Below, in pieces: positions 1-64,000 of a DNA stretch of 64,000 bases. The notes beneath the pieces were generated by a model, which saw nothing but the letters and a program-made list of their open reading frames with translations, was not told where the DNA came from and ran no database searches. The stretch's first letter is position 1; each line of letters begins with the position of its first letter. The stretch comes from Candidatus Anammoximicrobium sp. (GTDB taxonomy: Bacteria; Planctomycetota; Planctomycetia; Pirellulales; Pirellulaceae), in assembly GCA_012515235.1 (NCBI GenBank), contig JAAYYU010000027.1, positions 62,001 through 126,000 of the forward strand, written 5' to 3'. Both the position numbers and the translations under genes were made by a program.

Positions 1-1995
1 CTGTACATCCGTCCGGACTGTTTTGGCGAGGCCATCGGGGCGATGCACAACCGCGGCGATTGGCTGGAGTGGGACTTCGAGGTTCCGGCGGCCGGCGACT
101 ACGCCGTCTGGGCCCTGTACGCCCACGGGATGAAGCAACTGGGGCGGGAAGACATGGGCGGGCAGACGAGCCTGGCCGTCGACGGCGGTCCCCCGGTGCC
201 GCTGAACAACTTGCCCGACACCGGCGGCTGGCAGGTTCACCAGTGGAGCAACGCGGCGGCGCTGACGCTGACGGCCGGCAAACACCGGTTGCGTTGGTCC
301 AACGACAAGGGCGGCGGTTACAATCTCGATGCACTGATCCTGACCGACGACCCGGACTGGCGTCCCGTTTCCTGGAAACGCCCGCCGGTCGCCGCCGGCA
401 AGCACCTGATCACGATCCAGTGCGAGGACTACCAAGCCTGCCACGGACTGCAGATCGTCAAGTGCGGGGGGTTGAGCGCCGCGAGCAAGACGCAGTTCCC
501 GTTCCTGTCCGGCACGGCCAAGGCTTCCTGGACGCAGGAACCGGACGCCGAGGTGCATGTCTGGCCCTCGTCGCCCCATTCCTGCCGCGCATTCAACCAG
601 ATCCTGAAATTGGAACGCGTCGACGAAGGCGAAGGCGTCATCGTCGTCAGCGGCAAGGAGGCCGCCGTCGAAGTCTGCAGCGGCGACCGCTACTTCGTCG
701 AGAACATCCTCGAGGAGTTGGACAGCCCGGGCGAATGGTACCTGGATCGAGCCGCCCGCAAGCTGTACCTGTGGCCGAAAGCTCCGCTGAGCGACGAGTC
801 GCCGGTGATCGCGCCCCGTCTGACGCGGTTGGTGGAATGCCGCGGCACGCCGGAACAGCCGGTCCAGTTCGTGCGTTTCAGCCAGCTCACGCTGCAGGAA
901 ACGGACTACACCCCCGACGACGGCTTCGTGGCCTACGGCAGCAACCAGGACGGCGTGCTGACGCTGGTCCACACGCAACACGTCACCGTCGAGGACTGCC
1001 GCCTGCTGAACATCGGCAAAGCGGGCCTGCACACGTCCTTCGGGCAGCAGACGCAGTTCGTGGGCAACGAGATCGGCTACGGCGCGGAGGGCGGCATCTA
1101 CGTCAACCACTCGCCCGGCGGCACGGTCGTGTCCGACAACCACATTCACCACCTGGGCTGGGTCTACAAGCACGTCGCGGGCATCTCGACCAGGGACCAG
1201 GTCCACGGCGCGCGGATCGCCCACAACCACGTCCACGACACGACCCGCTGGGGCATCAGCGTCGGCCACACGTCCAGCACCAAGAACATCGTCGAGTACA
1301 ATCATCTGCACGATCTGAACACGGAGACCTACGACACGGGCGGACTGGAAGTCACCCAGCAATCCCGCGACCACCACACCGGCAGCATCTTCCGCTACAA
1401 CCTGATCCACGACACGGGTGGGTTCTCCTCGATGATGGGCCGCGACCTGTGGAACTCGTGGGGCATCTACCTGGACTCCTTCGCCGGCGGCTTCACCGTC
1501 TACGGGAACGTGGTCTACGGAGCGTCCGACGGGGGACTCATGGTGCAAGGCGGCAAGCACAACAAAATCTACAACAACATCTTCGTGGAAAACGGCCTGC
1601 GGCGGCAGGTTCTGATCGCCAACTTCTCCGACAACTCGCGCGGCACCGAGTTCCACCACAATATCGTCTCGTACACGGCGCCCGATTCGATGGCGATCTA
1701 CTGCGGCCGCCAGGCGGCCCATACCATCGTGCGCTGGGACCACAACCTGTACTGGCACGCCGGACAGGAAGTGCGGGTTTTTGCGCCGGGCAACGAGCCG
1801 TACGCGCAGTGGTTCCGGCCCTGGGCCTTCTGGCGAGAACTGGGGTTCGATCAGGCAAGCCGGATTGCGGACCCGCAGTTCGTGGACGCGGCCCGGCACG
1901 ACTATCGGCTGCAACCCGCTTCGCCGGCGCTGGAACTGGGGTTCGAACCGCTTGACCTGAACACCGTCGGACCGCGACCACGCGCCGCGCACTGA
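1..1995 (+). CDS. Right-handed parallel beta-helix protein (5' end outside window)
   Basis: The reading frame is open from base 1, so the true start lies upstream; 664 residues are visible. The first ~125 residues look like a carbohydrate-binding-type beta-sandwich (GDWLEWDFEVPAAGDYAVW, then KHRLRWSNDKGGG). From about residue 275 the protein runs into a parallel beta-helix with recurring rungs such as NHIHHLG, NHVHDTT, NHLHDLN and NLIHDTG. That fold is typical of polysaccharide lyases, epimerases and other secreted glycan-active proteins. Any signal peptide is outside the window. A second, separate beta-helix protein is encoded at 28917-26860. Substrate and catalytic residues cannot be assigned. 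A palindromic repeat cluster begins about 50 bases after the stop codon. Confidence 0.85.
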   Translation: MYIRPDCFGEAIGAMHNRGDWLEWDFEVPAAGDYAVWALYAHGMKQLGREDMGGQTSLAVDGGPPVPLNNLPDTGGWQVHQWSNAAALTLTAGKHRLRWSNDKGGGYNLDALILTDDPDWRPVSWKRPPVAAGKHLITIQCEDYQACHGLQIVKCGGLSAASKTQFPFLSGTAKASWTQEPDAEVHVWPSSPHSCRAFNQILKLERVDEGEGVIVVSGKEAAVEVCSGDRYFVENILEELDSPGEWYLDRAARKLYLWPKAPLSDESPVIAPRLTRLVECRGTPEQPVQFVRFSQLTLQETDYTPDDGFVAYGSNQDGVLTLVHTQHVTVEDCRLLNIGKAGLHTSFGQQTQFVGNEIGYGAEGGIYVNHSPGGTVVSDNHIHHLGWVYKHVAGISTRDQVHGARIAHNHVHDTTRWGISVGHTSSTKNIVEYNHLHDLNTETYDTGGLEVTQQSRDHHTGSIFRYNLIHDTGGFSSMMGRDLWNSWGIYLDSFAGGFTVYGNVVYGASDGGLMVQGGKHNKIYNNIFVENGLRRQVLIANFSDNSRGTEFHHNIVSYTAPDSMAIYCGRQAAHTIVRWDHNLYWHAGQEVRVFAPGNEPYAQWFRPWAFWRELGFDQASRIADPQFVDAARHDYRLQPASPALELGFEPLDLNTVGPRPRAAH

Positions 1996-2046
1996 ATGGC
2001 CAAGCAACCGGTGTTCAAGACCAGAGCTGTCCACGCAGAAATCGGC

Positions 2047-2245
2047 TGTTTCGCCACCACGCTGCTTGCCAGCGTGGAGCGGTGTTCAAGATGCTCGACT
2101 CGTTGGGCGAGACGACGGCTGGTTCTGAACATGGCCCCACGCTGGCAAGCAGCGTGGTGGCCGACGAGGAAAAAGTCGCGCGACGAAACGACGCTTGGTT
2201 CTGAACATGGCCCCACGCTGGCAAGCAGCGTGGTGGCCGAAATCC
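2047..2245. repeat. Palindromic dispersed repeat cluster (first site)
   Basis: Three copies of a perfect hairpin with arms CCACGCTG and CAGCGTGG lie here. Two direct copies (loop GCAAG, ctggcaagca cores at 2142 and 2218, 76 bases apart) are preceded by GGTTCTGAACATGG and followed by TGGTGGCCGA. The first copy (about 2057-2077) has the loop CTTGC and is inverted relative to the others. The same element forms the 70-bp array at 52301-52660, and both sites share the left flank TGTTTCGCCACCACGCTG. Short open frames through these repeats are artefacts. Confidence 0.85.
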
Positions 2246-2411
2246 GGGAAGCTATTCTGGCCACCGTTGCAGCAGGCGGTTTGTCGCTTCCCCAAGACAG
2301 GCAAAGAGCCTGGACGCAGTCCCGGACGCACAAGTCCACCGCGATCCTCTTGCGGCCTTGCGTGGGCCCGCCAGGCTGCTCCGGACGCGCGGCGCTGCAC
2401 CGCGTGCCGGC

Positions 2412-2440
2412 TACGCTTGTCCGGGCAACTGGCCTATAAT
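2412..2440 (+). promoter_or_regulatory. Possible promoter of nadA (-10 only)
   Basis: A perfect TATAAT hexamer lies at 2435-2440, about 63 bases upstream of the nadA start. No convincing -35 box sits 16-18 bases upstream; the nearest TTG-containing hexamer (TTGTCC, 2417-2422) is only 12 bases away. This is a weak call based on the -10 match and its position. Confidence 0.3.
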
Positions 2441-2503
2441 GGGCCAGATTCGGTATCGAGCCCGCGCGGGCCTGCCGGCCCCGGAACGAAGACGAGATCC
2501 ACC

Positions 2504-3676
2504 ATGACCATCACACGGCACGAGCCGGCACGGCTCGAATTGGCGCTCTACAAGTCGCTGGAAAACGAAGAACTGTCGTCCCGCATCGAGGCGGTGCGCG
2601 CCCAACTGGGATCGGGCCTGCTGATCCTGGGGCATCACTACCAGCAGGACGAAGTCATTGCGCACAGCGACCTGCGCGGCGACAGTTATCAACTGAGCCG
2701 CCTGGCGGCTGACAGCCAGGATTGCCGCACGATCGTGTTCTGCGGCGTCCACTTCATGGCCGAAACGGCCGATATCCTGGCCAATCGTCCGGAGAAACTG
2801 GCGGCGCGCAGCGGCGAGCGGGTGACGGTGATCCTGCCCGATCTGGCCGCCGGCTGCTCGATGGCCGACATGGCGGCGGTCGAGCAGGTCGAAGCGGCTT
2901 GGGAGGACCTTGGCCAGGTGATCGACACCAGCGAGATCACGCCGGTCACCTACATCAATTCGGCCGCCGGCCTGAAGGCGTTCTGCGGCCGGCACGGCGG
3001 CATCGTCTGCACGTCCAGCAACGCCGGGCCAGTGCTGAAGTGGGCCTTTCAGCGGACGCGCCGAGTGTTGTTCTTTCCGGATCAGCACCTGGGACGCAAC
3101 ACGGCCCTGCGGATGGGCGTGCCGATCGAACAGATGCCCGTTTGGAATCCGTACGCGCCGGAGTTGGGCGGCAACACAGAGGAAGCGATCCGCGCCAGCC
3201 GCGTGCTGCTGTGGCAGGGCCACTGCAGCGTCCACCAGGTGTTCCGCCCGGAACACGTCCAACAGCTCCGGCTGCAGGTCCCAGGCATCAAGATCCTGGT
3301 CCATCCCGAATGCCCCCGCGAGGTCGTGGATTTGGCCGACGCCTTCGGCTCGACCTATAAAATCGTCCAAGTCGTCGAACAATCCCCGTCTGGCAGCAAG
3401 TGGGCCATCGGCACCGAACTGCATCTGGTCAACCGGCTAAAGAAGGCCCACCCCGATCAGGAAATCCACTTCCTGGCCCCCATGGTCTGCATGTGCGCCA
3501 CGATGTACCGCATCGACTTGGCGCACCTGTGCTGGAGCCTGGAGAACCTGGTCGCCGGCCACCGGGTGAACGTCATCCAAGTCGAACCCGAAACCAGTCG
3601 CTGGTCGCTGGTCGCCCTGGAACGGATGTTGCAGGTCAGCAGCGTTCGAGAAACAACGCTCGCCTCGCCAACGTAG
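2504..3676 (+). CDS. nadA: Quinolinate synthase NadA
   Basis: Quinolinate synthase condenses iminoaspartate with dihydroxyacetone phosphate to make quinolinate in de novo NAD synthesis, using a [4Fe-4S] cluster. The 390-residue product has the family motifs GHHYQQDEV (43-51), GCSMADMA (117-124), CTSSNA (169-174), FPDQHLGRNT (191-200), CSVHQVF (241-247), HPECP and CMCATMYRI (329-337). Candidate cluster ligands are Cys118, Cys241 and Cys329 or Cys331, judged by spacing to known NadA proteins. The frame is open upstream to 2195, but those codons run through the repeat cluster, so the ATG at 2504 was chosen. No nadB or nadC is adjacent. The protein is of the longer NadA form, with extra sequence in the first half. 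Confidence 0.95.
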   Translation: MTITRHEPARLELALYKSLENEELSSRIEAVRAQLGSGLLILGHHYQQDEVIAHSDLRGDSYQLSRLAADSQDCRTIVFCGVHFMAETADILANRPEKLAARSGERVTVILPDLAAGCSMADMAAVEQVEAAWEDLGQVIDTSEITPVTYINSAAGLKAFCGRHGGIVCTSSNAGPVLKWAFQRTRRVLFFPDQHLGRNTALRMGVPIEQMPVWNPYAPELGGNTEEAIRASRVLLWQGHCSVHQVFRPEHVQQLRLQVPGIKILVHPECPREVVDLADAFGSTYKIVQVVEQSPSGSKWAIGTELHLVNRLKKAHPDQEIHFLAPMVCMCATMYRIDLAHLCWSLENLVAGHRVNVIQVEPETSRWSLVALERMLQVSSVRETTLASPT

Positions 3677-3942
3677 CCGTCACACTTGGTGGGACGGTAG
3701 GCAATAAACACAGGACAGTTCTTCGAACGAAGTCTGGCACGCAATCATCCGTCGCAAGACGCTCGCCAAACAACGTCGAAAACGGCCGATCAAATCCCGA
3801 GTGCATCCTGAGCGGGGATTCCGTTGACCGTCGCCAGCGTTCCCGCCCCCAAAGCTGCCGCGAGGTCTGTGCGAACTTGCTGCGCCGCTTGCGTTGGAGC
3901 CGCTTGCGTTGGAATTGGCGCGTTTCTTTTAGAAACTGCCGC
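3677..3942. other. Intergenic stretch upstream of the ilv promoter
   Basis: No supported gene was seen. It contains one exact 15-bp direct duplication and otherwise serves as the upstream flank of the ilv control region. Confidence 0.5.
3884..3913. repeat. 15-bp tandem duplication
   Basis: GCCGCTTGCGTTGGA occurs twice in direct succession (3884-3898 and 3899-3913). It ends 30 bases upstream of the proposed ilv -35 box, so it could matter for promoter activity, but nothing else indicates a function. Confidence 0.8.
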
Positions 3943-3971
3943 TTGACGCCGATAAAAGGGAACGCTAACAT
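3943..3971 (+). promoter_or_regulatory. Candidate sigma70-type promoter of the ilv leader
   Basis: TTGACG (3943-3948) and TAACAT (3966-3971) are separated by exactly 17 bases. This places transcription start near 3978, about 30 bases before the leader peptide ATG at 4010, the spacing expected for an attenuated biosynthetic operon. A second -10-like hexamer, TTTAAT (3971-3976), has no matching -35 box. Confidence 0.6.
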
Positions 3972-4009
3972 TTAATAAGCATCAAAGTTATTTGCTTCGG
4001 TTGACCCTT

Positions 4010-4114
4010 ATGAACCGCGATTTTCGTTCCAACTTGAGACTGCTGGCCACCCCCGTGGCAGTCCTGGGCGTCGTGGTTCTGGTCGGCGTCGTCGTAGACG
4101 ACGTCGCGTCGTAG
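4010..4114 (+). CDS. ilvBN operon leader peptide (IvbL-like)
   Basis: A 34-codon frame runs from ATG at 4010 to TAG at 4112-4114. Fifteen of its 34 residues are Val (10) or Leu (5), concentrated in the stretch VAVLGVVVLVGVVV. It contains no Ile. This composition matches the regulatory leader peptide of the enterobacterial ilvBN operon, where slow translation of Val and Leu codons controls attenuation. It lies between a promoter (3943-3971) and a strong GC-rich terminator hairpin (4150-4184), upstream of ilvB. Its codons overlap the first RNA stem and its stop codon falls inside the antiterminator segment, as the mechanism needs. There is no strong Shine-Dalgarno sequence. The role is inferred; the peptide itself is unlikely to have another function. 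Confidence 0.8.
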   Translation: MNRDFRSNLRLLATPVAVLGVVVLVGVVVDDVAS

Positions 4115-4171
4115 GGGGTCAAGCGGACACCACAATCCGGACCATCACCCAACCCCCGCCGGCGCGACGCG
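4084..4171 (+). promoter_or_regulatory. Alternative RNA pairings of the ilv attenuator
   Basis: Segment 1:2 is a stem of 4084-4093 with 4097-4106 (core CGTCGTC / GACGACG), lying on the last Val codons of the leader. The competing antiterminator pairs 4105-4111 (CGCGTCG) with 4165-4171 (CGACGCG), and 4114-4119 (GGGGGT) with 4152-4157 (ACCCCC). The antiterminator uses the left arm of the terminator, so the two cannot coexist. A ribosome stalled on Val/Leu codons would block segment 1 and favour the antiterminator. A ribosome that reaches the stop at 4112 would cover segment 2 and favour termination. Confidence 0.7.
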
Positions 4172-4194
4172 CCGGCGGGGGTTGTCCTTTCTTG
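4150..4194 (+). terminator. Attenuator terminator upstream of ilvB
   Basis: A perfect 17-bp inverted repeat (4150-4166 and 4168-4184, arms AACCCCCGCCGGCGCG and its complement) is followed by the pyrimidine-rich tail TCCTTTCTT. It lies between the leader peptide stop and the ilvB start, so it terminates before any downstream gene. This is the arrangement of a transcription attenuator rather than an end-of-operon terminator. Confidence 0.8.
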
Positions 4195-4239
4195 GCATCC
4201 TGACCCGCGCCGGCCGTCGCTCCGGCAGCCAAGAAAGGA
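4185..4239 (+). promoter_or_regulatory. Stem sequestering the ilvB ribosome binding site
   Basis: TCCTTTCTTGGC (4185-4196), the tail of the attenuator, is exactly complementary to GCCAAGAAAGGA (4228-4239), which holds the ilvB Shine-Dalgarno sequence (AAGAAAGGAG, 4231-4240). The loop is 31 bases. In read-through RNA that refolds the terminator, this stem would hide the ribosome binding site and give a second, translational control layer. The pairing is seen directly; the function is inferred. Confidence 0.55.
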
Positions 4240-4247
4240 GCACTGCG

Positions 4248-5939
4248 ATGATTCACACCACCGGCGCGCAGGCGATCGTTCGCTTGCTGGAACGTCAGGG
4301 GATTCGCACCATTGCTGGAATACCCGGCGGCGCGAATTTGCCTATCTATGACGCCCTGTCCCAAAGCCGCCAGATCCGCCACGTGTTGGCGCGTCACGAG
4401 CAGGCGGCGGGGTTTATTGCCCAAGGCCAGGCCCGCACTACCGGCCAGCCGGGAGTCTGTTTTGCGACCTCCGGGCCGGGGGCCACGAACCTCCTGACAG
4501 CCGTGGCGGACGCAAAACTGGATTCGATTCCGCTGGTCTGCATCACCGGGCAGGTGCCGCGGGGGATGATCGGCACCGATGCGTTTCAGGAAGTCGACAC
4601 GTACGGCCTGAGCATTCCGATCAGCAAACACAATTTCCTGGTGCGGTCGGCGGGCGAGTTGCTCGAGGCGGTTCCGGAAGCGTTCCGGATTGCCGCCTCC
4701 GGCCGTCCCGGTCCGGTTTGGATCGACGTGCCGAAGGACGTCCAGAACGAGACGATCGAATTCGACGCCTGGCCTGAACCGGGAAAACCGGAGCCTCCCC
4801 CCGTGGCCGATGAGGCCGAATTGCAGCGGGCGGCGGCGATGATCAATACGGCTCGACGCCCGGTGCTGTATGTGGGCGGCGGCGTGGTCCAGGCTGACGC
4901 CGGGGAGTTGGCAACGGCCTTGGCGGAAAAAGCCTCGATTCCGGCCGCGATGACGCTGATGGGACTGGGCGCCGTGCCGTCCGATCATCCGCGCTCCTTG
5001 GGGATGCTGGGCATGCACGCGGCCCGCTATACCAACTTGGTGCTGGAGGAATGTGACCTGCTGATCGCCGCCGGCGTTCGCTTTGACGACCGCGCCACGG
5101 GCCAGGTCGCCCAGTTCTGTCCGCATGCCCAGATCATCCACGTCGACATCGACCGTAGCGAGTTGGACAAGATCAAGACGGCGCACGTGGGGATCCACGG
5201 CGACGTGGGGCAAACGCTGCAGTCGCTTTTGCCGAGGGTACGGCGGCAGATGCGGCCCGACTGGCTGGCACGCGTCGCCGAACTGAAGCGGCAGCACCCG
5301 TTGATCACACCTGGGGCGGCGGACCCGCGGATGCCTTACGGCCTGATCCTGCAAACGGCCCGCCTGGCCGGCGACGACGCGATCGTGACCACCGACGTAG
5401 GCCAGCACCAGATGTGGGCCGCCCAGGCGTACCCGTTTTCCCGGCCGCGCCAGTTGCTGACGTCGGGCGGGTTGGGAACGATGGGCTTTGGCCTGCCCAC
5501 GGCGATCGGGGCGGCCTTGGCTTGTCCCGATCGGACGGTGATCTGTTTCAGCGGCGACGGCAGCCTGCTGATGAACATCCAGGAGTTGATGACGGCTGTC
5601 GAGGAGAACGTGAACGTCAAGATCGTGGTGATGAACAACCGTTCGTTGGGGCTGGTGCATCAGCAACAGGACATGTTTTTCGGCAAACGCCACTTTGCGT
5701 CCGGATTCCGGTCCAACCTGGACTTCGTGAAGATCGCCGCCGGGTTTGGGATGCCTGCCTACGATCTGGCCACCACTGCTGCGCCGCTGGCGATGTTGGA
5801 GCAAGCCATTACCTGTTCCGGTCCCTGTTTGATTCACGCCCCCATCGACGTCCGGGAGTTTGTGTTCCCTATCGTGCCGCCGGGCGCCGCCAATCGAGAC
5901 ATGTTAGGAGGAAAAGCCAATGTCGACACTTGCGCTTGA
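4248..5939 (+). CDS. ilvB: Acetolactate synthase large (catalytic) subunit
   Basis: This ThDP enzyme joins two pyruvates, or pyruvate and 2-oxobutyrate, in the first common step of Val/Leu/Ile synthesis. The 563-residue product has the three expected domains: the N-terminal pyrimidine-binding domain with the catalytic Glu51 in ARHEQAAG, a central FAD-type domain, and the C-terminal ThDP domain with GDGSLLMN (437-444) and MNN (462-464). The ATG at 4248 was chosen because AAGAAAGGAG lies 7 bases upstream and the alignment to known IlvB starts there; the earlier in-frame ATG at 4182 lies within the terminator. The sequence closely resembles enterobacterial IlvB (isozyme I), including VDTYGLSIPISKHN and PRQLLTSGGLGTMGFGLP. 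The gene overlaps ilvN by 20 bases. Confidence 0.95.
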   Translation: MIHTTGAQAIVRLLERQGIRTIAGIPGGANLPIYDALSQSRQIRHVLARHEQAAGFIAQGQARTTGQPGVCFATSGPGATNLLTAVADAKLDSIPLVCITGQVPRGMIGTDAFQEVDTYGLSIPISKHNFLVRSAGELLEAVPEAFRIAASGRPGPVWIDVPKDVQNETIEFDAWPEPGKPEPPPVADEAELQRAAAMINTARRPVLYVGGGVVQADAGELATALAEKASIPAAMTLMGLGAVPSDHPRSLGMLGMHAARYTNLVLEECDLLIAAGVRFDDRATGQVAQFCPHAQIIHVDIDRSELDKIKTAHVGIHGDVGQTLQSLLPRVRRQMRPDWLARVAELKRQHPLITPGAADPRMPYGLILQTARLAGDDAIVTTDVGQHQMWAAQAYPFSRPRQLLTSGGLGTMGFGLPTAIGAALACPDRTVICFSGDGSLLMNIQELMTAVEENVNVKIVVMNNRSLGLVHQQQDMFFGKRHFASGFRSNLDFVKIAAGFGMPAYDLATTAAPLAMLEQAITCSGPCLIHAPIDVREFVFPIVPPGAANRDMLGGKANVDTCA

Positions 5940-6249
5940 AAAAGCAACCATCCCTTCCACGTCGTCGCCGCACACCGTAGTGGAGATGACCGTCAAGAAC
6001 CATCCGGGGGTCATGTCCCACATCTGCGGCTTGTTTGCCCGCCGCGCGTTCAACGTTGATGGGATCCTGTGCATGCCGATCGGGGAAGGAAGCACAAGCC
6101 GGATCTGGCTGCGCGTGCGGGAAGACCGGCGACTGGAGCAACTGATCCGGCAGACGCAGAAACTGGCGGATGTCCTGGACGTCCGGCGGCACGACGCGGA
6201 GCACCACGTGTTTCTGCAATTGGAGCAGTTTTTCACCGGCGTCCCCTAG
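5920..6249 (+). CDS. ilvN: Acetolactate synthase regulatory small subunit
   Basis: This ACT-domain protein binds the large subunit, raises its activity and confers feedback inhibition by valine. It has 109 residues, close to the ~96 of enterobacterial IlvN and much shorter than typical IlvH (~160). The core NHPGVMSHICGLFARRAFN is nearly the same as the enterobacterial IlvN motif. The ATG at 5920 has the Shine-Dalgarno TAGGAGGA 8 bases upstream, and the gene starts inside the end of ilvB, so the two are translationally coupled. With the leader peptide, the set reproduces the ivbL-ilvB-ilvN layout known from enterobacteria. Confidence 0.92.
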   Translation: MSTLALEKATIPSTSSPHTVVEMTVKNHPGVMSHICGLFARRAFNVDGILCMPIGEGSTSRIWLRVREDRRLEQLIRQTQKLADVLDVRRHDAEHHVFLQLEQFFTGVP

Positions 6250-6688
6250 CAGCCTGCTGAGACCGGGGGCCAGAGAGAAGCGGACAGGCGTCTCGCGGCG
6301 CTCGTTCTTCCTTGAATTCCTTCGGCGCAACCTGGAGCCAGTCCCCTGTTTTCAACCGGCTGAGGGAAGCCTGGCTGAGGGACGCCCCCTTGCGGCGGAT
6401 GGATCGAGGCCGAATACTTAGGCCGTGCGGGAAGGTGGTGTTCCGAGGCTGACGCCGCGCAGATCACCTCCGCACAAGGCGGAAAGATTCACCTCGTGGT
6501 CGCAAACGCGACGGCAGGCGCGTGCCCGCCGGTTCTGCGGCCTGCAGCCGATACCCGCCGCGGTCCCGCCGATCTCACGTGAGGTGACGAAAACGGGCAG
6601 CAACATGCCGGACAGCGTTGGCAAAACCGGCGGGCTCACGCCCGCCGTTCGCCGGATTCTCTGAAACGCCTGGATTCACGCACTAAGC
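6250..6688. other. Intergenic stretch after ilvN
   Basis: No supported gene was seen. A perfect 8-bp hairpin (CGGCGGGC, loop TCAC, GCCCGCCG) lies at 6628-6647, just before the next gene. It lacks a T-run, so it is probably a small dispersed palindrome rather than a terminator. Confidence 0.5.
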
Positions 6689-8182
6689 ATGAAAACCTAC
6701 TTCGACTGTATCCCTTGCATGATTCGACAGGCCCTGGACTCGGCCCGCTTGGCCAGCGAGGACGAGACGGTCCACGAACGCATCCTGCGCGAGGCGTTGG
6801 TGGCCGCCAGCGAGTTGGACCTGTGTCAGCCGCCGCCCGCCATGGCCCAGCGGGTCCATCGCAGGATCCGCCAATTGACGGGAAAGGACGATCCGTATCG
6901 AGAAGCCAAGGACCGTCAGAATCGAATGGCACGGGAGTTCTACGAACGCTTTTCCCCCGAGGTCGCTTGTGCTGACAACAAGCTGGAAATGGCCGTTCGT
7001 TTGGCCATCGCTGGGAACGTCATCGATCTGGGGGTCAAAAGCAATCTGGACCAGTCTCAAATCGACAAGGCGATCGAAACCTGTTTGACGGAGCCTCTGG
7101 ATGGAGACATCCCGCAGTTCGCCGCGGCGATCGCCAAGGCTACCCGCATCTTGTATTTGGCGGACAACGCGGGAGAGATTGTCTTAGACCGACTGCTGAT
7201 CGAACAATTGCCGCGGGAGAAGCTGACGGTTGCAGTCCGAGGCGCGCCCGTGATCAACGACGCGACCCGCGTGGACGCCGAGACCGCCGGAATCACCGGC
7301 TTGGTTCCGGTGATCGACAACGGTTCGGATGCCCCCGGCACGATTCTGGAAGACTGCAGCGGCGTGTTCCGCCGCCATTTCGCAGAGGCGGACCTGATCA
7401 TCGCCAAAGGCCAGGGCAACTACGAGACCTTGCGCGAGGCGCCCTGTCCGCTGTACTTTCTGCTGCGCGTGAAATGCTCCGTCCTTGCCCGCGACCTCGG
7501 CTGCCCCGTAGGCCGCATGGTTTTGCGGTCCGCGAGTTCGCTGCCGCGTTCCGAGCCGGAGGTGAACCAGGTTCTGCCTTCGCTTCCCTTGTCCGTTCAC
7601 CGGGAGCCGACGATGAAAATCGCCGTGACGGCGGATGCGCCGTCTCTGGAGGCGGCCGTCGATCTGCGGTTCGCGCGCTGTCCGTATCTCGTTCTCGTGG
7701 ATTCTGGGAACGGGACGTTTGAGGCCCTGGAAAACACCGCCGTTGGCGCCGGCAGCGGTGCCGGTATCCAAACCGCCCAGACGCTCGCATCGAACGGCGT
7801 TCAAGTCCTCCTGACGGGCAATTGCGGCCCGCACGCATTCCAGACCTTGTCCGCCGCAGGTATTCGCGTCGTTCCAGGATGTTCGGGCACCGTCCGAGAA
7901 GTTGTCGAGCGATACACGGCAGGGCAGCTTCCGCCTGCCGACGAGCCCGATTTGGTGCCCTACTTCGGCGCGGACAACGCAGCGGCATCGACCCGAAGTG
8001 CGCCCGCGCAACCGGGTCTTGACTTGCCCGTGAAAGGCGGGCAGGACATGGGCCGGGGAGGCGGCCAGGGGAAGGGACGTGCGCCAGGTCCGGACGACGG
8101 TCAGAGTCCGGGCGGCGGACGCGGGTTGGGCCGCGGGCGAAGAGGCACGGGCCGTAGCGGTGGACGACGAGGAAACAGATAG
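6689..8182 (+). CDS. DUF89 phosphatase-like domain fused to NifX/MTH1175-like domain
   Basis: Residues 1 to about 285 form a DUF89 (ARMT1-like metal-dependent phosphatase) domain, shown by the N-terminal CIPCMIRQ pair, LYLADNAGEIVLDRLL and IIAKGQGNYETL. Residues 309 to about 415 are a NifX/NifB-C/MTH1175-like domain of the type linked to iron-molybdenum cofactor handling (MKIAVTADA, GSGAGIQTAQTL, LLTGNCGPHAF). The tail from about residue 440 is Gly/Arg-rich. The linker (about 286-308) has no domain character. Met309 (ATG at 7613) has GGGAG 6 bases upstream, so the second domain might also be made alone. No nitrogenase gene is nearby. The two domains are usually separate proteins, so this may be a genuine fusion or a lost stop codon. 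Confidence 0.8.
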   Translation: MKTYFDCIPCMIRQALDSARLASEDETVHERILREALVAASELDLCQPPPAMAQRVHRRIRQLTGKDDPYREAKDRQNRMAREFYERFSPEVACADNKLEMAVRLAIAGNVIDLGVKSNLDQSQIDKAIETCLTEPLDGDIPQFAAAIAKATRILYLADNAGEIVLDRLLIEQLPREKLTVAVRGAPVINDATRVDAETAGITGLVPVIDNGSDAPGTILEDCSGVFRRHFAEADLIIAKGQGNYETLREAPCPLYFLLRVKCSVLARDLGCPVGRMVLRSASSLPRSEPEVNQVLPSLPLSVHREPTMKIAVTADAPSLEAAVDLRFARCPYLVLVDSGNGTFEALENTAVGAGSGAGIQTAQTLASNGVQVLLTGNCGPHAFQTLSAAGIRVVPGCSGTVREVVERYTAGQLPPADEPDLVPYFGADNAAASTRSAPAQPGLDLPVKGGQDMGRGGGQGKGRAPGPDDGQSPGGGRGLGRGRRGTGRSGGRRGNR

Positions 8183-8189
8183 AGCGGCC

Positions 8190-8638
8190 GCCGTCGTGTC
8201 CGTTTCGATCAGCCAGATCTTGAACGGGCCGCCGGTGAGGCGATGCACGCCCGCTCCGTGCGCGCGGATCTCCCACCCCAGGCAACGCGATTCCTCACGG
8301 ATCGCCTCGTTCACGCTCGGCACCAGGACGCTCGGCGAAATGTCGGCCTGCGGAAGACGCTCCGCCTGCTGGCTGTGCCGAAGGAAAACTCGCCCGGCCA
8401 ATCGCGCCAACTCTCCCGTCTCCAACGTGTCGGCGGGGCCTCGAATTCGATCAGCGTGAACCAATTCAACAGCGGCACCAGAACCGACAGGTCGAGCGTC
8501 GACGGACGGTTCCTCGGTGACGGCAATTCACGCATTCATCGACCGACAGGAATCGTCATCGCTGCCGCAGAACTGGTCGTGGCGGGTCTGCTCGCCGTTC
8601 CAACAGGCCGTAGCGGCGGCGGAGACCTGGACTGCCAT
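8190..8638 (-). pseudogene. Frameshifted relic of a hypothetical protein family seen in planctomycetes
   Basis: Pieces of one protein lie in three successive frames of the minus strand. They are an N-terminal part from ATG at 8638 (ACWNGEQTRHDQFCGSDDD), a middle part from about 8520 (STLDLSVLVPLLNWFTLIEFE), and a C-terminal part from about 8440 (PADTLETGELARLAGRVF, then IWLIETDT near 8195). The order and hydrophobic pattern are those of a recurrent planctomycete hypothetical family, recognised from memory. At least two frameshifts separate the pieces, and the C-terminal end runs into the end of the convergent DUF89-NifX gene. It lies directly downstream of the Rpn-like gene. Sequencing indels are an alternative to true decay. 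Confidence 0.55.
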
Positions 8639-8721
8639 GACTTGACACCGAGGCCGCCGTTGCCCTGCCTCCCGTGGTGGTCGACGGAACGCTTTGCGGT
8701 CCCACTCGATTTGGAATCAAG

Positions 8722-9618
8722 CTACGAACAAACTTGCCGCGACCGCAGACGCTGTTGCAGATGTGCCAGCATGGCGGACAGCTCGCCGAGCGTTCGTTCG
8801 CGCAGACTCGCGGTGGAACTCGGCTGTTCGCCGAGAAGCTCTTGCAGGATTTGAATCTTCCCTACCGCTTTGCCTTTTTCCAAACCTTCTTCACGGCCTT
8901 CTTCACGCGCGCTGTCCAATCCCCACTGATAGTCGCGCTGTGCCTTCAAACGCTGGTCGTACATCATCCGATCCTCCGTCTTGGCTGCGATCGCCTCGAC
9001 CACAGAAATCGCCTGCTGAAACTCGACTCCCGGCAACAACGCCCGTAACCGCTCCGGCTCGTGCCCGTCCGCAAACAGAAAGAAAAAGGCCCATTGCTCG
9101 ATCGCCGAGGCCGAGTAAATCGTTTCCTCCTGCAAATTATACTTCGTCAGCTCCACCGTGTGTACTTCGATGGAATCGGAGACCTCCACGGCGTGCTCCG
9201 GGTCCGCCAGCCGGAAACGGTGGTGAGGCATCGTGTCCTCGCGAAACAGTCTCGTGTTGAGCAGGCAAATCGAGATCGCGGATCGCAGATCCGCATAATT
9301 CTGGCCGGGGTCCAACTGATTGACGTACATCGTGCAGGCGTAGTCGACCAGTCGCTGGAGCAGACCGGCAAAAACCGTTACCTGCATCTCGATGTTCAGC
9401 CACCGGCCCGCCGAATCGCGAGCCCGGATGTCCAGCACGACAAGCTTGTCGTCCGCGAATTCCTGGTAGCTGAACGGATTCAGAATCTCGGCGTGGACGA
9501 TCGGATGAACAAGCTTCAGGATGGCGTTCAGCAACCCGATGAGAACGGGGATGTTCTCGGGACTGCCAAAGACCTTCTTGAACACGAAATCGACGGTGGG
9601 TTTGATTCCCAGCAACAT
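8722..9618 (-). CDS. Rpn-family PD-(D/E)XK nuclease / putative transposase
   Basis: The 298-residue product matches the Rpn family (recombination-promoting nucleases, formerly called transposases). It opens with KPTVDFVFKKVFGSPEN and carries a PD-(D/E)XK core, seen as VVLDIRARD followed by LNIEMQV. It ends with a charged helical segment (REEGREEGLEKGKAVG) typical of the family. The ATG at 9618 was chosen because AGGAA lies just upstream and homology starts there; an in-frame ATG at 9681 adds 21 atypical residues. Rpn proteins cleave DNA and promote RecA-independent recombination, and related small variants act in phage defence. No inverted repeats or target duplication were found around it. 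Confidence 0.85.
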   Translation of the reverse strand: MLLGIKPTVDFVFKKVFGSPENIPVLIGLLNAILKLVHPIVHAEILNPFSYQEFADDKLVVLDIRARDSAGRWLNIEMQVTVFAGLLQRLVDYACTMYVNQLDPGQNYADLRSAISICLLNTRLFREDTMPHHRFRLADPEHAVEVSDSIEVHTVELTKYNLQEETIYSASAIEQWAFFFLFADGHEPERLRALLPGVEFQQAISVVEAIAAKTEDRMMYDQRLKAQRDYQWGLDSAREEGREEGLEKGKAVGKIQILQELLGEQPSSTASLRERTLGELSAMLAHLQQRLRSRQVCS

Positions 9619-10006
9619 GGAATTCCTGCGTGAATTCGGGTGGACCGTCCGCTCTCGCGTGCATTTACGATGGCTGACCAAGGCCGTCGACCAGCGAATT
9701 CAAAGCGAATTCAGACACCCCAAACATCTGCACGGCAAGGCCGGCGATTGGTGCATTTTGGACATTGATGCATCGGTAGCTCGCTGACACGGGACAAGCG
9801 GGGCGCGATTCGCGACGAGTTAGTCCTTATCCTGGAGCGGCCGGGGGAAGCCGCTGTAGTCTGTGCTCCCAGAAGCGAACCTGTCCCGCTTTCTTTGCCC
9901 TTTGCAGAGTTTGAAGGCCGTTACCCCGGCCATTCGAGCGCCGAACGGAGTACAATGTCGGCACGTGACGCGGTTGCGCGGGCTTAGACTGCCTTGGGAG
10001 GGAACG
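9619..10006. other. Intergenic stretch between divergent rpn-like and heparinase-like genes
   Basis: Nothing beyond the two flanking translation starts is supported. No clear promoter pair was recognised in either direction. Confidence 0.4.
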
Positions 10007-13000
10007 ATGAATGCATACCAGATGAATCGGCTTCGGGTGGATCGGATTTCTTGGGCTTGCGGGCTTTGGATCCTGTTCGCGTTCTGCATGGCAGGCGGCT
10101 CGCCGGCCGGGTGGGCGGCTGAGACGGAGAAACCGCTCCTGCCTCTGAACTCGGTCCAGGGCGTACTGCCGACGTTCAGCGCGAACACGCCGCGCACGCT
10201 GAAGGTCGTCACCGGCGCGGGGAACAGCACGGACGGCAACGGGGCGATCAAGTTCGGCGGGGTGTCGAAGGACGGCCCAGGGAATCACTACTTTGGGATC
10301 ATGGTCCCCTTGCCGGCGCCGCTCAACCTGGACAAGTTGCGGATCGCGTTCGACGCCCGCTGCGACACGCCGGAGACCCTGACGCGATTCTACGTGCGCT
10401 GCTACAACCGGGGCGAGAACCAGCCCGCCTGGAGTTTCAACGGCCAGCCGTTCGTCAAGGCCGAGACGGCGCAGTCCGGCGACTGGCAGACGCTGGCGTT
10501 GCAGCGCGAAGTGGGCACGCAGGGGCTGCAGTGGGAGCCGTCCATGGTCGAAGAGCGCCAGGGCACGGCGGTGGACCGCATCGAGTTCATTATCGGCACG
10601 TCGGCGCGCCAAGCCGAGGTCGCGGCCAGCATCGACAACCTGCGCACGGCCCCCGCCATGGCGCGGATTGCCGATCTGGCTGCGCCGAAAAAGCTGATCC
10701 CCGACACCGTCCTGGTTCGGGATGGACGGGCGAGCGCCGTCGTGCTGCATCCCGATTCCCTGGCCGGCCGCGAGGCGGCGGCGGTCGTCGTTCAAGCCAT
10801 TCGCCAGCGTGCCGGCGTTGTGCTGGAAGCGCGGCCCGGCACGGCGACAGACCGCGAACCGGCGCAGACCGCCATCCTGCTCGGCAACCTGGACACGAAC
10901 CCGGCACTGCTTCTGCTGTACGCACGCTACCTCACGCCGGTCGATGTGGTTTGCCCCGGCGCCGGCGGTGCGCTGGTGCACACGGTGTTCGACCCATTTG
11001 GCAAGGGAGTCAACGCCATCGTGGTCGGCAGTTCGGACGACGCCGGATTGATGAAGGCCGCGACCTTGTTCGCGGACGCCGTCGGGCAGCAACCGCAGGG
11101 CGCCGACCTGCTGCTGCCGCGACTGTTCACGGCCCAGTATGGCGAAGCGTTTCTCAAGCGGTTCGGCTGGGCTGGAAAGCCGGCCAGTTCGAAGCGACTG
11201 GAGCAAGGCCTGAAGGACGCCCAGCGGCGCCTGGACGAAGGCGCGCACACGTCGTTGGCCGGCGCGCTGCAGACGATCGCCAACCGCTACCTGCTGACCG
11301 GCCACAGCGTCGAGGCCGAGTTGTTCGCCGCCGTTTGGGACTTGTACGCCCAAAGCGCCGTGGCCGATCCGCGTAAGTACGGCGGACCGTGGGGATTCGA
11401 CAGCGACTTTCCATCCAGTCTGGTCGTGGCCGGCTGGGACGTGATCGAGCACGACCCAGCCCTGACCGACGAGCAGCGTCTGCGGGTCACCAAGACCCTG
11501 GGCCGCTGGCTGGCCGAAGCGGTCATCCCCAAGTGCGCCGGCGCGGCTCGCAGCCCGCGCGTGCCGCACAACCACCAGACGTTCCCGGCGCTGGGGTCGC
11601 TGTTCGCAGGCCTGTACTTCAGCCAGGGCTACGACACGATCGAGGGCCGGACGTGGCTCGGCATGGCGGACGCGATCTTCCAGCGGCAAGCGGGCTACTT
11701 CAAGCCCTATGAAGACTGCAACGGGTACCAATGGTTGACCAACGGGCACCTGATGCGGTACGCGGTCGCACGCCCCGACATGACGCTGTTCGAGAACGGC
11801 AACGCCAAACGCATCACCGACTTCTGCATCGGCAACATGGACAACCTGGGATATCAAGTGCCGTACGGCGACACGGGCAGTTGGCAGTGCTGGAACTCCG
11901 AACTGATCTGCCTGGACATCTTCGGCTTCCTCACCAGCGATCCAGCCAGCATCTGGGCCGGCGCGCTCAAACGGCGGATCAAGAACACGTGCGAAACATT
12001 TGCTTTCTACCGAAGTGGTGAGGGCGAGAAGCCGGACCGTTTTGACGGCGTGCAGGTCTGGCCGCTGGAGCCGGCGTATTACGAGACATTTCCCGCCGAG
12101 GTGCGTCCGCCGCTCGACAAGTGTGTCGACAAGATCACGTTCCGCGAAGCCCTGGATCCGCAGGCCGCGTACTTGCTGCTCGACGGACTGAGCAACGGCG
12201 GCCACAAGCACCTGGACGGCAACAGCCTGCCGCGCCTGACGCAGTTCGACCGCATCTGGCTGGCGGACAACGACTACTTCAAGGCGCAGGTCAAGTACCA
12301 CAATTCGCTGCTCGTGTTCAAGGACGGCGAGTCGGCGCCCATTCCCGAATACTGCGAACTGCTCGGCGCCGGCGAGACGCCGCGGTACGGCTTCAGCCGC
12401 ACGCGTCTGAGCGGCTACGCCGGTGTGGACTGGGACCGGACGGTCGTCTGGCTCAAGGCGCAGCAAGCGTTCGTCGTGCTGGACCGCGTCGTGCCGCAGG
12501 AGCAAGGGCGTTACCAGTTGCGTCTGCTCTGGCACGGGATCGGCGCCGTCGAGATCTCCGGCAACGGCCTGCTGTTGACTCAGAAGGGCCCTTCCTTCCG
12601 GCTGGACTTCGTGTCCGGTCCAAGCTTGACCTTGAGCGACGACGCGGCCTTGGGCGAGAACTGGCGAGGTTATCCGCACGCTGAACCGGTCGTGCGCTCG
12701 CTGAGCGCCATGGCGGCCGTCGATCTCGGCGCCGGCGAGCCGTATTTGTTTGCCACCGCGCTGCACGGCAAGTCGGACAGCACCGTGACGCCCTGGCAAC
12801 TTCAGCCGCTCGCCGGCGCCGACGGCGTGCTGGTCCAGACGGACAGCGGCAAGGTGGCAATCATGCTCGGTCCGCTGCAGGCGTGGCCTGCCGGGCCGAC
12901 GCTCCAGTCCGACGCCTGGGCCGTCGTGACCGACGATGCCGGGCTGACACTGCTGGGGAATACGAGTGCGAAGGCCGGTGAAACGGTACTTCATGCGGCG

Positions 13001-14254
13001 GCGCAACCGCAGTGTATCGAGATCGCCGGACCGAGCGCTGAATTGGCCCCTGCCCGACTGCCGACGCGGGCGCCCAAGCGGACGATCGTTGCGGGAGCGG
13101 CGGCCAAACCGCTTCCCATGATCTGGGAACAGCGGCTGGTTGCACCGGCGGGACAGACCGTACCAGGCGGCAAGTCGCCCGCGGCAGCGACTCCGTCCGC
13201 GCTGAACATCACGCGAATCGCCGCCGCCAGACTGGAGCCGGGCAGACTGGAGCCGGGTCAGGCCCAACCCCACGTGCTCGTCGCCACGCGGGAAGGCACG
13301 CTGGCGGCCCTGAAACCCGACGGCACGCAGCAGTGGGCGGTGCAGTTCGGCTGTCCGTTGAACGACGCAACCGCCGCGGACCTGGACCGGGACGGAAAAG
13401 ACGAAATCGTCCTTGCGCGGCAGGACGCCCATGTCTGCGTTCTGGACAGCGCGGGCCAGGAGCGCTGGAAGCAGAAGCTCGAATTTTATCGCCGCCCGCC
13501 GTACGTCAACATCGTGCGGACCGGCGACCTCGACGGCGACGGGGTTCCGGAGGTCATTGCCGGCGGCGAGAACTGGCGTTTCTACGCCTATCAGGCCGAC
13601 GGCACGCCGTTGTGGAACTACGAAAGCGTTCACCCGTCGCGTTCCGGCGCCGTGGCCGACCTGGACGGCGACGGCCGGTGTGAGGTGCTGTGCGGCACGC
13701 ACTACTACTGGTTCCCGGCCCTCAAAGGCGATGGCACGAGGCTGTGGGGGTACAACTTCGGTCCGATCTGTTACGACGTCACGACGGGCGCCTTTGATGG
13801 CGACAAGACGCGCGGCGTGGTCATCGGCGGCGGCGACGGCTACGTCCACTACCTGGCAGCCGACGGCAAGCTGCGGATGAAGTACAACACGGGCGACGAG
13901 GTAAAGCACGTGCTCGCGGCCGATGTGGACGCCGATGGACGGGACGAGATCCTCGCCGGTTCGCTCAGCCACTACGTGTACTGCTTCGGCGCGGACGGCC
14001 AGCGGCGGTGGGCCGTCGACCTGGGCGGTCCGATCAGCGCTGTGCGTGCAGTAAAGACCGCCGACGGCCGGTGTCTGACGGCGGCCGGGACTGCCACAGG
14101 GCGCGTCGCGACGCTTGCGCGCGACGGAACCATCCTGGCCGCGTCGGACCTCGGCGCGCCGGTTGTCGATATGCTGACCGACCGCGCCACCGTGCTGGTC
14201 GCTACCGCAGACGGCACGCTTCGCCGGTTGAACGTCGAGGGGGCCGGCCCGTAG
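10007..14254 (+). CDS. Exported heparinase II/III-like protein with C-terminal FG-GAP/VCBS-type propeller
   Basis: This is a 1415-residue exported protein. A signal peptide covers about residues 1-38 (hydrophobic core ACGLWILFAFCMAGG). An N-terminal beta-sandwich (about 60-220) resembles carbohydrate-binding modules. The central part (about 380-1000) looks like a heparinase II/III-type polysaccharide lyase: a helical toroid followed by GHKHLDGNSL (about 733-742), the H-x-H-x-D-type signature. Residues about 1085-1408 carry FG-GAP/VCBS-like repeats (ADLDRDGKDEIVLA, GDLDGDGVPEVIAG, ADLDGDGRCEVLCG, ADVDADGRDEILAG) that usually bind calcium and form a propeller. The ATG at 10007 has GGGAGG 5 bases upstream. 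The likely role is degradation or recognition of uronate-containing polysaccharide outside the cytoplasm. Substrate is unknown. Confidence 0.8.
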   Translation: MNAYQMNRLRVDRISWACGLWILFAFCMAGGSPAGWAAETEKPLLPLNSVQGVLPTFSANTPRTLKVVTGAGNSTDGNGAIKFGGVSKDGPGNHYFGIMVPLPAPLNLDKLRIAFDARCDTPETLTRFYVRCYNRGENQPAWSFNGQPFVKAETAQSGDWQTLALQREVGTQGLQWEPSMVEERQGTAVDRIEFIIGTSARQAEVAASIDNLRTAPAMARIADLAAPKKLIPDTVLVRDGRASAVVLHPDSLAGREAAAVVVQAIRQRAGVVLEARPGTATDREPAQTAILLGNLDTNPALLLLYARYLTPVDVVCPGAGGALVHTVFDPFGKGVNAIVVGSSDDAGLMKAATLFADAVGQQPQGADLLLPRLFTAQYGEAFLKRFGWAGKPASSKRLEQGLKDAQRRLDEGAHTSLAGALQTIANRYLLTGHSVEAELFAAVWDLYAQSAVADPRKYGGPWGFDSDFPSSLVVAGWDVIEHDPALTDEQRLRVTKTLGRWLAEAVIPKCAGAARSPRVPHNHQTFPALGSLFAGLYFSQGYDTIEGRTWLGMADAIFQRQAGYFKPYEDCNGYQWLTNGHLMRYAVARPDMTLFENGNAKRITDFCIGNMDNLGYQVPYGDTGSWQCWNSELICLDIFGFLTSDPASIWAGALKRRIKNTCETFAFYRSGEGEKPDRFDGVQVWPLEPAYYETFPAEVRPPLDKCVDKITFREALDPQAAYLLLDGLSNGGHKHLDGNSLPRLTQFDRIWLADNDYFKAQVKYHNSLLVFKDGESAPIPEYCELLGAGETPRYGFSRTRLSGYAGVDWDRTVVWLKAQQAFVVLDRVVPQEQGRYQLRLLWHGIGAVEISGNGLLLTQKGPSFRLDFVSGPSLTLSDDAALGENWRGYPHAEPVVRSLSAMAAVDLGAGEPYLFATALHGKSDSTVTPWQLQPLAGADGVLVQTDSGKVAIMLGPLQAWPAGPTLQSDAWAVVTDDAGLTLLGNTSAKAGETVLHAAAQPQCIEIAGPSAELAPARLPTRAPKRTIVAGAAAKPLPMIWEQRLVAPAGQTVPGGKSPAAATPSALNITRIAAARLEPGRLEPGQAQPHVLVATREGTLAALKPDGTQQWAVQFGCPLNDATAADLDRDGKDEIVLARQDAHVCVLDSAGQERWKQKLEFYRRPPYVNIVRTGDLDGDGVPEVIAGGENWRFYAYQADGTPLWNYESVHPSRSGAVADLDGDGRCEVLCGTHYYWFPALKGDGTRLWGYNFGPICYDVTTGAFDGDKTRGVVIGGGDGYVHYLAADGKLRMKYNTGDEVKHVLAADVDADGRDEILAGSLSHYVYCFGADGQRRWAVDLGGPISAVRAVKTADGRCLTAAGTATGRVATLARDGTILAASDLGAPVVDMLTDRATVLVATADGTLRRLNVEGAGP

Positions 14255-14324
14255 CCTGGATGGACGCGCCGTCAAGCTGGGCGGAAGCCCTCGGACCGTT
14301 GGCTGCGCGCGTTGTGCGCTCATC

Positions 14325-14376
14325 GTAGACCGCTCGCTCCGCAAGCGGATTTTCGCTCGCGGAGCAAGCGGTCTAC
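14325..14376. repeat. GTAG-type palindromic repeat, copy 1
   Basis: GTAGACCGCTCGCTCCGC and its near-complement at 14359-14376 form an 18-bp imperfect stem (one mismatch). A shorter relative with the same outer sequence lies at 38595-38623. Neither has a T-run. The elements look like dispersed intergenic palindromes. Confidence 0.75.
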
Positions 14377-14561
14377 GGTGGGTTGCGGAGTGGATTCGGC
14401 GAGCTCCGGCCTGGCGTTCGAAGACGCACCCGGCCACCTTCGTTGCATTTCCCCCTAGAAAGAGTGTTTCGCGCTCCACGGCCGCAGAAACTTCGCTAAA
14501 ATGGGGATTCAAAATTTCGGTCGTAGTTATCCAAGCTTTTTTCGGGCAGAAGGACCTGGAC

Positions 14562-15551
14562 ATGATCCTGGCTGGCGATGTTGGCGGCACGAATACGCGG
14601 TTGGCACTCTTTGATGCGGACGCCGCGGGGCACTTGCAGGCCGGTGTGTCGCAGACGTTCCCCAGCGCCCGCTATGGCGGATTGCACGAGATCGTGGAAC
14701 AGTTCCTGCAGGCTCAGCGGGTGTCGGTCGCCTCGGCGTGCTTTGGCGTCGCGGGCCCCGTCCAAAACGGGCGGTCCTCGAAGATGAATCTGACTTGGAT
14801 CGTGGACCAGCGCGAGTTGGCCGAGGCTCTGGGGATTGCCTGTGTGTCCGTGATCAACGATTTGGAGTCCATGGTGTACGGGGTATCCTGCCTGGGGCCG
14901 CAAGACATCGAAATCCTCAATCCGGGTCTGCCCGACGCCGCAGGGCACGCCGTGATTGTTGCGCCGGGAACTGGTCTGGGCGAAGCGGGCATGTTCTGGG
15001 ACGGCCAGCAGTATCATCCGATCGCGACCGAAGGCGGGCACGCCGATTTTGCTCCTCAGAATGAATTGGAGATCGGGTTGCTGAGGTTCCTGTTGAAGGA
15101 GTACGAGCACGTCAGCTACGAACGGGTTGTGTCGGGGCCCGGTTTGCACAACATCTATCGGTTCCTGCGGGACACGCAGCGCGGCGAAGAACCGTCCTGG
15201 CTGGCAGACGAAATGAAAAAGTCGGATCCGGCGGCGGTGATTTCCCAAGCGGCGCTGGCGAAACGCTCGCCGTTATGCGAACAGGCGCTGGATCTGTTCC
15301 TCCGGTTGTTCGGGGCCGAGGCCGGCAACATGGTCTTGAATTACATGTCCACGGGCGGCGTTTGGCTCGGCGGCGGGATTCCCGTCAAGATTCTCGACCG
15401 CCTAAAGACGACGGACTTGTTCATGAACGCCTTTGCCGCCAAAGGCCGGCTGCAGAAGCGAATGTACGAAATCCCCGTGCGCGTGATCCTGAACGGTCAG
15501 ACAGGCCTGCTCGGCGCCGCGCGGCACGCGATTGACATCCTGGCGTGTTGA
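14562..15551 (+). CDS. glk: Glucokinase (Glk family)
   Basis: Glucokinase phosphorylates glucose to glucose 6-phosphate with ATP at the entry to glycolysis. The 329-residue protein has the phosphate-binding loop GDVGGTNTRLALFD (5-18), the catalytic Asp in INDLESMVYG, GTGLGEAGMF, and the EGGHADFAP motif that marks the Glk family rather than ROK kinases. Length matches the family (~320). The ATG at 14562 follows a weak purine-rich site (AGAAGGAC). It stands alone, about 300 bases after the heparinase-like gene and about 100 bases before lnt. Confidence 0.93.
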   Translation: MILAGDVGGTNTRLALFDADAAGHLQAGVSQTFPSARYGGLHEIVEQFLQAQRVSVASACFGVAGPVQNGRSSKMNLTWIVDQRELAEALGIACVSVINDLESMVYGVSCLGPQDIEILNPGLPDAAGHAVIVAPGTGLGEAGMFWDGQQYHPIATEGGHADFAPQNELEIGLLRFLLKEYEHVSYERVVSGPGLHNIYRFLRDTQRGEEPSWLADEMKKSDPAAVISQAALAKRSPLCEQALDLFLRLFGAEAGNMVLNYMSTGGVWLGGGIPVKILDRLKTTDLFMNAFAAKGRLQKRMYEIPVRVILNGQTGLLGAARHAIDILAC

Positions 15552-15658
15552 CGCGAGCCGTCGCTGGCAATTGGGCTTCGGAGATCTTCCCTGCTTCGCG
15601 TAGAATCAGGGCACTGGCGCTCCCGACCTTGATTCGTGATCCTTGATGCCAAACCCGC

Positions 15659-17482
15659 ATGGTGAATCTCCGCCACCGGCGATCGAACTGCGACCCGCCC
15701 GCTGATGTCCGCTTTCCGGCGGCGTCTGCGACGCTCGCTGCCGCCGAGGGAAACGTGCCGGACGTGGGGGCTCGCCACACCGTCGCCTGGTCGCGTTCGC
15801 CCGCCGTGTTGTCGTTGCTGAGCGGGCTGCTGTTGTGGGCTTCCTTTCCGCCGCTGGGCTGGTGGCCGCTGGCCTGGGTTGCCCCGGTCGGCTGGCTGAT
15901 GCTTGTCCGGCCTGAGCCGTTGCCTGGCCGCCGGCCCTACGTAACCCTTGCCCTGACCGTCTTTCTGCACTGGCTCGTGCTGTTGCAGGGAATTCGGCTG
16001 GCCCATCCAGCGCTGTATCTGGGCTGGGTGGCGCTGGCGGCTTACATGGCAGTTTATCCGCTGCTGTTTGTGGCGCTGGCGCGGATTGCCGTCCATCGTT
16101 GGCGGCTGTCCGTCATCTTGGCCGCCCCTGTCGTCTGGACAGGATTGGAGTTGGTGCGCGGCCACGCCATCACAGGGTTTTCGATGGCCTTGCTGGGGCA
16201 TACCCAGGTATCGTGGACGACGCTGTTGCAGATGGCCGACGTAGGTGGCGCGTACGGCGTCAGCTTTCTGGTCATGCTGGTGGCCGCGTGTATGGCTCGG
16301 ACGCTGCCGGTCGCTTGCGGCCAACATCCGCCGACCGGCTCGCGGTGGTCGGTCTGGCCGCTGTTGCCGGCTCTGCTCGCGTTGGCTGGAGCGATCGGTT
16401 ATGGCCAGCACCAACTGCGCGTTTCCAGCCGCTCGCCGGCACCGCGCCAGCCGTTGCGCGTGGCCCTGATTCAGGGCTCCTTCGATACGATCTTTGAGTT
16501 TAACGCCGAGCGGGAACGCGGCAATTTCCTGCGGTATCGGGAGTTGAGCGAGCAAGCCGTCGCCCAACACCCGGACGTCCAACTGGTCGTTTGGCCAGAG
16601 TCCATGTTCACCGGCGGAGCGGGGGAAATCCTTGTCGCCGGGCCGATCGAAGTACCGGCGGACGCGCCACTGCTTGCCGAGGAATATCGTCAGCGAGTGC
16701 GGATGCAAGCCTTGTCGTTCTCGTACAAAGTCGAAGACGTGGCCCGGCGTTTGAACGCGGCACGCGGCCCGCGCCAGAACGCCAACTCGGGAGGCGTTCA
16801 CTTGGTCGTCGGCACGGACACGCTTCTGTTGAGTGCCGGCGATGCGCGGCGTTACAACTCGGCGTTGTGCATCCGTCCTGATGGCCAGTTGACGGGCCGC
16901 TACTACAAGATGCACCGCGTGATGTTCGGCGAGTACCTTCCGTGGGGTGACGCATTTCCTTTCCTTTATCGCCTCACGCCGATGGCCCAGGGGCTGGCCC
17001 CTGGCGAGGCGCCTCAGTGCTTCCGCGTTAGCGAGTGGCGATTGTCGCCCAGCATCTGTTTCGAGAGCACCGTCCCGCACTTGATTCGAGAGCACGTACA
17101 AACTTTGCGCAAGTCCAATCGCCTGCCCGATTTACTTGTCAACGTCACCAACGACGGCTGGTTCTGGGGCTCGAATATCCTGGACCTGCAACTGGCCTGC
17201 TGTGTATTTCGCGCCATCGAGCACCGGCTCCCCATGATCGTCGCTGCCAACACGGGAATCTCCGCCTATGTGGACAGCGACGGCAAGGTTCAGCAGCGGG
17301 GTCCACGGCGGAGAGAATCTGTCCTGTATGCAGAAGTCAAGCCGGACGGCCGCCTTACCTGCTACGGCCGGATGGGTGATCTTCCTGCCGGGCTGTGCGC
17401 TTCGTTCTGCCTGGCGCTTGCCCTTTTCGGGCTGGCAACGCGGCTTAGCAGGAATAAAGCCGGGCGGACGGGTCGATATTAG
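15659..17482 (+). CDS. lnt: Apolipoprotein N-acyltransferase
   Basis: Lnt adds the third acyl chain to the N-terminal Cys of lipoproteins in the inner membrane. The 607-residue product has an N-terminal block of membrane helices (about 45-275) followed by a periplasmic nitrilase-like domain. The catalytic residues are visible in VVWPESMF (Glu), GRYYKMHRV (Lys) and SPSICFES (Cys), and a final helix lies near the C-terminus. It is about 90 residues longer than E. coli Lnt, partly through the N-terminal extension and an insertion between the Glu and Lys motifs. The first ~40 residues are not membrane-like and the start is uncertain. Several predicted substrates with lipoboxes are encoded in this window (35686, 37684, 57268). 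Confidence 0.93.
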   Translation: MVNLRHRRSNCDPPADVRFPAASATLAAAEGNVPDVGARHTVAWSRSPAVLSLLSGLLLWASFPPLGWWPLAWVAPVGWLMLVRPEPLPGRRPYVTLALTVFLHWLVLLQGIRLAHPALYLGWVALAAYMAVYPLLFVALARIAVHRWRLSVILAAPVVWTGLELVRGHAITGFSMALLGHTQVSWTTLLQMADVGGAYGVSFLVMLVAACMARTLPVACGQHPPTGSRWSVWPLLPALLALAGAIGYGQHQLRVSSRSPAPRQPLRVALIQGSFDTIFEFNAERERGNFLRYRELSEQAVAQHPDVQLVVWPESMFTGGAGEILVAGPIEVPADAPLLAEEYRQRVRMQALSFSYKVEDVARRLNAARGPRQNANSGGVHLVVGTDTLLLSAGDARRYNSALCIRPDGQLTGRYYKMHRVMFGEYLPWGDAFPFLYRLTPMAQGLAPGEAPQCFRVSEWRLSPSICFESTVPHLIREHVQTLRKSNRLPDLLVNVTNDGWFWGSNILDLQLACCVFRAIEHRLPMIVAANTGISAYVDSDGKVQQRGPRRRESVLYAEVKPDGRLTCYGRMGDLPAGLCASFCLALALFGLATRLSRNKAGRTGRY

Positions 17483-17587
17483 CAGTAGTCAGACGGGCGA
17501 GCGATCAGGGGGGATTTCGACGATTCTTCGGTAAATAAGGACCAGGCTATCTATTTTGCCCGTGTTTTCTAGTTTCTGATCGTTTCG

Positions 17588-17617
17588 TTGACACTGCGTT
17601 TTACCTAGAACTATACT
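17588..17617 (+). promoter_or_regulatory. Sigma70-type promoter of the coiled-coil protein operon
   Basis: A consensus TTGACA (17588-17593) and TATACT (17612-17617) are 18 bases apart, placing transcription start near 17624, about 40 bases before the ATG at 17663. It is the best -35/-10 match I found in the window. Confidence 0.7.
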
Positions 17618-17662
17618 AGTCTTGATTATCCGGTTCGGGGAGTCGTTGTAGGGAGAAGGTCA

Positions 17663-18532
17663 ATGACACTGCTCGGCAAAGTTTTCACGGTGCTTATTTT
17701 CATCATGAGCATCCTGTTTATGGGCTTTTCCGTCGTGGTGTTCGCCACTCATCGGAACTGGAAGGTGCTGGTCGACAACCCCACGGCGACCGACAAGGCT
17801 CCCTTGGGTCTGAAGCAACAACTGCAGGCTCAGGTCGAGACGAACAAGGGCCTGCGTGCCGAACTCGACTCGTTGAAGAACCAGTTGGCGGTCGAGATGG
17901 CGGCGCGCCGCAGTGCGTTGAGTGCGGCGGAGACCAAGCTGGCCGAGGCTCAGCAGCGGTTGTCCGCGAAAGAGGCCGAGCTGGCGGGTCTGCAGTCGGC
18001 GCAAACCGAGGCGACGGCAGCCCTGAACGCGGCGGAAACGCGGCTCAAAGAGCTGGTGGCCGAAGTCCTGAAGCTGCGCGACGAGATCGTGGGGGCTCAA
18101 GGGGAACGAGACAAGTACTTCCAGCGCACCGTGGAACTCACGGATCGACTGCACGAGGCGGACGGAATCAAGCGGAATCTGGAGGAACGCCAGAGGCAGC
18201 TGATCGATGATATCAGCAAGTACAAGCGCGTGACCGACGTGCTGGGCGTGAATCCCAACATCCCGGTCGAAGCGATTGCGCCGCCGCTGGACGGCATCGT
18301 CACAGCGGTGGGCGACAAGAATCTGATCGAGGTGTCCCTGGGCTCCGACGACGGCCTGCGCGTGGGACACACCGTGCAAGTGTTCCGGGATAACAACTAT
18401 CTGGGTTCGGCGGTGGTGCTCAAGACGGACCCCGATCGAGCTGTCGCACAAGTGGACGATAAATCTCAACGAGGCCTGATTAAGGTAAGCGATCGTGTCG
18501 CAACAAAACTCAGCCGGACCAGAACTAGCTAG
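17663..18532 (+). CDS. Membrane-anchored coiled-coil protein with C-terminal beta domain
   Basis: The 289-residue protein starts with one membrane helix (about 8-28, VFTVLIFIMSILFMGFSVVV). A long coiled coil follows (about 50-190; Ala/Glu/Gln/Leu-rich, e.g. KLAEAQQRLSAKEAELAGL), then a compact beta domain (about 205-280; LDGIVTAVGDKNLIEVSLG, GLRVGHTVQVFRD). The build resembles envelope scaffold proteins such as MreC in general layout, but no family assignment is made. It has its own strong promoter, and its end overlaps the next small membrane protein gene by 38 bases, so the two are probably made together. A function in envelope organisation is inference only. Confidence 0.75.
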   Translation: MTLLGKVFTVLIFIMSILFMGFSVVVFATHRNWKVLVDNPTATDKAPLGLKQQLQAQVETNKGLRAELDSLKNQLAVEMAARRSALSAAETKLAEAQQRLSAKEAELAGLQSAQTEATAALNAAETRLKELVAEVLKLRDEIVGAQGERDKYFQRTVELTDRLHEADGIKRNLEERQRQLIDDISKYKRVTDVLGVNPNIPVEAIAPPLDGIVTAVGDKNLIEVSLGSDDGLRVGHTVQVFRDNNYLGSAVVLKTDPDRAVAQVDDKSQRGLIKVSDRVATKLSRTRTS

Positions 18533-18758
18533 TACGCCCATCGAGCAGAAGCCACGCGCCAACATCTACACGATGATGCTGGTACTGTCTTTCTTTGCCA
18601 TCGTCGTGGCGTGCATCGTGCTCTGGCTGGAACTTAAGACGTACGGAGAGTACCCTTGGTGGGAGACCAAAGGCATCGCTCCGCCCACGACCTGGCTGAT
18701 GCCGGCGGAGACGGGCGGCGATGGCTTTGTCACCACACCAGGTTCGTGGTTGGCCTAG
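18495..18758 (+). CDS. Small single-span membrane protein
   Basis: This 87-residue protein starts at GTG 18495, inside the end of the upstream gene. It has a hydrophilic N-terminus, one strong membrane helix (about 26-45, MMLVLSFFAIVVACIVLWL) and a short C-terminal part (YPWWETKGIAPPTTW). The 38-base overlap and the shared promoter and terminator suggest it works with the coiled-coil protein. No known family was recognised. The GTG start is chosen because the homologous-looking region begins there; an ATG is available only at the membrane helix. Confidence 0.7.
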   Translation: MSQQNSAGPELASTPIEQKPRANIYTMMLVLSFFAIVVACIVLWLELKTYGEYPWWETKGIAPPTTWLMPAETGGDGFVTTPGSWLA

Positions 18759-18877
18759 CGGCGCGCTCCGGGGACGGCCCCCAACGGGAGGCATGGCTGC
18801 CTTGACAGGGTCTTCGGCGTCTGCGACTTGGCGCGGTGCATCTTGCTGACAGACGGCTGACGGCGGTGACATGCAAC

Positions 18878-18917
18878 AAAGCCGGCCCCATGCGATGGCA
18901 TTGGACCGGCTTTTTTT
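18878..18917 (+). terminator. Rho-independent terminator
   Basis: An imperfect hairpin (arms AAAGCCGG and CCGGCTTT, with further pairing of CCCATGC and GCATTGG) is followed by seven Ts at 18911-18917. It ends the two-gene unit starting at 17663. The next gene begins almost immediately after it. Confidence 0.75.
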
Positions 18918-18935
18918 GTGGAAAGGCGCGGTTGG

Positions 18936-20402
18936 GTGTCGGGGCAGCAAAGTCCGTCGATCCGTTTTACTTGTCCGTCATGCGGCGGCCGGATGAAAGT
19001 GCCGCCCGGCCAGGCCGGACAGAGGTGCCGGTGCGCGCGCTGCAACGCCCAGGTTGTGGCGCCGACGTCGGCGGGCCACGACGCGCAGCCAGTTGCCGCA
19101 CCCGCTCCGTCCGGCCACGACGCCAATCCGCCAGGTCCACCTGCAGCGGACTCCGCCAGGGACAAAGCCGTTCCGTCTGGCTTGCCGTCTGCGGCCGCGC
19201 CGCCCGTCGCTCCGGCGGCGACTCCGGCCCGCCGCGCGGGCCCGACGGCGGAAGCGTCCAAGCGGCCCGCCGACGTCCCCGTCGCCGAGCCTCCGCCGCC
19301 GACCGCCGCTTCGCCGCAGGAATTCGGCTTTGAATGCCGGCTGTGCCGGACCCGGTTGTATGCTCGCCCGGAGCAGATCGGCCAGGAGGTGACTTGCCCC
19401 GATTGTCACTCGAAAAACAAGGTGAAACCGCCCAAGCCGCAGACGAAGACGCCGGTGCTGGTCGAGGACGATGACGATGGTCTCCAGTTGAGCGAACCCG
19501 TCGAGCGGCTTTCGACCGTCTATGTTTCGGCGGCAGGCATCGGAGACGCGGCAAGCGACGGGCCCGCCACCGGTCCGGCTCGGCCCGGCGGCCATCAAGA
19601 CGTGATCGCAGACCAGGCCCGGCAGGTGCTGGCCAAGGCCGCGGCCGAAGTGGAAGAAGTCGAGCGCGCCACACCGCGTTTACCCGACCGGCCTTTCGTC
19701 ACGGGCCTGGTTTCGTTCCTCTTCGACGTCGATGCGGTGCTCAGGTGGCTGATGTTGACGCTGATGCTGCACGCAGACGTGGCCTTGCTCAAGTGGATCA
19801 TCAAACTCAGTTCCGGACCCGGCATCGCCCAGATGGGCGCCTTGCTGATGACCCTGGGCGCGTCCTTGCTGGGGTTGGCGATGGTGGCGATCGCGTCGGC
19901 CTGTTTTTTGGCGATTCTGCAGGACACCGCCAACGGCTACGACAAGCCCGAACATTGGCCCGGAATCGAACTCACCGATTGGATGCTGGACGCATTCTAC
20001 GTGGTCAACGGACTGCTGGCGGCGGCGCTCCCCGGCCTGTTTCTGGGTGGGACCTTGATGTGCTTGGGCGGCAAGGTTCTGTCTGCGGTGTACGGGGGCG
20101 CGATCAGCACGCTTGCGTTGTTTCCGGTCTTCTTGATTTCGATGGTGACGGAAGGGTCTTGCTTTGCCATCGCCTCACCCGCGGTCTGGGGCACGCTGCA
20201 GACCTCGCGGCACTGGTGGGGCAAGTTCTACCTGATCTCCGCCGGTCTGGGCTTGGCCCTGCTGGTGCTGGCACGCTGGATGGCCAGCGGCGGTTTTTTC
20301 CTCACAGGCTTGGGAGCCGCTGCAGCCGTGGCCGTCATGATGGTCTATTTCCGCTTGCTCGGCCGGCTCGCATGGTGTCTGTCGGAGCAGAAGCCGTCCT
20401 GA
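18936..20402 (+). CDS. Zinc-ribbon, low-complexity and multi-span membrane protein
   Basis: The 488-residue protein opens with a zinc ribbon (CPSCGGRMKVPPGQAGQRC), then an Ala/Pro-rich linker, a second ribbon (CRLCRTRLYARPEQ and CPDCHSKNKVKPP), an acidic spacer (VEDDDDG), and a C-terminal half with about six membrane helices. It resembles a common planctomycete layout in which cytoplasmic ribbons precede a membrane domain of unknown function. GTG 18936 was preferred over GTG 18918 because AAAGG lies 9 bases upstream and the first ribbon begins soon after; 18918 abuts the preceding terminator. The gene overlaps the convergent SDR gene by 68 bases at its 3' end. Function unknown. Confidence 0.75.
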   Translation: MSGQQSPSIRFTCPSCGGRMKVPPGQAGQRCRCARCNAQVVAPTSAGHDAQPVAAPAPSGHDANPPGPPAADSARDKAVPSGLPSAAAPPVAPAATPARRAGPTAEASKRPADVPVAEPPPPTAASPQEFGFECRLCRTRLYARPEQIGQEVTCPDCHSKNKVKPPKPQTKTPVLVEDDDDGLQLSEPVERLSTVYVSAAGIGDAASDGPATGPARPGGHQDVIADQARQVLAKAAAEVEEVERATPRLPDRPFVTGLVSFLFDVDAVLRWLMLTLMLHADVALLKWIIKLSSGPGIAQMGALLMTLGASLLGLAMVAIASACFLAILQDTANGYDKPEHWPGIELTDWMLDAFYVVNGLLAAALPGLFLGGTLMCLGGKVLSAVYGGAISTLALFPVFLISMVTEGSCFAIASPAVWGTLQTSRHWWGKFYLISAGLGLALLVLARWMASGGFFLTGLGAAAAVAVMMVYFRLLGRLAWCLSEQKPS

Positions 20403-21249
20403 CGATCGCCGCCAGCCCTTCCCGATAGGAAGGATATTGCAGCTGGCAGCCCAGTTGGCTGAGCAGTCGCCGGTTGCTGACGCGTTTGCTGGCGCTGGCG
20501 CGCAACCGGGCCGGCGAATCCGGCTGCGGTTCTCGGAACTGCGGTTCGACGGCGCCCAGCCCTGCCGCCAGTTGACGGAAGTAATCCCGCCGCAGTACGG
20601 GATGGCCGTCCGACACACAGTACAGGCTGGGCAACGGGGCCTTCTCGTCGGCGGCGATCACAACACGGGCCGCATCGTCCACGTGGATCAGGTTCAGATA
20701 GCCCTCGCTGGGCGCGTCAATGGGCAGACCGTCCAGTAGTTGCCTGACTCGCGGGATGCGTCCTGGCCCGTACAGGCCAGCCAGGCGCAGGATGGCGGCT
20801 TGTCTGCCAAGCGGGTGTCGCTGCAGGACTAGTTCCGCCTCTCGGCACGCTCGGCCGCCCTCCCGCGTGGGCTCGCAGGGGGACTCCTCGTCCACCCAAC
20901 TGCCATCCGACTGGCCAAAGACACCGGTCGAACTGATGTAGATCAAGCGGCCGATGCCTTGCGGCAGATGCTCCAGCACGTTTTTCAAACCGTCGACGTA
21001 CAACTGCCGGATCGAATGTCCGCAGCGGCGATCGTGGCCCACGGCGAACAAGACCGTATCTGCAACGGGCAGTCGGCGCAGGGAGTCCGGCGACATGATG
21101 TCCGCGACGAGCGGTTCGATGCCTCGCGACCGCAGCGCGGAACCCTTGTCCCGGTCACGCGTTACGGCGCACACCGGAATGCCCGCCGCGGCCCAGCGAT
21201 CGGCGACGCGAAGTCCAAGATAGCCGCATCCAAAGATCAGCTTCTGCAC
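20335..21249 (-). CDS. NAD(P)-dependent epimerase/dehydratase-like SDR (YeeZ-like)
   Basis: This 304-residue extended short-chain dehydrogenase has the nucleotide-binding motif FGCGYLGLRVADRW (6-19), YISSTGVFG with the Ser of the active site, and LAGLYGPGR. The usual YxxxK is degenerate. The mix of a GCGYLG start and short length resembles the YeeZ/SDR_a4-type group, whose substrates are largely unknown. It is convergent with, and overlaps by 68 bases, the zinc-ribbon membrane protein gene. The ATG at 21249 starts at the beginning of the Rossmann motif, as expected. Confidence 0.8.
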   Translation of the reverse strand: MQKLIFGCGYLGLRVADRWAAAGIPVCAVTRDRDKGSALRSRGIEPLVADIMSPDSLRRLPVADTVLFAVGHDRRCGHSIRQLYVDGLKNVLEHLPQGIGRLIYISSTGVFGQSDGSWVDEESPCEPTREGGRACREAELVLQRHPLGRQAAILRLAGLYGPGRIPRVRQLLDGLPIDAPSEGYLNLIHVDDAARVVIAADEKAPLPSLYCVSDGHPVLRRDYFRQLAAGLGAVEPQFREPQPDSPARLRASASKRVSNRRLLSQLGCQLQYPSYREGLAAIVRTASAPTDTMRAGRASGNRPS

Positions 21250-21520
21250 CGCTCTCCCCTCTACATCGGCGTCGAAAACGGAGAATCAGCGACTTGAGAA
21301 CCCATCGCGGCCACCTAAAATGTCACTAACTGTTTACAAACCGGATGCAATTGTGTATCCATTTGGATATACTGCGCAATCTGCCTAGTTTATTCTCGTT
21401 GTCACCGTCCGGGCTTGGTTCTTGGCAAGCCAAGTGGGGACTGCAGAGGCAACTTGATCGAACTTTGGCGTCAAGGTATCTGCAGCGTCTTTGGTCCGCA
21501 ACGACCTGATGGAAATCGCT

Positions 21521-22564
21521 ATGAGCCATGATTCGGGAACCCGGCGTCGCTGCAAAGGCAGCCGATGGTTGGGGTCGGTGATGACATGCTGCGGTTTGTT
21601 GTTGTTTGTCTGTGTAGGCAGCGTCCGCTCCGAGACGGTAACCATGGCGATTGCATCGCCGGCATTGAAGAAGATCTTTGATGGCGGCCAGCCCGCGACG
21701 CTGGCGGAGTTGCGGTCGATGCAGGAGCATCAGCGGCAGCTGTGCGACAAGGTAGCCTCGTGTACCGTGGGAATCGTGATTGGTTCGTCGCACGGCAGCG
21801 GAGTCATCATTAGCGAGGACGGTTATGTCTTGACCGCAGCGCACGTGGCGGGCTCGCCGAACCGCAAGGCAACCGTGATCTTGTGCGATGGACGACAGGT
21901 TCCCGGCAAGTCCCTTGGGGTGTACCGCACGCTCGATGCCGGCTTGATGAAGATCGACAAACCGGGGCCTTGGCCGCGCGCGGAACTGGCCAAGTCGGAT
22001 GCGGGGAAGGTCGGGCAGTGGTGTCTGGCCGTCGGGCATCCGGGCGGATTCGAGGAGGGCCGGAAGCCCGTCGTTCGGATCGGCCGCGTGCTGTTGCGAG
22101 ACAAGTCTGCGATCACCACGGATTGCACGTTGGTGGGCGGGGATTCCGGGGGACCGCTATTCGATATGGAGGGCCATGTCTTGGGCGTCAACAGCCGCAT
22201 CGGGCGATTCATGACGGCGAATCTGCACGTGCCGATCGCCGCGTATCGTGAATCCTGGGATCGGCTGGTCAAAGGCGACGCTTGGGGGCACTTCCTCGGC
22301 ATCGGTCCGTACCTGGGGGTTCAAGGCGAGCCGGACTCGAAGGAAGCCAGGATCGCACGCGTGATCCCAGGCACGCCGGCGGAAAAGGCCGGCGTCCAGT
22401 CCGGCGATGTGATCGTCAAATACAACGGCCAGAGCATCACCGATTTCGCCGCCTTGCAGACGCGGGTTGGAGAGTGCCGGCCGGGCGAAAAAGTGACCTT
22501 GGAAGTCCGGCGAAACGGCAAACGCATCCAGCTGGACGCCGTGCTCGGCGAACGCGATGGGTAG
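21521..22564 (+). CDS. Exported HtrA-like serine protease with one PDZ domain
   Basis: The 347-residue protein has an N-terminal signal or anchor (about 16-37), a trypsin-like domain and a C-terminal PDZ (about 255-340; IARVIPGTPAEKAGVQSGD). The catalytic triad is intact: His108 in LTAAHVA, Asp139 in TLDAGLMKI and Ser209 in GGDSGGPL. HtrA proteases degrade or sense misfolded envelope proteins. ATG 21521 follows GGA at 7 bases; ATG 21509 is the alternative. It lies 165 bases upstream of a degenerate relative (22729), with a palindromic repeat between them, so the pair probably arose by duplication and divergence. Confidence 0.85.
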   Translation: MSHDSGTRRRCKGSRWLGSVMTCCGLLLFVCVGSVRSETVTMAIASPALKKIFDGGQPATLAELRSMQEHQRQLCDKVASCTVGIVIGSSHGSGVIISEDGYVLTAAHVAGSPNRKATVILCDGRQVPGKSLGVYRTLDAGLMKIDKPGPWPRAELAKSDAGKVGQWCLAVGHPGGFEEGRKPVVRIGRVLLRDKSAITTDCTLVGGDSGGPLFDMEGHVLGVNSRIGRFMTANLHVPIAAYRESWDRLVKGDAWGHFLGIGPYLGVQGEPDSKEARIARVIPGTPAEKAGVQSGDVIVKYNGQSITDFAALQTRVGECRPGEKVTLEVRRNGKRIQLDAVLGERDG

Positions 22565-22583
22565 CCGCTGTCCGGGAACCATT

Positions 22584-22643
22584 TCGTAGGGCGGAGTTCA
22601 TTCCGCCCGAGCGGACGGCAGTTCACTCTACGAGAAAACCGCG
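22584..22643 (-). repeat. TCGTAG/CTACGA palindromic repeat, copy 1
   Basis: An outer palindrome (TCGTAG...CTACGA) encloses an inner hairpin GGGCGGA / TCCGCCC, followed by GAAAACCGCG. Read on the minus strand it aligns with 57981-58034: both begin CGCGGTTTTCTCGTAGAG and end in a GGCGGA...TTCCGCC-like stem. It is a dispersed intergenic element present here in both orientations. Confidence 0.75.
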
Positions 22644-22728
22644 ACGTTGATCTTGGACAGCTGGGGGCGCGGCGAACGAACGGGGGCGAGGCGATTGCCA
22701 GGAAGGCCTGGAAGGGAGGACAGTGGAC

Positions 22729-23742
22729 ATGAGAACGGTCAACCGATTCGCAGCGAGGACTTGGCCGGCGGCAGCCTGGAACGCGGTCCTTTTGTGGTCT
22801 GCCGTCTCCTCAGCCGGCCACGCGACCGAACGCGACGCGTACGTCGTCAAGAATGCTTTTCGCGAGGTCGTGGTCGCTCCGGCGCAGAGCACCGTCCGGG
22901 TCCTGTGCGACGGCCGGCGGGCGGCGTTGGGAACCATCGTCGCGTCCGACGGCTTGGTCCTGACAAAAGCCAGCGAGTTGACGGGCAGGCTCGTTTGCCA
23001 TTTGTTCGATGGCCGGCAACTGGAAGCTCAGCTTGTCGGCGTCAACGACGAGTGCGACTTGGCCCTGTTGAAGATTGCCGCGGACGCCTTGCCGGCGATC
23101 CGCTGGAGCGACGCCGAACCGCCGCCGGTCGGCAGTTGGCTGGCCACGGCAGGTTTGGAGAGCGTGCCCCTTTGCATCGGCGTGGTCAGCGTTGCGCCAC
23201 GGCAGATCGAGCGGCGTCAGCCGGCGTTGGGCGTGATCATCGAGGAGGGGGATCAGGGGCCGGTGATCCGCGAAGTCATGCCCCGCAGCGGAGCGGCGAA
23301 AGCCGGCCTGAAACCGAACGACGTGATCACGCAACTAGACGGAAAACCAGTCGAGAGCCGGTACGGTTTGATCCAGACGATTCGCGGCCGTCGCTCCGGC
23401 GACACCGTTCGCCTGCAGGTGCTGCGCGGCGGGCAAGGTGTGACGGCCGACGTCGAGTTGCGGGACCTGACGGAAATCGCCAACGGCGAGATGTTCCAGG
23501 AAGAAGTCGGCGGCCGGCTCAGCAAGCGGCGGACGGGATTTCCCCTGGCCTTGCAGCACGACACGGTCCTGCTGCCGAACCAATGCGGGGGACCGTTGGT
23601 CGATCTGGACGGCAAAGTCGTGGGCATCAACATCGCCCGTGCCAGCCGCGTCGCCAGCTATGCCTTGCCCGCTTCTGCCATCAAGCCCGTGCTGGAAAAA
23701 CTGAAGGCCGGGCAACTCGTCGCCGCCAAGCCGGCCAATTGA
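22729..23742 (+). CDS. Degenerate HtrA-like protein with PDZ inserted in the protease domain
   Basis: This 337-residue exported protein (signal about 1-32) has the fold of an S1C protease with altered catalytic positions. The His motif reads LTKASEL (78-84), giving Ser82 where His is expected. Asp110 is kept in CDLALLKI. The Ser motif reads PNQCGGPL, giving Cys286 for Ser. The PDZ-like segment (about 165-245; REVMPRSGAAKAGLKPNDVI) lies between the Asp and the Cys motifs, not after the protease domain. GKVVGINIAR then completes the barrel. It is probably a non-proteolytic binding protein or regulator. ATG 22729 has GGAGG 9 bases upstream; GTG 22723 is too close to it. It follows an active relative (21521). 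Confidence 0.8.
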   Translation: MRTVNRFAARTWPAAAWNAVLLWSAVSSAGHATERDAYVVKNAFREVVVAPAQSTVRVLCDGRRAALGTIVASDGLVLTKASELTGRLVCHLFDGRQLEAQLVGVNDECDLALLKIAADALPAIRWSDAEPPPVGSWLATAGLESVPLCIGVVSVAPRQIERRQPALGVIIEEGDQGPVIREVMPRSGAAKAGLKPNDVITQLDGKPVESRYGLIQTIRGRRSGDTVRLQVLRGGQGVTADVELRDLTEIANGEMFQEEVGGRLSKRRTGFPLALQHDTVLLPNQCGGPLVDLDGKVVGINIARASRVASYALPASAIKPVLEKLKAGQLVAAKPAN

Positions 23743-24374
23743 GACGGGCACGCCTGCTTCAAAGAGACGTCAGTCGGTGGTTCGCAGGACGGACTTCAGC
23801 CTCTGACCTCCGGATCTCGGAGGAAACTAAGGTGGGACCTTCGGGTCGTCCTGGGGCGGTATCTCAAGTCGCCGTCAGATAAAGTCCTCTAGTAGTAGCC
23901 GGACGACGGGCCTTACGGCGCAGCCCGTTCTTATTTGGACACCCGTCGTGCAGAGGGAACGCGGCCGTCGAAATCCGAAGTTGGTCGGTGGCGCATCCAA
24001 CTCGAAACGAGTAGAATGGAAGTACCTCATGCACGCCCGGTGAAGTCACCGGGCGCTGGTAACCAGCTCTCTAACGCACTTGGAAAGGGTGTCTTGTGAA
24101 ACCCGGTACAAGCGGCTTTCCCAGGGGCGTTTGCGCTGGTGGGCATCCAGGCCCGATGCCCGCGTATGCACCCGCCTCACCAAGACTGCAGCATGAGACG
24201 TGCGCTACGTTGCCCGCCGGTGATGAGGCGGAAGAAATTCTTTGCCTCAATCGCGTTACGCGAAAGACGAGATTCTAGCCGTTCTCTTGGAGGAAACAAA
24301 GCGAACCTATTCCCACAGGCAAAGCTAGAACGGCCTTTTCTTTCTTGTTTTTGTATTTCAGGGGCTACATACCA
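23743..24374. other. Long noncoding stretch with local hairpins
   Basis: No supported protein gene was found. Two adjacent perfect hairpins lie at 24034-24067: CGCCCGGTGA/TCACCGGGCG (loop AG) and GCTGG/CCAGC (loop TAA). They are followed by CTCTAACGCACTTGGAAAGG and CTTGTGAAACCCGGTACAAG. Farther on, CTAGCCGTTCT (about 24278) is partly complementary to AGCTAGAACGGCC (about 24325). The density of structure suggests a structured RNA or the remnant of one, possibly from a group II intron, but this is not established. Confidence 0.4.
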
Positions 24375-24412
24375 GGGGACAGGGGGCCTCTCTTGAAAAG
24401 ACCCCGGTCCCC
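24375..24412 (-). repeat. GGGGAC...GTCCCC palindrome
   Basis: GGGGACAGGGG and CCCCGGTCCCC pair with one mismatch around a 16-base loop. It lies just beyond the 3' end of the minus-strand isomerase gene (stop near 24429), so it could help to end that transcript. It lacks a T-run on the minus strand and may simply be another dispersed palindrome. Confidence 0.5.
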
Positions 24413-24428
24413 TTATCGTCACCCGCCC

Positions 24429-25442
24429 CTAGAACCCGCGGGCGGCTTTGACGTCGTCGAAGTCGCGGAGGTGGTAGCCGATTCCGACGAAGTCCAGGGT
24501 CCGGCAGAGGGCGCGCAGCGCGACGCCGAAGCCGTCCGGGCCGCTGAAACCGCCGAACTGGCCGCCGCCCTTGACGTGCGGCTCCAGGTCCAAAAACACG
24601 CCGGGCACGCCGCGTTTCTTGAGCTTCTTCTCCAGCTTGGGAATCGCGCCGCGCAGGTCGCGGAGGATCGCCTCGTGGCCCGTGTCGCCGCGGTCCGCCG
24701 GCACGAAGTTCTTCAGTGCTTCCTCGTCGACATGGTCGGTCTTTTGGGCGGGATGCGGATGGCGGTAGTCCTTGATGTGCAGCCAGCCCAAACCGGCCTT
24801 CATCTCGCGAAACTGCTGGAGGCATTCGTCCGCCGAGCAGCCCAGGGTCACGATATTGGCTCCGTCGAAGATCAGCATCAACGCCGGATGATTCACCTGG
24901 CGATGGATCTCGGCCAGCAGACTGCCGCTCTGGCCCACGAGGTTGGCTTCCAATTCCAGGCCGAAGATCAAATCGCTGCGGTGGCACGCTTCGGCGATCT
25001 TGCCCAACTGCTCCACCACCTGCGGCAGATGCTCCCGCGGGTCGGTGCCCCTCGGATGGTAAAAGGAGAATCCGCGGATCAACTTCGTCTCAAACGCATG
25101 GGCCAACTCGCAGGCTTGCTGGACTTCCTGCGCCAGATACTTCTTGAAAGGGACGAACCGGTTGTGAGTCCCGTCGTCCACGTCCAACAGTTTGACTTTG
25201 CCGATCGGCGATCCGATCGAGGACACGTTCAGGCCGTACTCGTCCTGCAGATGCCGGATCTTGGCGATTTCCGCTTTCGTGAGCGCCATGACGTTCTTGA
25301 CGCCTTGACCCGCATCGATGAAGCGAACCGTGTAGTACTGCAACCCCAGGGCGGCAAAGGCCGCGAACTGTTGCTCGGCAGTCTTCTGGTTCGCAGCTTC
25401 ATCGGCAAAACCGGACAAGATCACGGTCGGGTTGTCGGTCAT
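24429..25442 (-). CDS. Sugar phosphate isomerase/epimerase (xylose isomerase-like TIM barrel)
   Basis: The 337-residue protein has the pattern of the AP endonuclease 2 / xylose isomerase-like barrel family, with metal-ligand regions in FGLELEANL, LMLIFDGANIVTLG, LGWLHIKDYR and GVFLDLEPHVKGGG. Such proteins isomerise or epimerise sugars or inositols, and in planctomycetes they are numerous and of unknown substrate. ATG 25442 was chosen (AAAGG 9 bases upstream); ATG 25451 is possible. It belongs to a minus-strand run with a class V aminotransferase and a beta-helix protein, spaced widely enough that a single operon is not certain. Confidence 0.85.
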   Translation of the reverse strand: MTDNPTVILSGFADEAANQKTAEQQFAAFAALGLQYYTVRFIDAGQGVKNVMALTKAEIAKIRHLQDEYGLNVSSIGSPIGKVKLLDVDDGTHNRFVPFKKYLAQEVQQACELAHAFETKLIRGFSFYHPRGTDPREHLPQVVEQLGKIAEACHRSDLIFGLELEANLVGQSGSLLAEIHRQVNHPALMLIFDGANIVTLGCSADECLQQFREMKAGLGWLHIKDYRHPHPAQKTDHVDEEALKNFVPADRGDTGHEAILRDLRGAIPKLEKKLKKRGVPGVFLDLEPHVKGGGQFGGFSGPDGFGVALRALCRTLDFVGIGYHLRDFDDVKAARGF

Positions 25443-25611
25443 GGAAATCATCCTTTGCTGGTTCAAGGAAACGGGCGAAGCCAAGTCGAAAAGCGTGCGA
25501 TCATTGTGCCGCCTGGAGGGACGGCTTACAAGTAGCCGTAAGACGAGACTCGAGTTGCGGAAGGGGAGAATCCCGAACGGACTCACCCGCGACAGCGCCG
25601 CGACGGTTCGC

Positions 25612-26739
25612 TCAGACCTGCTTCAACGCCGTTCGCAGTTCGCGGAGCAAGGTTTGCACGTCGTCGGCCGTGTTGTACCCGTGAAGGGCGATACGCAGCC
25701 GCCCGGCGTGGGACATGAGGTGGATGTTCCGCTGGTGCAAATACTGATGAATCTCGGCAGCTCGCGGATGGCGGAAGGCCAGGATTCCCGCGAGCGGTTC
25801 GTTGGCCGGCGTCAGCATTTCGATCGGGAGCCCCTGCAGTTCGCGGCGGCACTGTTCGACCAGCGGCTGGGCCGCGGCGTGAATCTGCGCGACGCCGACG
25901 CCGCGCAGGTACTCCAGGGCCGCTCGGATGGCATAGACGGCTGCAAAATTCGGCATCCCCACGGCGAAACTCGGCGCTCCCGGTTGGCTGACCGCGCGTT
26001 CAAACCGCTCCGCTCCAAAGGCGTCCTGCAGATGAAACCAGCCTCCCGCCGGAACGGTCCAACGGTCCGCGACCCGGTGCGGCACACCGACCAGCCCCCC
26101 GCCGTGCGTCGCCAGAATCCACTTGTGGCTGCTGCTGATGATCAGATCGGCATCGGCCAGGTCCAGCGGGATGCGGCCCAAAGCCTGCGTCACATCCACC
26201 GCGACCAGGGCAGGCGAGTGCCGGCGAACCGCGGCGACCGTTTCGCCCAGCGGCAAGACGAATCCGTTGAAGAAGCTGACCAGCGAGGCCGTCACCAACC
26301 GGGTCCGGGGCGACAGCAGCCCGACCAGGTCCTCGACGCGGAGGGCACCGTCCACGGACCGCCACACGCGCACCGTGGCTCGACAACTGGACTGCAGCCA
26401 GGGCGTGACGCCGGCAGGGAAGTCAAGATTGTTGACAACGACTTCGTCGCCCGGCTGAAGCTGCAAGGCCAGAGCGGCCAGGTTAAAGGCTTCGGAAGCG
26501 CACGAGCAGATGGCGACCTCGGCCGCCGTCAGTCCGTAGAACTCGGCCACGAGTGCCTTGGCCGCCTCCAACTCTCGGAAATGGGGCTCGCGGCCGTCCA
26601 TGCCGGTCTGCTTGTCCGCACCGTACTGCAGCAGCGCCTCGCGCACACACCGCGGAGGAATGCCCTCTGCCGCCGTATTCAGATAGACCATGTCTTGCAG
26701 CGTGGGGAAATCCCGATTTCGTGTTTCCGGCGTCAACAT
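25612..26739 (-). CDS. Class V aminotransferase (cysteine desulfurase-like fold)
   Basis: This 375-residue PLP enzyme resembles class V aminotransferases such as SufS/CsdA and isopenicillin N epimerase-like proteins. The PLP lysine is in ISSSHKWILATHGGG, and the Asp contacting the ring nitrogen is in LVAVDVTQALG. The start YLNTAAEGIPP is the usual N-terminal substrate loop. No clear catalytic Cys of cysteine desulfurases was seen, so an aminotransferase or epimerase role is as likely. ATG 26739 has AAGGAG 7 bases upstream. A fragment that matches its first 20 codons recurs at 29377-29436. No Fe-S assembly genes are nearby. Confidence 0.85.
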   Translation of the reverse strand: MLTPETRNRDFPTLQDMVYLNTAAEGIPPRCVREALLQYGADKQTGMDGREPHFRELEAAKALVAEFYGLTAAEVAICSCASEAFNLAALALQLQPGDEVVVNNLDFPAGVTPWLQSSCRATVRVWRSVDGALRVEDLVGLLSPRTRLVTASLVSFFNGFVLPLGETVAAVRRHSPALVAVDVTQALGRIPLDLADADLIISSSHKWILATHGGGLVGVPHRVADRWTVPAGGWFHLQDAFGAERFERAVSQPGAPSFAVGMPNFAAVYAIRAALEYLRGVGVAQIHAAAQPLVEQCRRELQGLPIEMLTPANEPLAGILAFRHPRAAEIHQYLHQRNIHLMSHAGRLRIALHGYNTADDVQTLLRELRTALKQV

Positions 26740-26788
26740 GGTCGTCTCCTTTCGCTTCCGGGCTCTAGCACGGTTGGAGAAGATCGGA

Positions 26789-26853
26789 AGCGGAACGGCG
26801 CTAGCCACCGGTCCCGAATTCGCCGCAAGACCGGCAGCTAGCGCCGTGCCGCT
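26789..26853. repeat. AGCGGnACGGCGCTAGC palindromic repeat, copy 1
   Basis: The left arm AGCGGAACGGCGCTAGC and right arm GCTAGCGCCGTGCCGCT are complementary with one mismatch, with further pairing of ACCGGTC and GACCGG toward the centre. A degenerate copy with the same order of blocks lies at 48702-48770. Confidence 0.8.
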
Positions 26854-26859
26854 CACGCG

Positions 26860-28917
26860 TCATCTTGGCTGCGGCCCGATCTTATCGAAGGGGATGGGCT
26901 GGAAGCCGGGAAGCCGCCGGAACACTTCGGCGTCGGGACGCAGCAGGAAATTCCCCTTGTCCGCATCCACGAACCCCGGATCGGCGTCGGTCGCCCAGAT
27001 CTCCTCCTCCGCAAATTTCCAGTTGCCGCTGCTGACCTGCTCGCAGCGCACTAGCACGTTGTTTTTCGCGTGGTTCACGCGCACCTGGCCGGGCTGCGGG
27101 TTCATAAAGCCGACCAGACTCGGATAACGCGTCGTGTACGGCGGCCGGGTGATGTCCACTTCCTGCAGCAATCGCGTCTGCCATTGGCAGCCTTGCCCGC
27201 CGTCTACGGCTTCCTTCCAGCGTTTATCGTTCCACGGCGCCGAGCCGAGCGGGCGCCGGCATTCGATGAAGATATTGTTTTCCGCCGTATTGTCGTGGCC
27301 GCCGTGCGAAAACACCGTTCCAAAGCTGCCGCGGCCCGGATGGCCGCAACGCACGAAGATGTTGCCGAACACCGTATCGCCGCCGTCGCCGTCGTCAAAG
27401 TAGACCGCCGCCGTGCCGTGGCCCAGCGGGCTGCCGATGTCGCTCCAGAAGTTATAGCGGATGACGTTCCCGCGGCAGGAAGGATTGCGGCCTTTGTACA
27501 GCGCGCCGGCGTCGTCGGAGGCGGTGCACACGTCCCGCACGATGTTGTATTCAAACACGTGGTCGTTGCCCCCGATCCCGACCGCCATGTGCGGCGCTTC
27601 GTACAGCAGATTGTGGGCCGCGCGATTGCCGACGCCGCCCAACCGGATGCCGCTGGCATACGTGAGCTGATGCTGCGAGAACCGCCCGATGCGGTTGTTC
27701 ACGGCCTGGTGGCCGGCCGCCGCAAGCGTCCTGCGGTCGCCGCCCTCCAGGACCAGGCCGCCCGTGCCCGTGTCGTGGATGCGGCAGCCTTCGACGCGAT
27801 GCCCCGCGCCGCCGGTGACAGAAATGCCCAGCTGGCGAGTGTTGCGGATTTCACACGCCTCAATCCGGTTGCCGTTGCCGCCGGACACCTCGATGCCGTG
27901 GCCCAGGGACGCTTCCACAATGAACCCGCGCCACGTCACGTGCGAAGCGTCGTGCAGCGAGACCAAAGGCGTCTTCAACGCCGACAGAACGACGCGGGCG
28001 CCCGCCAATTCGCCCGGCGGCCAGAAGAAGAGCCGGCCGGCAGCGTGGTCGAGGAAGAATTCGCCCGGCTGGTCCAACTCCTCCAACAGGTTCAACGCTC
28101 GATACCGGCGCGGCGCGGGATTGCCCTGACGGATGCCGTACAGGGTGGGCCGGCCCAACGTGATCTGGCGCTTGTCCACGTCGATGGCCTTGACCTTGAT
28201 CGTTTCTTCGTACCAGTCGAAACACCAGTAACCCAACAGCCACACGCCGGCCTCGACGTTCCAGCGGGCCGGCCGGTCGCCGTTGTATTCAAAGCTGCCG
28301 GGTCGCGGCGACGCGTCGCCCGAACGCGGGACGGAGCCCGACTCGACGATCTTGGCGATCGTCGCCCAGCCTTCGTTCGGCCAGCGGGCGGGCGTCATGC
28401 GTTGGTCGTTGAAGAACAACTCCGGCACCGCCGGCGCGCCGCGAAAGCTGTCGGGATAGCTGCCCAGGTCCTTGACTCCGGTCCCCGCCAGGTCGGCCTG
28501 CAGGACCTTGCCGCGCGAGGTCGAATCGAGACGCGACAACACCTTTTCGTCGCGGACAGGTTGAAAGGCGTCGGGAGACAGGGCCGCCCCGCCGCACAGA
28601 CGGACCTCCTCGCCCGCCGCCGCCTGCCACACGACGGGCGCGGCTTCCGTGCCGGAATCCTGCGCGCCCAGCACCAAGCTCGCGCCGAGGCGGTACGTGC
28701 CGCCGCGGACGAGAACCGTAACCGGCTGAGTCAGCGGTCCTGCTTGCGTCAGCTTGCGCACCTCGTCGCGTGCCCGCTCCAGCGTCGCGAAAGGCCCGGC
28801 CTGGGTGCCCGGATTGGCGTCGTTGCCTGCCGGCGAGACGTAGAATTCGGCCGCAGGGACTTCGGCCCAGGAGATCGCAAGAACTGCTGTGGCAAAAGCT
28901 CGGGTAAATCGGTTCAT
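26860..28917 (-). CDS. Exported right-handed parallel beta-helix protein
   Basis: This 685-residue protein has a signal peptide (about 1-22, ATAVLAISWAEVPAAE) followed at once by the motif FYVSPAGNDANPGTQAGPF. That motif opens many beta-helix glycan-active proteins of planctomycetes and Bacteroidetes. The helix body shows repeats such as NRIEACEIRNTRQLGISV, HRVEGCRIHDTGTGGLVL and EYNIVRDVCTASDDAG. Expected fold and location are secreted or periplasmic, acting on or binding polysaccharide. ATG 28917 was chosen over 28977 because the signal peptide starts there. Together with the partial protein at 1-1995 the window has two such proteins, but they differ in domain layout. Confidence 0.85.
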   Translation of the reverse strand: MNRFTRAFATAVLAISWAEVPAAEFYVSPAGNDANPGTQAGPFATLERARDEVRKLTQAGPLTQPVTVLVRGGTYRLGASLVLGAQDSGTEAAPVVWQAAAGEEVRLCGGAALSPDAFQPVRDEKVLSRLDSTSRGKVLQADLAGTGVKDLGSYPDSFRGAPAVPELFFNDQRMTPARWPNEGWATIAKIVESGSVPRSGDASPRPGSFEYNGDRPARWNVEAGVWLLGYWCFDWYEETIKVKAIDVDKRQITLGRPTLYGIRQGNPAPRRYRALNLLEELDQPGEFFLDHAAGRLFFWPPGELAGARVVLSALKTPLVSLHDASHVTWRGFIVEASLGHGIEVSGGNGNRIEACEIRNTRQLGISVTGGAGHRVEGCRIHDTGTGGLVLEGGDRRTLAAAGHQAVNNRIGRFSQHQLTYASGIRLGGVGNRAAHNLLYEAPHMAVGIGGNDHVFEYNIVRDVCTASDDAGALYKGRNPSCRGNVIRYNFWSDIGSPLGHGTAAVYFDDGDGGDTVFGNIFVRCGHPGRGSFGTVFSHGGHDNTAENNIFIECRRPLGSAPWNDKRWKEAVDGGQGCQWQTRLLQEVDITRPPYTTRYPSLVGFMNPQPGQVRVNHAKNNVLVRCEQVSSGNWKFAEEEIWATDADPGFVDADKGNFLLRPDAEVFRRLPGFQPIPFDKIGPQPR

Positions 28918-29376
28918 GGTTCTGGCCCTTTTCGATAGATTCAGCCTGAGCTGACGCTCCGAAGAACGGAGCCGCATGTTGACGCGATTGCGATCCGTCT
29001 ACGCCGGTGGAGCGACCGCGGACACGGAGCGGAACGGAATGCCTCGTCCGATTCCCCTCGCCGTTGCTCGTCCGTTGAGTAGTATAACGCAGCTGGATCT
29101 ATGCCTACAAGCGAGTACGGCGACCAACCGAATGCGATCACTGCCGAGAAAATGAGAGGCCGCAAGCCTGGAACGGCTCCCGGAGAGTTTTCGGCCTCGC
29201 CGCGAACTGCCACGACTGTCGACCGGCTCGGTAATCATCGATTCGGCGTCCTGGTTTCAGGTTAATCTGATGCTTCTCGTCATTCTCCCGCGAGATTCGG
29301 CACCAGACATTTCCCCCGGAATGTTCCTTGACGTAGTGGTGTCTCGATACCTTCTTGCTCGGAACCCCAAAGAAGT
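28918..29376. other. Noncoding stretch upstream of the beta-helix gene
   Basis: No supported gene, RNA or repeat was recognised. It should contain the promoter of the minus-strand beta-helix gene, but no convincing hexamer pair was identified. Confidence 0.4.
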
Positions 29377-29436
29377 CAACTGGGTCATGCCTTGGAGCGA
29401 GGCGAAGTCCCGATTCCGGGTTTCTGCCGTCAACAG
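29377..29436 (-). pseudogene. Duplicated 5' fragment of the class V aminotransferase gene
   Basis: The minus strand encodes LLTAETRNRDFASLQGMTQL, matching MLTPETRNRDFPTLQDMVYL, the start of the aminotransferase at 26739, at 14 of 20 positions. The DNA matches too. After this block the similarity stops, and the Met codon is CTG here. Its first bases overlap the stop codon of the membrane protein gene at 29430. It is probably the remnant of a duplicated or transposed gene end. Confidence 0.5.
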
Positions 29437-30254
29437 GCGCGTCTGCCTCGACAAGCGACAATGCGAGGCATCTTTGCCAACAGCGGGTACGCGATCAGGA
29501 CCAGGACCATGTAGCCCAGCAGCCACGGAGGCAGCCAATCGCCCGCGGCGATGCCAAACGGCCGATATTCGCGCAAACGTATCTGCGTCTCGACGTCGCC
29601 GCCGTGGGTCTGTCCCGTGGGAGCGGAGCGGTTTTGGCCGATCAGGACAAGATGGTCGAAGGACCGGTCGCGAAACCGAAGCGTCAACAAGTACTCGCCG
29701 CCAGTGGCCGCCTGCAGCAGCCAGGTCGCCGTCCCTCGCGGGCTGCCGCCGCGCTCTGCCGGTATGATTTCTCGGACCCAGCCTCCCTGACTGTGCAGTC
29801 CCGAACAAGGGACGAGATGCACGACCGAGCTGGCGGCGGTGGCCGGCAGCCAAGCCACGAACTCCACGGGTTCCTGCGGCGCCGGCGGCAGATAGTGAAA
29901 CCGCTGGGCAGCCCAAGTCAGCAGTATCGCCCACGTCAGCAGCGAGACCAGCAGCGTGCGAGCCTCCTGCCGCGCCCGCAGCAGGGCAACCGCTCCAGCC
30001 GTGCGCCGGTATCGAACCCGCGCGGGTTCATCGTTACGGAGACGCGCGTCGCGGATCAGTTGCTTGAGTCGCCGCTGGTCTTGGCGAACGCGTCGCAACA
30101 GCGTCTGGTCCGTCACGAGCCGGCGGAGTCCGACGGCAACGAGGGCCGAAAGAACCGCCAGCAGGACCAGCGCCGCATCGCGAGGCAGCCACAGCAGCCA
30201 ACCCAACAGGGCGTCGCCCAGACGACAACACGTATCTCGCCAAAGGTCACTCAT
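29430..30254 (-). CDS. Three-span membrane protein with Oxa1/EMC3-like (DUF106-like) topology
   Basis: The 274-residue protein has a first membrane helix (about 18-42), a charged coiled coil (about 45-95; LRRVRQDQRRLKQLIRDARLR), a second helix (about 97-115), a soluble beta-rich domain of about 120 residues, and a last helix near 240-262. A coiled coil between helices 1 and 2 with three core helices is the layout of the YidC/Oxa1/EMC3 superfamily. The inserted extracytoplasmic domain is unusual. It starts at ATG 30254, overlapping the stop of the upstream gene in ATGA, so it is translationally coupled as the last of three genes. Assignment to the superfamily is a pattern-based guess; function unknown. 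Confidence 0.65.
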   Translation of the reverse strand: MSDLWRDTCCRLGDALLGWLLWLPRDAALVLLAVLSALVAVGLRRLVTDQTLLRRVRQDQRRLKQLIRDARLRNDEPARVRYRRTAGAVALLRARQEARTLLVSLLTWAILLTWAAQRFHYLPPAPQEPVEFVAWLPATAASSVVHLVPCSGLHSQGGWVREIIPAERGGSPRGTATWLLQAATGGEYLLTLRFRDRSFDHLVLIGQNRSAPTGQTHGGDVETQIRLREYRPFGIAAGDWLPPWLLGYMVLVLIAYPLLAKMPRIVACRGRRAC

Positions 30255-32983
30255 GGCGCGGATTCCCCCTCGCAGACGAGGCAACCGCGGTCGCCGTCCA
30301 CCACGACGACTTGGCCGTCACGAAGCAACTGCCCGGCACCGGCCAGCACCACCGCGGGGATGCCGAGTTGCCGCGCGACGATGGCGCCGTGCGACAGCAG
30401 GCCGCCGCGCTCCACGACCACGGCGACCGCCCGCAGCAGCAATGGCGTCAGGCCGGTATCCAACGATGGGCAAACCAGCACCGAGCCGGCGGGCATGTCG
30501 TACGCCGATCTGGCCGCCGTCCAGATGCGCACCGGCCCGCGAGCCGTGCCGGCCGAAATCACCGTCGCTTCCATCCTGACGCCCGCAGTCGCCGGTTGCG
30601 GTGGGGCGGCGTCGAGGGCTTCCAAGTGTCCAGGATCGACCGTCTCCGGAACAGCCAAACGCTGGACCAGTTGCCAACGCTGCCGCCGCTGGCGAATCCC
30701 TTCGCGCGAAAACTGCAACGCGGACAATTCGTCGTATCGCAGAAAGAACACGTCCTCGCCCAGTTTTCGGCGACGACCGATTTCCCGAACGGCCTGGCGG
30801 ATCAGTTCGTAGCCCAGCAGGAACGTATGCCGGGCCGATTCGCGATACGGCAACAGCTGCTGCGCCTGTCGCGCCTCGCGTTCGACCACGGGGATGAAAC
30901 TCGACGCGCCGTGATCGGCCAGACGCTCAGCCAGCGATCGCCAGGCTCGCTCGCGCTCTTCGGCTGCCCGTTGCCGCAGCGTTTCCGGATCCGCCGCCTT
31001 GGTGTCGCGGAGCCAGGCTGCCAGACGCTGCAACTGATTTGGAATCTCACGCCAGCGGGGCGCGGCCAACTCCATCTCGCCGGGGCCTCGATGGCCGAAT
31101 TCCTGCAGGAACTGCGCGACGCTGAGCTGCCCTTGGGCGAGGCGATACAGGGCGGCCTGGCAGGCAGCCGTAGGCGGCTCGGCCAGCCCTCGCACCAAAT
31201 CGCGCGCCCCGCGGCCGCCTTCCTCCGCGCCCATCAGGCGGACCAGCCGGCTCTCCAACGCGCGCATGGCCAGGGCGGCAAAGAAGGCCGGACGCAGCCA
31301 TTCGGCGGCGAACTCGTCCAGGACCCGCGCACAGCGTTCCTCCAGCAACGCCGCAAGTTCGGCGTCGGACAGAGGCGTCAAGTCCGCCTGCCGCTGCTGC
31401 CGCACGTAAGTCAGGTACGTGGGCAGCGCCCGCTGCTCAAATCGTTCCGCAACTCGAACCGACTCGCGCTTCACCCGCCGGGACCCGCGCCAGACGGTCC
31501 ACAACAGCACCGGCAACCGGAACAGCAGCCAGGGGTCCGCCCGTTCCGGCGCCAGGCTGGTCGGACCGCGTTCAATCAGCTGCGGGGACCGCTGCAAGGC
31601 GTTCACATCATATCCCACGGGCCATCCCGCGCCGAAGATCTCCGCCAACCGGTCGGGGTCGGCATAAATCCGGCCTGCCACCAACTCCAGAAAACCGTGC
31701 TCGCAGACCCGCCGCGACGGCGCGTAGCCCAAGCCGCGGTACAACCGCCCGTAGCCGCCGCGGCCGCTCATCCAGCGGCGGACCAGGTCCCAGGTCAACG
31801 GCGTCGGCGCGGGCAGCGTCTCGTCCAGATTGTGCCGCACCCACAGCCGCGTGCCGTATTCGCGCGCCGAGCGCTCCAGACGCTCCAACTCCTCGGCGCG
31901 AACCTCCGCCAGCCGTTGGCCGCTGTCCGGCTGATCCATCCGGCGAGCCTGGAACAGCCAGAACTGGCCGGCCGCCCAGCCCCATTCGACGTCGGCCGGA
32001 CCGCCCAACAGCGACTCGACCCGCACCGCCAGCGCGCAAAGTTCTGTCAACTGCGACGCATCCAGGATCGGCTCGCCGGGCTCCGTTGTTGCCTGCACGG
32101 ACAACCGGTTCGCAAAGGCCAGGCGTGCCGGGCCGGCGCGACGGCCTGGAAGGACCGTCCCGGCGCGATCGACCTCGTACCGCTGCGGCTGGGCGTGGCC
32201 GGAAACCAGCTGGTCGCCGAGGCCGCGCACGGCTTCGATCACAAACGCCTCGCCTCCCGGCTGCCGCGGATCGTGCGAGAACAGCACTCCCGCCGCCTCG
32301 ACCGCCAGCATGGCCTGCACGGTTACGGCCGTGCCCGATGCATCATCCAACTGACGCAGGCGGCGGAACGTGGCCGCCCGCTCGCTGGACCAGGAGTCAA
32401 ACACGGCCGAGATGCACTGCTGCAACAGGTCCCACGGGTCCTGCGGAAACGGCCGGCCGCAGACGCATGCGTATTGCTCCAGCAGCGCGAGACAGCCGCG
32501 CCGGGCGTCGTGCGGGCGGAGTTCATCCGAGCCCGCGTGCAACTCGAAGCCCGTCGCTGCGGCAAAGTCGCTCACAAAGCGGACGTAGGCGGACCACAGT
32601 CCGGCGTCCGCCAGCGATTCCGCCAGCCCTTGAGTCAGGCCGCAGTTGAGCAGCGTCAGCAGCATCCCCGGCATGGACTCCGGCCCGCCGCTGCGGACCG
32701 CCAGCAGCAGGGGCTGCGGCGCCGAGCAGAACGGCCGCCCCACTTTCCGCTCCAGTTCACCTACGGCTTCGACCACCTGCTCCCACAAGCCGTCCGGCCA
32801 GCAGCGGCCGCCGGCCAGGTACTGCCGGCAGGCCTCGGTCCCAATCGTGAAGCAGGGCGGTGTCGGCAGTCCCGCGGCGCAAAGCATCCGCAGCGCAGCT
32901 CCTTTGCCCCCCAGCGCCGTCACGGGGTCACGCGCCTCGGACAACGGCTCGCGCGGATGGTACAGCCATCGTGGCGATTTCAT
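30251..32983 (-). CDS. PPDK/rifampin-phosphotransferase-like enzyme with phosphohistidine domain
   Basis: This 910-residue protein has an N-terminal ATP-grasp domain of the pyruvate phosphate dikinase type (ALGGKGAALRML, then AVRSGGPESMPGMLLTLLN). A long helical middle part (about 380-770) follows, then a C-terminal swivelling phosphohistidine domain with GGLLSHGAIVARQLGIP (His about 865). There is no C-terminal PEP-binding barrel. That order matches rifampin phosphotransferases and related dikinases, which use ATP to phosphorylate a small molecule through the His. The true acceptor is unknown. ATG 32983 overlaps the upstream stop and the gene's own stop overlaps the next start, both in ATGA, so it is the middle gene of a coupled trio. 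Confidence 0.8.
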   Translation of the reverse strand: MKSPRWLYHPREPLSEARDPVTALGGKGAALRMLCAAGLPTPPCFTIGTEACRQYLAGGRCWPDGLWEQVVEAVGELERKVGRPFCSAPQPLLLAVRSGGPESMPGMLLTLLNCGLTQGLAESLADAGLWSAYVRFVSDFAAATGFELHAGSDELRPHDARRGCLALLEQYACVCGRPFPQDPWDLLQQCISAVFDSWSSERAATFRRLRQLDDASGTAVTVQAMLAVEAAGVLFSHDPRQPGGEAFVIEAVRGLGDQLVSGHAQPQRYEVDRAGTVLPGRRAGPARLAFANRLSVQATTEPGEPILDASQLTELCALAVRVESLLGGPADVEWGWAAGQFWLFQARRMDQPDSGQRLAEVRAEELERLERSAREYGTRLWVRHNLDETLPAPTPLTWDLVRRWMSGRGGYGRLYRGLGYAPSRRVCEHGFLELVAGRIYADPDRLAEIFGAGWPVGYDVNALQRSPQLIERGPTSLAPERADPWLLFRLPVLLWTVWRGSRRVKRESVRVAERFEQRALPTYLTYVRQQRQADLTPLSDAELAALLEERCARVLDEFAAEWLRPAFFAALAMRALESRLVRLMGAEEGGRGARDLVRGLAEPPTAACQAALYRLAQGQLSVAQFLQEFGHRGPGEMELAAPRWREIPNQLQRLAAWLRDTKAADPETLRQRAAEERERAWRSLAERLADHGASSFIPVVEREARQAQQLLPYRESARHTFLLGYELIRQAVREIGRRRKLGEDVFFLRYDELSALQFSREGIRQRRQRWQLVQRLAVPETVDPGHLEALDAAPPQPATAGVRMEATVISAGTARGPVRIWTAARSAYDMPAGSVLVCPSLDTGLTPLLLRAVAVVVERGGLLSHGAIVARQLGIPAVVLAGAGQLLRDGQVVVVDGDRGCLVCEGESAP

Positions 32984-35457
32984 GAGGCGTCGTCTCCCGC
33001 CAGACAAACCAGACCCCGCCCGGCGATCCCCAGATAGACGCGGCCCGCATGCAACACCGGCGCTGCCGTGATGCGGAACGGGCTGCACTCCACAAACGGA
33101 CCTGGATCACGGCCCTGCAAGTCGGCGGCCGTCATTCCGCCGGGCGTGCAAAACAGAATGCGGTTGAATCCCACCAACGGATTCGTTCCCGCAACCGCCC
33201 CCGGCAGCTGCGCCAGGACCGTGCCGCCGGCCGATTCGCCCAGGACCAAGTTCCCACCGAGATCAATGTACGCATAACGATCGGGTGCAACGTACAGCGG
33301 ACCGCTCACGTCGCCGCGAAACTGGCCCAACTCCGAGCCGTCGATCAGCGAACGGACTTGGATTCCGGCCTCGTCCGCAAAATAGACTCTGCGGCCCCGT
33401 ACGGCGGGCGGCGTCGCGGCCGGACGTGCAAGCGGGCGCGTCCACAGCGTTTGACCGCTGAGGGCGTCGAACGCCACAAGTCCCGGCGGCGTCTGGACGG
33501 CCAGCACCAACAGCGGCGTCGAAGCATCGGGCCCGTGCCGCAACAAGCCCACCTCCGAGGTCCACCGCACCTCGCCATCCAGATCCAGGCAACTCAGCCG
33601 GCCAGGCACGTCTTGGACGAACACGCAATCGCTGGCCGCCGTCAGCGCCGCATCGCGGGCTTGCAGCGTGCGGCTCCACTGTTCGTGGCCCGTGGCCAGA
33701 TCCAGCGCATCCAGACGTGGCGTGGCGCCGCCCGTCTGGCCGGAAACCGCCAGCACTCGCCCGCCGGCCACCACCGGCGAGTGCTTGACAATCGCCGGCG
33801 TCGAACGAACCCACCGCGGACGCACGTCCGACCGATCGTCCCAGGGGATCGCTGCCAGTCCCGTCTCCGCTCCCGCTTGGAACGGCACCACGATCGTCCC
33901 CGCCGCCGCGGCGACGCTGGCCGTGGCTTCCAGCGGACTTGCGTCGTTGCCCAGCCGATCAAATTGCCAGCGGATGCGTGCCTCCAGCGGGACTCGCGAG
34001 CCGTCGCGACATCCGGCCGCACCGGCGCCGCCTCCCTCGCCGGGCCAAATCTCGTCGCCGACATGGGGCGGAGCCTCGCCGAGACATTGCAAACCGTCCT
34101 CCGGCGTGCCCGCGTACACGTGCCCGCGAGCGACCGACGGAGCGCTGAAGTACCGTCCGGGCGCTCCCAGCCGCCTTTCCCAGACAGGCTGCAGCCAGCG
34201 GGCATCCAACGCCACCAGCATTCCGTCTTGATTCACAACGTACACCAGACGGTCGGTCACCGCCGGCGCCGCCAGAATCGGCGAGCCGCCGTTCCATTTC
34301 TGCAGCAGGCGGCCCGCGCGGTCCAGCAAGTAAACGTGCCCGTCGCAACAGCCAACAAACACGTGCTCCTCCGTCACCGCCACCGCGCCCAGCACCGTGG
34401 CCCCCAGCGGAAAGGACCAGCGCTCGCGCAGCGTCGCCGAGTCAAAACAACGCACACAGCCGGCCGGATCGGCGACCGGCCGGACATAGTCTCCGCGGCC
34501 CAGGCCGACAAACAACTGGCCGCCCTCGACCGCGGGCGGACTGAAGACAGGATACGGCATCGGCCGCCGCGCCAACTCCCGGCCGGTGGCAGCATCTAAC
34601 AGGCAGATCGCTTCGCCGCCCTGGCCAAGCCCGACGAACACGCGATCTCCGCAAACCGCCAGCGAGGTCTCCGCATCGGGATAGCGGTCCCCCGGCGCGT
34701 GCCAGACGACCCGTTCCCGGTCGCTCACCGACGGATCCAGGCTCAGGCAGTAGACGCCGTCGTCGCCGGCTCCCACATACACGCGATCCTCCGCGACCAC
34801 CGGCGTACACTCGACGTGGCCGTTGGTCGCAAACGTCCACAGGACACGGCCCGCGCGGGGCGACTCCAGATCCAGACAGACGACGCGCGCCAGGCGGGCG
34901 TGATGCAGACCTTCGCCGCACAGCAAGTACCGCCCGGAGATCACCGGTGACGAGAACGTGGCCCGGTAGCCCGCCGGAGCGGCACTCCACAGCCGCCGTC
35001 CGGTGTCGGCGTCCCAGCAGCAAATCAGTCCTCGATCCCCACGCGACGAAACGCAGTACACGCGGTCGCCGACCACTGTGGGAGAAGCCCAAAAGGCCTC
35101 GCCGGCCCCTCCGCTCGACCAATGCAGCCCGCCAGCGGCCGGACTCGACTCGCCCGGTACCCAACCGCGCCGCTGTAAGCCGCCGCGATCCATGGGCCAG
35201 TCGGCCTCAGCGGGCATCGCCGCGCGAGCCTCGTCGTTGGCCGCCCGCGGCCAGCAGACGGTCGTCCAGCGGACCACGACCACGCCGAGGGCCAGCACCA
35301 ACAACGCGAACTTCTGCCGCCACACCAGCCGCAGAACTTGTTTGGCCACCTCCGGCCGGCGCAAGGCGGCCAGTCCCGTCAGGAGCGACAGCAGCAAGGC
35401 GGGCAGCAACAGCGCCAGGGCAGTCAAGGTCGGCAGAACGGGCACGACGCCAATCAC
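32980..35457 (-). CDS. Membrane-anchored PQQ-type beta-propeller protein
   Basis: The protein has about 825 residues. One or two membrane helices lie at the N-terminus (VLPTLTALALLLPALLLSLL and FALLVLALGVVVV). Two sets of PQQ-like blades follow, with the tell-tale pattern DADTGRRLWSA, DAATGRELAR, DLATGHEQWSR and DALSGQTLWTR. Such propellers often hold BamB-like scaffolds or redox cofactors outside the cytoplasm. No PQQ-dehydrogenase catalytic residues were identified. GTG 35457 was chosen because GGGAGAAG lies just upstream and the membrane helix begins there; GTG 35562 is an alternative. It is the first gene of a trio coupled by ATGA overlaps. Confidence 0.8.
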   Translation of the reverse strand: MIGVVPVLPTLTALALLLPALLLSLLTGLAALRRPEVAKQVLRLVWRQKFALLVLALGVVVVRWTTVCWPRAANDEARAAMPAEADWPMDRGGLQRRGWVPGESSPAAGGLHWSSGGAGEAFWASPTVVGDRVYCVSSRGDRGLICCWDADTGRRLWSAAPAGYRATFSSPVISGRYLLCGEGLHHARLARVVCLDLESPRAGRVLWTFATNGHVECTPVVAEDRVYVGAGDDGVYCLSLDPSVSDRERVVWHAPGDRYPDAETSLAVCGDRVFVGLGQGGEAICLLDAATGRELARRPMPYPVFSPPAVEGGQLFVGLGRGDYVRPVADPAGCVRCFDSATLRERWSFPLGATVLGAVAVTEEHVFVGCCDGHVYLLDRAGRLLQKWNGGSPILAAPAVTDRLVYVVNQDGMLVALDARWLQPVWERRLGAPGRYFSAPSVARGHVYAGTPEDGLQCLGEAPPHVGDEIWPGEGGGAGAAGCRDGSRVPLEARIRWQFDRLGNDASPLEATASVAAAAGTIVVPFQAGAETGLAAIPWDDRSDVRPRWVRSTPAIVKHSPVVAGGRVLAVSGQTGGATPRLDALDLATGHEQWSRTLQARDAALTAASDCVFVQDVPGRLSCLDLDGEVRWTSEVGLLRHGPDASTPLLVLAVQTPPGLVAFDALSGQTLWTRPLARPAATPPAVRGRRVYFADEAGIQVRSLIDGSELGQFRGDVSGPLYVAPDRYAYIDLGGNLVLGESAGGTVLAQLPGAVAGTNPLVGFNRILFCTPGGMTAADLQGRDPGPFVECSPFRITAAPVLHAGRVYLGIAGRGLVCLAGDDAS

Positions 35458-35685
35458 CTGTGCTTCTCCCGCGAAGATCGGAAACGCAGCTGGTCGGACA
35501 AACCCGACTTCTTCCAGAGTCACGTTTCTCCGCTCGTCGGCAACGCCTCGACCGCCGCCCACTCACTCTACCATAACCTGCGGCGCAACCGACAGCCAGC
35601 GTTTGCGCCCCCGCCCCGCCGGCGCGGCACCGCCGGCGCGGCAAGCAGGTTGACGCCCCCGTCCGTGTGGACTTATCATCAAAAC

Positions 35686-36294
35686 ATGCAACACAGCACG
35701 CTTTGCTTGAAACGATTCCCAGAGTTCCTCCGGGCGATACGAAAGACTGTCGGCGCACTCGTCGCCACCGCGGGTTTGTGCTTCGCGGCCGGGCTGAGCG
35801 GCTGCGAGAGCCGCCCCCAGGCTCCCATCCTGCGCGATTCGCCCATCTATCGCAACGCCGCCGAAGGCCTGCGGTTTCTGGTTCCCGAGGGCTGGATTCA
35901 AACGGCCAGCACGGTGCTGCCGGAGGGGCCGTTGCAGGATCAGGTGTTCCTCGTGCGATACCGCGTCAGCAGTCCGGAACCCGGCGCCATCCTGCAACTC
36001 GAATGCGCGCCGGACGGTCCGGACGTGGACTTGGCGCAGCACCACGCCGCGCCCTCGTATCGCGTCGATCGCTGGAAGGCCAGCGGCCCGGCCGAGAGTC
36101 TGACCATCAGCGGCGAGCAGGCCCAGCGGCTGATCTACACCGGCGAGGTCGCCGGCCGCAAGGTCACCAAGGAAGCCGTTTGCTTTTGTCGCCACGGGCG
36201 CATCTACTCCTTCATCGGCATGTTCTCCGCCACCGACGACAAAGCCCGCGAGCAAATCCGCCGCGCGGTGCAGAGCGCAATCTGGGAACGGTGA
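35686..36294 (+). CDS. Predicted lipoprotein, function unknown
   Basis: The 202-residue protein has a signal peptide ending in a lipobox, LSGC (Cys near residue 40), followed by a beta-rich domain (EGLRFLVPEGWIQTAS, LVRYRVSSPEPGAIL, ITGEVAGRKVTKEA-like strands). No known family was recognised; the domain has the look of small planctomycete periplasmic lipoproteins. It is divergent from the propeller trio and about 150 bases upstream of dapL on the same strand. ATG 35686 was chosen because it starts the signal peptide; the frame is open farther upstream through antisense of the trio. Confidence 0.7.
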   Translation: MQHSTLCLKRFPEFLRAIRKTVGALVATAGLCFAAGLSGCESRPQAPILRDSPIYRNAAEGLRFLVPEGWIQTASTVLPEGPLQDQVFLVRYRVSSPEPGAILQLECAPDGPDVDLAQHHAAPSYRVDRWKASGPAESLTISGEQAQRLIYTGEVAGRKVTKEAVCFCRHGRIYSFIGMFSATDDKAREQIRRAVQSAIWER

Positions 36295-36441
36295 GCCGCA
36301 CGTGGGCTTGTCGGAGTTCAAGCCGGTGCGGTAGGCTATTGCCGTCTTGCGGGTTTCGGCGGAGGCGTTCCAGGGGGGAGCGGCTCCGCGACCCGAGGTC
36401 CAATTCTCTCGATAAGTCATCATCCCGGACAACGATTGATT

Positions 36442-37674
36442 ATGAGCGATCCCTATTTCCAACAACTGTTTGCCGACCGCATCGGCGGCGTGAATTACGG
36501 CAAAGGCACGGATATCTACAAATTCGAGAAGATCAAACGCGCCAAGCGGAAAGCGTTGGCCGACCATCCGGAGCGGCAGTTGCTGGATTTCGGCATCGGC
36601 GAGAACGACGAAATGGCCCCGCTGAACGTTCGCCAGCGGATGGCGGACGAGATCGGCCGCCCGGAGAACCGCGGCTATGCGGACAACGGCATCGCCGGCT
36701 TCAAAGAGGCCGTGGCGCGGTTCATGCAGCGGAATTTCGGCGTCGTTCTGGACCCGGTCAAGCAGGTGAATCACTGCATCGGCTCCAAGCCCGCCTTGGC
36801 CATGCTGCCGGCCTGCTTCATCAATCCGGGCGACGTGACGCTGATGACCGTGCCGGGCTATCCCGTCGCCGGGACGCACACGCGATACTACGGCGGCAGC
36901 GTGTACAAACTGCCGTTGCTGGCGGAAAACGACTTCCTGCCGGATTTGGCGTCGATTCCGTCCGACGTTCGCCGCCGCGCCAAATTGCTGGTGCTGAACT
37001 ATCCCAACAGCCCGACCGGCAAGGTGGCCACGCGGGAGTTTTACGAGCAGGTCGTCGAGTTTGCTCGAGAGAACCAGGTCGTGGTGGTCCAAGACGCGGC
37101 CCATATCCTGCTGACGTTCTCCGGGGCTCCCCTCAGTTTCCTGTCGGTTCCGGGCGCGATGGACGTGGGCGTCGAAGTGCATTCGCTGTCCAAGGGCTTT
37201 AACATGATCGGCTGGCGACTGGGTTGGGTCTGCGGTCACGAGCGGATCGTCCAGGCGCTGGCCGACGTCAAGGACAACTCCGATTCGGGCCAGTTCATCG
37301 CGATCCAGAAAGCGGCGATCACGGCTCTGGACGACGATTCCATCCCGCAGCAGATCCGCGAAAAGTATCGCCGCCGCATGACCAAGCTGGTGGACGTGAT
37401 GTCGCGCTGCGGATTTGCCTGCCGAATGCCCGGCGGCTCGTATTTCCTGTACGCGCGGGCCCCGCGCGGCGTGGCAGGCGGCCCGGAGTTCCCGACGGCC
37501 GAGGCGGCGAGCCAGCACCTGATCACGCAGCACTCGATCGTCACCGTCCCCTGGGACGACGCCGGGCCGTTCCTGCGGTTCTCCGTCACGTACGAGGCGG
37601 CGGACGAAGCGGCCGAGGACGCCTTGATGGCCGAGACCGTGCGCCGCATGACCTCGATTCGCTTGGTGTTTTGA
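36442..37674 (+). CDS. dapL: LL-diaminopimelate aminotransferase
   Basis: DapL converts tetrahydrodipicolinate directly to LL-diaminopimelate in lysine and peptidoglycan precursor synthesis, replacing the DapD/C/E steps. The 410-residue class I/II aminotransferase has GYADNGIAGFKEAVARFM, NYPNSPTGK and the PLP lysine in VHSLSKGFNMIGWRLGW. The early ENRGYADNG segment and DIYKFEKIKRAKRKA fit the DapL group. Distinguishing DapL from other aspartate aminotransferase-like enzymes by eye is imperfect. ATG 36442 was preferred over TTG 36436. A lipoprotein gene starts 9 bases after the stop, so the two are co-transcribed. Confidence 0.85.
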   Translation: MSDPYFQQLFADRIGGVNYGKGTDIYKFEKIKRAKRKALADHPERQLLDFGIGENDEMAPLNVRQRMADEIGRPENRGYADNGIAGFKEAVARFMQRNFGVVLDPVKQVNHCIGSKPALAMLPACFINPGDVTLMTVPGYPVAGTHTRYYGGSVYKLPLLAENDFLPDLASIPSDVRRRAKLLVLNYPNSPTGKVATREFYEQVVEFARENQVVVVQDAAHILLTFSGAPLSFLSVPGAMDVGVEVHSLSKGFNMIGWRLGWVCGHERIVQALADVKDNSDSGQFIAIQKAAITALDDDSIPQQIREKYRRRMTKLVDVMSRCGFACRMPGGSYFLYARAPRGVAGGPEFPTAEAASQHLITQHSIVTVPWDDAGPFLRFSVTYEAADEAAEDALMAETVRRMTSIRLVF

Positions 37675-37683
37675 GGAAGGACC

Positions 37684-38589
37684 ATGTCTTCATCCCGCAT
37701 TGCGTTGTTCGTCTTGTTGCTCGTCCTCCCGTTGTTGGCCGGATGTGGCGGCGGAGCCAAGAAATCCGGCTCCTCGCTGGACTCGCAATATCGCCAGGCG
37801 ATGGCCGAACCCGATCCGGCGGCGCGGGTCAGCCAACTGCTGACCGTGGCGGACAAGCAGAACAAAGCGGGCGATCTGTTGGGGATGGAGCAATCCCTGA
37901 ATGCCGCCGCCGACGCCGCCCTGGGCATGGACGACGCCCAGGGCAAGACGCTGGCCTTGAACCGGGTCGCCGAGTCGCTGGGGAAGGCCGGGCAAGCCGG
38001 CGAGGCCAAGCGTCTGCTGCGCGAGGCCAGCAAGGCGGCCGATCAGATCGCCGAAGACGAGATCAAAGTGTCGGCGCTATCCCGAATGGCCTTCGTCTAC
38101 GGCAAGTACCTCAACGGCCAGGATGCCGCTACCGGCTACTTGAAGAACTGCGAAGAGATCGCCGCAGGCATCCAGCGGCCGGAGGGCAAGATCGCCGCCC
38201 TCCTGGAGGTCGCTTTGACCTATCACCAGCTGGCGCTGGCTGACCGGGCCCAGGGCCTGGCAGACCAAACGCTTCAGGCCGCCCGAACGCTGGAGGATGC
38301 ACGCAAGCGAGCCGACGCCGTGGCCCACGCCGCCGCAACCTTGAGCAAGATGGACCAGTCGGACGCGGCCCAGACCGTCTTTCGGGAAGCGGAACAACTG
38401 GCCGGCCAGATTCCGGACCCCATGAGCCGCGCGTACGCCTTCATTCACCTGAGCGACCAGTGCCGGGCCTGCGGGCGACGGGCGGACGCCCAGAAGGCGC
38501 TGCAGCAAGCCGAAGCGGCAGCGGACAAAGTCACCGACTCCAGCATGCGGACGCCGCTGCTGGAGACGATCGACCGCTCCCGGCGGTAG
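37684..38589 (+). CDS. TPR-like lipoprotein downstream of dapL
   Basis: The 301-residue protein has a lipoprotein signal with the lipobox LLAGC (Cys about 21), a Gly/Lys linker, and about six helical-pair repeats rich in Ala, Leu and Glu (AKRLLREASKAADQIAED, AQGLADQTLQAARTLEDARKRA, AQKALQQAEAAADKV). They resemble TPR repeats and probably mediate protein contacts in the periplasm. It follows dapL by 9 bases. Nothing ties it to lysine synthesis apart from that. A palindromic repeat lies 5 bases beyond its stop codon. Confidence 0.75.
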   Translation: MSSSRIALFVLLLVLPLLAGCGGGAKKSGSSLDSQYRQAMAEPDPAARVSQLLTVADKQNKAGDLLGMEQSLNAAADAALGMDDAQGKTLALNRVAESLGKAGQAGEAKRLLREASKAADQIAEDEIKVSALSRMAFVYGKYLNGQDAATGYLKNCEEIAAGIQRPEGKIAALLEVALTYHQLALADRAQGLADQTLQAARTLEDARKRADAVAHAAATLSKMDQSDAAQTVFREAEQLAGQIPDPMSRAYAFIHLSDQCRACGRRADAQKALQQAEAAADKVTDSSMRTPLLETIDRSRR

Positions 38590-38594
38590 GGATC

Positions 38595-38623
38595 GTAGGC
38601 CGCTCGCTCCGCGAGCGGCCTAC
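38595..38623. repeat. GTAG-type palindromic repeat, copy 2
   Basis: GTAGGCCGCTCGC, loop TCC, GCGAGCGGCCTAC form a perfect 13-bp stem. It is a compact relative of the element at 14325-14376, which shares GTAGnCCGCTCGCTCCGC. Confidence 0.8.
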
Positions 38624-38857
38624 AATGACGGTCCGCACGGGCGTGCAACCAGCTGAGCTTCTCGAACGGCCCCGGTGCGGACCAATCTGACCGCTCCTCC
38701 CTTCCGCCCCTAATTGATGAGCGGACCGCGGGCCGTTAGAATCCGGCAACGGCAGCACGCACAGCAGGTAAGTCCTTCGGGCGGGGCGAGCGGCGGCTGT
38801 CTCCATTACCGAACGTGGCGCCCAGACGCCGCAATCCAGCGTGACGGGGAGGATGCG

Positions 38858-40306
38858 ATGAGCGAACTTTGTGATTTCGGTCTGATCGGTTTGGCAGTCA
38901 TGGGCGAAAATCTGGCCCTGAACGTGGAAAGCCGCGGCTTTAGCGTGGCGGTGTTCAACCGCACGGTTGAGAAGGTGGATCAGTTCATGCAGGGCCGGGC
39001 CGCCGGCAAGCGGTTTGTGGGCTGCCACAGCATCGAGGAATTGGTCCGCAGCCTGGCTCCCCCGCGGAAGGTGATGATGCTGGTCAAGGCCGGACCGGCG
39101 GTCGACGAGTTCATCGACAAACTGATTCCGCTCCTGTCCCCCGGCGACGTGATCATCGACGGCGGCAACACGCACTTTGCCGATACCGAACGGCGGACAA
39201 AGTACGTCGAGGACAAGGGCCTGTTGTACATCGGCACGGGGGTTTCCGGCGGCGAAGAAGGGGCGCTCAAGGGCCCCAGCATGATGCCCGGCGGTTCCAC
39301 GGCCGCGTGGCCCCTGGTCAAGCCGATCTTTCAGGCCATTGCCGCCAAGGTCGGCCCGCACCACGACATCCCCTGCTGTGAATGGGTCGGCCCGCGCGGC
39401 GCGGGACATTACGTCAAGATGGTGCACAACGGCATTGAATACGGCGACATGCAGCTGATCTGCGAAGCCTACGCGATGCTCAAGGGCGTGCTGGACTTGA
39501 GCAACGACGAACTGTACGACGTGTTCGAGGAATGGAACCGCGGCGAGCTGCAGAGCTACCTGATCGAAATCACGCGGGACATCTTCAGCGTCGTGGACGA
39601 GGAGGCCGGCGGCCACTTGGTCGACAAGATCCTGGACGTGGCCGGGGCCAAGGGCACGGGCAAGTGGATGAGCCAATTGGCGCTTGACCTGGGCGTCCCC
39701 AGCACCCTGGTGACGATGGCCGTGTTCGCCCGCTGCCTGTCGGCTCTGAAACAGGCCCGCGTCCGGGCCAGCAAAGTGTTGCCCGGCCCCGCCGCCACGG
39801 CCGTGGACGTGGGCGACCGGAAGGCGTTCATCGAGCAGGTGCGACAGGCGCTGTACGCCTCGAAGATCTGCAGCTACGCCCAGGGGTTTGTCCAGATGCA
39901 GGCGGCGGCGGCGGAACACAACTGGCCGCTGAACTACGGCGACTGCGCCATGCTGTGGCGCGGCGGCTGCATCATTCGGGCCCAGTTCCTGGACCGGATC
40001 AAGGAAGCCTTCGACGCCGACGCGAATCTGGAAAACCTCCTGCTGCACCCGTACTTTACGCAAGCCGTGCAGAAAGCGCAGCCGGCCTGGCGGAACGTCG
40101 TCATCACCGCCACGCAATTGGGCATTCCCGTCCCGGCCTTCAGCACGGCGCTGGCTTACTACGACGGCTACCGCAGCGAGCGACTGCCCGCCAACCTGCT
40201 CCAGGCGCAACGGGATTACTTCGGGGCCCACACGTACCAGCGAGTGGACATGGACGGCGTGTTCCACACCGAATGGCTGGAAAAACGCCGTCCGCCGAAG
40301 CCGTAA
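38858..40306 (+). CDS. gnd: 6-phosphogluconate dehydrogenase (decarboxylating)
   Basis: Gnd oxidises and decarboxylates 6-phosphogluconate to ribulose 5-phosphate with NADP+ in the pentose phosphate pathway. The 482-residue protein is full length. It has the NADP motif GLIGLAVMGENLALN (6-20), IDGGNTHFADTERR, GTGVSGGEEGALKGPSMMPGG, the catalytic segment KMVHNGIEYGDMQ and GTGKWMSQLALDLGVP. ATG 38858 has GGGGAGG 6 bases upstream; the frame extends upstream to 38714 without homology. With glk (14562) it is the second central sugar metabolism gene in the window, but they are not linked in an operon. Confidence 0.96.
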   Translation: MSELCDFGLIGLAVMGENLALNVESRGFSVAVFNRTVEKVDQFMQGRAAGKRFVGCHSIEELVRSLAPPRKVMMLVKAGPAVDEFIDKLIPLLSPGDVIIDGGNTHFADTERRTKYVEDKGLLYIGTGVSGGEEGALKGPSMMPGGSTAAWPLVKPIFQAIAAKVGPHHDIPCCEWVGPRGAGHYVKMVHNGIEYGDMQLICEAYAMLKGVLDLSNDELYDVFEEWNRGELQSYLIEITRDIFSVVDEEAGGHLVDKILDVAGAKGTGKWMSQLALDLGVPSTLVTMAVFARCLSALKQARVRASKVLPGPAATAVDVGDRKAFIEQVRQALYASKICSYAQGFVQMQAAAAEHNWPLNYGDCAMLWRGGCIIRAQFLDRIKEAFDADANLENLLLHPYFTQAVQKAQPAWRNVVITATQLGIPVPAFSTALAYYDGYRSERLPANLLQAQRDYFGAHTYQRVDMDGVFHTEWLEKRRPPKP

Positions 40307-40330
40307 CCGCATGGCCTGATGCGAGGCCTT

Positions 40331-40427
40331 GGGGTCAGGCTGACAGATTTCAATTTTCGCGGAGACGGACAGCTGCACATGGTTGGACGTCTTTGCCGCG
40401 AAAACTGAAATCTGTAAGGCTGACCCC
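40331..40427. repeat. GGGGTCAG...CTGACCCC inverted repeat element
   Basis: The outer 32 bases at each side are imperfectly complementary (GGGGTCAGGCTGACAGATTT and its partner AAATCTGTAAGGCTGACCCC), enclosing a 33-base centre. The GGGGTCAG/CTGACCCC ends recall the REP-like palindromes mobilised by Y1 (RAYT) transposases in many bacteria, but no such transposase is in the window. Confidence 0.75.
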
Positions 40428-40453
40428 GGAAATTCGCTGAAAGGGAGATTTCA

Positions 40454-42370
40454 ATGCGCCGGATGATCGTTGGCTGCGTCAGATTCAGTTTGGTTCTGTT
40501 CCTCTTGGCCGGCATGCATCCAACTGCCGGCGCGGCAGAAGTTGCGGCCGAAGCCAAAGTCAAAGCCAAGATCAAGACCAAGGTCAAGACCAAGGCCAAA
40601 GCCAAACCCGACCTGCTGGAAATCCCCAAGGTCACGAGGGATCGAGTCATCTGCTTTGCGTTGTACACGGTCCATAACAACGTCCTCAAGCTGACCGCGC
40701 AGCTGTATCCGCTGGAGGACAGCGACCCGCGGACCGTGCGTCTGGAGATCCAGCGGGACGGCCAGTGGCAGGAGGTCGCTGTCACCCAGATCGTCAATCC
40801 GGGCTGGACGGCGCCGTTCCGCGTCGAGCCGTGGGACATGACACAGGAAGTCCCCTATCGCGTGCGGCACGGCGAGACGGCGGTCTACGAGGGCCTGATC
40901 CGGCGGAACCCGGTCGATAAGCAGGAAATCGTGGTCGCCGCCTTTACCGGCAATTCGATCTATCCCGGCCACGGCGGCGATATCCCGCGGACCGATATCG
41001 TGCGGAATCTGCAACGTGTCCAGCCCGACTTGCTGTTTTTTTCCGGCGACCAGGTCTACGACCACAACCGGCACTATGCGTATTGGCTCAAATTCGGCCG
41101 GGATTTCGGCGACGTGATCCGCAACACGCCCACGGTGACGATTCCCGACGACCATGACGTGGGGCATCCGAATCTGTGGGGCGCGGCGGGGAAGAAGTCG
41201 GAGCAGCCCAAGGGTGACGACGGCGGGTACTACAAGCCGGTCGAGTACGTGCAGGAAGTTGAACGGGCTCAGACCAGCCATCTGCCCGATCCCTTCGATC
41301 CGACGCCGGTCCAGCGCGGGATCGGCGTCTACTACACGGCGTTGACATGGGGGGGAATCAGCTTTGCCATCCTCGAAGACCGCAAGTTCAAATCGGGGCC
41401 GCTGGGATTGGTGCCCCCGCTGGGACCGCGGGCAGACCACGTTACCGACCCGAACTACGATCCCAAGCAGTTGGACGTAGCGGGTGCCGAGTTGCTGGGC
41501 GAGCGGCAGTTGAGATTCCTCCGCCAGTGGGCGGCCGACTGGCGGGACGCCGAAATGAAAGCGGTCCTCAGCCAGACGATCTTCTGCGGCGGCGCGCACC
41601 TCCACGGCACGTACACCAATCGGATTCTCGCCGACCTGGACTCCAACGGCTGGCCTCAAGCGGGCCGCAACCAGGCGCTGGCCGAAATCCGCAAGGCATT
41701 CGCGCTCCATCTCGCGGGCGATCAGCACTTGGGGACCGTGATCCACCACGGCATCGACGACTGGAACGACGCCGGCTACTCGTTCTGCGTCCCGTCGATC
41801 GCGAATCTGTACCTGCGCTGGTGGGCCCCGTTGCAGCCGGGCCAGAATCGCCGGCCGGACATGCCGGAGTACGCGGGCGAGAACGTGGACGGGTTCGGCA
41901 ACAAGCTGACGGTATGGGCGGTCGCCAACCCGTCGCCGGAAGCGAATCACGACAAACTGACCACGCGGGCCGCCGGCTTCGGCCTTGTGCGGTTCAACAA
42001 GCCCCGCCGGACGATCACGATGGAATGCTGGCCGCGCAACGTCGATGTTACGGACCCGGCGGCCAAACCGTATCCCGGCTGGCCGATCACGATCGCGCAA
42101 ACCGACAACTACGGCCGCCGGGCCGTCGAGTACCTGCCGACGCTGAAGATCAGCGGTATGGACGATCCCGTAATCCAAGTTGTCGACGAGCAAGACAACG
42201 AGATCGTGTACACGTTACGGATCCAAGGTTGCGAATTCCGGCCCAAGGTCTTCCACGCGGGCAGCTATACGATCCGCGTCGGCGACCAGGGCCGACGGTG
42301 GAAGGAACTTACCGGCATCCGCGCTTTGCCGGTGGGCGAGCGGCGCGAGTTGGCGGTCGACTTCGATTGA
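40454..42370 (+). CDS. PhoD-like exported metallophosphatase
   Basis: This 638-residue exported protein has a signal peptide (about 1-27), a Lys-rich low-complexity segment (about 34-52, KVKAKIKTKVKTKAKAK), an N-terminal beta domain, and a PhoD-type metallophosphatase domain. Metal-ligand motifs visible are VAAFTGNSI, FFSGDQVYDHN, PDDHDVGHP and HLAGDQHLGT. PhoD enzymes are Ca/Fe-dependent phosphodiesterases or alkaline phosphatases acting outside the cytoplasm. The usual twin-arginine motif was not seen; the start has RRMIVGCVRF. The alternating-Lys stretch may tether the protein to anionic polymers. It is preceded by a dispersed inverted repeat. Confidence 0.85.
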   Translation: MRRMIVGCVRFSLVLFLLAGMHPTAGAAEVAAEAKVKAKIKTKVKTKAKAKPDLLEIPKVTRDRVICFALYTVHNNVLKLTAQLYPLEDSDPRTVRLEIQRDGQWQEVAVTQIVNPGWTAPFRVEPWDMTQEVPYRVRHGETAVYEGLIRRNPVDKQEIVVAAFTGNSIYPGHGGDIPRTDIVRNLQRVQPDLLFFSGDQVYDHNRHYAYWLKFGRDFGDVIRNTPTVTIPDDHDVGHPNLWGAAGKKSEQPKGDDGGYYKPVEYVQEVERAQTSHLPDPFDPTPVQRGIGVYYTALTWGGISFAILEDRKFKSGPLGLVPPLGPRADHVTDPNYDPKQLDVAGAELLGERQLRFLRQWAADWRDAEMKAVLSQTIFCGGAHLHGTYTNRILADLDSNGWPQAGRNQALAEIRKAFALHLAGDQHLGTVIHHGIDDWNDAGYSFCVPSIANLYLRWWAPLQPGQNRRPDMPEYAGENVDGFGNKLTVWAVANPSPEANHDKLTTRAAGFGLVRFNKPRRTITMECWPRNVDVTDPAAKPYPGWPITIAQTDNYGRRAVEYLPTLKISGMDDPVIQVVDEQDNEIVYTLRIQGCEFRPKVFHAGSYTIRVGDQGRRWKELTGIRALPVGERRELAVDFD

Positions 42371-42404
42371 CCGCCGGCCGGGCCGGGCATCCGTTTCCGG
42401 ACGA

Positions 42405-45400
42405 TCAGCGCGATTCGTCGAGGATCCGTTTGGCTTCGACCAGATCCGGCGTGTCCCAGCCCTCGGTGAACCAACGGTAGATTGGCGTGAGGATTTCCAG
42501 GGCTTCCGCGGTGCGGCCTTGTTGCTGCCGGAGGCGGCTCCAGCTGAGCGCGATCCGCAGTTCGCGCGATTTGGCTTGTTGGCGCCCAGCGATCTGCATC
42601 GCTTGCTGAAACAAGGCTTCCGCCTCCGCCGTCGCGGGCGGCGAGCGGGCCAGCAGCAGTTCTCCGCGGAGCCGCAGCAATTCGGCTTCCAAATACCGCT
42701 CGGTCGAGTGGACTTGGACCGCCAGGGCCTTGTCCAACGCCGCTTGGGCTTCGTCCGGCTGCCCCAGATCCAGATAGGTTTCGGCCACATAGCTGAAATG
42801 ATGTGTCAGCGACAGCCGGGCTCCCGTGGCCTCGTACGTGGCCTCGCCCTGCTCCAGATCCCGCTGCGCTTCCTGCGGCTTGCCGCGCCGCAACAGGCAC
42901 GCCGCCCGGCACATCAACGCTTGGGCTTCGCGGAACACGAATCCCTGCTCGCGGGCCAAAGCCAGTTCGGCCTCCACGCTCCGCTCCACCTCCGTGTACA
43001 ACCGGCTGTACTGAGCCACTCGCCGTTGATGATACAGGGCGAACGCGAGGCTGAACGGGTGCGCCAGCTGATCGGCTAGCGTCAGCGCCTGCTGCATCCG
43101 CTGGGCGGCTTGATCCGGAAATCCCAGTTGCCAGAGGGCCAAGGCCATGTGACACAGGATCGTGACGCCGGCGTTCAAGCCGGTGCGCAGCGAGTGCTGG
43201 CGGGCCTGTTCCAAATCGAACAGCGCCCAGCCGGCCTCCAGGTGCCGCATCGACTTGACGAAGTCTCCGCGATAGTAGTAGGTGTTGCCCGGCAGGAAGT
43301 GCGCTTCGGTCAGCAACTGCCGGCCCTCCTCCGTTTCGGCCAACTGCAGGGTCGCGTCGCACAATTCGCAGCACACGTCCAGCTCATCGCGCAGCAGCCG
43401 CCAGGTCCACATGCCGCGGAGGACGAAGAACAGGCGGACCGTCGCATTCAGCGCCTCGCACAACTGGCGGGCGCGGCCGAACACGTCGCCCACCTCCGGA
43501 GCCGCATAGCCCTTGGCAGCCATCAGGACCACGCCCAGGGGGACCAGGAAATCCAGCTCCTGCTGGTCGCGCAGCGGTCCCGGCGGCAGCGTCGCCAACT
43601 GCTGCAGGCCGCGTCGGAACTGCGCGATGGCCTCGCGGTTGGCCGACCGCAACTGCGAACGTTGCCCGGCCCGCAGCCAGTAGGGCACGGCGAGGGCCGC
43701 TTGTTCGGCTTGCGACCAGTGGTGGGCCAGCAATTCCGGGTGCAGCTCGACCGTCTCGCGGAATTGCGTCTCCAGCACCTCGGCGACCCGCTGATGAAAG
43801 CGATGGCGTTTCTTCTTCAGCATCGACTGGTACGCGGCTTCCTGTAGCAGCGCGTGCTTGAATTGATAGCTCGCCTGCGGCGGCCGGCCGCGCTGGAACA
43901 GGATCTCGCCGGCCGCCAGCTTGCCCAACTCTTCCTGCAGCTGCGATTCCTCCACCTCGGCCGCGGCGCGGATCAGTTCGTAACTGAACTCGCGCCCAAG
44001 GGTCGCCCCCAGCTGCGCCACGTCGGGCAGGATGGTCAGGCGGTCGAGCCGAGCCACCAGCAGGTCTTGGAGCGTGGCCGGAATCGCGGCCAAGGAGAAC
44101 GACGACGTCGGCTCGACGGAACCGTCCGCGACTTTCAGGCCGCCGGATTCCAGCAGCATCTTCGTGTATTCTTCCACGAACAGCGGCACGCCGCCGGTCC
44201 GATCCGCGATCTGTTCCACCAGGGCGGGCGGCAACTGGCGGCTGCCCGTCTGCCGCCGCATCATCTCCGCCACCTGCGGCTTGCGCAAGCGGTTCAACGG
44301 CAGTTGCGCCTGGTGGGCTCGCGGCGTCCAAGGGACCGTGAACTCCGTCCGGAACGTGAACACGGCCAGGATTCGGTGTCCGGCGGCTTGATCGAGCACC
44401 AGTTCCAGCAGTTCCAGCGTGGAAGGATCGCTCCAGTGCAAATCCTCGACGATGAACAGAACCGGTTGCCGGCCGGCCAAATCGCCGAGCCAATTGAACA
44501 GCGCCTCCAGCGTCCGCTGTTTCTGGCCGGCGGGACTGAGGGTCAGTGGCGGATAGCGACTGTCGCTGGGCACCGACAGCAGCGCGGCGAACAGGGGCAC
44601 GACTTCGCCCAGCCTTCCGGCGTGGCAGGCCTGGAGGTAACGCTCCAGCTTGTCCAGCCGGGCGGCGGCGTCTTCGCCGCGGCCGAACTCCAGCGCCTGC
44701 TGGAAGTAGTCGGTGACAGGGTACAGCCCGGTATGCTGATAGTACGGCGAACACCGCCATTCCACGACCAGCGGCTCGGCCCCCTCCGCCGCCTGCCGGA
44801 CATGTTCCTTCAGCACGTGAACCAGCCGCGACTTGCCCAACCCCGCATCGCCCGTCAACAGCACGACTTGCCCCGTGCCGTCGGCGGCGTCGGCCCAGTG
44901 TTTTTGCAACAGCGAAACTTCCAGATCGCGGCCGACCAGCGGCGTCAGGCCCGCTTGCTCGGCAACTTCGATGCGGCTGTGAGCCTGCGTCTCGCCCCGG
45001 ACCCGAAACACGGCGACCGGTTCGGCGAGTCCCTTGACCGCGCTGGCTCCCGCGGGCTCGCACTGGAAGAAGCCGCGAATCAGGCTCTCCGTCGCTTGCG
45101 TGACCAGCACCTCGCCGACCTGCGCGGCGGCGTGTCCCAGTCGCGTGGCGACCGTGGACGCCTCGCCGACCAGGGAAATGGCGCCGCCCGTCTCGTAGGG
45201 CGCCTTGCCGACCACGGCCAACCCGGTGTGGATCACAATCCCAGCCGCGACGTGTGCGCCGTGCTGTTGCCGCCAGCCGGAATTGCGCCGCGCCGATTCG
45301 CGGAGGATCTCTGCGCCCGTGCGGACGGCGCGCAACGCCGCGTCCTCCTGGGCGACGGGATAGCCGAAACACACCAACAAATCCTCGCTGGCCGTAGGCA

Positions 45401-46658
45401 CGGGCGATCCCGAGTGCCGCCGGACCACCTGGGCGCACAGGTCGTCGAACTCCTGGATCACTTCGTTCTGCGTTTCGATGTCCGGTTCGGCGGCGCCGTC
45501 TCGGCCGACCTCGATCTCAAACCGACAGTACAATACCGTCACCTGGCGGCGTTCTGCCTCGCGCGCCCTCCGCTCGGTCGAGGTCGCGTGGCTGCTCGGC
45601 CGGAGGTCCGTCCCCCGCGACGGCCAGCTGGTTTCCGCCGTCGCGAACGGGTCGGCGCTGTCCGAGTTCGTCCCGTACCTCAACAGCTGCCGCAACTCCT
45701 CCGCCATGTCGCCGGCCGTGGTGTAACGCCCCGCCTGCTCCTTGGCCAGGGCTCGCAGGCAGATGCGCTCCAGCGGATGCGGCAGACCGGGCACCAGCTG
45801 CCGCGGCGGCTGCGGCTCGTCCTGGACGATCTGCCGCCACAACTCGTCAGGATCGCGAGTTCGGAAGGGCAGCCGACCGCACAGCAGTTCGTACAGGATG
45901 ACGCCCAGGGAATAGATGTCCGTGCGGCCGTCGATCCGGTGCGCCTGCCCGCGGACTTGCTCCGGAGACATGTAGGGCAACGTCCCGGAGACTGTGCCCC
46001 GCTGGGCACCCGGCTGATCCGACTCGCTGATCCCCAGCCCGAAATCGACCACTACCGGCTTCAGGCCCTCGGTCAAAATAACGTTTTCCGGCTTGATGTC
46101 ACGGTGCACGGTGCTGTGGGCATGGGCGTGCGCCAGGGCTTCGGCCACGTCCGCCGTGATGCGCACCGCCTCTTGCCACGTCGGCTTGTGCTCCGCCAGC
46201 CACTTGCGCAACGTGAGCCCCTGGAGAAAGTCGGAAACGATGTAGACCTGTCCGTCCGCTACGCCGACGTCGTGGACCGTGACGATGCCCGGATGCCGCA
46301 ATTGGGCCGCGCGGCGGGCTTCGCACAGGAATTCCTCGATCTGCGGCTCCGAAACGCCGTGCCGCGGCACCTTGATGGCCACCGGCCGATCCAACTGCGT
46401 GTCCTGGCCCAGATAGACGGCGCCGAAGCCGCCGCAGGCCAACAGGCGCCGCACCTCGTACCGGCCGAACCGTGTGGGCAGTTCCGGTTCGCCGCCGGCC
46501 GCCGCGGCTGCTTCGCGGCCGGGCGTGTACGCTTCCGTCTCGGCAACGACGTCGCCCGGAGCCTGCGGCGTCGAGATCGCCTCCGTGTCCCAGTCCTGGT
46601 CGGGACGGGTACGCTGGCTGTCGGATCGCGACTTTGCGGGATCGGAAGGAATGCTCAT
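42405..46658 (-). CDS. Ser/Thr kinase - cyclase-like - AAA ATPase - TPR signalling protein
   Basis: This is a 1417-residue four-part protein. The Ser/Thr kinase (about 67-326) has VAIK (Lys96), HRDIKPEN (185-192) and DFG (205-207), so it looks active. A class III nucleotide cyclase-like domain (about 372-555) lacks the usual metal-binding signature: the first motif reads VTVLYCRF in place of one with Asp, and the second reads ASEDLLVCFG. The ATPase domain has Walker A GDAGLGKS (603-610) and Walker B LFIVEDLHWSD. The C-terminal ~450 residues are TPR-like. No membrane helix was seen. ATG 46658 was chosen because the kinase and preceding linker begin there. Divergent to a universal stress protein gene. 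Input and targets unknown. Confidence 0.88.
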   Translation of the reverse strand: MSIPSDPAKSRSDSQRTRPDQDWDTEAISTPQAPGDVVAETEAYTPGREAAAAAGGEPELPTRFGRYEVRRLLACGGFGAVYLGQDTQLDRPVAIKVPRHGVSEPQIEEFLCEARRAAQLRHPGIVTVHDVGVADGQVYIVSDFLQGLTLRKWLAEHKPTWQEAVRITADVAEALAHAHAHSTVHRDIKPENVILTEGLKPVVVDFGLGISESDQPGAQRGTVSGTLPYMSPEQVRGQAHRIDGRTDIYSLGVILYELLCGRLPFRTRDPDELWRQIVQDEPQPPRQLVPGLPHPLERICLRALAKEQAGRYTTAGDMAEELRQLLRYGTNSDSADPFATAETSWPSRGTDLRPSSHATSTERRAREAERRQVTVLYCRFEIEVGRDGAAEPDIETQNEVIQEFDDLCAQVVRRHSGSPVPTASEDLLVCFGYPVAQEDAALRAVRTGAEILRESARRNSGWRQQHGAHVAAGIVIHTGLAVVGKAPYETGGAISLVGEASTVATRLGHAAAQVGEVLVTQATESLIRGFFQCEPAGASAVKGLAEPVAVFRVRGETQAHSRIEVAEQAGLTPLVGRDLEVSLLQKHWADAADGTGQVVLLTGDAGLGKSRLVHVLKEHVRQAAEGAEPLVVEWRCSPYYQHTGLYPVTDYFQQALEFGRGEDAAARLDKLERYLQACHAGRLGEVVPLFAALLSVPSDSRYPPLTLSPAGQKQRTLEALFNWLGDLAGRQPVLFIVEDLHWSDPSTLELLELVLDQAAGHRILAVFTFRTEFTVPWTPRAHQAQLPLNRLRKPQVAEMMRRQTGSRQLPPALVEQIADRTGGVPLFVEEYTKMLLESGGLKVADGSVEPTSSFSLAAIPATLQDLLVARLDRLTILPDVAQLGATLGREFSYELIRAAAEVEESQLQEELGKLAAGEILFQRGRPPQASYQFKHALLQEAAYQSMLKKKRHRFHQRVAEVLETQFRETVELHPELLAHHWSQAEQAALAVPYWLRAGQRSQLRSANREAIAQFRRGLQQLATLPPGPLRDQQELDFLVPLGVVLMAAKGYAAPEVGDVFGRARQLCEALNATVRLFFVLRGMWTWRLLRDELDVCCELCDATLQLAETEEGRQLLTEAHFLPGNTYYYRGDFVKSMRHLEAGWALFDLEQARQHSLRTGLNAGVTILCHMALALWQLGFPDQAAQRMQQALTLADQLAHPFSLAFALYHQRRVAQYSRLYTEVERSVEAELALAREQGFVFREAQALMCRAACLLRRGKPQEAQRDLEQGEATYEATGARLSLTHHFSYVAETYLDLGQPDEAQAALDKALAVQVHSTERYLEAELLRLRGELLLARSPPATAEAEALFQQAMQIAGRQQAKSRELRIALSWSRLRQQQGRTAEALEILTPIYRWFTEGWDTPDLVEAKRILDESR

Positions 46659-46812
46659 CTCGGCACGACGCCACGGACGTCTGGAAACGCGATTGACTCC
46701 CACCTCAGTGTAGCCTGTCCCCGCACGTCGTACCAGCACGCCCCGCCGCCCGAAGCCCCGCCGCCCGTCGCCCCCGGCGGCATCCCGCCCCCATTCTCCG
46801 CTTCGCGCGGAT

Positions 46813-46841
46813 TTGGTGCCGGACACCGCTTGTGCTACAAT
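46813..46841 (+). promoter_or_regulatory. Possible promoter of the universal stress protein gene
   Basis: TTGGTG (46813-46818) and TACAAT (46836-46841) are separated by 17 bases, about 87 bases upstream of the ATG at 46928. The -10 box is good and the -35 box is poor. Confidence 0.35.
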
Positions 46842-46927
46842 CGGAAAGAGTGACCGCGGTCGTTTCTCTGCGGGCGCAGACGGGCGATCGCACGGTGGAT
46901 TCTCATCAAGCTGAAAAGGACGTGCCC

Positions 46928-47356
46928 ATGAGCTGGTCTCCCAAACGCACGGTCGTGGTTCCCGTGGACTTCTCCGACGACTCGCTCTCCGCGGTCGACG
47001 TGGCCCTCGATCTGGCCACCGACCCGTCCGGAGTCCAAGTGATTCACGTCTTGCCCGAAGCCTCGATGATGGACCCCGACCCGGTCTGGCTGGAAATCGA
47101 CAACGCCAACCGCTCCGAGCGGACGATCGAGGCCCTGCGGGAACGCCTGGCGGGCGAGAAATACGAAAAGATCCAATTCGAGGTCGACTTCGGCGACCCG
47201 GGCTATCGCATCGCCGATTTCGCCCAGCGCGTCAACGCCGAACTGATTGTCATCCCGTCGCACGGCCGCACCGGCCTGGGACGCATGCTGCTGGGCTCCG
47301 TCGCCGAACGCGTCATCCGGCTGTCGCACTGCCCGGTGCTCGTGTTGCGAAAGTGA
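46928..47356 (+). CDS. Universal stress protein (UspA family)
   Basis: The 142-residue protein has the alpha/beta UspA fold. It begins with VVVPVDFSDDSLSAVDVAL and ends with the ATP-binding loop IPSHGRTGLGRMLLGSVAERV, which fits the G-2x-G-9x-G(S/T) pattern of nucleotide-binding members. Such proteins bind ATP or AMP and modulate stress responses. ATG 46928 has AAGGAC upstream; the frame continues to 46832 without homology. It is divergent from the large kinase gene. Confidence 0.92.
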   Translation: MSWSPKRTVVVPVDFSDDSLSAVDVALDLATDPSGVQVIHVLPEASMMDPDPVWLEIDNANRSERTIEALRERLAGEKYEKIQFEVDFGDPGYRIADFAQRVNAELIVIPSHGRTGLGRMLLGSVAERVIRLSHCPVLVLRK

Positions 47357-47370
47357 CAGCCCGCGATTCT

Positions 47371-48627
47371 CTATCCCTCGCGGATCGTCCTCGTCGCCGC
47401 GTCGTACACCTGGCGGCGGCCAGTGTCCATGGCCCGCATGGCCATGATCGCGGGCACCGAATGGTTGTAGCCGGCCTCGATCGGCGCGTTGGTGGTCTTG
47501 CGGTTCCGCAGGCACTGGAGCCAGTCCAAAAAATGATCGGGGATCTCGACCGGCTCGACGGGCACAGGCGCCTTGGGCAGCTGGGTGGTCAGACGCGCGC
47601 CGGCCGCGGAATACGTCGGCGCGGTCCAGTCGGTCAGATCGATCGTGCCCTGGTCGCCGTAGATCTTCAGCACCCGCCCGTCGCTGTTAGCCGTGTTGGT
47701 CGTGTAACTGACCATGAAGCCTTCCGGATAGATCCACACGGCCTGGCACTGGTCAGGACACGTGAATCCATGCTCGTCCTTCCAGGTGAACACGCCGCCC
47801 TGGGCCACGCAACTGGCCGGCAGCGTCGCGCCCACGATGTAGTTGTACAGGTCGATGAAGTGGCAGCCCAAGTTGGCGATCGGGCCGTCGGTGAACTCGC
47901 GGTATCCGTACCAGCCCATCAGCAGCTTGGGGTCGAACGGCCGCGCGGGCCGGTCCAGGAGGAATTCCTGCCAGTCAACGTCCTGCTCCTTGACCTCGGG
48001 CAAGTCCTTGAGCCGGCTGTACCAATACGGTTTGGTGCTGTTGCGGCACTGCTCGATCCGCGAGACCTTGCCGATCGCACCGGACTCGAAGAGCTTTTTG
48101 CAGCCGGCGCTGGTCGTGCGGCTGCGGACCTGGGTGCCCATCTGGACCACGATCCCCGCGTCTTTCACCGCCTCGCAGGTCCGCGTCAGCGACTCCATGC
48201 TCATCGCCAACGGCTTTTCGCAGTACGCGTCCTTCTTGGCCTTGGCGGCGGCCTCCAAGTGGGCGCAGTGCTGGTGATCGCAGGAGGCGATCATCACCGC
48301 GTCGACGTCTGGGCAGTGGATCACGTCGAGAGCCTTGGAGAACTGCCTGGCCGGACGGCCGTACCACTGTTCGGCCCGCGCCGCCGCGCGCTCCCGCCGT
48401 ACTCGCCACGGGTCCGAGACGGCGACGAAGGCGACGTTCTGCTCCTTGTCGAAGGGATGAACCCCGTTCATGTGCGCCTGATAACCCCGGCCGCCGCAGC
48501 CGATCAGCCCCAGGCTGATCCGGTCGTTGGCGCCGCTGATCTTGGCATAGCTGGCGGCGGTGAAACTCAACGCGGCCCCGGCCGTGGCCGTCTTCAGGAA
48601 TTGTCGGCGGGAAGGCGTGTTGGACAT
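47371..48627 (-). CDS. Tat-exported Gfo/Idh/MocA-family oxidoreductase
   Basis: This 418-residue protein has a twin-arginine signal (SRRQFLKTATAGAALSFTAA) and a Rossmann domain with GLIGCGGRGYQAH. The sugar dehydrogenase signature CEKPLAMSMESL carries the catalytic Lys-Pro pair. The C-terminal domain (DLPEVKEQDVDWQEFL, NLGCHFIDLYNYIVG) is that of planctomycete secreted members, which oxidise or reduce sugars or glycosidic substrates with bound NAD(P). ATG 48627 starts the Tat signal. It converges with the universal stress protein gene. A second member of the family is cut by the window end (64000). Confidence 0.9.
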   Translation of the reverse strand: MSNTPSRRQFLKTATAGAALSFTAASYAKISGANDRISLGLIGCGGRGYQAHMNGVHPFDKEQNVAFVAVSDPWRVRRERAAARAEQWYGRPARQFSKALDVIHCPDVDAVMIASCDHQHCAHLEAAAKAKKDAYCEKPLAMSMESLTRTCEAVKDAGIVVQMGTQVRSRTTSAGCKKLFESGAIGKVSRIEQCRNSTKPYWYSRLKDLPEVKEQDVDWQEFLLDRPARPFDPKLLMGWYGYREFTDGPIANLGCHFIDLYNYIVGATLPASCVAQGGVFTWKDEHGFTCPDQCQAVWIYPEGFMVSYTTNTANSDGRVLKIYGDQGTIDLTDWTAPTYSAAGARLTTQLPKAPVPVEPVEIPDHFLDWLQCLRNRKTTNAPIEAGYNHSVPAIMAMRAMDTGRRQVYDAATRTIREG

Positions 48628-48995
48628 GGTGTGCGCTCCATTAAAAGTGGGTAGATGCCGTCACGGCAGCCCGTTGTCTGTGCATCGTTCCAGAAACAGC
48701 TGAGCGGAATGGCACGAGCCGCCGGTTCCGGATTGGCCGCAATCCCGACGGCGAGCGACTCACGCCGCTGACTTGTCAACCGGACAGTGGATTCTCGAAC
48801 CATGCTAAGCGGTTCTGCTACGGCAAGTCAAGCAATCTGAGGTCCATCGCACTCCGGTATCCTGGTGAGGACGTCGGCGTTTCGGGCCAAGCGCAGAGGA
48901 CGTTCGAGGCGGGCTTTCAGGTTTCCCCTTCGGCAGCTTGACCACCAGGACCGCGCTCCGCATAATGGCAGCCGATTCTCCAAGGGAAGGATGAA
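48628..48995. other. Intergenic stretch upstream of the fumarase-like operon
   Basis: It holds one palindromic repeat (48702-48770) and otherwise no supported feature. The promoter of the downstream operon is expected here but was not identified. Confidence 0.4.
48702..48770. repeat. AGCGGnAnGGCnC palindromic repeat, copy 2 (degenerate)
   Basis: It has the same block order as 26789-26853: GAGCGGAATGGCACGAGCC, CCGGTTCCGGATTGGCCGC and CGACGGCGAGCGACTCACGC. Pairing between the arms is less perfect than in copy 1. Confidence 0.65.
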
Positions 48996-49898
48996 ATGCT
49001 CTCCTACGCTGTGATCGAGTCGGCGATGTACGAGGCCATGCGCCGAGCCGCGGTGACGCTGCCGCCGGATGTCGAGGCGGCCCTGCGGGCGGTGCTGGCC
49101 GAGGAAACCGATCCCCTGGCGCGGGAACACTTGCAGGTCAGTCTGGAGAACGCGCGGCTGGCCGGCGAAGGCCGGGGGCTGGTCTGCGGCGACACCGGGT
49201 TTCCGCTGTACTTCGTGACGGCGGGCAGCCGCACGGAAATCGAGGGCGGGTTCGGGACCTTGTGGCGGGCGGCAGAAACGGCGACGGCGCGAGTCACGGA
49301 AGACAGCTTCCTGCGTCCCACGATGGTCGATCCCTTGAGCCGGACGAACCCCGGCCGCAATGTCGGACCGGGCATGCCGAAGCTCGAATTGGCGTTCCGT
49401 GGCGACGGCGACGGCCTGGAAATCGTGGCCGCGCCCAAAGGCGGCGGCTCCGAGATCTTCGGCACCTTCTACCGCATGCTCTTTCCGGCCGACGGCGAAG
49501 CGGGGATCTGCAAGTTCGTCCTGGAGAGCATCCAGACGGCGTGCTACGCCGGCAAGATCTGCCCGCCGGCGATTGTCGGCGTGGGCATCGGCGGCAGCGC
49601 CGATCTGTGCATGCGGATGGCCAAGGAGGCCGCCGTGTTGCGGCCCGTGGGCCGGCCCCACCCCGATCCTCGGGTGGCGGAATTGGAAAGGAAATGGCTC
49701 CAGGCGACGCGGCGAATGGGGATCGGCCCGATGGGCTCCCGCGGCATCAACGCCGTGCTGGGCCTGCACATCGAGACCGCGCTGACCCACACCGCCGCGC
49801 TGCCGGTGGCAATCAACGCCCAGTGCCTGGTGGGACGCCGCTGGGTGGCGTCGATCGCGGCCGACGGGACGGCGACCTATCGCGGAGAAATGCGATGA
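48996..49898 (+). CDS. Class I fumarate hydratase / tartrate dehydratase alpha subunit
   Basis: The 300-residue protein is the catalytic [4Fe-4S] half of a two-subunit class I hydro-lyase, the family of FumA-type fumarase and L(+)-tartrate dehydratase TtdA. It has VCGDTGFPLY (Cys64), LSRTNPGRNVGPGMP, and TACYAGKICPPAIVGVGIGG with two more Cys for the cluster. The substrate (fumarate/malate, tartrate or another 2-hydroxy acid) cannot be told from sequence alone. It starts the four-gene operon 48996-52256; its stop overlaps the beta subunit start in ATGA. The ATG at 48996 has AAGGATGAA upstream. Confidence 0.88.
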   Translation: MLSYAVIESAMYEAMRRAAVTLPPDVEAALRAVLAEETDPLAREHLQVSLENARLAGEGRGLVCGDTGFPLYFVTAGSRTEIEGGFGTLWRAAETATARVTEDSFLRPTMVDPLSRTNPGRNVGPGMPKLELAFRGDGDGLEIVAAPKGGGSEIFGTFYRMLFPADGEAGICKFVLESIQTACYAGKICPPAIVGVGIGGSADLCMRMAKEAAVLRPVGRPHPDPRVAELERKWLQATRRMGIGPMGSRGINAVLGLHIETALTHTAALPVAINAQCLVGRRWVASIAADGTATYRGEMR

Positions 49899-50554
49899 GC
49901 CCGATGATTCGCCACCTGCAACTGCCGCTGAGCGAAACGGAAGCCCGCAGCCTGACCCTGGGCACGCGAGTCACCGTCAGCGGCCTGGTCTTCACCGGCC
50001 GCAGCCGGTTCCACATCCGGGCCGTCGAACAGGATCTCGTTCCGCCGCTGGATTATCAAGCCGTAAATTGCTTCTTCCATGTAGGCCCCGTGATGCGGCG
50101 CCGCGACGGCCACTGGGAGATCGTCAGCATCGAACCGACGTCCAGTATCCGCTTCGACCGCTACAGCGGCGACGTGATCCGCAAGCTCGGCCTGCGGACG
50201 GTGATCGGCAAAACAACGATGGGAGCAAACGCGGCGGCCGCGCTCCGCGAGGTGGGCGGCGTGTACCTGACGAAGATCGGCGTGTGCGGCAATCAGCTGA
50301 GCCCCCAGGTAAAGAAAGTCCACGGGGTTTATTTCCTGGAAGAACTGGGCAAGACCGAGGCCACCTGGGTGTTTGAGGTCCAGCGGTTCGGCCCGTTCTT
50401 CGTGGCCATCGACGCACACGGCAACAACTACTTCGAGCAACTGAGCGCGGACGTGGCGTCGCGGATGGGGGCAATCTACCGTGAACTGGGCATCCCCGAC
50501 GGCTTTGGGCTGACCAACGTGGACGCCGCCAACAGGCAGGAAGGTCCCGCATGA
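49895..50554 (+). CDS. Class I fumarate hydratase / tartrate dehydratase beta subunit
   Basis: The 219-residue product is the beta half of the Fe-S hydro-lyase, with LTLGTRVTVSGLVFTGR at the start, TVIGKTTMGANAAAAL where tartrate dehydratases have GPTTSxRMD, and YLTKIGVCGNQLSPQVKKVH. Length fits TtdB (about 200). It overlaps the alpha subunit by four bases and the next gene by four bases, so the three are translated together. The IGKTTMG variation suggests an unusual substrate rather than plain fumarate, but this is inference. Confidence 0.87.
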   Translation: MSPMIRHLQLPLSETEARSLTLGTRVTVSGLVFTGRSRFHIRAVEQDLVPPLDYQAVNCFFHVGPVMRRRDGHWEIVSIEPTSSIRFDRYSGDVIRKLGLRTVIGKTTMGANAAAALREVGGVYLTKIGVCGNQLSPQVKKVHGVYFLEELGKTEATWVFEVQRFGPFFVAIDAHGNNYFEQLSADVASRMGAIYRELGIPDGFGLTNVDAANRQEGPA

Positions 50555-51918
50555 GCCCGGAACGAATGCGTTTCGTGTCGGTCTGCGGGATGCTCGGATA
50601 CGGCTATCCGGAGGAGAGCCTCCGCCTGGCATTGGAAGGCCCGCTCGACTTTCTCGGCGCCGACAACGGCTCCACCGACCCCGGCCCCTATTATCTCGGC
50701 GCCGGAACTTCGTTTCTGAAGCCGGCCCAGGTCCGGCGCGACTTGGAACTGGCACTCGTGGCCGCCAGGGAGCGGAACGTGCCGCTGGTGATTGGTTCGG
50801 CGGGCGGTTCCGGCGCGGCTCCGCACGTGGCTTCGTTTGTCGAGGTGCTGCGCGAGATCGCCGGGCGTCGGAATCTGCATTTTCGCCTGGCGGTGATTCA
50901 TGCGGACATCGCTCGACAAACCGTGTTGGACGCCCTGCAGCGCGGCGCTGTGACGCCCTGCGGACCGGCGGAGCCCTTGACGCCGGAGCGAGTCACGGCG
51001 TGCGCGCACTTGGTCGGCCAGATGGGCACGGGACCGCTGATCCGGGCGTTGGAGCACGGGGCCGAGGTCGTGGTGGCGGGCCGTTGCTGCGACACGGCGA
51101 TCTTTGCCGCGCTGCCCATCCTGCGGGGCTTCGACCCGGCACTGGCCCTGCACCTGGGCAAGATCGCCGAATGCGGCACGCTGTGCGCCCAACCCGGCGG
51201 CGCCAACGACGTGCTGATGTGCGAACTGGCAGCCGATCATTTCGTCGTGCGCCCGGCCCATCCGGAGAAGCGTTGCACTCCCGCTTCCGTAGCGGCCCAT
51301 TCGTTGTACGAGCAGCCCGATCCCACCTGCTTCTACGAGCCGGAGGGCAAGGTCGATCTGTCGGGCTGCACCTTCCAGCCGTGCGGCGACCGTGGCGTGC
51401 GGGTGGCCGGGACGCGGCTTGTCCCGGCGGCCAGTCCCAGCATCAAGCTGGAAGGCGCGGCGCTGGTCGGCTACCGCTGCCTGACCGTGGCGGGCGTGCG
51501 CGATCCGGCCGTGATCGCCCATCTGGACGAACTGGAGGCCGCCGTGCGCACAGCGGTGGCCGGCAATCTGGCCTCGCTGATCCGCGAGCCCGCTTACAAG
51601 CTGCGCTTCCTGCGATACGGCATGGACGGCGTGACCGGACGGCGGGCCGCGGCCCCCGCATCTCCGCCCTGCGAGGTGGGACTCGTGCTGGAGGCCATCG
51701 CTCCGACCCAGGAGTTGGCCGACACCGTCCTCAGCCTGGCACGCTCCACCGCCCTGCACCAGCCGTTTGCCGGGCGCAAGACGACGGCCGGGAACCTGGC
51801 TTTCCCCTTCTCGCCGTCCGATTTCCGCGGCGGTCCGGTGTACGAGTTCTCCGTCTACCACCTGCTGGAAACCGCCGACCCCGACGCCCTGTTTCCCCTT
51901 ACCCTGGAACAGGTCTGA
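50551..51918 (+). CDS. AtuA/DUF1446-family protein
   Basis: The 455-residue protein matches the DUF1446 family, whose named member AtuA takes part in acyclic terpene degradation. Visible signatures are LDFLGADNGSTDPGPYYLG, VIGSAGGSGAAPHV, VVAGRCCDTAIFAA and GGANDVLMCELA. Its biochemical activity is not known to me. It starts at ATG 50551 overlapping the beta subunit stop (ATGA) and is followed 2 bases after its own stop by a DUF4387 gene. Linkage to a class I hydro-lyase suggests a pathway for a branched or hydroxylated acid. Confidence 0.8.
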   Translation: MSPERMRFVSVCGMLGYGYPEESLRLALEGPLDFLGADNGSTDPGPYYLGAGTSFLKPAQVRRDLELALVAARERNVPLVIGSAGGSGAAPHVASFVEVLREIAGRRNLHFRLAVIHADIARQTVLDALQRGAVTPCGPAEPLTPERVTACAHLVGQMGTGPLIRALEHGAEVVVAGRCCDTAIFAALPILRGFDPALALHLGKIAECGTLCAQPGGANDVLMCELAADHFVVRPAHPEKRCTPASVAAHSLYEQPDPTCFYEPEGKVDLSGCTFQPCGDRGVRVAGTRLVPAASPSIKLEGAALVGYRCLTVAGVRDPAVIAHLDELEAAVRTAVAGNLASLIREPAYKLRFLRYGMDGVTGRRAAAPASPPCEVGLVLEAIAPTQELADTVLSLARSTALHQPFAGRKTTAGNLAFPFSPSDFRGGPVYEFSVYHLLETADPDALFPLTLEQV

Positions 51919-51920
51919 CT

Positions 51921-52256
51921 ATGCGACTGTACGATTGGGCTCAAGTGATCCGCAGCAAAAATGCCGGCCCGTTCACGCTCACGATCGACCTGGTGTTCGC
52001 AGACCAGGCCCAGATGGAGCGGGTCCTGACCGCGGACAGTTTCACGCCGGCGCGGATCGCCGGCCTGTACGGAGTGGACGCGACCAGCGTCCGCATCGTC
52101 CCGTTCCCGGCCATCCGGACGATCAAGGTGACCATGCCGCGGCCGGACGGCAGTTCCGGCGCGCCGGACGACCGCGACGTGTACGGCTGTCAGCAGCACT
52201 TTCCGCTGGCCGACCTGGAGGTGGACCCCGGAAGTGGGCAACCCGAGAGAGTCTGA
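51921..52256 (+). CDS. DUF4387 protein
   Basis: This small protein of 111 residues resembles DUF4387, which is usually fused to or encoded beside AtuA/DUF1446 proteins. It reads MRLYDWAQVIRSKNAGPF at the start, with TIDLVFADQAQMERVL and YGCQQHFPLADLEV later. It starts 2 bases after the DUF1446 stop, ending a four-gene operon. A role as the small partner of the AtuA-like protein is inferred from context. The 70-bp tandem array starts 45 bases beyond its stop codon. Confidence 0.78.
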   Translation: MRLYDWAQVIRSKNAGPFTLTIDLVFADQAQMERVLTADSFTPARIAGLYGVDATSVRIVPFPAIRTIKVTMPRPDGSSGAPDDRDVYGCQQHFPLADLEVDPGSGQPERV

Positions 52257-52300
52257 AGAAACTGCCGGAAAACCTTGAAAGAATCCATGTTCGGTTGTTT

Positions 52301-52660
52301 CGCCACCACGCTGGCAAGCAGCGTGGTGGCCGTAGCGGTCGCTTGGTGGGGCGTGGTCTGGTTCTGAACACGGCTCCACGCTGGCAAGCAGCGTGGTGGC
52401 CGAAGAGGTCGCATGGTGGGGCGTGATCTGGTTCTGAACACGGCTCCACGCTGGCAAGCAGCGTGGTGGCCGCAGAGGTCGCTTGGTGGGGCGTGGTCTG
52501 GTTCTGAACACGGCTCCACGCTGGCAAGCAGCGTGGTGGCCGCAGAGGTCGCTTGGTGGGGCGTGGTCTGGTTCTGAACACGGCTCCACGCTGGCAAGCA
52601 GCGTGGTGGCCGAAGAGGTCGCGTGATGGGACGAGGTCTGGGTCGGAACACGGCTCACGT
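52301..52660. repeat. Five-unit tandem array of a 70-bp palindromic repeat
   Basis: The core CTGGCAAGCA starts at 52311, 52381, 52451, 52521 and 52591, exactly 70 bases apart. Each unit has the hairpin arms CCACGCTG / CAGCGTGG with loop GCAAG (12-bp stem in the first unit), then TGGTGGCCG, an AGAGGTCGC block, GGTGGGGCGTGGTCTGG and TTCTGAACACGG. The units are almost identical, and the last decays after 52620. The same element occurs at 2047-2245. All parts repeat equally, so this is not a CRISPR. Confidence 0.92.
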
Positions 52661-52960
52661 GCCCGCAACCCAGGTTGGCGGCGCTCGCAATTCGGGGCTC
52701 ATCATGCGCAAAACGCGAGGGATCGGGACGCTTCGCGGTCTCCAGGCCGAGGTCGGCTTTTTTCGCTGCGTCCAATTGCCGTGTGTTCTTTTCCGAGTTG
52801 TGCCGCCTTCTCAGGCGATGACAACGCGCTTGGAGACGAAAACGAGCCGCGTTTGGATCGCGTCTCTCCGGCTTGCCCCGCGCTACGAAAAACTGCCTTC
52901 TTTCAGGGGCTGCGATGGCCCAGCCGATGCCCTCTGCGACGAGGAATGAAAACGTCTTTT
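52661..52960. other. Noncoding stretch after the tandem array
   Basis: No supported gene or RNA was seen between the decayed last repeat and the 3' end of the minus-strand aldehyde dehydrogenase gene. Confidence 0.4.
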
Positions 52961-54454
52961 TCAGAGCGGCCGCACCACCGACGTGCTGCGCCAGTAGTCG
53001 AACAGCGTATGGACGGACAGGACGCCGCCGCCCAGGCCGCTTTTGTTCATGCCGGCGTAGGGCACGCCCAGCGGGAACAGGTTGTGGGCGTTGATCCAGT
53101 TGTTGGCAGCCACCATGGCCTCGGCCACGCGGTAGCAGCGGTCCCAATCGCTGCTCCAGACGCTGTTGGCCAGGCCGTAGTCGGTCTGGTTGGCCAGGCG
53201 GATGCCTTCTGCTTCATCCGCAAACGGCGTCAGGTAGGCGACCGGGCCGAAGATCTCCTCGCGGGCCGCCACGTTATCCAGCGAACCGGCAAGCAGAGCC
53301 GGTTTGACATAGAATCCGTCTCGCCCGTCGACTTCCGCCGCACCGCCGGGCAAAACCAGTTCGGCGCCTTCCTCCTGGCCGCGTTTCAAGTAGCCCAGCA
53401 CGCGCTGCCGCTGCTTTTCGCTGACCACCGGCCCCATTTGCGTCCTGCGGTCCATCTGGTAGCCCACCACCACTTTCTGCAGCCGCTCGACGCACGCCGA
53501 CACGAATTGATCGTAGATCGGTTTGTGAATCAGCCAGCGCGTGGCGTCGCAGCAGACTTGGCCGCAGTGGAACGTGATGGCTTGGACCAGTTTCTCGACG
53601 GTTTGCGGCAGATCGACGTCGTCAAACACCACCGCCGCCCCTTTCCCGCCCAATTCGAGTTTCGCCGGCACCAGGTTCCGGCCGCACGCCTCGCCCACCA
53701 GGCGGCCCACCTCGGGCGAACCGGTGAACGACATCCGCTTTAGCCCGGGATGCCCGGCCAGCGCAGCGCCGGCCGGGTCGCCGAGACCGGGAACGACGTT
53801 GATCACGCCGTCGGGGATGCCCACTTCCTTGGCCAAGAGCGCCAGGTAGATCGTCGACAGCGGCGTGTCCTCGGCCGGCTTGATCACCACCGTGTTGCCC
53901 GCCGCCAACGCCGGCGCGAGGCCCCAGCCGGCCAGCAGGATCGGGAAGTTCCAGGGAAAGATGAACCCGCACGGTCCCCAGGGAGCACGCACGGTCCAGG
54001 CTTCGTGCCGGGCTACGGCCAACGCACTGCGATGCTGGATGTGCAAGGCCATGTCGGTAAAGTAGCGGGTCGTATCGACGAAGTTCTGCACGTCGGCTTC
54101 CGCCTGCGCATAGACCTTGCCGCAGTCCAGGGCTTCGATTTGCGCGAGGCTCTTCTTCCGCTGCTCGACCGCGTCGGCCAGCCGGTGCAGCAGCACGCCG
54201 CGGTCGTTGGGGGACAGCTGGGGCCAGCCCGATTTGTCAAACGCCTGTTGAGCCGCCTGCACGGCCCGATCCACGTCGGCAGGCTGCATCGCGTAGACCT
54301 CGGCCAGCGTTTCGCGCGAGCCCGGATCGCACGTGGTGAACGTCTCCTGGTTCGCCGAGGCAACCTTCTGCCCGCCGATTACGCCTGGCAGCGGACCGCC
54401 GGCCAGATACTCGACAACTTCCGGCAACACGTCATTCCGCGTCATCTTCGCCAT
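52961..54454 (-). CDS. NAD(P)-dependent aldehyde dehydrogenase
   Basis: This 497-residue protein is a full-length aldehyde dehydrogenase. It has the nucleotide-binding region PWNFPILLAGWGLAPALAAG and the catalytic Glu in LELGGKGA. The catalytic Cys is in FHCGQVCCDATR, and EEIFGPVAYLTPF lies near the C-terminus. It oxidises an aldehyde to the acid; the natural substrate is unknown, with betaine aldehyde or general aliphatic aldehydes among family possibilities. ATG 54454 has GGGAGG 7-8 bases upstream. It stands alone between the repeat array and guaA on the same strand. Confidence 0.93.
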   Translation of the reverse strand: MAKMTRNDVLPEVVEYLAGGPLPGVIGGQKVASANQETFTTCDPGSRETLAEVYAMQPADVDRAVQAAQQAFDKSGWPQLSPNDRGVLLHRLADAVEQRKKSLAQIEALDCGKVYAQAEADVQNFVDTTRYFTDMALHIQHRSALAVARHEAWTVRAPWGPCGFIFPWNFPILLAGWGLAPALAAGNTVVIKPAEDTPLSTIYLALLAKEVGIPDGVINVVPGLGDPAGAALAGHPGLKRMSFTGSPEVGRLVGEACGRNLVPAKLELGGKGAAVVFDDVDLPQTVEKLVQAITFHCGQVCCDATRWLIHKPIYDQFVSACVERLQKVVVGYQMDRRTQMGPVVSEKQRQRVLGYLKRGQEEGAELVLPGGAAEVDGRDGFYVKPALLAGSLDNVAAREEIFGPVAYLTPFADEAEGIRLANQTDYGLANSVWSSDWDRCYRVAEAMVAANNWINAHNLFPLGVPYAGMNKSGLGGGVLSVHTLFDYWRSTSVVRPL

Positions 54455-54689
54455 GATTTCACCTCCCCAATTCGCGGCAGGGCTGTCCGATCGCAGCAGG
54501 GTTCTCCGAGCCGTCCGGATGGGTACGGGATTCGGGTCGAATCGCACGGCGCGGCGAGCCTTTGACCATCGACATCTCTATACCATACCCGCGGCACGTC
54601 GTCCACCGTCGGTGCCGCTTGCCAGTGCCCGCCCGCGAGAGGTCGGCCCTGCCCGGCTTGGCCGCGCTCGGGCGTTTCGGTCTCCGGAC

Positions 54690-56273
54690 TCATTCCCACT
54701 CGATCGTCGCAGGCGGTTTGGAGCTGATATCGTAGCACACGCGGTTCACGCCGCGGACTTCGTTGATCATCCGCGTGGAGATGCGGGCCAGCACGTCGTA
54801 GGGCAGGTGCGTCCAGTCGGCGGTCATGAAGTCGTCGGTGTTCACGCACCGCACGGCCACGGCGTCCTCGTAGGTCCGCGCGTCGCCCATCACGCCCACG
54901 CTTTGCACCGGCAGCAGCACGGCGAACGCCTGCGAGGTCTGGCGGTACAAGCCCGCGGCTTTGACCTCCTCGACGACGATCGCATCCGCTTCCCGGAGCA
55001 CGTCCAGCCGCTGGCGGGTGACGGCGCCCAGGCAGCGCACGGCCAGGCCGGGACCGGGGAACGGGTGCCGCCAGACAACCTCGTCCGGCAGGCCGAGTTC
55101 CCGCCCCAGCTTGCGGACTTCGTCCTTGAACAGGTCGCGGAGCGGCTCGATCAACTCGAATCCCAATTCCTCCGGCAGGCCGCCCACGTTGTGGTGCAGT
55201 TTGATCGTCGCGGCCGGACCGTCCAGGGCGGCGCCGCTTTCGATCACGTCCGGGTAGAGCGTTCCTTGGGCCAGGAAGCGGGCGTCCTTGATGCGCGTGG
55301 CCTCGGCCTTGAAACACTCGATAAAGGCGTGTCCGATCCGGCGGCGTTTCTCCTGCGGTTCCACGATGCCCTCCAGCGCCGCCAGAAAACGGTCCTCGGC
55401 ATCCACCACGTGCAAATCGGTCTGGAAGTGGCTGCTGAATTCCGCGATCACCGCCTGCTGTTCCGCTTTCCGCAGCAACCCGTTGTTGACCAGGATGCAA
55501 GACAGTTGCGGGCCGATGGCCTTGTACAGCAGCGCGGCGGTGACCGCCGAGTCGACGCCGCCGGACAGCCCGCAAATGACCCGTCCGTCGCCGACGCGCT
55601 GCCGGATCTGCTCGATCGTTTCGCGGGCGAAATCGCCCAAGTGCCACGTGCCTTCGCACCCGCAGACGATTCTCAGGAAGTTGTGCAGAATAGTGCTGCC
55701 CTGCGGCGTGTGGGTTACTTCGGGATGAAATTGCAGGCCGTACACGGGCAGGGTCCGATGCCGGACGGCGGCGATGGGACACGTGTCGGTGCAGGCCAGC
55801 GGGAGAAAATTATCGGAAACCCGAAACACCTGATCGCCGTGGCTCATCCACACGGTGAGGTCCGCAGCAACCCCCGCGAACAGGTCCTCGTGCGACGTGA
55901 CGCGACAGCGTGCTCGGCCGTATTCCCGCGACGGCGCGCCTTCCACTTGTCCGCCCAGCGCGTTGCAGACCAGCTGCATCCCGTAGCAGATGCCCAACAC
56001 GGGAATACCCAGCTGGAGCAGTCCCGGATCGCACTGCGGCGCGCCCTGCTCGTAAACGCTGTTGGGGCCGCCGGAAAAGATGATCCCGCGGGGCCGGTGA
56101 GTCCGCACGCGGGCGGCCGAGATGTCGTGGCGAACGATCTCGCAATACACGTTCTGTTCGCGGACCCGGCGGGCGATCAACTGGGCGTACTGCGAGCCGA
56201 AATCCAGGACCAGGACGCGTTCTTCCGAGGTCCGTCCACCAAGCAACGAGGAATCCAAACCGTATCGGGTCAT
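54690..56273 (-). CDS. guaA: GMP synthase (glutamine-hydrolysing)
   Basis: GuaA aminates XMP to GMP with ATP and ammonia released from glutamine. The 527-residue protein has the class I glutamine amidotransferase domain ([18 protein letters not shown]; nucleophile Cys in GICYGMQLV; His in LQFHPEV), the PP-loop synthetase domain ([14 protein letters not shown]) and the C-terminal dimerisation domain ending in the typical PPATIEWE. Length matches E. coli GuaA (525). ATG 56273 starts the amidotransferase domain; the frame is open beyond. It is divergent from surE, with about 210 bases between the starts. Confidence 0.97.
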
Positions 56274-56481
56274 GAACGGCAACCCTGACGACCAAGAGGC
56301 CCACGAAGAAGACCGCCGAGGCATCGCGGCGGAACGCGACAAGCGGCGGATTATAGGCCGGCGGGCCGGCATCGTCCAGCGGGCCGTTGTCCGCGGGCCG
56401 GCGCGGCCGTATACTGGGCCGCAATCACGCGGAACGACAATCACCGCCGGAAACCACCAAATCGCCAACGGAAACCGGGCC

Positions 56482-57234
56482 GTGCAAATCCTGCTTACCA
56501 ACGACGACGGCATTCATGCCCCCGGCCTGGCGGCCATGGAACGCGAACTGCAGACCCTGGGCGACGTCTGCGTGGTCGCGCCGGCGCACGAGCAAAGCGG
56601 CGTCGCCCATTCGATCACCTTTCTCAGCCCGCTGGTCTGCCAGGAAGTGTACGCCGGCGACCGGCAACGCGGCTGGGCGGTCGAAGGCAGTCCGGCCGAT
56701 TGCGTCAAGATCGGCGTTCATGAACTGTGCCCGCGCCGTCCGGACCTGTTGGTCAGCGGCATCAACGGCGGGCTGAATGCCGGCATCAATGTGTTGTATT
56801 CCGGCACGGTCGCCGCGGCCATCGAGGGGGCCTTTTTCGGCATTCCCAGCGTCGCCGTGTCGTTGGAATTCGACGCCCACGCACAGTTCGAGAAAGCCGC
56901 GCAACTCGCGCGGCGGATCATCGAACAAATCTTGCGGCTGACCTCGCCGGACGCCCAACTGTACAATCTGAACATTCCCACCCCGGCGTTGACCGGCACG
57001 CCGCGGCTGAAGGTCGTGCCGATGGGCGTCCAGCGGTACGGCGAACGGTTCCTCAAACGGCAGGACCCGCGCGGGCGGACCTACTATTGGGCCACCGCCG
57101 ATCCACCTCCCCAGCCGACCGACCGCGAAACCGACCTGACCGCGCTCAAGAAGGGCTTGGTGACCCTGACGCCGCTGCAGTACGATATGACGAAGTACCC
57201 CACGCTGCGCGAGATGGAAAACTGGACGCTGTAA
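56482..57234 (+). CDS. surE: 5'/3'-nucleotidase SurE
   Basis: SurE is a metal-dependent phosphatase of nucleoside monophosphates and short phosphate chains, often linked to stationary-phase survival. The 250-residue protein has the N-terminal [14 protein letters not shown] with the metal-binding Asp pair, [14 protein letters not shown], and [27 protein letters not shown]. It starts at GTG 56482, with a GGAAA purine-rich site 7 bases upstream; no ATG is near the conserved start. A lipoprotein gene follows after 33 bases and may be co-transcribed. It is divergent to guaA. Confidence 0.94.
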
Positions 57235-57267
57235 AGCGAATCGAACGTTGTCAAGGGAGTCGAACCG

Positions 57268-57876
57268 ATGAGAAGTTCAGCTGGTTGCGTTGTCGTGTCG
57301 TTGGCTGTCCTGCTTGGTTGCGGAACGGAGATTCCGCCGGAGCCACCGTCGGCCAGCGCTCCGGCCAGCGATCCCGTCACGCCCGTCCCAGCGGACGCTG
57401 CGGCGCCGGCGGCTGCGGAGGGGACGGAACAGCCGGCCGTGTCCGACGCGTCGCAGGAAACGCCTCCCGCTCCGGCCGTTCAGCCGACGCCCGCGCCGGC
57501 CACAGGCCCGGAACTGGCGCCTCCGGCTCAAGCGACTCAACCCGCCCCGGCCGCCCCCGCCCCGGACATGGAACGGGTGAAAGCCGAAAAAGGCGTGGGC
57601 CTGAAAGGCCGCAGCCTGGACCAACATGAAGGCGTCCTGGTGACGCCCGCCAAAGCGTTCTTCTCCGTCCGCGAGCGGGCGGTCTTCGACATTCAGATTC
57701 CCGAAGCAATCAAGCTGTTCAAAGCCACCAACGGCAACGGCCCGAAGTCGCACGAGGAGTTCATGGCCCAGATCATCGAGGCCAACCAGATCCAACTGCC
57801 CGAACTGCCCGCCGGCCAGAAGTACGTGTACGATCCGGAAAAAGAAGAACTGCAGGTCGAACGGCCGGCCCGGTAG
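57268..57876 (+). CDS. Pro/Ala-rich lipoprotein
   Basis: The 202-residue protein has a lipoprotein signal with the lipobox LLGC (Cys about 18). It is followed by an ~80-residue Pro/Ala/Thr/Glu linker (APAVQPTPAPATGPELAPPA). The C-terminal domain of about 90 residues (GVLVTPAKAFFSVRERAVF, EEFMAQIIEANQIQLPELP, KYVYDPEKEELQ) has a pseudopilin/general-secretion-like flavour seen in other planctomycete lipoproteins. The linker probably spans part of the envelope. It lies 33 bases after surE. A 16-bp triple repeat overlaps its stop codon. Function unknown. Confidence 0.75.
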   Translation: MRSSAGCVVVSLAVLLGCGTEIPPEPPSASAPASDPVTPVPADAAAPAAAEGTEQPAVSDASQETPPAPAVQPTPAPATGPELAPPAQATQPAPAAPAPDMERVKAEKGVGLKGRSLDQHEGVLVTPAKAFFSVRERAVFDIQIPEAIKLFKATNGNGPKSHEEFMAQIIEANQIQLPELPAGQKYVYDPEKEELQVERPAR

Positions 57877-57922
57877 ACGGGCGGCGCGGCAGACGGGCGG
57901 CCCGGTAGACGGGCGGCGCGGA
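57875..57922. repeat. Three 16-bp tandem repeats over a stop codon
   Basis: AGACGGGCGGCGCGGC is repeated three times with minor changes at 57875-57890, 57891-57906 and 57907-57922. The first copy includes the last two bases of the TAG stop of the lipoprotein gene. Confidence 0.8.
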
Positions 57923-57980
57923 CCGTGCCTGCTGCGGCGGGCGCCGCAGCCAGGCCTTCGGACCTGTCCGGTTTCAACTC

Positions 57981-58034
57981 CGCGGTTTTCTCGTAGAGCG
58001 GACTCCGGTCCGTTCCGGCGGAGTGAATTCCGCC
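57981..58034 (+). repeat. TCGTAG/CTACGA-type palindromic repeat, copy 2
   Basis: It begins CGCGGTTTTCTCGTAGAG and ends in a GGCGGAGTGAATTCCGCC stem, matching the reverse complement of 22584-22643 over its outer parts. The middle differs. Confidence 0.7.
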
Positions 58035-58148
58035 CTCCCCAATGATTCCTGGACAGGGGCTTCGCTTCGGCCTCACCGTGCCGGCTTCAGGCGGCTTCGA
58101 CCCCATGAAAGCGGCCTGCCCCGCCCTGTCTTTCGATTGGAGGCGGCA

Positions 58149-58730
58149 CTACCGGTCGTCGTACTCGCCGCGCGGATCGTCCGGATCCACGGTGAATCCC
58201 CGCCGCGGATCGAAATGCTCGTAAGCGCCCACGCGCCATTGGCCGTCGTCGTCTTGGAGAAAGGTCACTTCCAGGTACCGCGGAATGCGGCGGTGGGCGA
58301 GCAGGCCGTCGCGCGTGCTCAAGACCACCACCACGTTGAACTCGGCGACGGCCGTCGGCGGATGGCGCTCGGGGGAGACCCGGACTTCCAGATTGCTCTT
58401 GATGTTCACTTCGCTGAACCGATACAAGGGCAACTCGGCGGCCGCCTGGCTGCGGACCGCCGGGGTTCCGGGGTAGGCATACTCCAGCGCCTCGTTCACC
58501 TGGTTGCGTTCCACTAGGGCCGCGATGTCGAACAGCGTCTGGGTGACCTGCTCGCGGTCCGTAACGATGAGTCGTTCCGCGAGCACGGCGCCGATCGTCA
58601 AGGCGATCGCCGCAAAGATCGCGGCCAGCAGCCACCTGGAGCCCGTCTGCAGCCAGCCGCCCGCCAGGATGATGGCGGTCAAACTGCCGATCAGCAACAC
58701 GGGAAGCGGGTTTTCGGTTAGCCAAGTCAT
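58149..58730 (-). CDS. Two-span membrane protein with C-terminal soluble domain
   Basis: The 193-residue protein has two membrane helices in the first ~55 residues (NPLPVLLIGSLTAIILAGG and WLLAAIFAAIALTIGAVL), then a soluble domain of about 130 residues (ALVERNQVNEALEYAYPG, VRVSPERHPPTAVAEFNVVV, WRVGAYEHFDPRRGF). The domain has the rough look of NTF2-like or DUF4440-like folds. No family was assigned. ATG 58730 was chosen because the membrane helix starts at once; the frame is open to 58832. It is downstream of the membrane HtrA gene and separated from it by a terminator-like hairpin. Confidence 0.7.
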   Translation of the reverse strand: MTWLTENPLPVLLIGSLTAIILAGGWLQTGSRWLLAAIFAAIALTIGAVLAERLIVTDREQVTQTLFDIAALVERNQVNEALEYAYPGTPAVRSQAAAELPLYRFSEVNIKSNLEVRVSPERHPPTAVAEFNVVVVLSTRDGLLAHRRIPRYLEVTFLQDDDGQWRVGAYEHFDPRRGFTVDPDDPRGEYDDR

Positions 58731-58798
58731 GGGCGAAGGCGGACGGTTCGGGGTTCGGGGGCCAGGCAAGTAAGTTACGGGAATGTCGCACGCCGGGC

Positions 58799-58827
58799 AA
58801 AAGCCCCGCCTGGACAGAACCGGGGCT
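58799..58827 (-). terminator. Terminator after the membrane HtrA gene
   Basis: On the minus strand AGCCCCG, a 12-base loop and CGGGGCT are followed by TTT. It lies 16 bases beyond the stop of the HtrA-like gene at 58843. The T-run is short, so efficiency is uncertain. Confidence 0.5.
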
Positions 58828-58842
58828 CCCACGTCGTGCCTC

Positions 58843-60117
58843 TCACAGCGGCCGTTCGGCCACGCGCACCTCCAGTGTCAACTTTCGCCCGGCACGGATC
58901 AACTCCACCTGCGCCGTGGAATCGATCTCGGTCATCGCCACCATGCGAATCAACTCCGCCGACTTGCCGACAGGCTTGCCGTTCCAGCGGATCACGACGT
59001 CGTTGACGCGGAGTCCGAAATCCTTGGCCGGGGAGGGCACGCGCGGATCATCGACCACCAACACGACGACCGCGCCCGTCGCGGCAGGCAAGCCCAGGCG
59101 GCGGGCAGTTGGTTCGGAGACGTCATCCAACTGCACGCCCAGCCAGCCGCGCGCCAACCGGCCGCTGGCCTTGAGCCGTTCGTAGACCGCTCGGGCCACG
59201 CTGCTGGGAACAGCAAAACTGACGCCTCGATACGAATCGCCGACGATCGCCGTGTTGATGCCGATCACCCGGCCCTGGGCGTCGACCAGCGGCCCGCCGC
59301 TGTTGCCCGGATTGACGGCGGCGTCGGTCTGCAGAAAGTCCTGATAAACGTCGCCGGCCAGGTTGGCGCGGTGCTTGGCGCTGATGATCCCGAACGTGAT
59401 CGTGCTCTGCAGGCCGAACGGGCTGCCGACGGCCCAGACCAACGCGCCCACGTCCAATTCTTCGCTGTCGCCCCAGGGGGCGGCGATCAGGCGGTCGGCG
59501 TCGATCTTCAGAACGGCCACGTCGGTGGCCGAGTCCGCGCCGACGATGCGGGCCGGCAGCACCCGGCCGTCGCTCAGCGCGACTTCGATTTCGGCCGCGG
59601 CGTGGACGACGTGCGAGTTGGTGACGATGTACCCCTGCGGATCGACGATCACTCCGGAGCCTTGCCCGTACGACGGCTCGGCCGGGCGGCCGTACAGCTG
59701 GGCGTATTCCTCGGGTTGACGCTGCGAACGGACGCTGCTGACGTCGATATGGACCACGCTCGGCCCCACTTTCTGCGACACCAACTGGCTGGCTTTGGAC
59801 AGGCCGCTCAGCTGCAGACTCCCCAAGGCCTTGGACGCGACGTCGTATTCGGCTTGCTGCCGCGCCCGCGTCACCGCGTACTGGTACCGTTCCAGCAGGT
59901 AGGGCACCACGTACCGGAGCACCACGAGCAACCCCAGGAGGATCCACACGTGCGTCAAGGTGAACGGCGACCGGCTGGCAGGTGCGGCGCAGCGGGCGGA
60001 CGGGCGGGGCGGAGGCGCCGCTTCTCGTCCGGCAGACGGGGGCGCTGGGCTGCGCGCGGGCGGCGGGGCCGGCGACTGAACCGCATCCGAGGTGGCGTTG
60101 AAGGACTGCGTATCCAT
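58843..60117 (-). CDS. Membrane-anchored HtrA/DegS-like serine protease with PDZ
   Basis: The 424-residue protein starts with a Pro/Ala-rich cytoplasmic tail (about 10-50) and a single membrane helix (about 53-73, LTHVWILLGLLVVLRYVVPYL). A trypsin-like domain with an intact triad follows: His in YIVTNSHVVHA, Asp in SATDVAVLKI and Ser in NPGNSGGPL. One C-terminal PDZ domain ends it (FGLRVNDVVIRWNGKPVG). Its length and anchor resemble DegS, which senses envelope stress and triggers regulated proteolysis. ATG 60117 was chosen because it starts the Pro-rich tail; the frame is open to 60354. It is the third HtrA relative in the window. Confidence 0.88.
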   Translation of the reverse strand: MDTQSFNATSDAVQSPAPPPARSPAPPSAGREAAPPPRPSARCAAPASRSPFTLTHVWILLGLLVVLRYVVPYLLERYQYAVTRARQQAEYDVASKALGSLQLSGLSKASQLVSQKVGPSVVHIDVSSVRSQRQPEEYAQLYGRPAEPSYGQGSGVIVDPQGYIVTNSHVVHAAAEIEVALSDGRVLPARIVGADSATDVAVLKIDADRLIAAPWGDSEELDVGALVWAVGSPFGLQSTITFGIISAKHRANLAGDVYQDFLQTDAAVNPGNSGGPLVDAQGRVIGINTAIVGDSYRGVSFAVPSSVARAVYERLKASGRLARGWLGVQLDDVSEPTARRLGLPAATGAVVVLVVDDPRVPSPAKDFGLRVNDVVIRWNGKPVGKSAELIRMVAMTEIDSTAQVELIRAGRKLTLEVRVAERPL

Positions 60118-60550
60118 CGTGCTGCGTCTGGAGAGAATTTGCCCATCGAAACGCCGAGCAGAACACTGCCGGCGATTGCCTCGCGGGAGGCCCAACCCAG
60201 TTTTCCGAGCGGCCAGGTTGTCTTGCTTCGCCGAACCGTCGGCGTAAGCCCCGCCGGCTCCGACAACGCCACCGGTCCAGCGCTTGGAAAAACGGCTCAG
60301 GCTCGCGCCCGCCCATTGCCCGGAACCGGGGCCTGTCCGCCGATGCAGACACATGGCCTTGAGAACATTCTATACCAGCCGGACGCCGGCGTTGAGTGCC
60401 GCGCAACGCGAAGGGCAGTCTTTTCCTCGCTCGCGGAACCGGGTAGAGTCGTAAAGGGGGCCGTTTCGATCGGGATTTGTGGGAGGCGCGCGGGATACGT
60501 GGGAGGCGCGCGGGACACGCCTTTTTCAGAAGCACGGCTGGATGCGTGGT
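60118..60550. other. Intergenic stretch between divergent HtrA and aat genes
   Basis: Only one small direct repeat (60479-60518) was noted; no convincing promoter pair was identified. Confidence 0.4.
60479..60518. repeat. 20-bp direct repeat pair upstream of aat
   Basis: GTGGGAGGCGCGCGGGATAC and a copy with one change (CAC for TAC) follow each other directly. They lie within the upstream region of aat. Confidence 0.8.
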
Positions 60551-61279
60551 ATGGGAAAGACTTTTTGCAAGGTGCGGTTTCCGCCGGTCTGTCAGGCCAG
60601 TGAAGGCGGGTTGCTGATGGTCGGCGGACAACTGACGACCGAGTGGCTGTTGACGGCCTATCGCCGGGGGATCTTTCCTTGGCCCATCTACGATGGTCAA
60701 ACGGATATCCTGGCGTGGTTCAGCCCCGATCCCAGGGCGATCCTGGAGTTGGACCGACTGCACGTCTCGCACCGGCTGCAACGCCGGCTGCGAAGCAACC
60801 GTTTCCGAGTAACCTTGGACGCCGACTTCCGCAGCGTGATTGCCGCCTGCGCAGAGGCCCGCGGGCCGGAGGAGGGCACATGGATCACGCCGCACCTGGC
60901 CGAAGCATACGTCGAACTGCACCGGTTGGGCGTGGCGCACAGCGTCGAGGTCTGGCGCGAGGACCGGCTGGTCGGCGGCGTGTACGGCCTGGCACTCGGC
61001 GGTTTCTTCGCCGGCGAATCCATGTTTCATCGCGAGCGAGACGCCTCGAAGGTCGCCCTCGTCCACCTGGTCCGCCATCTGCAATCGCAGGGCTTCGTCC
61101 TGTTTGACGTGCAACAGGCCAGTCCACACCTGGTGCGCATGGGCGCGACCGAGGTGCCTCGCAACGAATTCCTCGCGCGGCTGAAGCACGCCCTGGACCT
61201 GCCGGCGTCCTTTACCGATTCAACCCGCGCTACGGGACTTGCAAGGCAGCCTCAAATCGCGGACATTGAGGGCGGCTGA
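60551..61279 (+). CDS. aat: Leucyl/phenylalanyl-tRNA--protein transferase
   Basis: Aat attaches Leu or Phe from aminoacyl-tRNA to N-terminal Lys or Arg, marking proteins for ClpS/ClpAP degradation (N-end rule). The 242-residue protein has FPPVCQASEGGLLMVGGQL, where most members have FPPxxxAxxxGLLAxGGDL, then YRRGIFPWP, AWFSPDPR, WITPHLAEAYVELHRLG and GGFFAGESMFHRE. These cover the whole conserved core. ATG 60551 keeps the FPP motif; ATG 60542 is possible, and a start at 60617 would lose it. A small unknown gene follows after about 60 bases. Confidence 0.93.
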   Translation: MGKTFCKVRFPPVCQASEGGLLMVGGQLTTEWLLTAYRRGIFPWPIYDGQTDILAWFSPDPRAILELDRLHVSHRLQRRLRSNRFRVTLDADFRSVIAACAEARGPEEGTWITPHLAEAYVELHRLGVAHSVEVWREDRLVGGVYGLALGGFFAGESMFHRERDASKVALVHLVRHLQSQGFVLFDVQQASPHLVRMGATEVPRNEFLARLKHALDLPASFTDSTRATGLARQPQIADIEGG

Positions 61280-61342
61280 CGGAATGCGTGACGGATCAGG
61301 ATTTCGAGTTTATCCCGAACGTGGAGAACGGAGGGTGACCCG

Positions 61343-61648
61343 ATGCAAACCACAGTGGATTTGCCGCAAGCGTTCTCGGTGCGCGACGAGCATGAGATCT
61401 ATCCCATTCGGCACTTGATGGCCAGATTGAATCCCGACTTGCGAGTCGTCCACGTGGCTACCGGCGTGCATGTCAACGGCGGTTGCACCGTGTTCTGGGG
61501 GTTGGTCTACCAGAACGGCCAGCCGCTGGAAAAAGCGGACGTGGAACGGGCGCTCCAAAGGGCGGGATTGGATCTGGCCCACAGCGGTCCGATTCAAATT
61601 CCAACGCAGCGGGTTGCTCAACCGGACGTCGCAGCCTGCCCGGCTTGA
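61343..61648 (+). CDS. Small hypothetical protein
   Basis: A 101-residue protein with a good ribosome binding site (GGAGGGTGA 5 bases before the ATG). It reads as a compact alpha/beta protein (HLMARLNPDLRVVHVATG, CTVFWGLVYQNGQPLEKADV) with no signal peptide or membrane helix. It lies 63 bases after aat and overlaps the convergent STAS gene by 31 bases at its 3' end. No family was recognised. Confidence 0.6.
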   Translation: MQTTVDLPQAFSVRDEHEIYPIRHLMARLNPDLRVVHVATGVHVNGGCTVFWGLVYQNGQPLEKADVERALQRAGLDLAHSGPIQIPTQRVAQPDVAACPA

Positions 61649-62103
61649 TCGGAATTGGCGAAAAAGGCCAGAGCGTCGCTTTCCGTGTCGAGAATCGTCA
61701 AGAGTCTGTCCAGCTTGGCGCCGGCCAACGTCTCGCGGACGATGGGCGTAAGTTCGCACAAGATGAGTTTGCCTTGGGCGTCGTTCATCCGCCGATTCAA
61801 GGCGATCAGGCCGGCGATGAAGGAACTGCTCACCAGCTGGACCCCGGACATGTTCAGGATGACCCGCGGCGGGCTGCCCCTGGCGATGAAAGCCGAACTG
61901 ACTCGCTGGATGTCCTGATTCGTGGCCACCTTGCCGGTCAAGACGTCAGCGATCGTTACCCCCTCGCTGGCCCGCGGGCTGAACCACAGCACATGAGCGC
62001 ACTGGGGGCACGACGCATCTCCGGGGAGCAGCAACGGCCCTATCGCCAGCGGGCTTCCGCAGATGGGACATTCGGTCGGCCAGGGTTTGATTACTCGACT
62101 CAC
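61618..62103 (-). CDS. Zinc-ribbon STAS domain protein
   Basis: The 161-residue protein has an N-terminal zinc ribbon (CPICGSPLA and CPQCAHVLW, residues about 12-39) and a STAS domain like those of anti-sigma factor antagonists. ILNMSGVQLVSSSFIAGLIAL holds the Ser that partner kinases phosphorylate in that family. STAS proteins usually sequester an anti-sigma factor or relay stress signals. No kinase or sigma factor is adjacent. Fusion to a ribbon is a planctomycete-type layout. The ATG at 62103 begins just before the ribbon. Confidence 0.82.
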   Translation of the reverse strand: MSRVIKPWPTECPICGSPLAIGPLLLPGDASCPQCAHVLWFSPRASEGVTIADVLTGKVATNQDIQRVSSAFIARGSPPRVILNMSGVQLVSSSFIAGLIALNRRMNDAQGKLILCELTPIVRETLAGAKLDRLLTILDTESDALAFFANSDQAGQAATSG

Positions 62104-62327
62104 GGGCGTCGCCTGATATCATCGGGCCGCTGTCGGCAAGTTGATACGACGGAACATTTAAGCAGACGGTCAAGGATTTGCAAACGCCTCCCACCCTATC
62201 GACGGGGTAATTTCGCGGCATTCCCCCAGCCAGTTGCGGCCGGCCATCGAAAAACGTCCTTTTTGGGGGATTTCACTGCCGTTGACTTCTGCGCCGTTCA
62301 TCGTGCTACAAGAAGGGGACCACGCTC

Positions 62328-62831
62328 ATGCTTTCCGCTGGACTGATCGCGGTTTTGCTCGGCGCGGAAGCCGGTTTTGAGGTCGCCGTACAGCGGGTCG
62401 AGGATCGGGTCGACATCCGTGCGGGGGCGGAACGTGTCGTGTTGACGCTCGTCAGTCCACGCGGGATCGGCGCGGCGACGGTTCGGCGTCGTGGGGCGCG
62501 ATGGCCAAAAACAGTGACGCTGCGGTTGCAGCTGCGCGGACTGGAATGGCTGACGGTTGCGGCGGGAAAAGTCACGTTGGGCGTGTCCGTATCCAGTTCC
62601 GCGCCGGAGGCGGTTCGGCTCTTCTCGTCGGAAACCGGCAAGCCACAAAAGGAAACGGTCGAACGCGGCAGTTGCTACTGGACACAGGTCCGCGTTTTGG
62701 ACCCCAACGGCAAGCCCGCGTCCGGTCTGCCCGGCGCGGGCGGCTGGTTCGAAGTCCAACTGCCCGCCGCCCTGCTGAAGGACAATCCCGAATCGGTTGC
62801 GATTCGCTGGATCGACTTCTACCGGAACTGA
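62328..62831 (+). CDS. Hypothetical exported protein
   Basis: A 167-residue protein with a short hydrophobic start (MLSAGLIAVLLGAEA) that could be a signal peptide, followed by a beta-rich domain (FEVAVQRVEDRVDIRAG, TVTLRLQLRGLEWLTV, WTQVRVLDPNGKPASGL, WFEVQLPAALLKDNPES). It resembles conserved planctomycete hypothetical proteins, but no function is known. AAGGGGACC precedes the ATG. It stands between convergent neighbours. Confidence 0.65.
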   Translation: MLSAGLIAVLLGAEAGFEVAVQRVEDRVDIRAGAERVVLTLVSPRGIGAATVRRRGARWPKTVTLRLQLRGLEWLTVAAGKVTLGVSVSSSAPEAVRLFSSETGKPQKETVERGSCYWTQVRVLDPNGKPASGLPGAGGWFEVQLPAALLKDNPESVAIRWIDFYRN

Positions 62832-62873
62832 CCCAGGACGTCCGCCGGTCCGCGCCCACGGCTTCGCTTGTTT

Positions 62874-63224
62874 TCAGACGGTCCAGTCCAACTCCTGTCC
62901 GCACTTGGGGCACTGGGGGTCGCCGACGGCGACGGACTCCCCGCAGTGATAGCAGTACGGTTGGCTCTCCTCGGGCGTTTCCCCCGCGCCGCCTGCCAAC
63001 CTTGTCTCAAACTCGGCCAGCACCGCGCGGGCGCGCTCGAAATCAACCCGGCGGACCATCACCGGACACGTGGTATGCTGGAACGGAATGTCGCCCAGTC
63101 CCATCTCCAACGCGTCGCTGGCCACACGGGCTTCGATATCCGCGTTGGCCAGCACCTGGCAGATCAGATGCGCTTGCCGGGGGTCCCAGGCTTCATACAC
63201 GGTCAGCGGATCTTCCGGATTCAT
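62874..63224 (-). CDS. DUF2007-like protein with C-terminal zinc ribbon
   Basis: The 116-residue protein begins with a DUF2007-like domain (VYEAWDPRQAHLICQVLAN ... PVMVRRVDFERARAVLAEF), named for small PII-like putative signal transducers, and ends in a zinc ribbon (CYHCGESVA, CPKCGQELDW). It starts at ATG 63224 and overlaps the stop of the upstream oxidoreductase gene in ATGA, so its translation is coupled to it. Function unknown. Confidence 0.75.
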   Translation of the reverse strand: MNPEDPLTVYEAWDPRQAHLICQVLANADIEARVASDALEMGLGDIPFQHTTCPVMVRRVDFERARAVLAEFETRLAGGAGETPEESQPYCYHCGESVAVGDPQCPKCGQELDWTV

Positions 63225-64000
63225 CGCGCGCCTTTCGAGTAGTCCCAGCCCGTGCGGAAGTCCTTTCGCAGAAGTTGCTGCGCCCGCTCGTTGCCCACCG
63301 CCTGCAAGTTTTCCGCATCCCAGGCGAAGCCACCGCCAGCCCGGTAGGCGGCGTTGCCCAGCAAAACCGTCTCGGCCAACGGGCCGCTGTACGTCACAAA
63401 GTCGCACGTCGCAGGCGGGCCGCCGCGACAAGCGTCAAGCCATTCCCGGTAGAAGCCGGGCGAATCCGGAATGGTTTTTTCGGGGGCCTTGAAATCCGCA
63501 AACTTGTCTTCGGGGTACAGTTTGCGCTTGCCGAACCCGCACAGCAGCATGCCTTCGCTGCCGATGAACAGGGTGTTGTTGCCGGATTCCGGCAGATTGT
63601 GCCGCCGCAGCACGTCCGGCCCCTTGTCGGCATGATACCAGTGCAGCGTCACCGCGGGACGCTTGCCGTCCGCGGGAAACTCGAATCGCGTCGCCATCTG
63701 CTGGGGCGTCGTCTGCGCATGCACCGGCGGACCCGACGCCTCGACTTTGGTGGGATACTTGAGTCCCAGCGCCCAGTAAGGAATATCCAGAATGTGGCAG
63801 CCCCAGTTACCCGTCTCGCCGGTGCCAAAGTCCCACCAGAACCGCCAGCCATAGGGGCAGTAGGTCGGATGGTACGGACGAACTGGTGCCGGGCCGATCC
63901 AGAGATCCCAGTTCAGGGTCGCGGGCACGGGCGGCGTGTCCGTGGGGATCGCGGGCATGCCCCGCGTGCCGCCGATCCAGCAATGAACCTCCTGGACCGC
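63221..64000 (-). CDS. Gfo/Idh/MocA-family oxidoreductase (5' end outside window)
   Basis: The C-terminal 259 residues of an oxidoreductase of the Gfo/Idh/MocA family are visible; the NAD-binding N-terminus is beyond base 64000. The frame is open to the window end. Typical planctomycete features are EVHCWIGGTRGMPAIPTD, WDLWIGPAPVRPYHPTYCP, RFWWDFGTGETGNWGCHILD and GSEGMLLCGFG. It probably acts on a sugar or its derivative after export, like the related gene at 48627. A four-base overlap couples it to the DUF2007 gene. Confidence 0.88.
   Translation of the reverse strand, partial: AVQEVHCWIGGTRGMPAIPTDTPPVPATLNWDLWIGPAPVRPYHPTYCPYGWRFWWDFGTGETGNWGCHILDIPYWALGLKYPTKVEASGPPVHAQTTPQQMATRFEFPADGKRPAVTLHWYHADKGPDVLRRHNLPESGNNTLFIGSEGMLLCGFGKRKLYPEDKFADFKAPEKTIPDSPGFYREWLDACRGGPPATCDFVTYSGPLAETVLLGNAAYRAGGGFAWDAENLQAVGNERAQQLLRKDFRTGWDYSKGAR

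Follow-up and report, generated by a model that had tools for sequence, protein, structure and literature searches.

Does the ilvBN operon of a planctomycete, Candidatus Anammoximicrobium sp., carry a ribosome-mediated attenuator, and if so, how did the switch come to stand there? The question arose from a reading of the letters and open reading frames of a 64-kb stretch of its DNA (the window), hereafter the sequence-only reading, which proposed such an element upstream of ilvB and regarded it as unexpected in this phylum. According to Naville and Gautheret (2010), leader-peptide attenuation was shown only in Proteobacteria and Actinobacteria, to which a case in Firmicutes was added (PMC2965389). 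Later work suggested upstream open reading frames ahead of ilvB in several lineages, among them Leptospira and, for "various bacterial phyla", the ilvB-OMG motif (PMC10272879). The type of switch is already known; within the open-access literature, we found no papers on leader-peptide attenuation in planctomycetes and no published precedent for the present example. We consider it highly probable that the element corresponds, in a planctomycete, to the ivbL attenuator of E. coli, in which a stalled ribosome causes antitermination, and likely that operon and attenuator came as one cassette by horizontal transfer.

The operon and its leader region

The two enzyme genes match models of the E. coli-type acetohydroxyacid synthase I and, thus, form the equivalent of E. 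coli ivbL-ilvBN. The presence of an operon of this type with its own ivbL leader explains what had appeared unexpected in a planctomycete. The features of the region are as follows.

3943-3971, forward strand: sigma-70-like promoter TTGACG-17-TAACAT (shuffles of the 1 kb region give an expectation of 0.1)
3998-4007, forward strand: 5' strand of a helix joining the leader start region to the bases after the stop (partner 4116-4125; inverted repeat)
4010-4114, forward strand: ivbL-like leader peptide gene of 34 codons, stop TAG at 4112-4114 (open reading frame call and counterparts in relatives)
4084-4106, forward strand: hairpin on the last Val codons, 4084-4093 with 4097-4106 (inverted repeat)
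4102-4119, forward strand: 5' strand of the antiterminator, including the leader stop (inverted repeat, alignment, and duplex test)
4150-4184, forward strand: intrinsic terminator stem-loop of 16 pairs with loop GAC (fold and covariation)
4152-4169, forward strand: 3' strand of the antiterminator, overlapping the 5' arm of the terminator (inverted repeat, alignment, and duplex test)
4185-4196, forward strand: tail of the terminator, which can pair with the Shine-Dalgarno region of ilvB at 4228-4239 (AGGAG at 4236-4240; inverted repeat of 12 nt and duplex test)
4248-5939, forward strand: ilvB, acetohydroxyacid synthase I large subunit (NCBIfam NF006016, PRK08155; 967.5 bits, cut-off 870)
5920-6249, forward strand: ilvN, acetohydroxyacid synthase I small subunit, overlapping the end of ilvB (NCBIfam NF006036, PRK08178; 151.7 bits, cut-off 128)

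The promoter with a spacing of 17 and the leader of 34 codons with 15 Val or Leu residues and no Ile, both proposed in the sequence-only reading, were recovered at 3943-3971 and 4010-4114. In the window and the four other planctomycete loci described below, the -35 boxes contain TTGAC, the spacing is 16-17, and the -10 box ends 34-40 nt upstream of the leader ATG; the promoter-to-leader distance is alike in all five. The -35 region CCGCTTGACGCC (3939-3950) is also 92% complementary to the bases just past the leader stop (4115-4126), probably by chance because the -35 region is untranscribed.

The leader peptide, MNRDFRSNLRLLATPVAVLGVVVLVGVVVDDVAS, contains 10 Val, 5 Leu, and 0 Ile residues. 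Among the 441 open reading frames with 15-60 codons on either strand of the window, it is the only one with 9 Val in 14 residues; the runner-up has 6. The start ATG 4010 is favoured over TTG 3992 because the leaders of the window, two of the other planctomycetes (G063 and G391), and Desulfoferrobacter have the start M-(N/K)-R-D in common. No clear Shine-Dalgarno sequence was found ahead of this ATG, and a comparison of the 34-aa peptide with the Pfam and NCBIfam profiles gave no match. The fold of region 3978-4247 is unusually stable (z = -4.8; 0 of 200 shuffles as stable). The same genome has a second ilvB on another contig, which is 48% identical; a Val-rich leader was looked for upstream of this native copy (L002) and none was seen.

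Homologous leaders in other genomes

The homologue scan covered the genomes named here and their relatives. The same type of ilvB is present in Enterobacteriaceae, Rhodocyclaceae-like bins (MAGs), Accumulibacter, Azospira, and Desulfoferrobacter. Four other planctomycete genomes have it as well: G063 (82% identical to the window in ilvB) and G041 (64%) belong to the same family, and G391 (68%) and G329 (61%) to one other family. At most of these loci, a leader rich in Val and Leu has its stop embedded in GCGYCG-TAG-GGG and is followed by a CCCCGCCGGCGC-type terminator. Examples are the leaders of G063 (MNRDMSPSLTVVAARAAVLGVVVLLGVVVDDVAS), Desulfoferrobacter (MKRDTTATRSIPSVPAVLVSVVVLVCVVDGVAP), and E. 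coli (MTTSMLNAKLLPTAPSAAVVVVRVVVVVGNAP). The leader with its stop context, the antiterminator, and the terminator show recognisable homology at the nucleotide level to those of E. coli ivbL, Thermodesulfobacteriota, Betaproteobacteria, and the four planctomycetes. Conservation of the Val/Leu codons and of the pairings in relatives had been set beforehand as a test of the sequence-only reading, and it extends from the same family to E. coli. The leader stop was also confirmed to lie within the antiterminator strand, as that reading had held, in the context GCG[C/T]CG-TAG-GGG.

The window and E. coli share the operon type, a leader of similar length (34 and 32 codons, respectively) with Val runs and some Leu, a stop in the antiterminator strand with the context given above, and the terminator 5' arm, and can be aligned at the nucleotide level. 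They differ in that the Val run of the window is less dense and uses mixed GTC/GTG/GTA/GTT codons, its terminator is longer and more stable, its U-tract is weaker, and the terminator tail is complementary to the ilvB Shine-Dalgarno region. The ilvB-OMG, ilvB (Leptospira), and ilvB-II (Corynebacterium) motifs similarly consist of upstream open reading frames rich in branched-chain residues, some with terminators (PMC10272879). However, the window has no Rfam match at the gathering score and aligns with the ivbL family instead. Actinobacterial ilvB leaders also have a short Ile/Val/Leu open reading frame and a terminator ahead of ilvB, but their frame overlaps the terminator, whereas that of the window stops 35 nt before the stem; in Streptomyces coelicolor, changes of leader codons ahead of ilvB were without effect (PMC1262725).

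In each of the five planctomycete genomes, a covariance model of the leader detected a single strong site, which lay at this type of ilvB and scored 86-113 bits; the window, which is itself part of the model, scored 113 bits. The best other planctomycete match reached 44 bits. Among loci outside the building set, weaker sites were present ahead of ilvB in Fibrobacterota (27 bits) and Bacteroidota (19 bits). The remaining sites, judged by score, fall far under these five and are probably noise from G+C-rich hairpins.

More distant relatives of this ilvB with similar leaders and terminators occur in Myxococcota, Spirochaetota, Fibrobacterota, and Bacteroidota (phylum names as in the records of these loci). 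A Val-run leader and a terminator precede ilvB in a Fibrobacteres bin (L029 1823-1897, MNNLRLVTLVVSVVVVVDHSLPLG) and in Breznakibacter of the Bacteroidota (L064 1802-1873, MNIHLSTIVLSVVVVVVCQPPQG), and Val/Leu leaders with terminators precede it in a Treponema bin (L020, about 1753-1812) and another spirochaete (L022). In Azospira and Accumulibacter (L008 and L006), the leader has 50-51 codons and runs past the antiterminator strand because the usual stop is missing; Azospira has CAG in place of the TAG of the others. In Fusibacter (Bacillota, L016), a T-box-like sequence, GTACCGCG, precedes a related ilvB in place of a leader peptide, which appears to be an exchange of sensing systems within one enzyme lineage.

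Competing helices and the effect of a ribosome

The terminator arms of 17 nt are fully complementary, as claimed in the sequence-only reading. However, a single base separates them and, thus, the RNA form has 16 pairs and a 3-nt loop. This G+C-rich hairpin (-37 kcal/mol) is the longest perfect stem in the window. The pyrimidine-rich tail of the claim is TCCTTTCTT (4185-4193), a U-tract interrupted by C residues (6 of 9 are T). In an alignment of 16 sequences, five pairs of the terminator changed on both sides, and for each of five measures of covariation, the observed value was matched by 0 of 500 shuffles and by no slid register.

The antiterminator also differs in part from the original proposal. 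The helix 4114-4119:4152-4157 held, whereas the inner helix 4105-4111:4165-4171, although present in the window, was rejected as the conserved register because it pairs in 48% of the alignment cells. The conserved partner is 4160-4166, and the conserved antiterminator, therefore, consists of 4105-4111:4160-4166 and 4114-4119:4152-4157, separated by a 2x2 internal loop. The pairs 4106-4111:4160-4165 and 4114-4118:4153-4157 form in 83% of cells against 35-57% in slid registers. In the 16-sequence alignment, this element is conserved rather than covarying, and its duplex reached p <= 0.05 against dinucleotide shuffles in 13 of 15 sequences (Fisher 1e-12; 2e-9 without enterics).

The stem described earlier on the last Val codons is also present, but it coexists with the antiterminator, with an overlap of about two bases: in transcript 3978-4168, the two form with P 0.66 and 1.00, respectively. 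According to these folds, the Val-codon hairpin would not itself mask the antiterminator strand; it may possibly be a pause hairpin for RNA polymerase. Across the homologues, 60% of its cells pair and its covariation was equalled in 43 of 500 shuffles, which is weak support. The helix of the start region (3998-4007 with 4116-4125) had a duplex p of 0.003 in the window and a Fisher p of 1e-4 over 15 sequences; the window and some relatives have it in strong form, whereas G041 and G329 lack it.

Folding with blocked segments, as the sequence-only reading had suggested, separated the two states of the leader. In transcript 3978-4168, in which the terminator is still incomplete, the antiterminator formed with P 1.00 in ribosome-free RNA and 0.99-1.00 when the mask of a ribosome covered the Val codons; placing this mask at the stop abolished it (P 0.00). 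At equilibrium, the terminator dominated in every fold of the full-length RNA; since it is always preferred there, antitermination would have to be kinetic, as in trp. In RNA that carries no ribosome, the helix of the start region is the first to form (P 0.92 at length 4130). Conservation and the mask folds support ribosome-mediated attenuation, the mechanism proposed at the outset, and regulation by this route would proceed as follows.

Transcription would start near 3978, and translation of the leader at 4010. With ample charged tRNA-Val and tRNA-Leu, the ribosome would reach the stop at 4112 and cover about 4095-4127; the antiterminator strand would then remain unpaired, the 16-pair terminator would form, and polymerase would halt at about 4185-4193. 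When Val, and probably also Leu, is scarce, the ribosome would stall on the Val run (codons 18-29), which would allow 4105-4119 to pair with 4152-4166 before the 3' arm of the terminator exists, with read-through into ilvBN. In untranslated RNA, pairing of 3998-4007 with 4116-4125 would occupy half of the antiterminator strand; formed early, this helix would delay the antiterminator and favour termination. Reporters of E. coli ivbL show a response to Val and Leu but none to six further amino acids of the leader (PMC11187965).

The tail of the terminator may add a further layer at some loci. The probability that the ilvB Shine-Dalgarno sequence is paired was 0.95 in the window and about 1 in G391 and G041, but it reached only 0.43 in G063 and was about 0 for most of the enterics; in G041, the pairing arises via a different local hairpin. 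Sequestration by the tail was rejected as a family-wide trait, with a Fisher p of 0.11 for the 15 sequences together and of 0.001 for the five planctomycetes.

Origin of the operon and alternative explanations

At E <= 1e-200, ilvB of the acetohydroxyacid synthase I type was found in 3 of 241 genomes of the family and 3 of 392 across the phylum, the genome of the window being counted in each. In the ilvB tree, the planctomycete copies lie in a 20-row clade with 14 Pseudomonadota rows and one Thermodesulfobacteriota row (SH-aLRT 98), which stands apart from the other ilvB of this genome. A more careful ilvB tree leaves the branching order open and does not reject a single planctomycete clade (p-AU 0.28). 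The next gene upstream, nadA, shares 70-77% identity with its counterparts across the same order, and the neighbourhoods of the ilvBN loci hardly match beyond ilvBN. Since the operon is rare in planctomycetes, nadA is native, and the neighbourhoods differ, the operon and attenuator appear to have moved as one cassette. This transfer is the simplest reading and is likely; scattered loss is a possible alternative. Naville and Gautheret left transfer and convergence undecided because there was no sequence similarity between phyla (PMC2965389). In the present study, the attenuators of planctomycetes, desulfobacteria, and E. coli are linked by nucleotide similarity, and this link speaks for common descent with transfer.

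The operon and leader may have been acquired and the switch then died, for example through poor coupling or because the terminator always wins, leaving a constitutive terminator and an incidental or vestigial Val-rich frame. The dominance of the terminator in the full-length folds and the imperfect U-tract are what such a relic would exhibit. However, leader codons 16-34 of the window and G063 are 92% identical, while their ilvB genes are 80% identical in nucleotides, and the four changed codons among codons 17-34 comprise three synonymous changes and one Val to Leu. Furthermore, a G-C pair of the terminator became A-U in G063 with compensation on the opposite arm, and the antiterminator U-G became U-A with pairing kept. 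A decayed case looks clearly different: USSF (L019) has no recognisable leader ahead of ilvB. We, therefore, regard a dead switch as unlikely. It is very improbable that the RNA senses something else, as a riboswitch, T-box, or protein site with the frame as a by-product. ilvB is elsewhere under T-boxes, as the T-box-like sequence of Fusibacter illustrates, or ppGpp riboswitches (PMC10272879). However, the Rfam search identified no family at the gathering threshold in the window and only unrelated sub-threshold matches in the region, with no ilvB motif at E <= 10, and conservation falls on a reading frame with its stop and on a pair of competing helices rather than on an aptamer.

The contig may also be proteobacterial contamination of a planctomycete bin. 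The contamination figure of the bin is 7.6%, the operon belongs to a proteobacterial type, and most of its clade consists of Pseudomonadota. Nevertheless, the adjoining nadA is native to the order, and SBP_bac_10, a family that we regard as a planctomycete hallmark, matches this genome 82 times, with three of the matches on the same 225-kb contig, and has no match in 14 control genomes. Together, nadA and SBP_bac_10 make contamination unlikely; in addition, the operon recurs at 82% identity, amid other neighbouring genes, in a relative of the same family. We assign this explanation the smallest probability of those considered. An acquired and probably still functional ivbL-type attenuator remains our preferred explanation.

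The interest of the locus lies in distribution: the switch seems to travel with its enzyme genes between distant phyla. A ribosome-mediated switch needs ribosomes that trail RNA polymerase closely, and doubt has been cast on such proximity in some planctomycetes. A working planctomycete attenuator, if true, would be a built-in reporter of transcription-translation coupling in the phylum, for one species of which a spatial separation of transcription and translation has been claimed (Gottshall 2014, as cited in PMC5394234). We see about an even chance that the attenuator and enzyme genes constitute a mobile regulatory cassette that works in Planctomycetota and reveals close coupling there, possibly with a tail that hides the ilvB ribosome-binding site.

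Downstream of ilvN, the window encodes a damage-control phosphatase (ARMT1-like) domain fused to a dinitrogenase FeMo-cofactor domain (6689-8182), and a sequence similar to window positions 7613-7966 is located downstream of ilvBN in G041.

Follow-up and report, generated by a model that had tools for sequence, protein, structure and literature searches.

Can the tail of a transcription terminator also control translation of the gene that follows it? The question is raised by the ilvB leader of the window (the whole stretch of 64,000 nucleotides analyzed here), where the terminator tail is complementary to a segment overlapping the ilvB Shine-Dalgarno (SD) sequence.

Anatomy of the ilvBN leader

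The genes under this leader encode acetohydroxyacid synthase I (AHAS-I), and both products score above the curated NCBIfam cutoffs: ilvB (4248-5939, plus strand) encodes the large subunit (NF006016, 967.5 bits against a cutoff of 870; Pfam TPP enzyme domains), and the next ORF downstream, ilvN (5920-6249, plus strand), overlaps ilvB and encodes the small subunit with its ACT domain (NF006036, 151.7 bits against a cutoff of 128; PF22629). The ORF just upstream of the leader (2195-3676, plus strand) presumably encodes a protein resembling quinolinate synthase NadA, and the product of an ORF on the minus strand (8722-9681) we take to resemble Rpn/PD-(D/E)XK-type transposase-like nucleases.

The leader itself, read on the plus strand, contains the following elements: (i) a sigma-70-like promoter (TTGACG, 17 nt, TAACAT; 3943-3971), the one match of a consensus scan for which 0.1 was expected, with TTGACGCCGATA kept in L005, the leader of the nearest relative; (ii) an ORF for the leader peptide MNRDFRSNLRLLATPVAVLGVVVLVGVVVDDVAS (4010-4114, ending in a stop codon), whose C-terminal half is rich in Val and Leu and which has homologous Val/Leu-rich ORFs in relatives; (iii) a small predicted hairpin within the Val codons (GTCGTC/GACGAC; 4088-4102), a possible pause hairpin; (iv) strand 2 (4103-4119), the 5' side of an antiterminator with partners at 4152-4157 and 4160-4168; and (v) an intrinsic terminator formed by strands 3 and 4 (4150-4184), a 16-bp stem of -37.0 kcal/mol in which 4150-4165 pairs with 4169-4184 and which has homologs in 129 leaders. 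The antiterminator 2:3 fold of 4085-4172 (-40.1 kcal/mol) occupies the 5' arm of the terminator, so that the two structures are mutually exclusive, and the Val/Leu ORF ends just before these hairpins. An Rfam scan of the window, including the ilvB and other amino acid leader families, gave no match at the gathering score. Its parts and predicted folds identify the region as an attenuator of the ivbL-ilvBN kind, in which a translating ribosome mediates the control of transcription. From this anatomy and the mechanism in Escherichia coli we infer that readthrough responds to Val and Leu supply via ribosome stalling.

The terminator tail TCCTTTCTTGGC (4185-4196), beginning at the first base past the stem, is the reverse complement of GCCAAGAAAGGA (4228-4239), with 12 of 12 Watson-Crick pairs; the latter segment overlaps the SD sequence AAGGAG (4235-4240), located 7 nt before the ilvB ATG at 4248. 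When the spacer was shuffled 20,000 times with dinucleotides preserved, twelve contiguous pairs between the tail and the ribosome binding site (RBS) region never arose, and the mean longest run was 4.4. Perfect inverted repeats that reach 12 bp or more with loops of up to about 60 nt number only four in the whole window, compared with 0-2 in shuffled windows, and two of the four are the tail:SD pair and the terminator, both in this leader. The calculated energy of the tail:SD duplex is -19.2 kcal/mol, versus -7.9 kcal/mol when this RBS is paired with the 16S anti-SD tail. The exact 12-base complementarity described in an earlier, sequence-only reading of this DNA is thus confirmed by the sequence and by the shuffles. 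The analysis is computational throughout, and what goes further than these sequence facts is predicted.

Coexisting helices and a candidate fifth strand

The same reading held that the segment could act either as terminator tail or as anti-RBS. There is no such choice: the terminator and the tail:SD helix are built from separate bases and can therefore form together on a single RNA, and terminated RNA does not contain the SD, so the tail:SD helix matters only for read-through RNA. With strand 4 held in the terminator, RNAfold predicts the tail:SD helix at 0.99 and the SD unpaired at 0.02, that is, the SD is held in a stable predicted helix downstream of the formed terminator. Tail:SD pairing does not interfere with the terminator and is therefore, in these models, no switch by itself; its dependence on amino acids needs an element that disrupts the helix upon antitermination.

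The candidate for this role is CCCGCGCCGGC (4204-4214), termed here strand 5, which lies inside the tail:SD loop, competes with that helix in the predicted folds and can pair at 10 of its 11 positions with 4171-4181 in the 3' arm of the terminator (strand 4). The account that we put forward is as follows. When Val and Leu tRNAs are charged, the leader would be read through, the terminator 3:4 would form and transcription would mostly stop, whereas scarcity of these tRNAs would stall the ribosome in the Val/Leu codons, allowing the antiterminator 2:3 to form and ilvBN to be transcribed. In the window's lineage, the terminator tail would have acquired its perfect match to the ilvB SD in the course of evolution; on leaked RNAs with a formed terminator, the tail:SD hairpin would stack alongside it and cut ilvB translation, tightening repression. 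On antiterminated RNAs, the freed strand 4 would pair with strand 5 in the hairpin loop and thereby delay or prevent sequestration of the SD; this relief is the weakest step. Taken whole, from the attenuator to the lock and the 4:5 relief, the account seems to us about evenly poised between right and wrong.

Most of the 128 homologous leaders analyzed have an element resembling strand 5 approximately 8-25 nt past the terminator. Scored against dinucleotide shuffles, the pairing energy of each leader's own strand 4 with strand 5 has a mean z of -1.44, and 38 of the 128 leaders reach p values of up to 0.05. In 81 representatives selected for dissimilar spacers by a k-mer filter, which is the sole handling of relatedness, the mean z is -1.43 for strand 4 and -0.89 for strand 3; strand 2, tried as an alternative partner, gave no signal (z of -0.14) and was rejected. 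For a leave-one-out covariation test on the same representatives, the register was fixed without the position under test and the minor letters of strand 4 were scored for a complement: 63 complementary minor-letter pairs were observed versus 35.8 expected, an excess of about 3.7 SD above shuffled spacers and 3.8 SD above swapped strand 4. Strand 5 also matches bases that bulge from the terminator stem, as CCGGG/CCCGG shows in enterics and CCGAG/CTCGG in the Accumulibacter group, and this argues that strand 5 is not a mere copy of strand 3. Further examples of strand 4/5 pairs are GGTGGGG/CCCCACC (L044) and CCGACGG/CCGTCGG (L269).

These results are also what would be expected if the 4:5 helix were the main conserved function past the terminator, preventing a return of the terminator once an mRNA has been antiterminated and, in the majority of lineages, having no relation to the SD, with the tail:SD pairing of the window a later embellishment. 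We regard this reading as quite possible, though short of an even chance. The preference for strand 4 over strand 2, the covariation and the matching of bulged bases all favor it; against it, matches are inflated by the high GC content and partial self-complementarity of the motif (GCCGG), strand 3 scores too, and the E. coli K-12 ilvB leader on its own is not significant (p of 0.28). Moreover, by the time strand 5 is transcribed the decision to terminate has been taken, so that any role of strand 5 must be post-transcriptional. Among the E. coli K-12 leaders (L270-L276), a match of the terminator 3' arm to the sequence immediately downstream is suggestive for leu (p of 0.02) and trp (p of 0.04) and was not found for thr, his, phe and ilvG; these leaders are too few to tell whether such a helix is common to amino acid attenuators. 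This reading is compatible with part of the tail:SD lock account.

Tail and SD pairing in relatives

In L005, whose IlvB is 82% identical to that of the window, 11 of the 12 tail:SD pairs are kept. The tail arm carries one substitution, T4185 to G, which creates a mismatch, and the SD arm carries one inserted, bulged C. Compensatory changes between 4185-4196 and 4228-4239, which the sequence-only reading had proposed as a check, were therefore not seen between L005 and the window; a bulge and a mismatch stand in their place. The L005 duplex is weaker (-14.8 versus -19.2 kcal/mol), and when 36 nt of coding sequence are included another fold is preferred, with the SD unpaired at 0.65. The segment 4185-4239 is nevertheless among the best conserved noncoding stretches in this comparison: identity is 92% in the tail, 90% in the loop and 100% in the SD arm apart from the one inserted base, against 61% in the promoter and 65% in the spacer before the terminator.

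Among other leaders, L128 (IlvB 67% identical) pairs tail and SD in a longer, imperfect helix of its own, with a different sequence and with the SD unpaired at 0.01; its match is purine/pyrimidine-rich, and the shuffle P for its 9-bp core is only 0.0125. In L006 the SD lies in a local 7-bp hairpin without the tail as a partner, and no tail:SD helix was found in the L129 leader. Similar tail/RBS pairings occur in a few other lineages (L163/L170, L037/L173, L174/L175, L183/L211 and L244/L255).

Sequestration of the SD as a family-wide property was ruled out. In 52 leaders, SD accessibility is 0.44 compared with 0.42 in shuffled spacers; in the 81 representatives, the tail and RBS region show no excess of pairing (z of about 0, swap rank of 0.45); and the longest tail:RBS match across the family averages 4.46 versus 4.12 in the shuffle comparison. 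Since tail:SD pairing is not above chance across the 128 homologous leaders, it looks, at the level of sequence, like a lineage-specific device rather than an ancestral part, and it may have arisen repeatedly. A hairpin of another kind was observed in the spacers of L185, L044 and L186-L196, with the SD in its loop and its 3' arm abutting the start codon; these hairpins show apparent covariation (GGGAGC/GCTCCC versus GGGACG/CGTCCC).

The absence of a family-wide excess, the lack of compensatory changes and the weakened helix of L005 would all be expected of a plain transcription attenuator, in which the lineage-specific tail:SD pairing has no regulatory effect, leaked transcripts being rare and the incoming ribosome melting the hairpin. 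Purine-rich SDs also readily pair with U-rich tails. We nevertheless consider this reading rather doubtful: the 12 bp in the window are perfect, reach -19.2 kcal/mol and were not matched by any shuffle, and the whole segment is conserved in L005. On the folding models, the terminator tail probably adds a translational lock in the window's lineage, where it is partly conserved.

The distribution of the gene is itself uneven. Few members of the window's own family carry AHAS-I-type ilvB, which was found in 3 of 241 genomes (G000, G063 and G041), one of which, G000, has a second ilvB copy elsewhere that is 48% identical; a phylum-wide sample added two further carriers, G690 and G631. The best named relatives of IlvB are proteobacterial (Accumulibacter, Azospira, Escherichia and others; 61-72% identity), and the same leader and terminator layout is located upstream of all but a few of them. 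This shared layout suggests that ilvB and its leader may have moved jointly between phyla. In L045 (Fusibacter paucivorans), an AHAS-I-like ilvB stands, as judged by eye, behind an apparent T-box leader with no ivbL attenuator. In L048, L151 and L171, where ilvB is about 70% identical, the terminator is degenerate or a longer spacer with extra repeats follows it, a sequence pattern that suggests decay or replacement of the attenuator.

Predicted relief and comparison with known systems

The antiterminated state was modeled by folding from 4168, with strand 3 taken. With strand 4 free, the 4:5 helix dominates in the tested prefixes ending at 4214-4262 (0.86-1.00), and the SD is unpaired at 0.47-0.61 across them; a separate fold with strand 4 free and up to 15 nt of coding sequence (to 4262) gave 0.56-0.61. 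In the 4:5 fold the ilvB start codon itself pairs with 4215-4220. In RNAs that end at 4266 or further downstream, the tail:SD helix is back at 0.99-1.00 and the SD is unpaired at 0.01; from 4266, strand 4 prefers the ilvB codons CCGGCGCG (4261-4268), which are complementary to 4168-4175. Relief of the SD by the 4:5 helix in the window is thus predicted to be partial and dependent on early ribosome loading. This return of the helix is what a constitutive hairpin would give, one formed in all read-through mRNAs regardless of amino acids, setting a low IlvB rate or coupling to trailing ribosomes, with strand 5 uninvolved; we consider it quite improbable, because in the order of transcription the 4:5 helix comes first, and in every shorter prefix examined it is the dominant fold.

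Relief of the SD upon antitermination was rejected for the family as a whole, being small and dependent on the coding length included: accessibility rises from 0.376 to 0.453 with 3 nt of coding sequence (p of 0.001), the effect has a p of 0.01 with 9 nt and is not significant with 15 or 30 nt, and no change was seen when it was measured over the region from the SD to the ATG.

The lock account with 4:5 relief therefore draws on the exact 12-bp match, the complete set of attenuator parts, the AHAS-I genes, the predicted folds, the conservation of 4185-4239 and the strong tail:SD pairing that L128 has of its own, and has against it the weakened L005 helix without compensatory change, the family-wide absence, the return of tail:SD pairing at 4266 and the paired start codon. 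As to the dual transcriptional and translational control first proposed from the sequence, a real attenuator, a tail that pairs with the SD and conservation of 4185-4239 in L005 speak for it; the proposal is weakened by the lack of compensatory change, by the restriction of the pairing to certain lineages and by the partial character of the modeled relief by strand 5.

Ribosome-mediated attenuators are textbook four-strand switches that act on transcription only. A functional parallel to the proposed arrangement is the Bacillus subtilis trp leader, which combines transcription attenuation with an SD-blocking hairpin on read-through transcripts; there the TRAP protein is the sensor, whereas in the window the sensor would be the translating ribosome. 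E. coli ivbL-ilvBN, to which this attenuator is directly related, shares with the window a Val/Leu-rich leader peptide, a terminator of the CCCCGCCGGCGC type with visibly similar sequence, an antiterminator, and AHAS-I ilvB and ilvN. It is without a strong tail:SD helix, and the 12-bp SD match with an enclosed strand 5 belongs to the window; an engineering paper describes the E. coli attenuator as terminator control only (PMC11187965). The Corynebacterium ilvBNC attenuator (ilvB-II motif) and the ilvB-OMG motif likewise place an ilvB operon under uORF-mediated attenuation by a terminator and an antiterminator, according to the parts of the accounts available to us (PMC11857589, PMC10272879). 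In those parts, the Corynebacterium leader, from another bacterial group and with its own sequence and structure, works by the terminator/antiterminator mechanism only, and no mention of ilvB SD sequestration was found. Predicted SD pairing or sequestration has been described for the LEU element of actinobacterial leuA and for translational T-boxes of ileS (PMC1262725), so that other ways of sequestering the SD in amino acid leaders are already known. Unlike in the window, the terminator tail is involved in neither: in the LEU element a run of leucine codons pairs with the SD, and the T-boxes sense tRNA directly. Our literature searches returned no papers on planctomycete attenuation and no description of a 4:5 helix, the latter being weak evidence as the original E. 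coli ilvB papers apparently lie outside the coverage of the search.

A broader proposal, which we hold to be unlikely and offer only tentatively, is that ilvBN attenuators in several phyla are five-stranded, the element past the terminator pairing with strand 4 on antiterminated RNA, with the fifth strand wired to the ilvB RBS in some lineages including that of the window, so that one leader-peptide signal would set both transcription and translation. Should the covarying 4:5 helix prove real, an attenuator family that is among the oldest known would have an extra, apparently undescribed component. A working tail:SD lock would mean that attenuation by a leader peptide also governs the translation of leaked transcripts.
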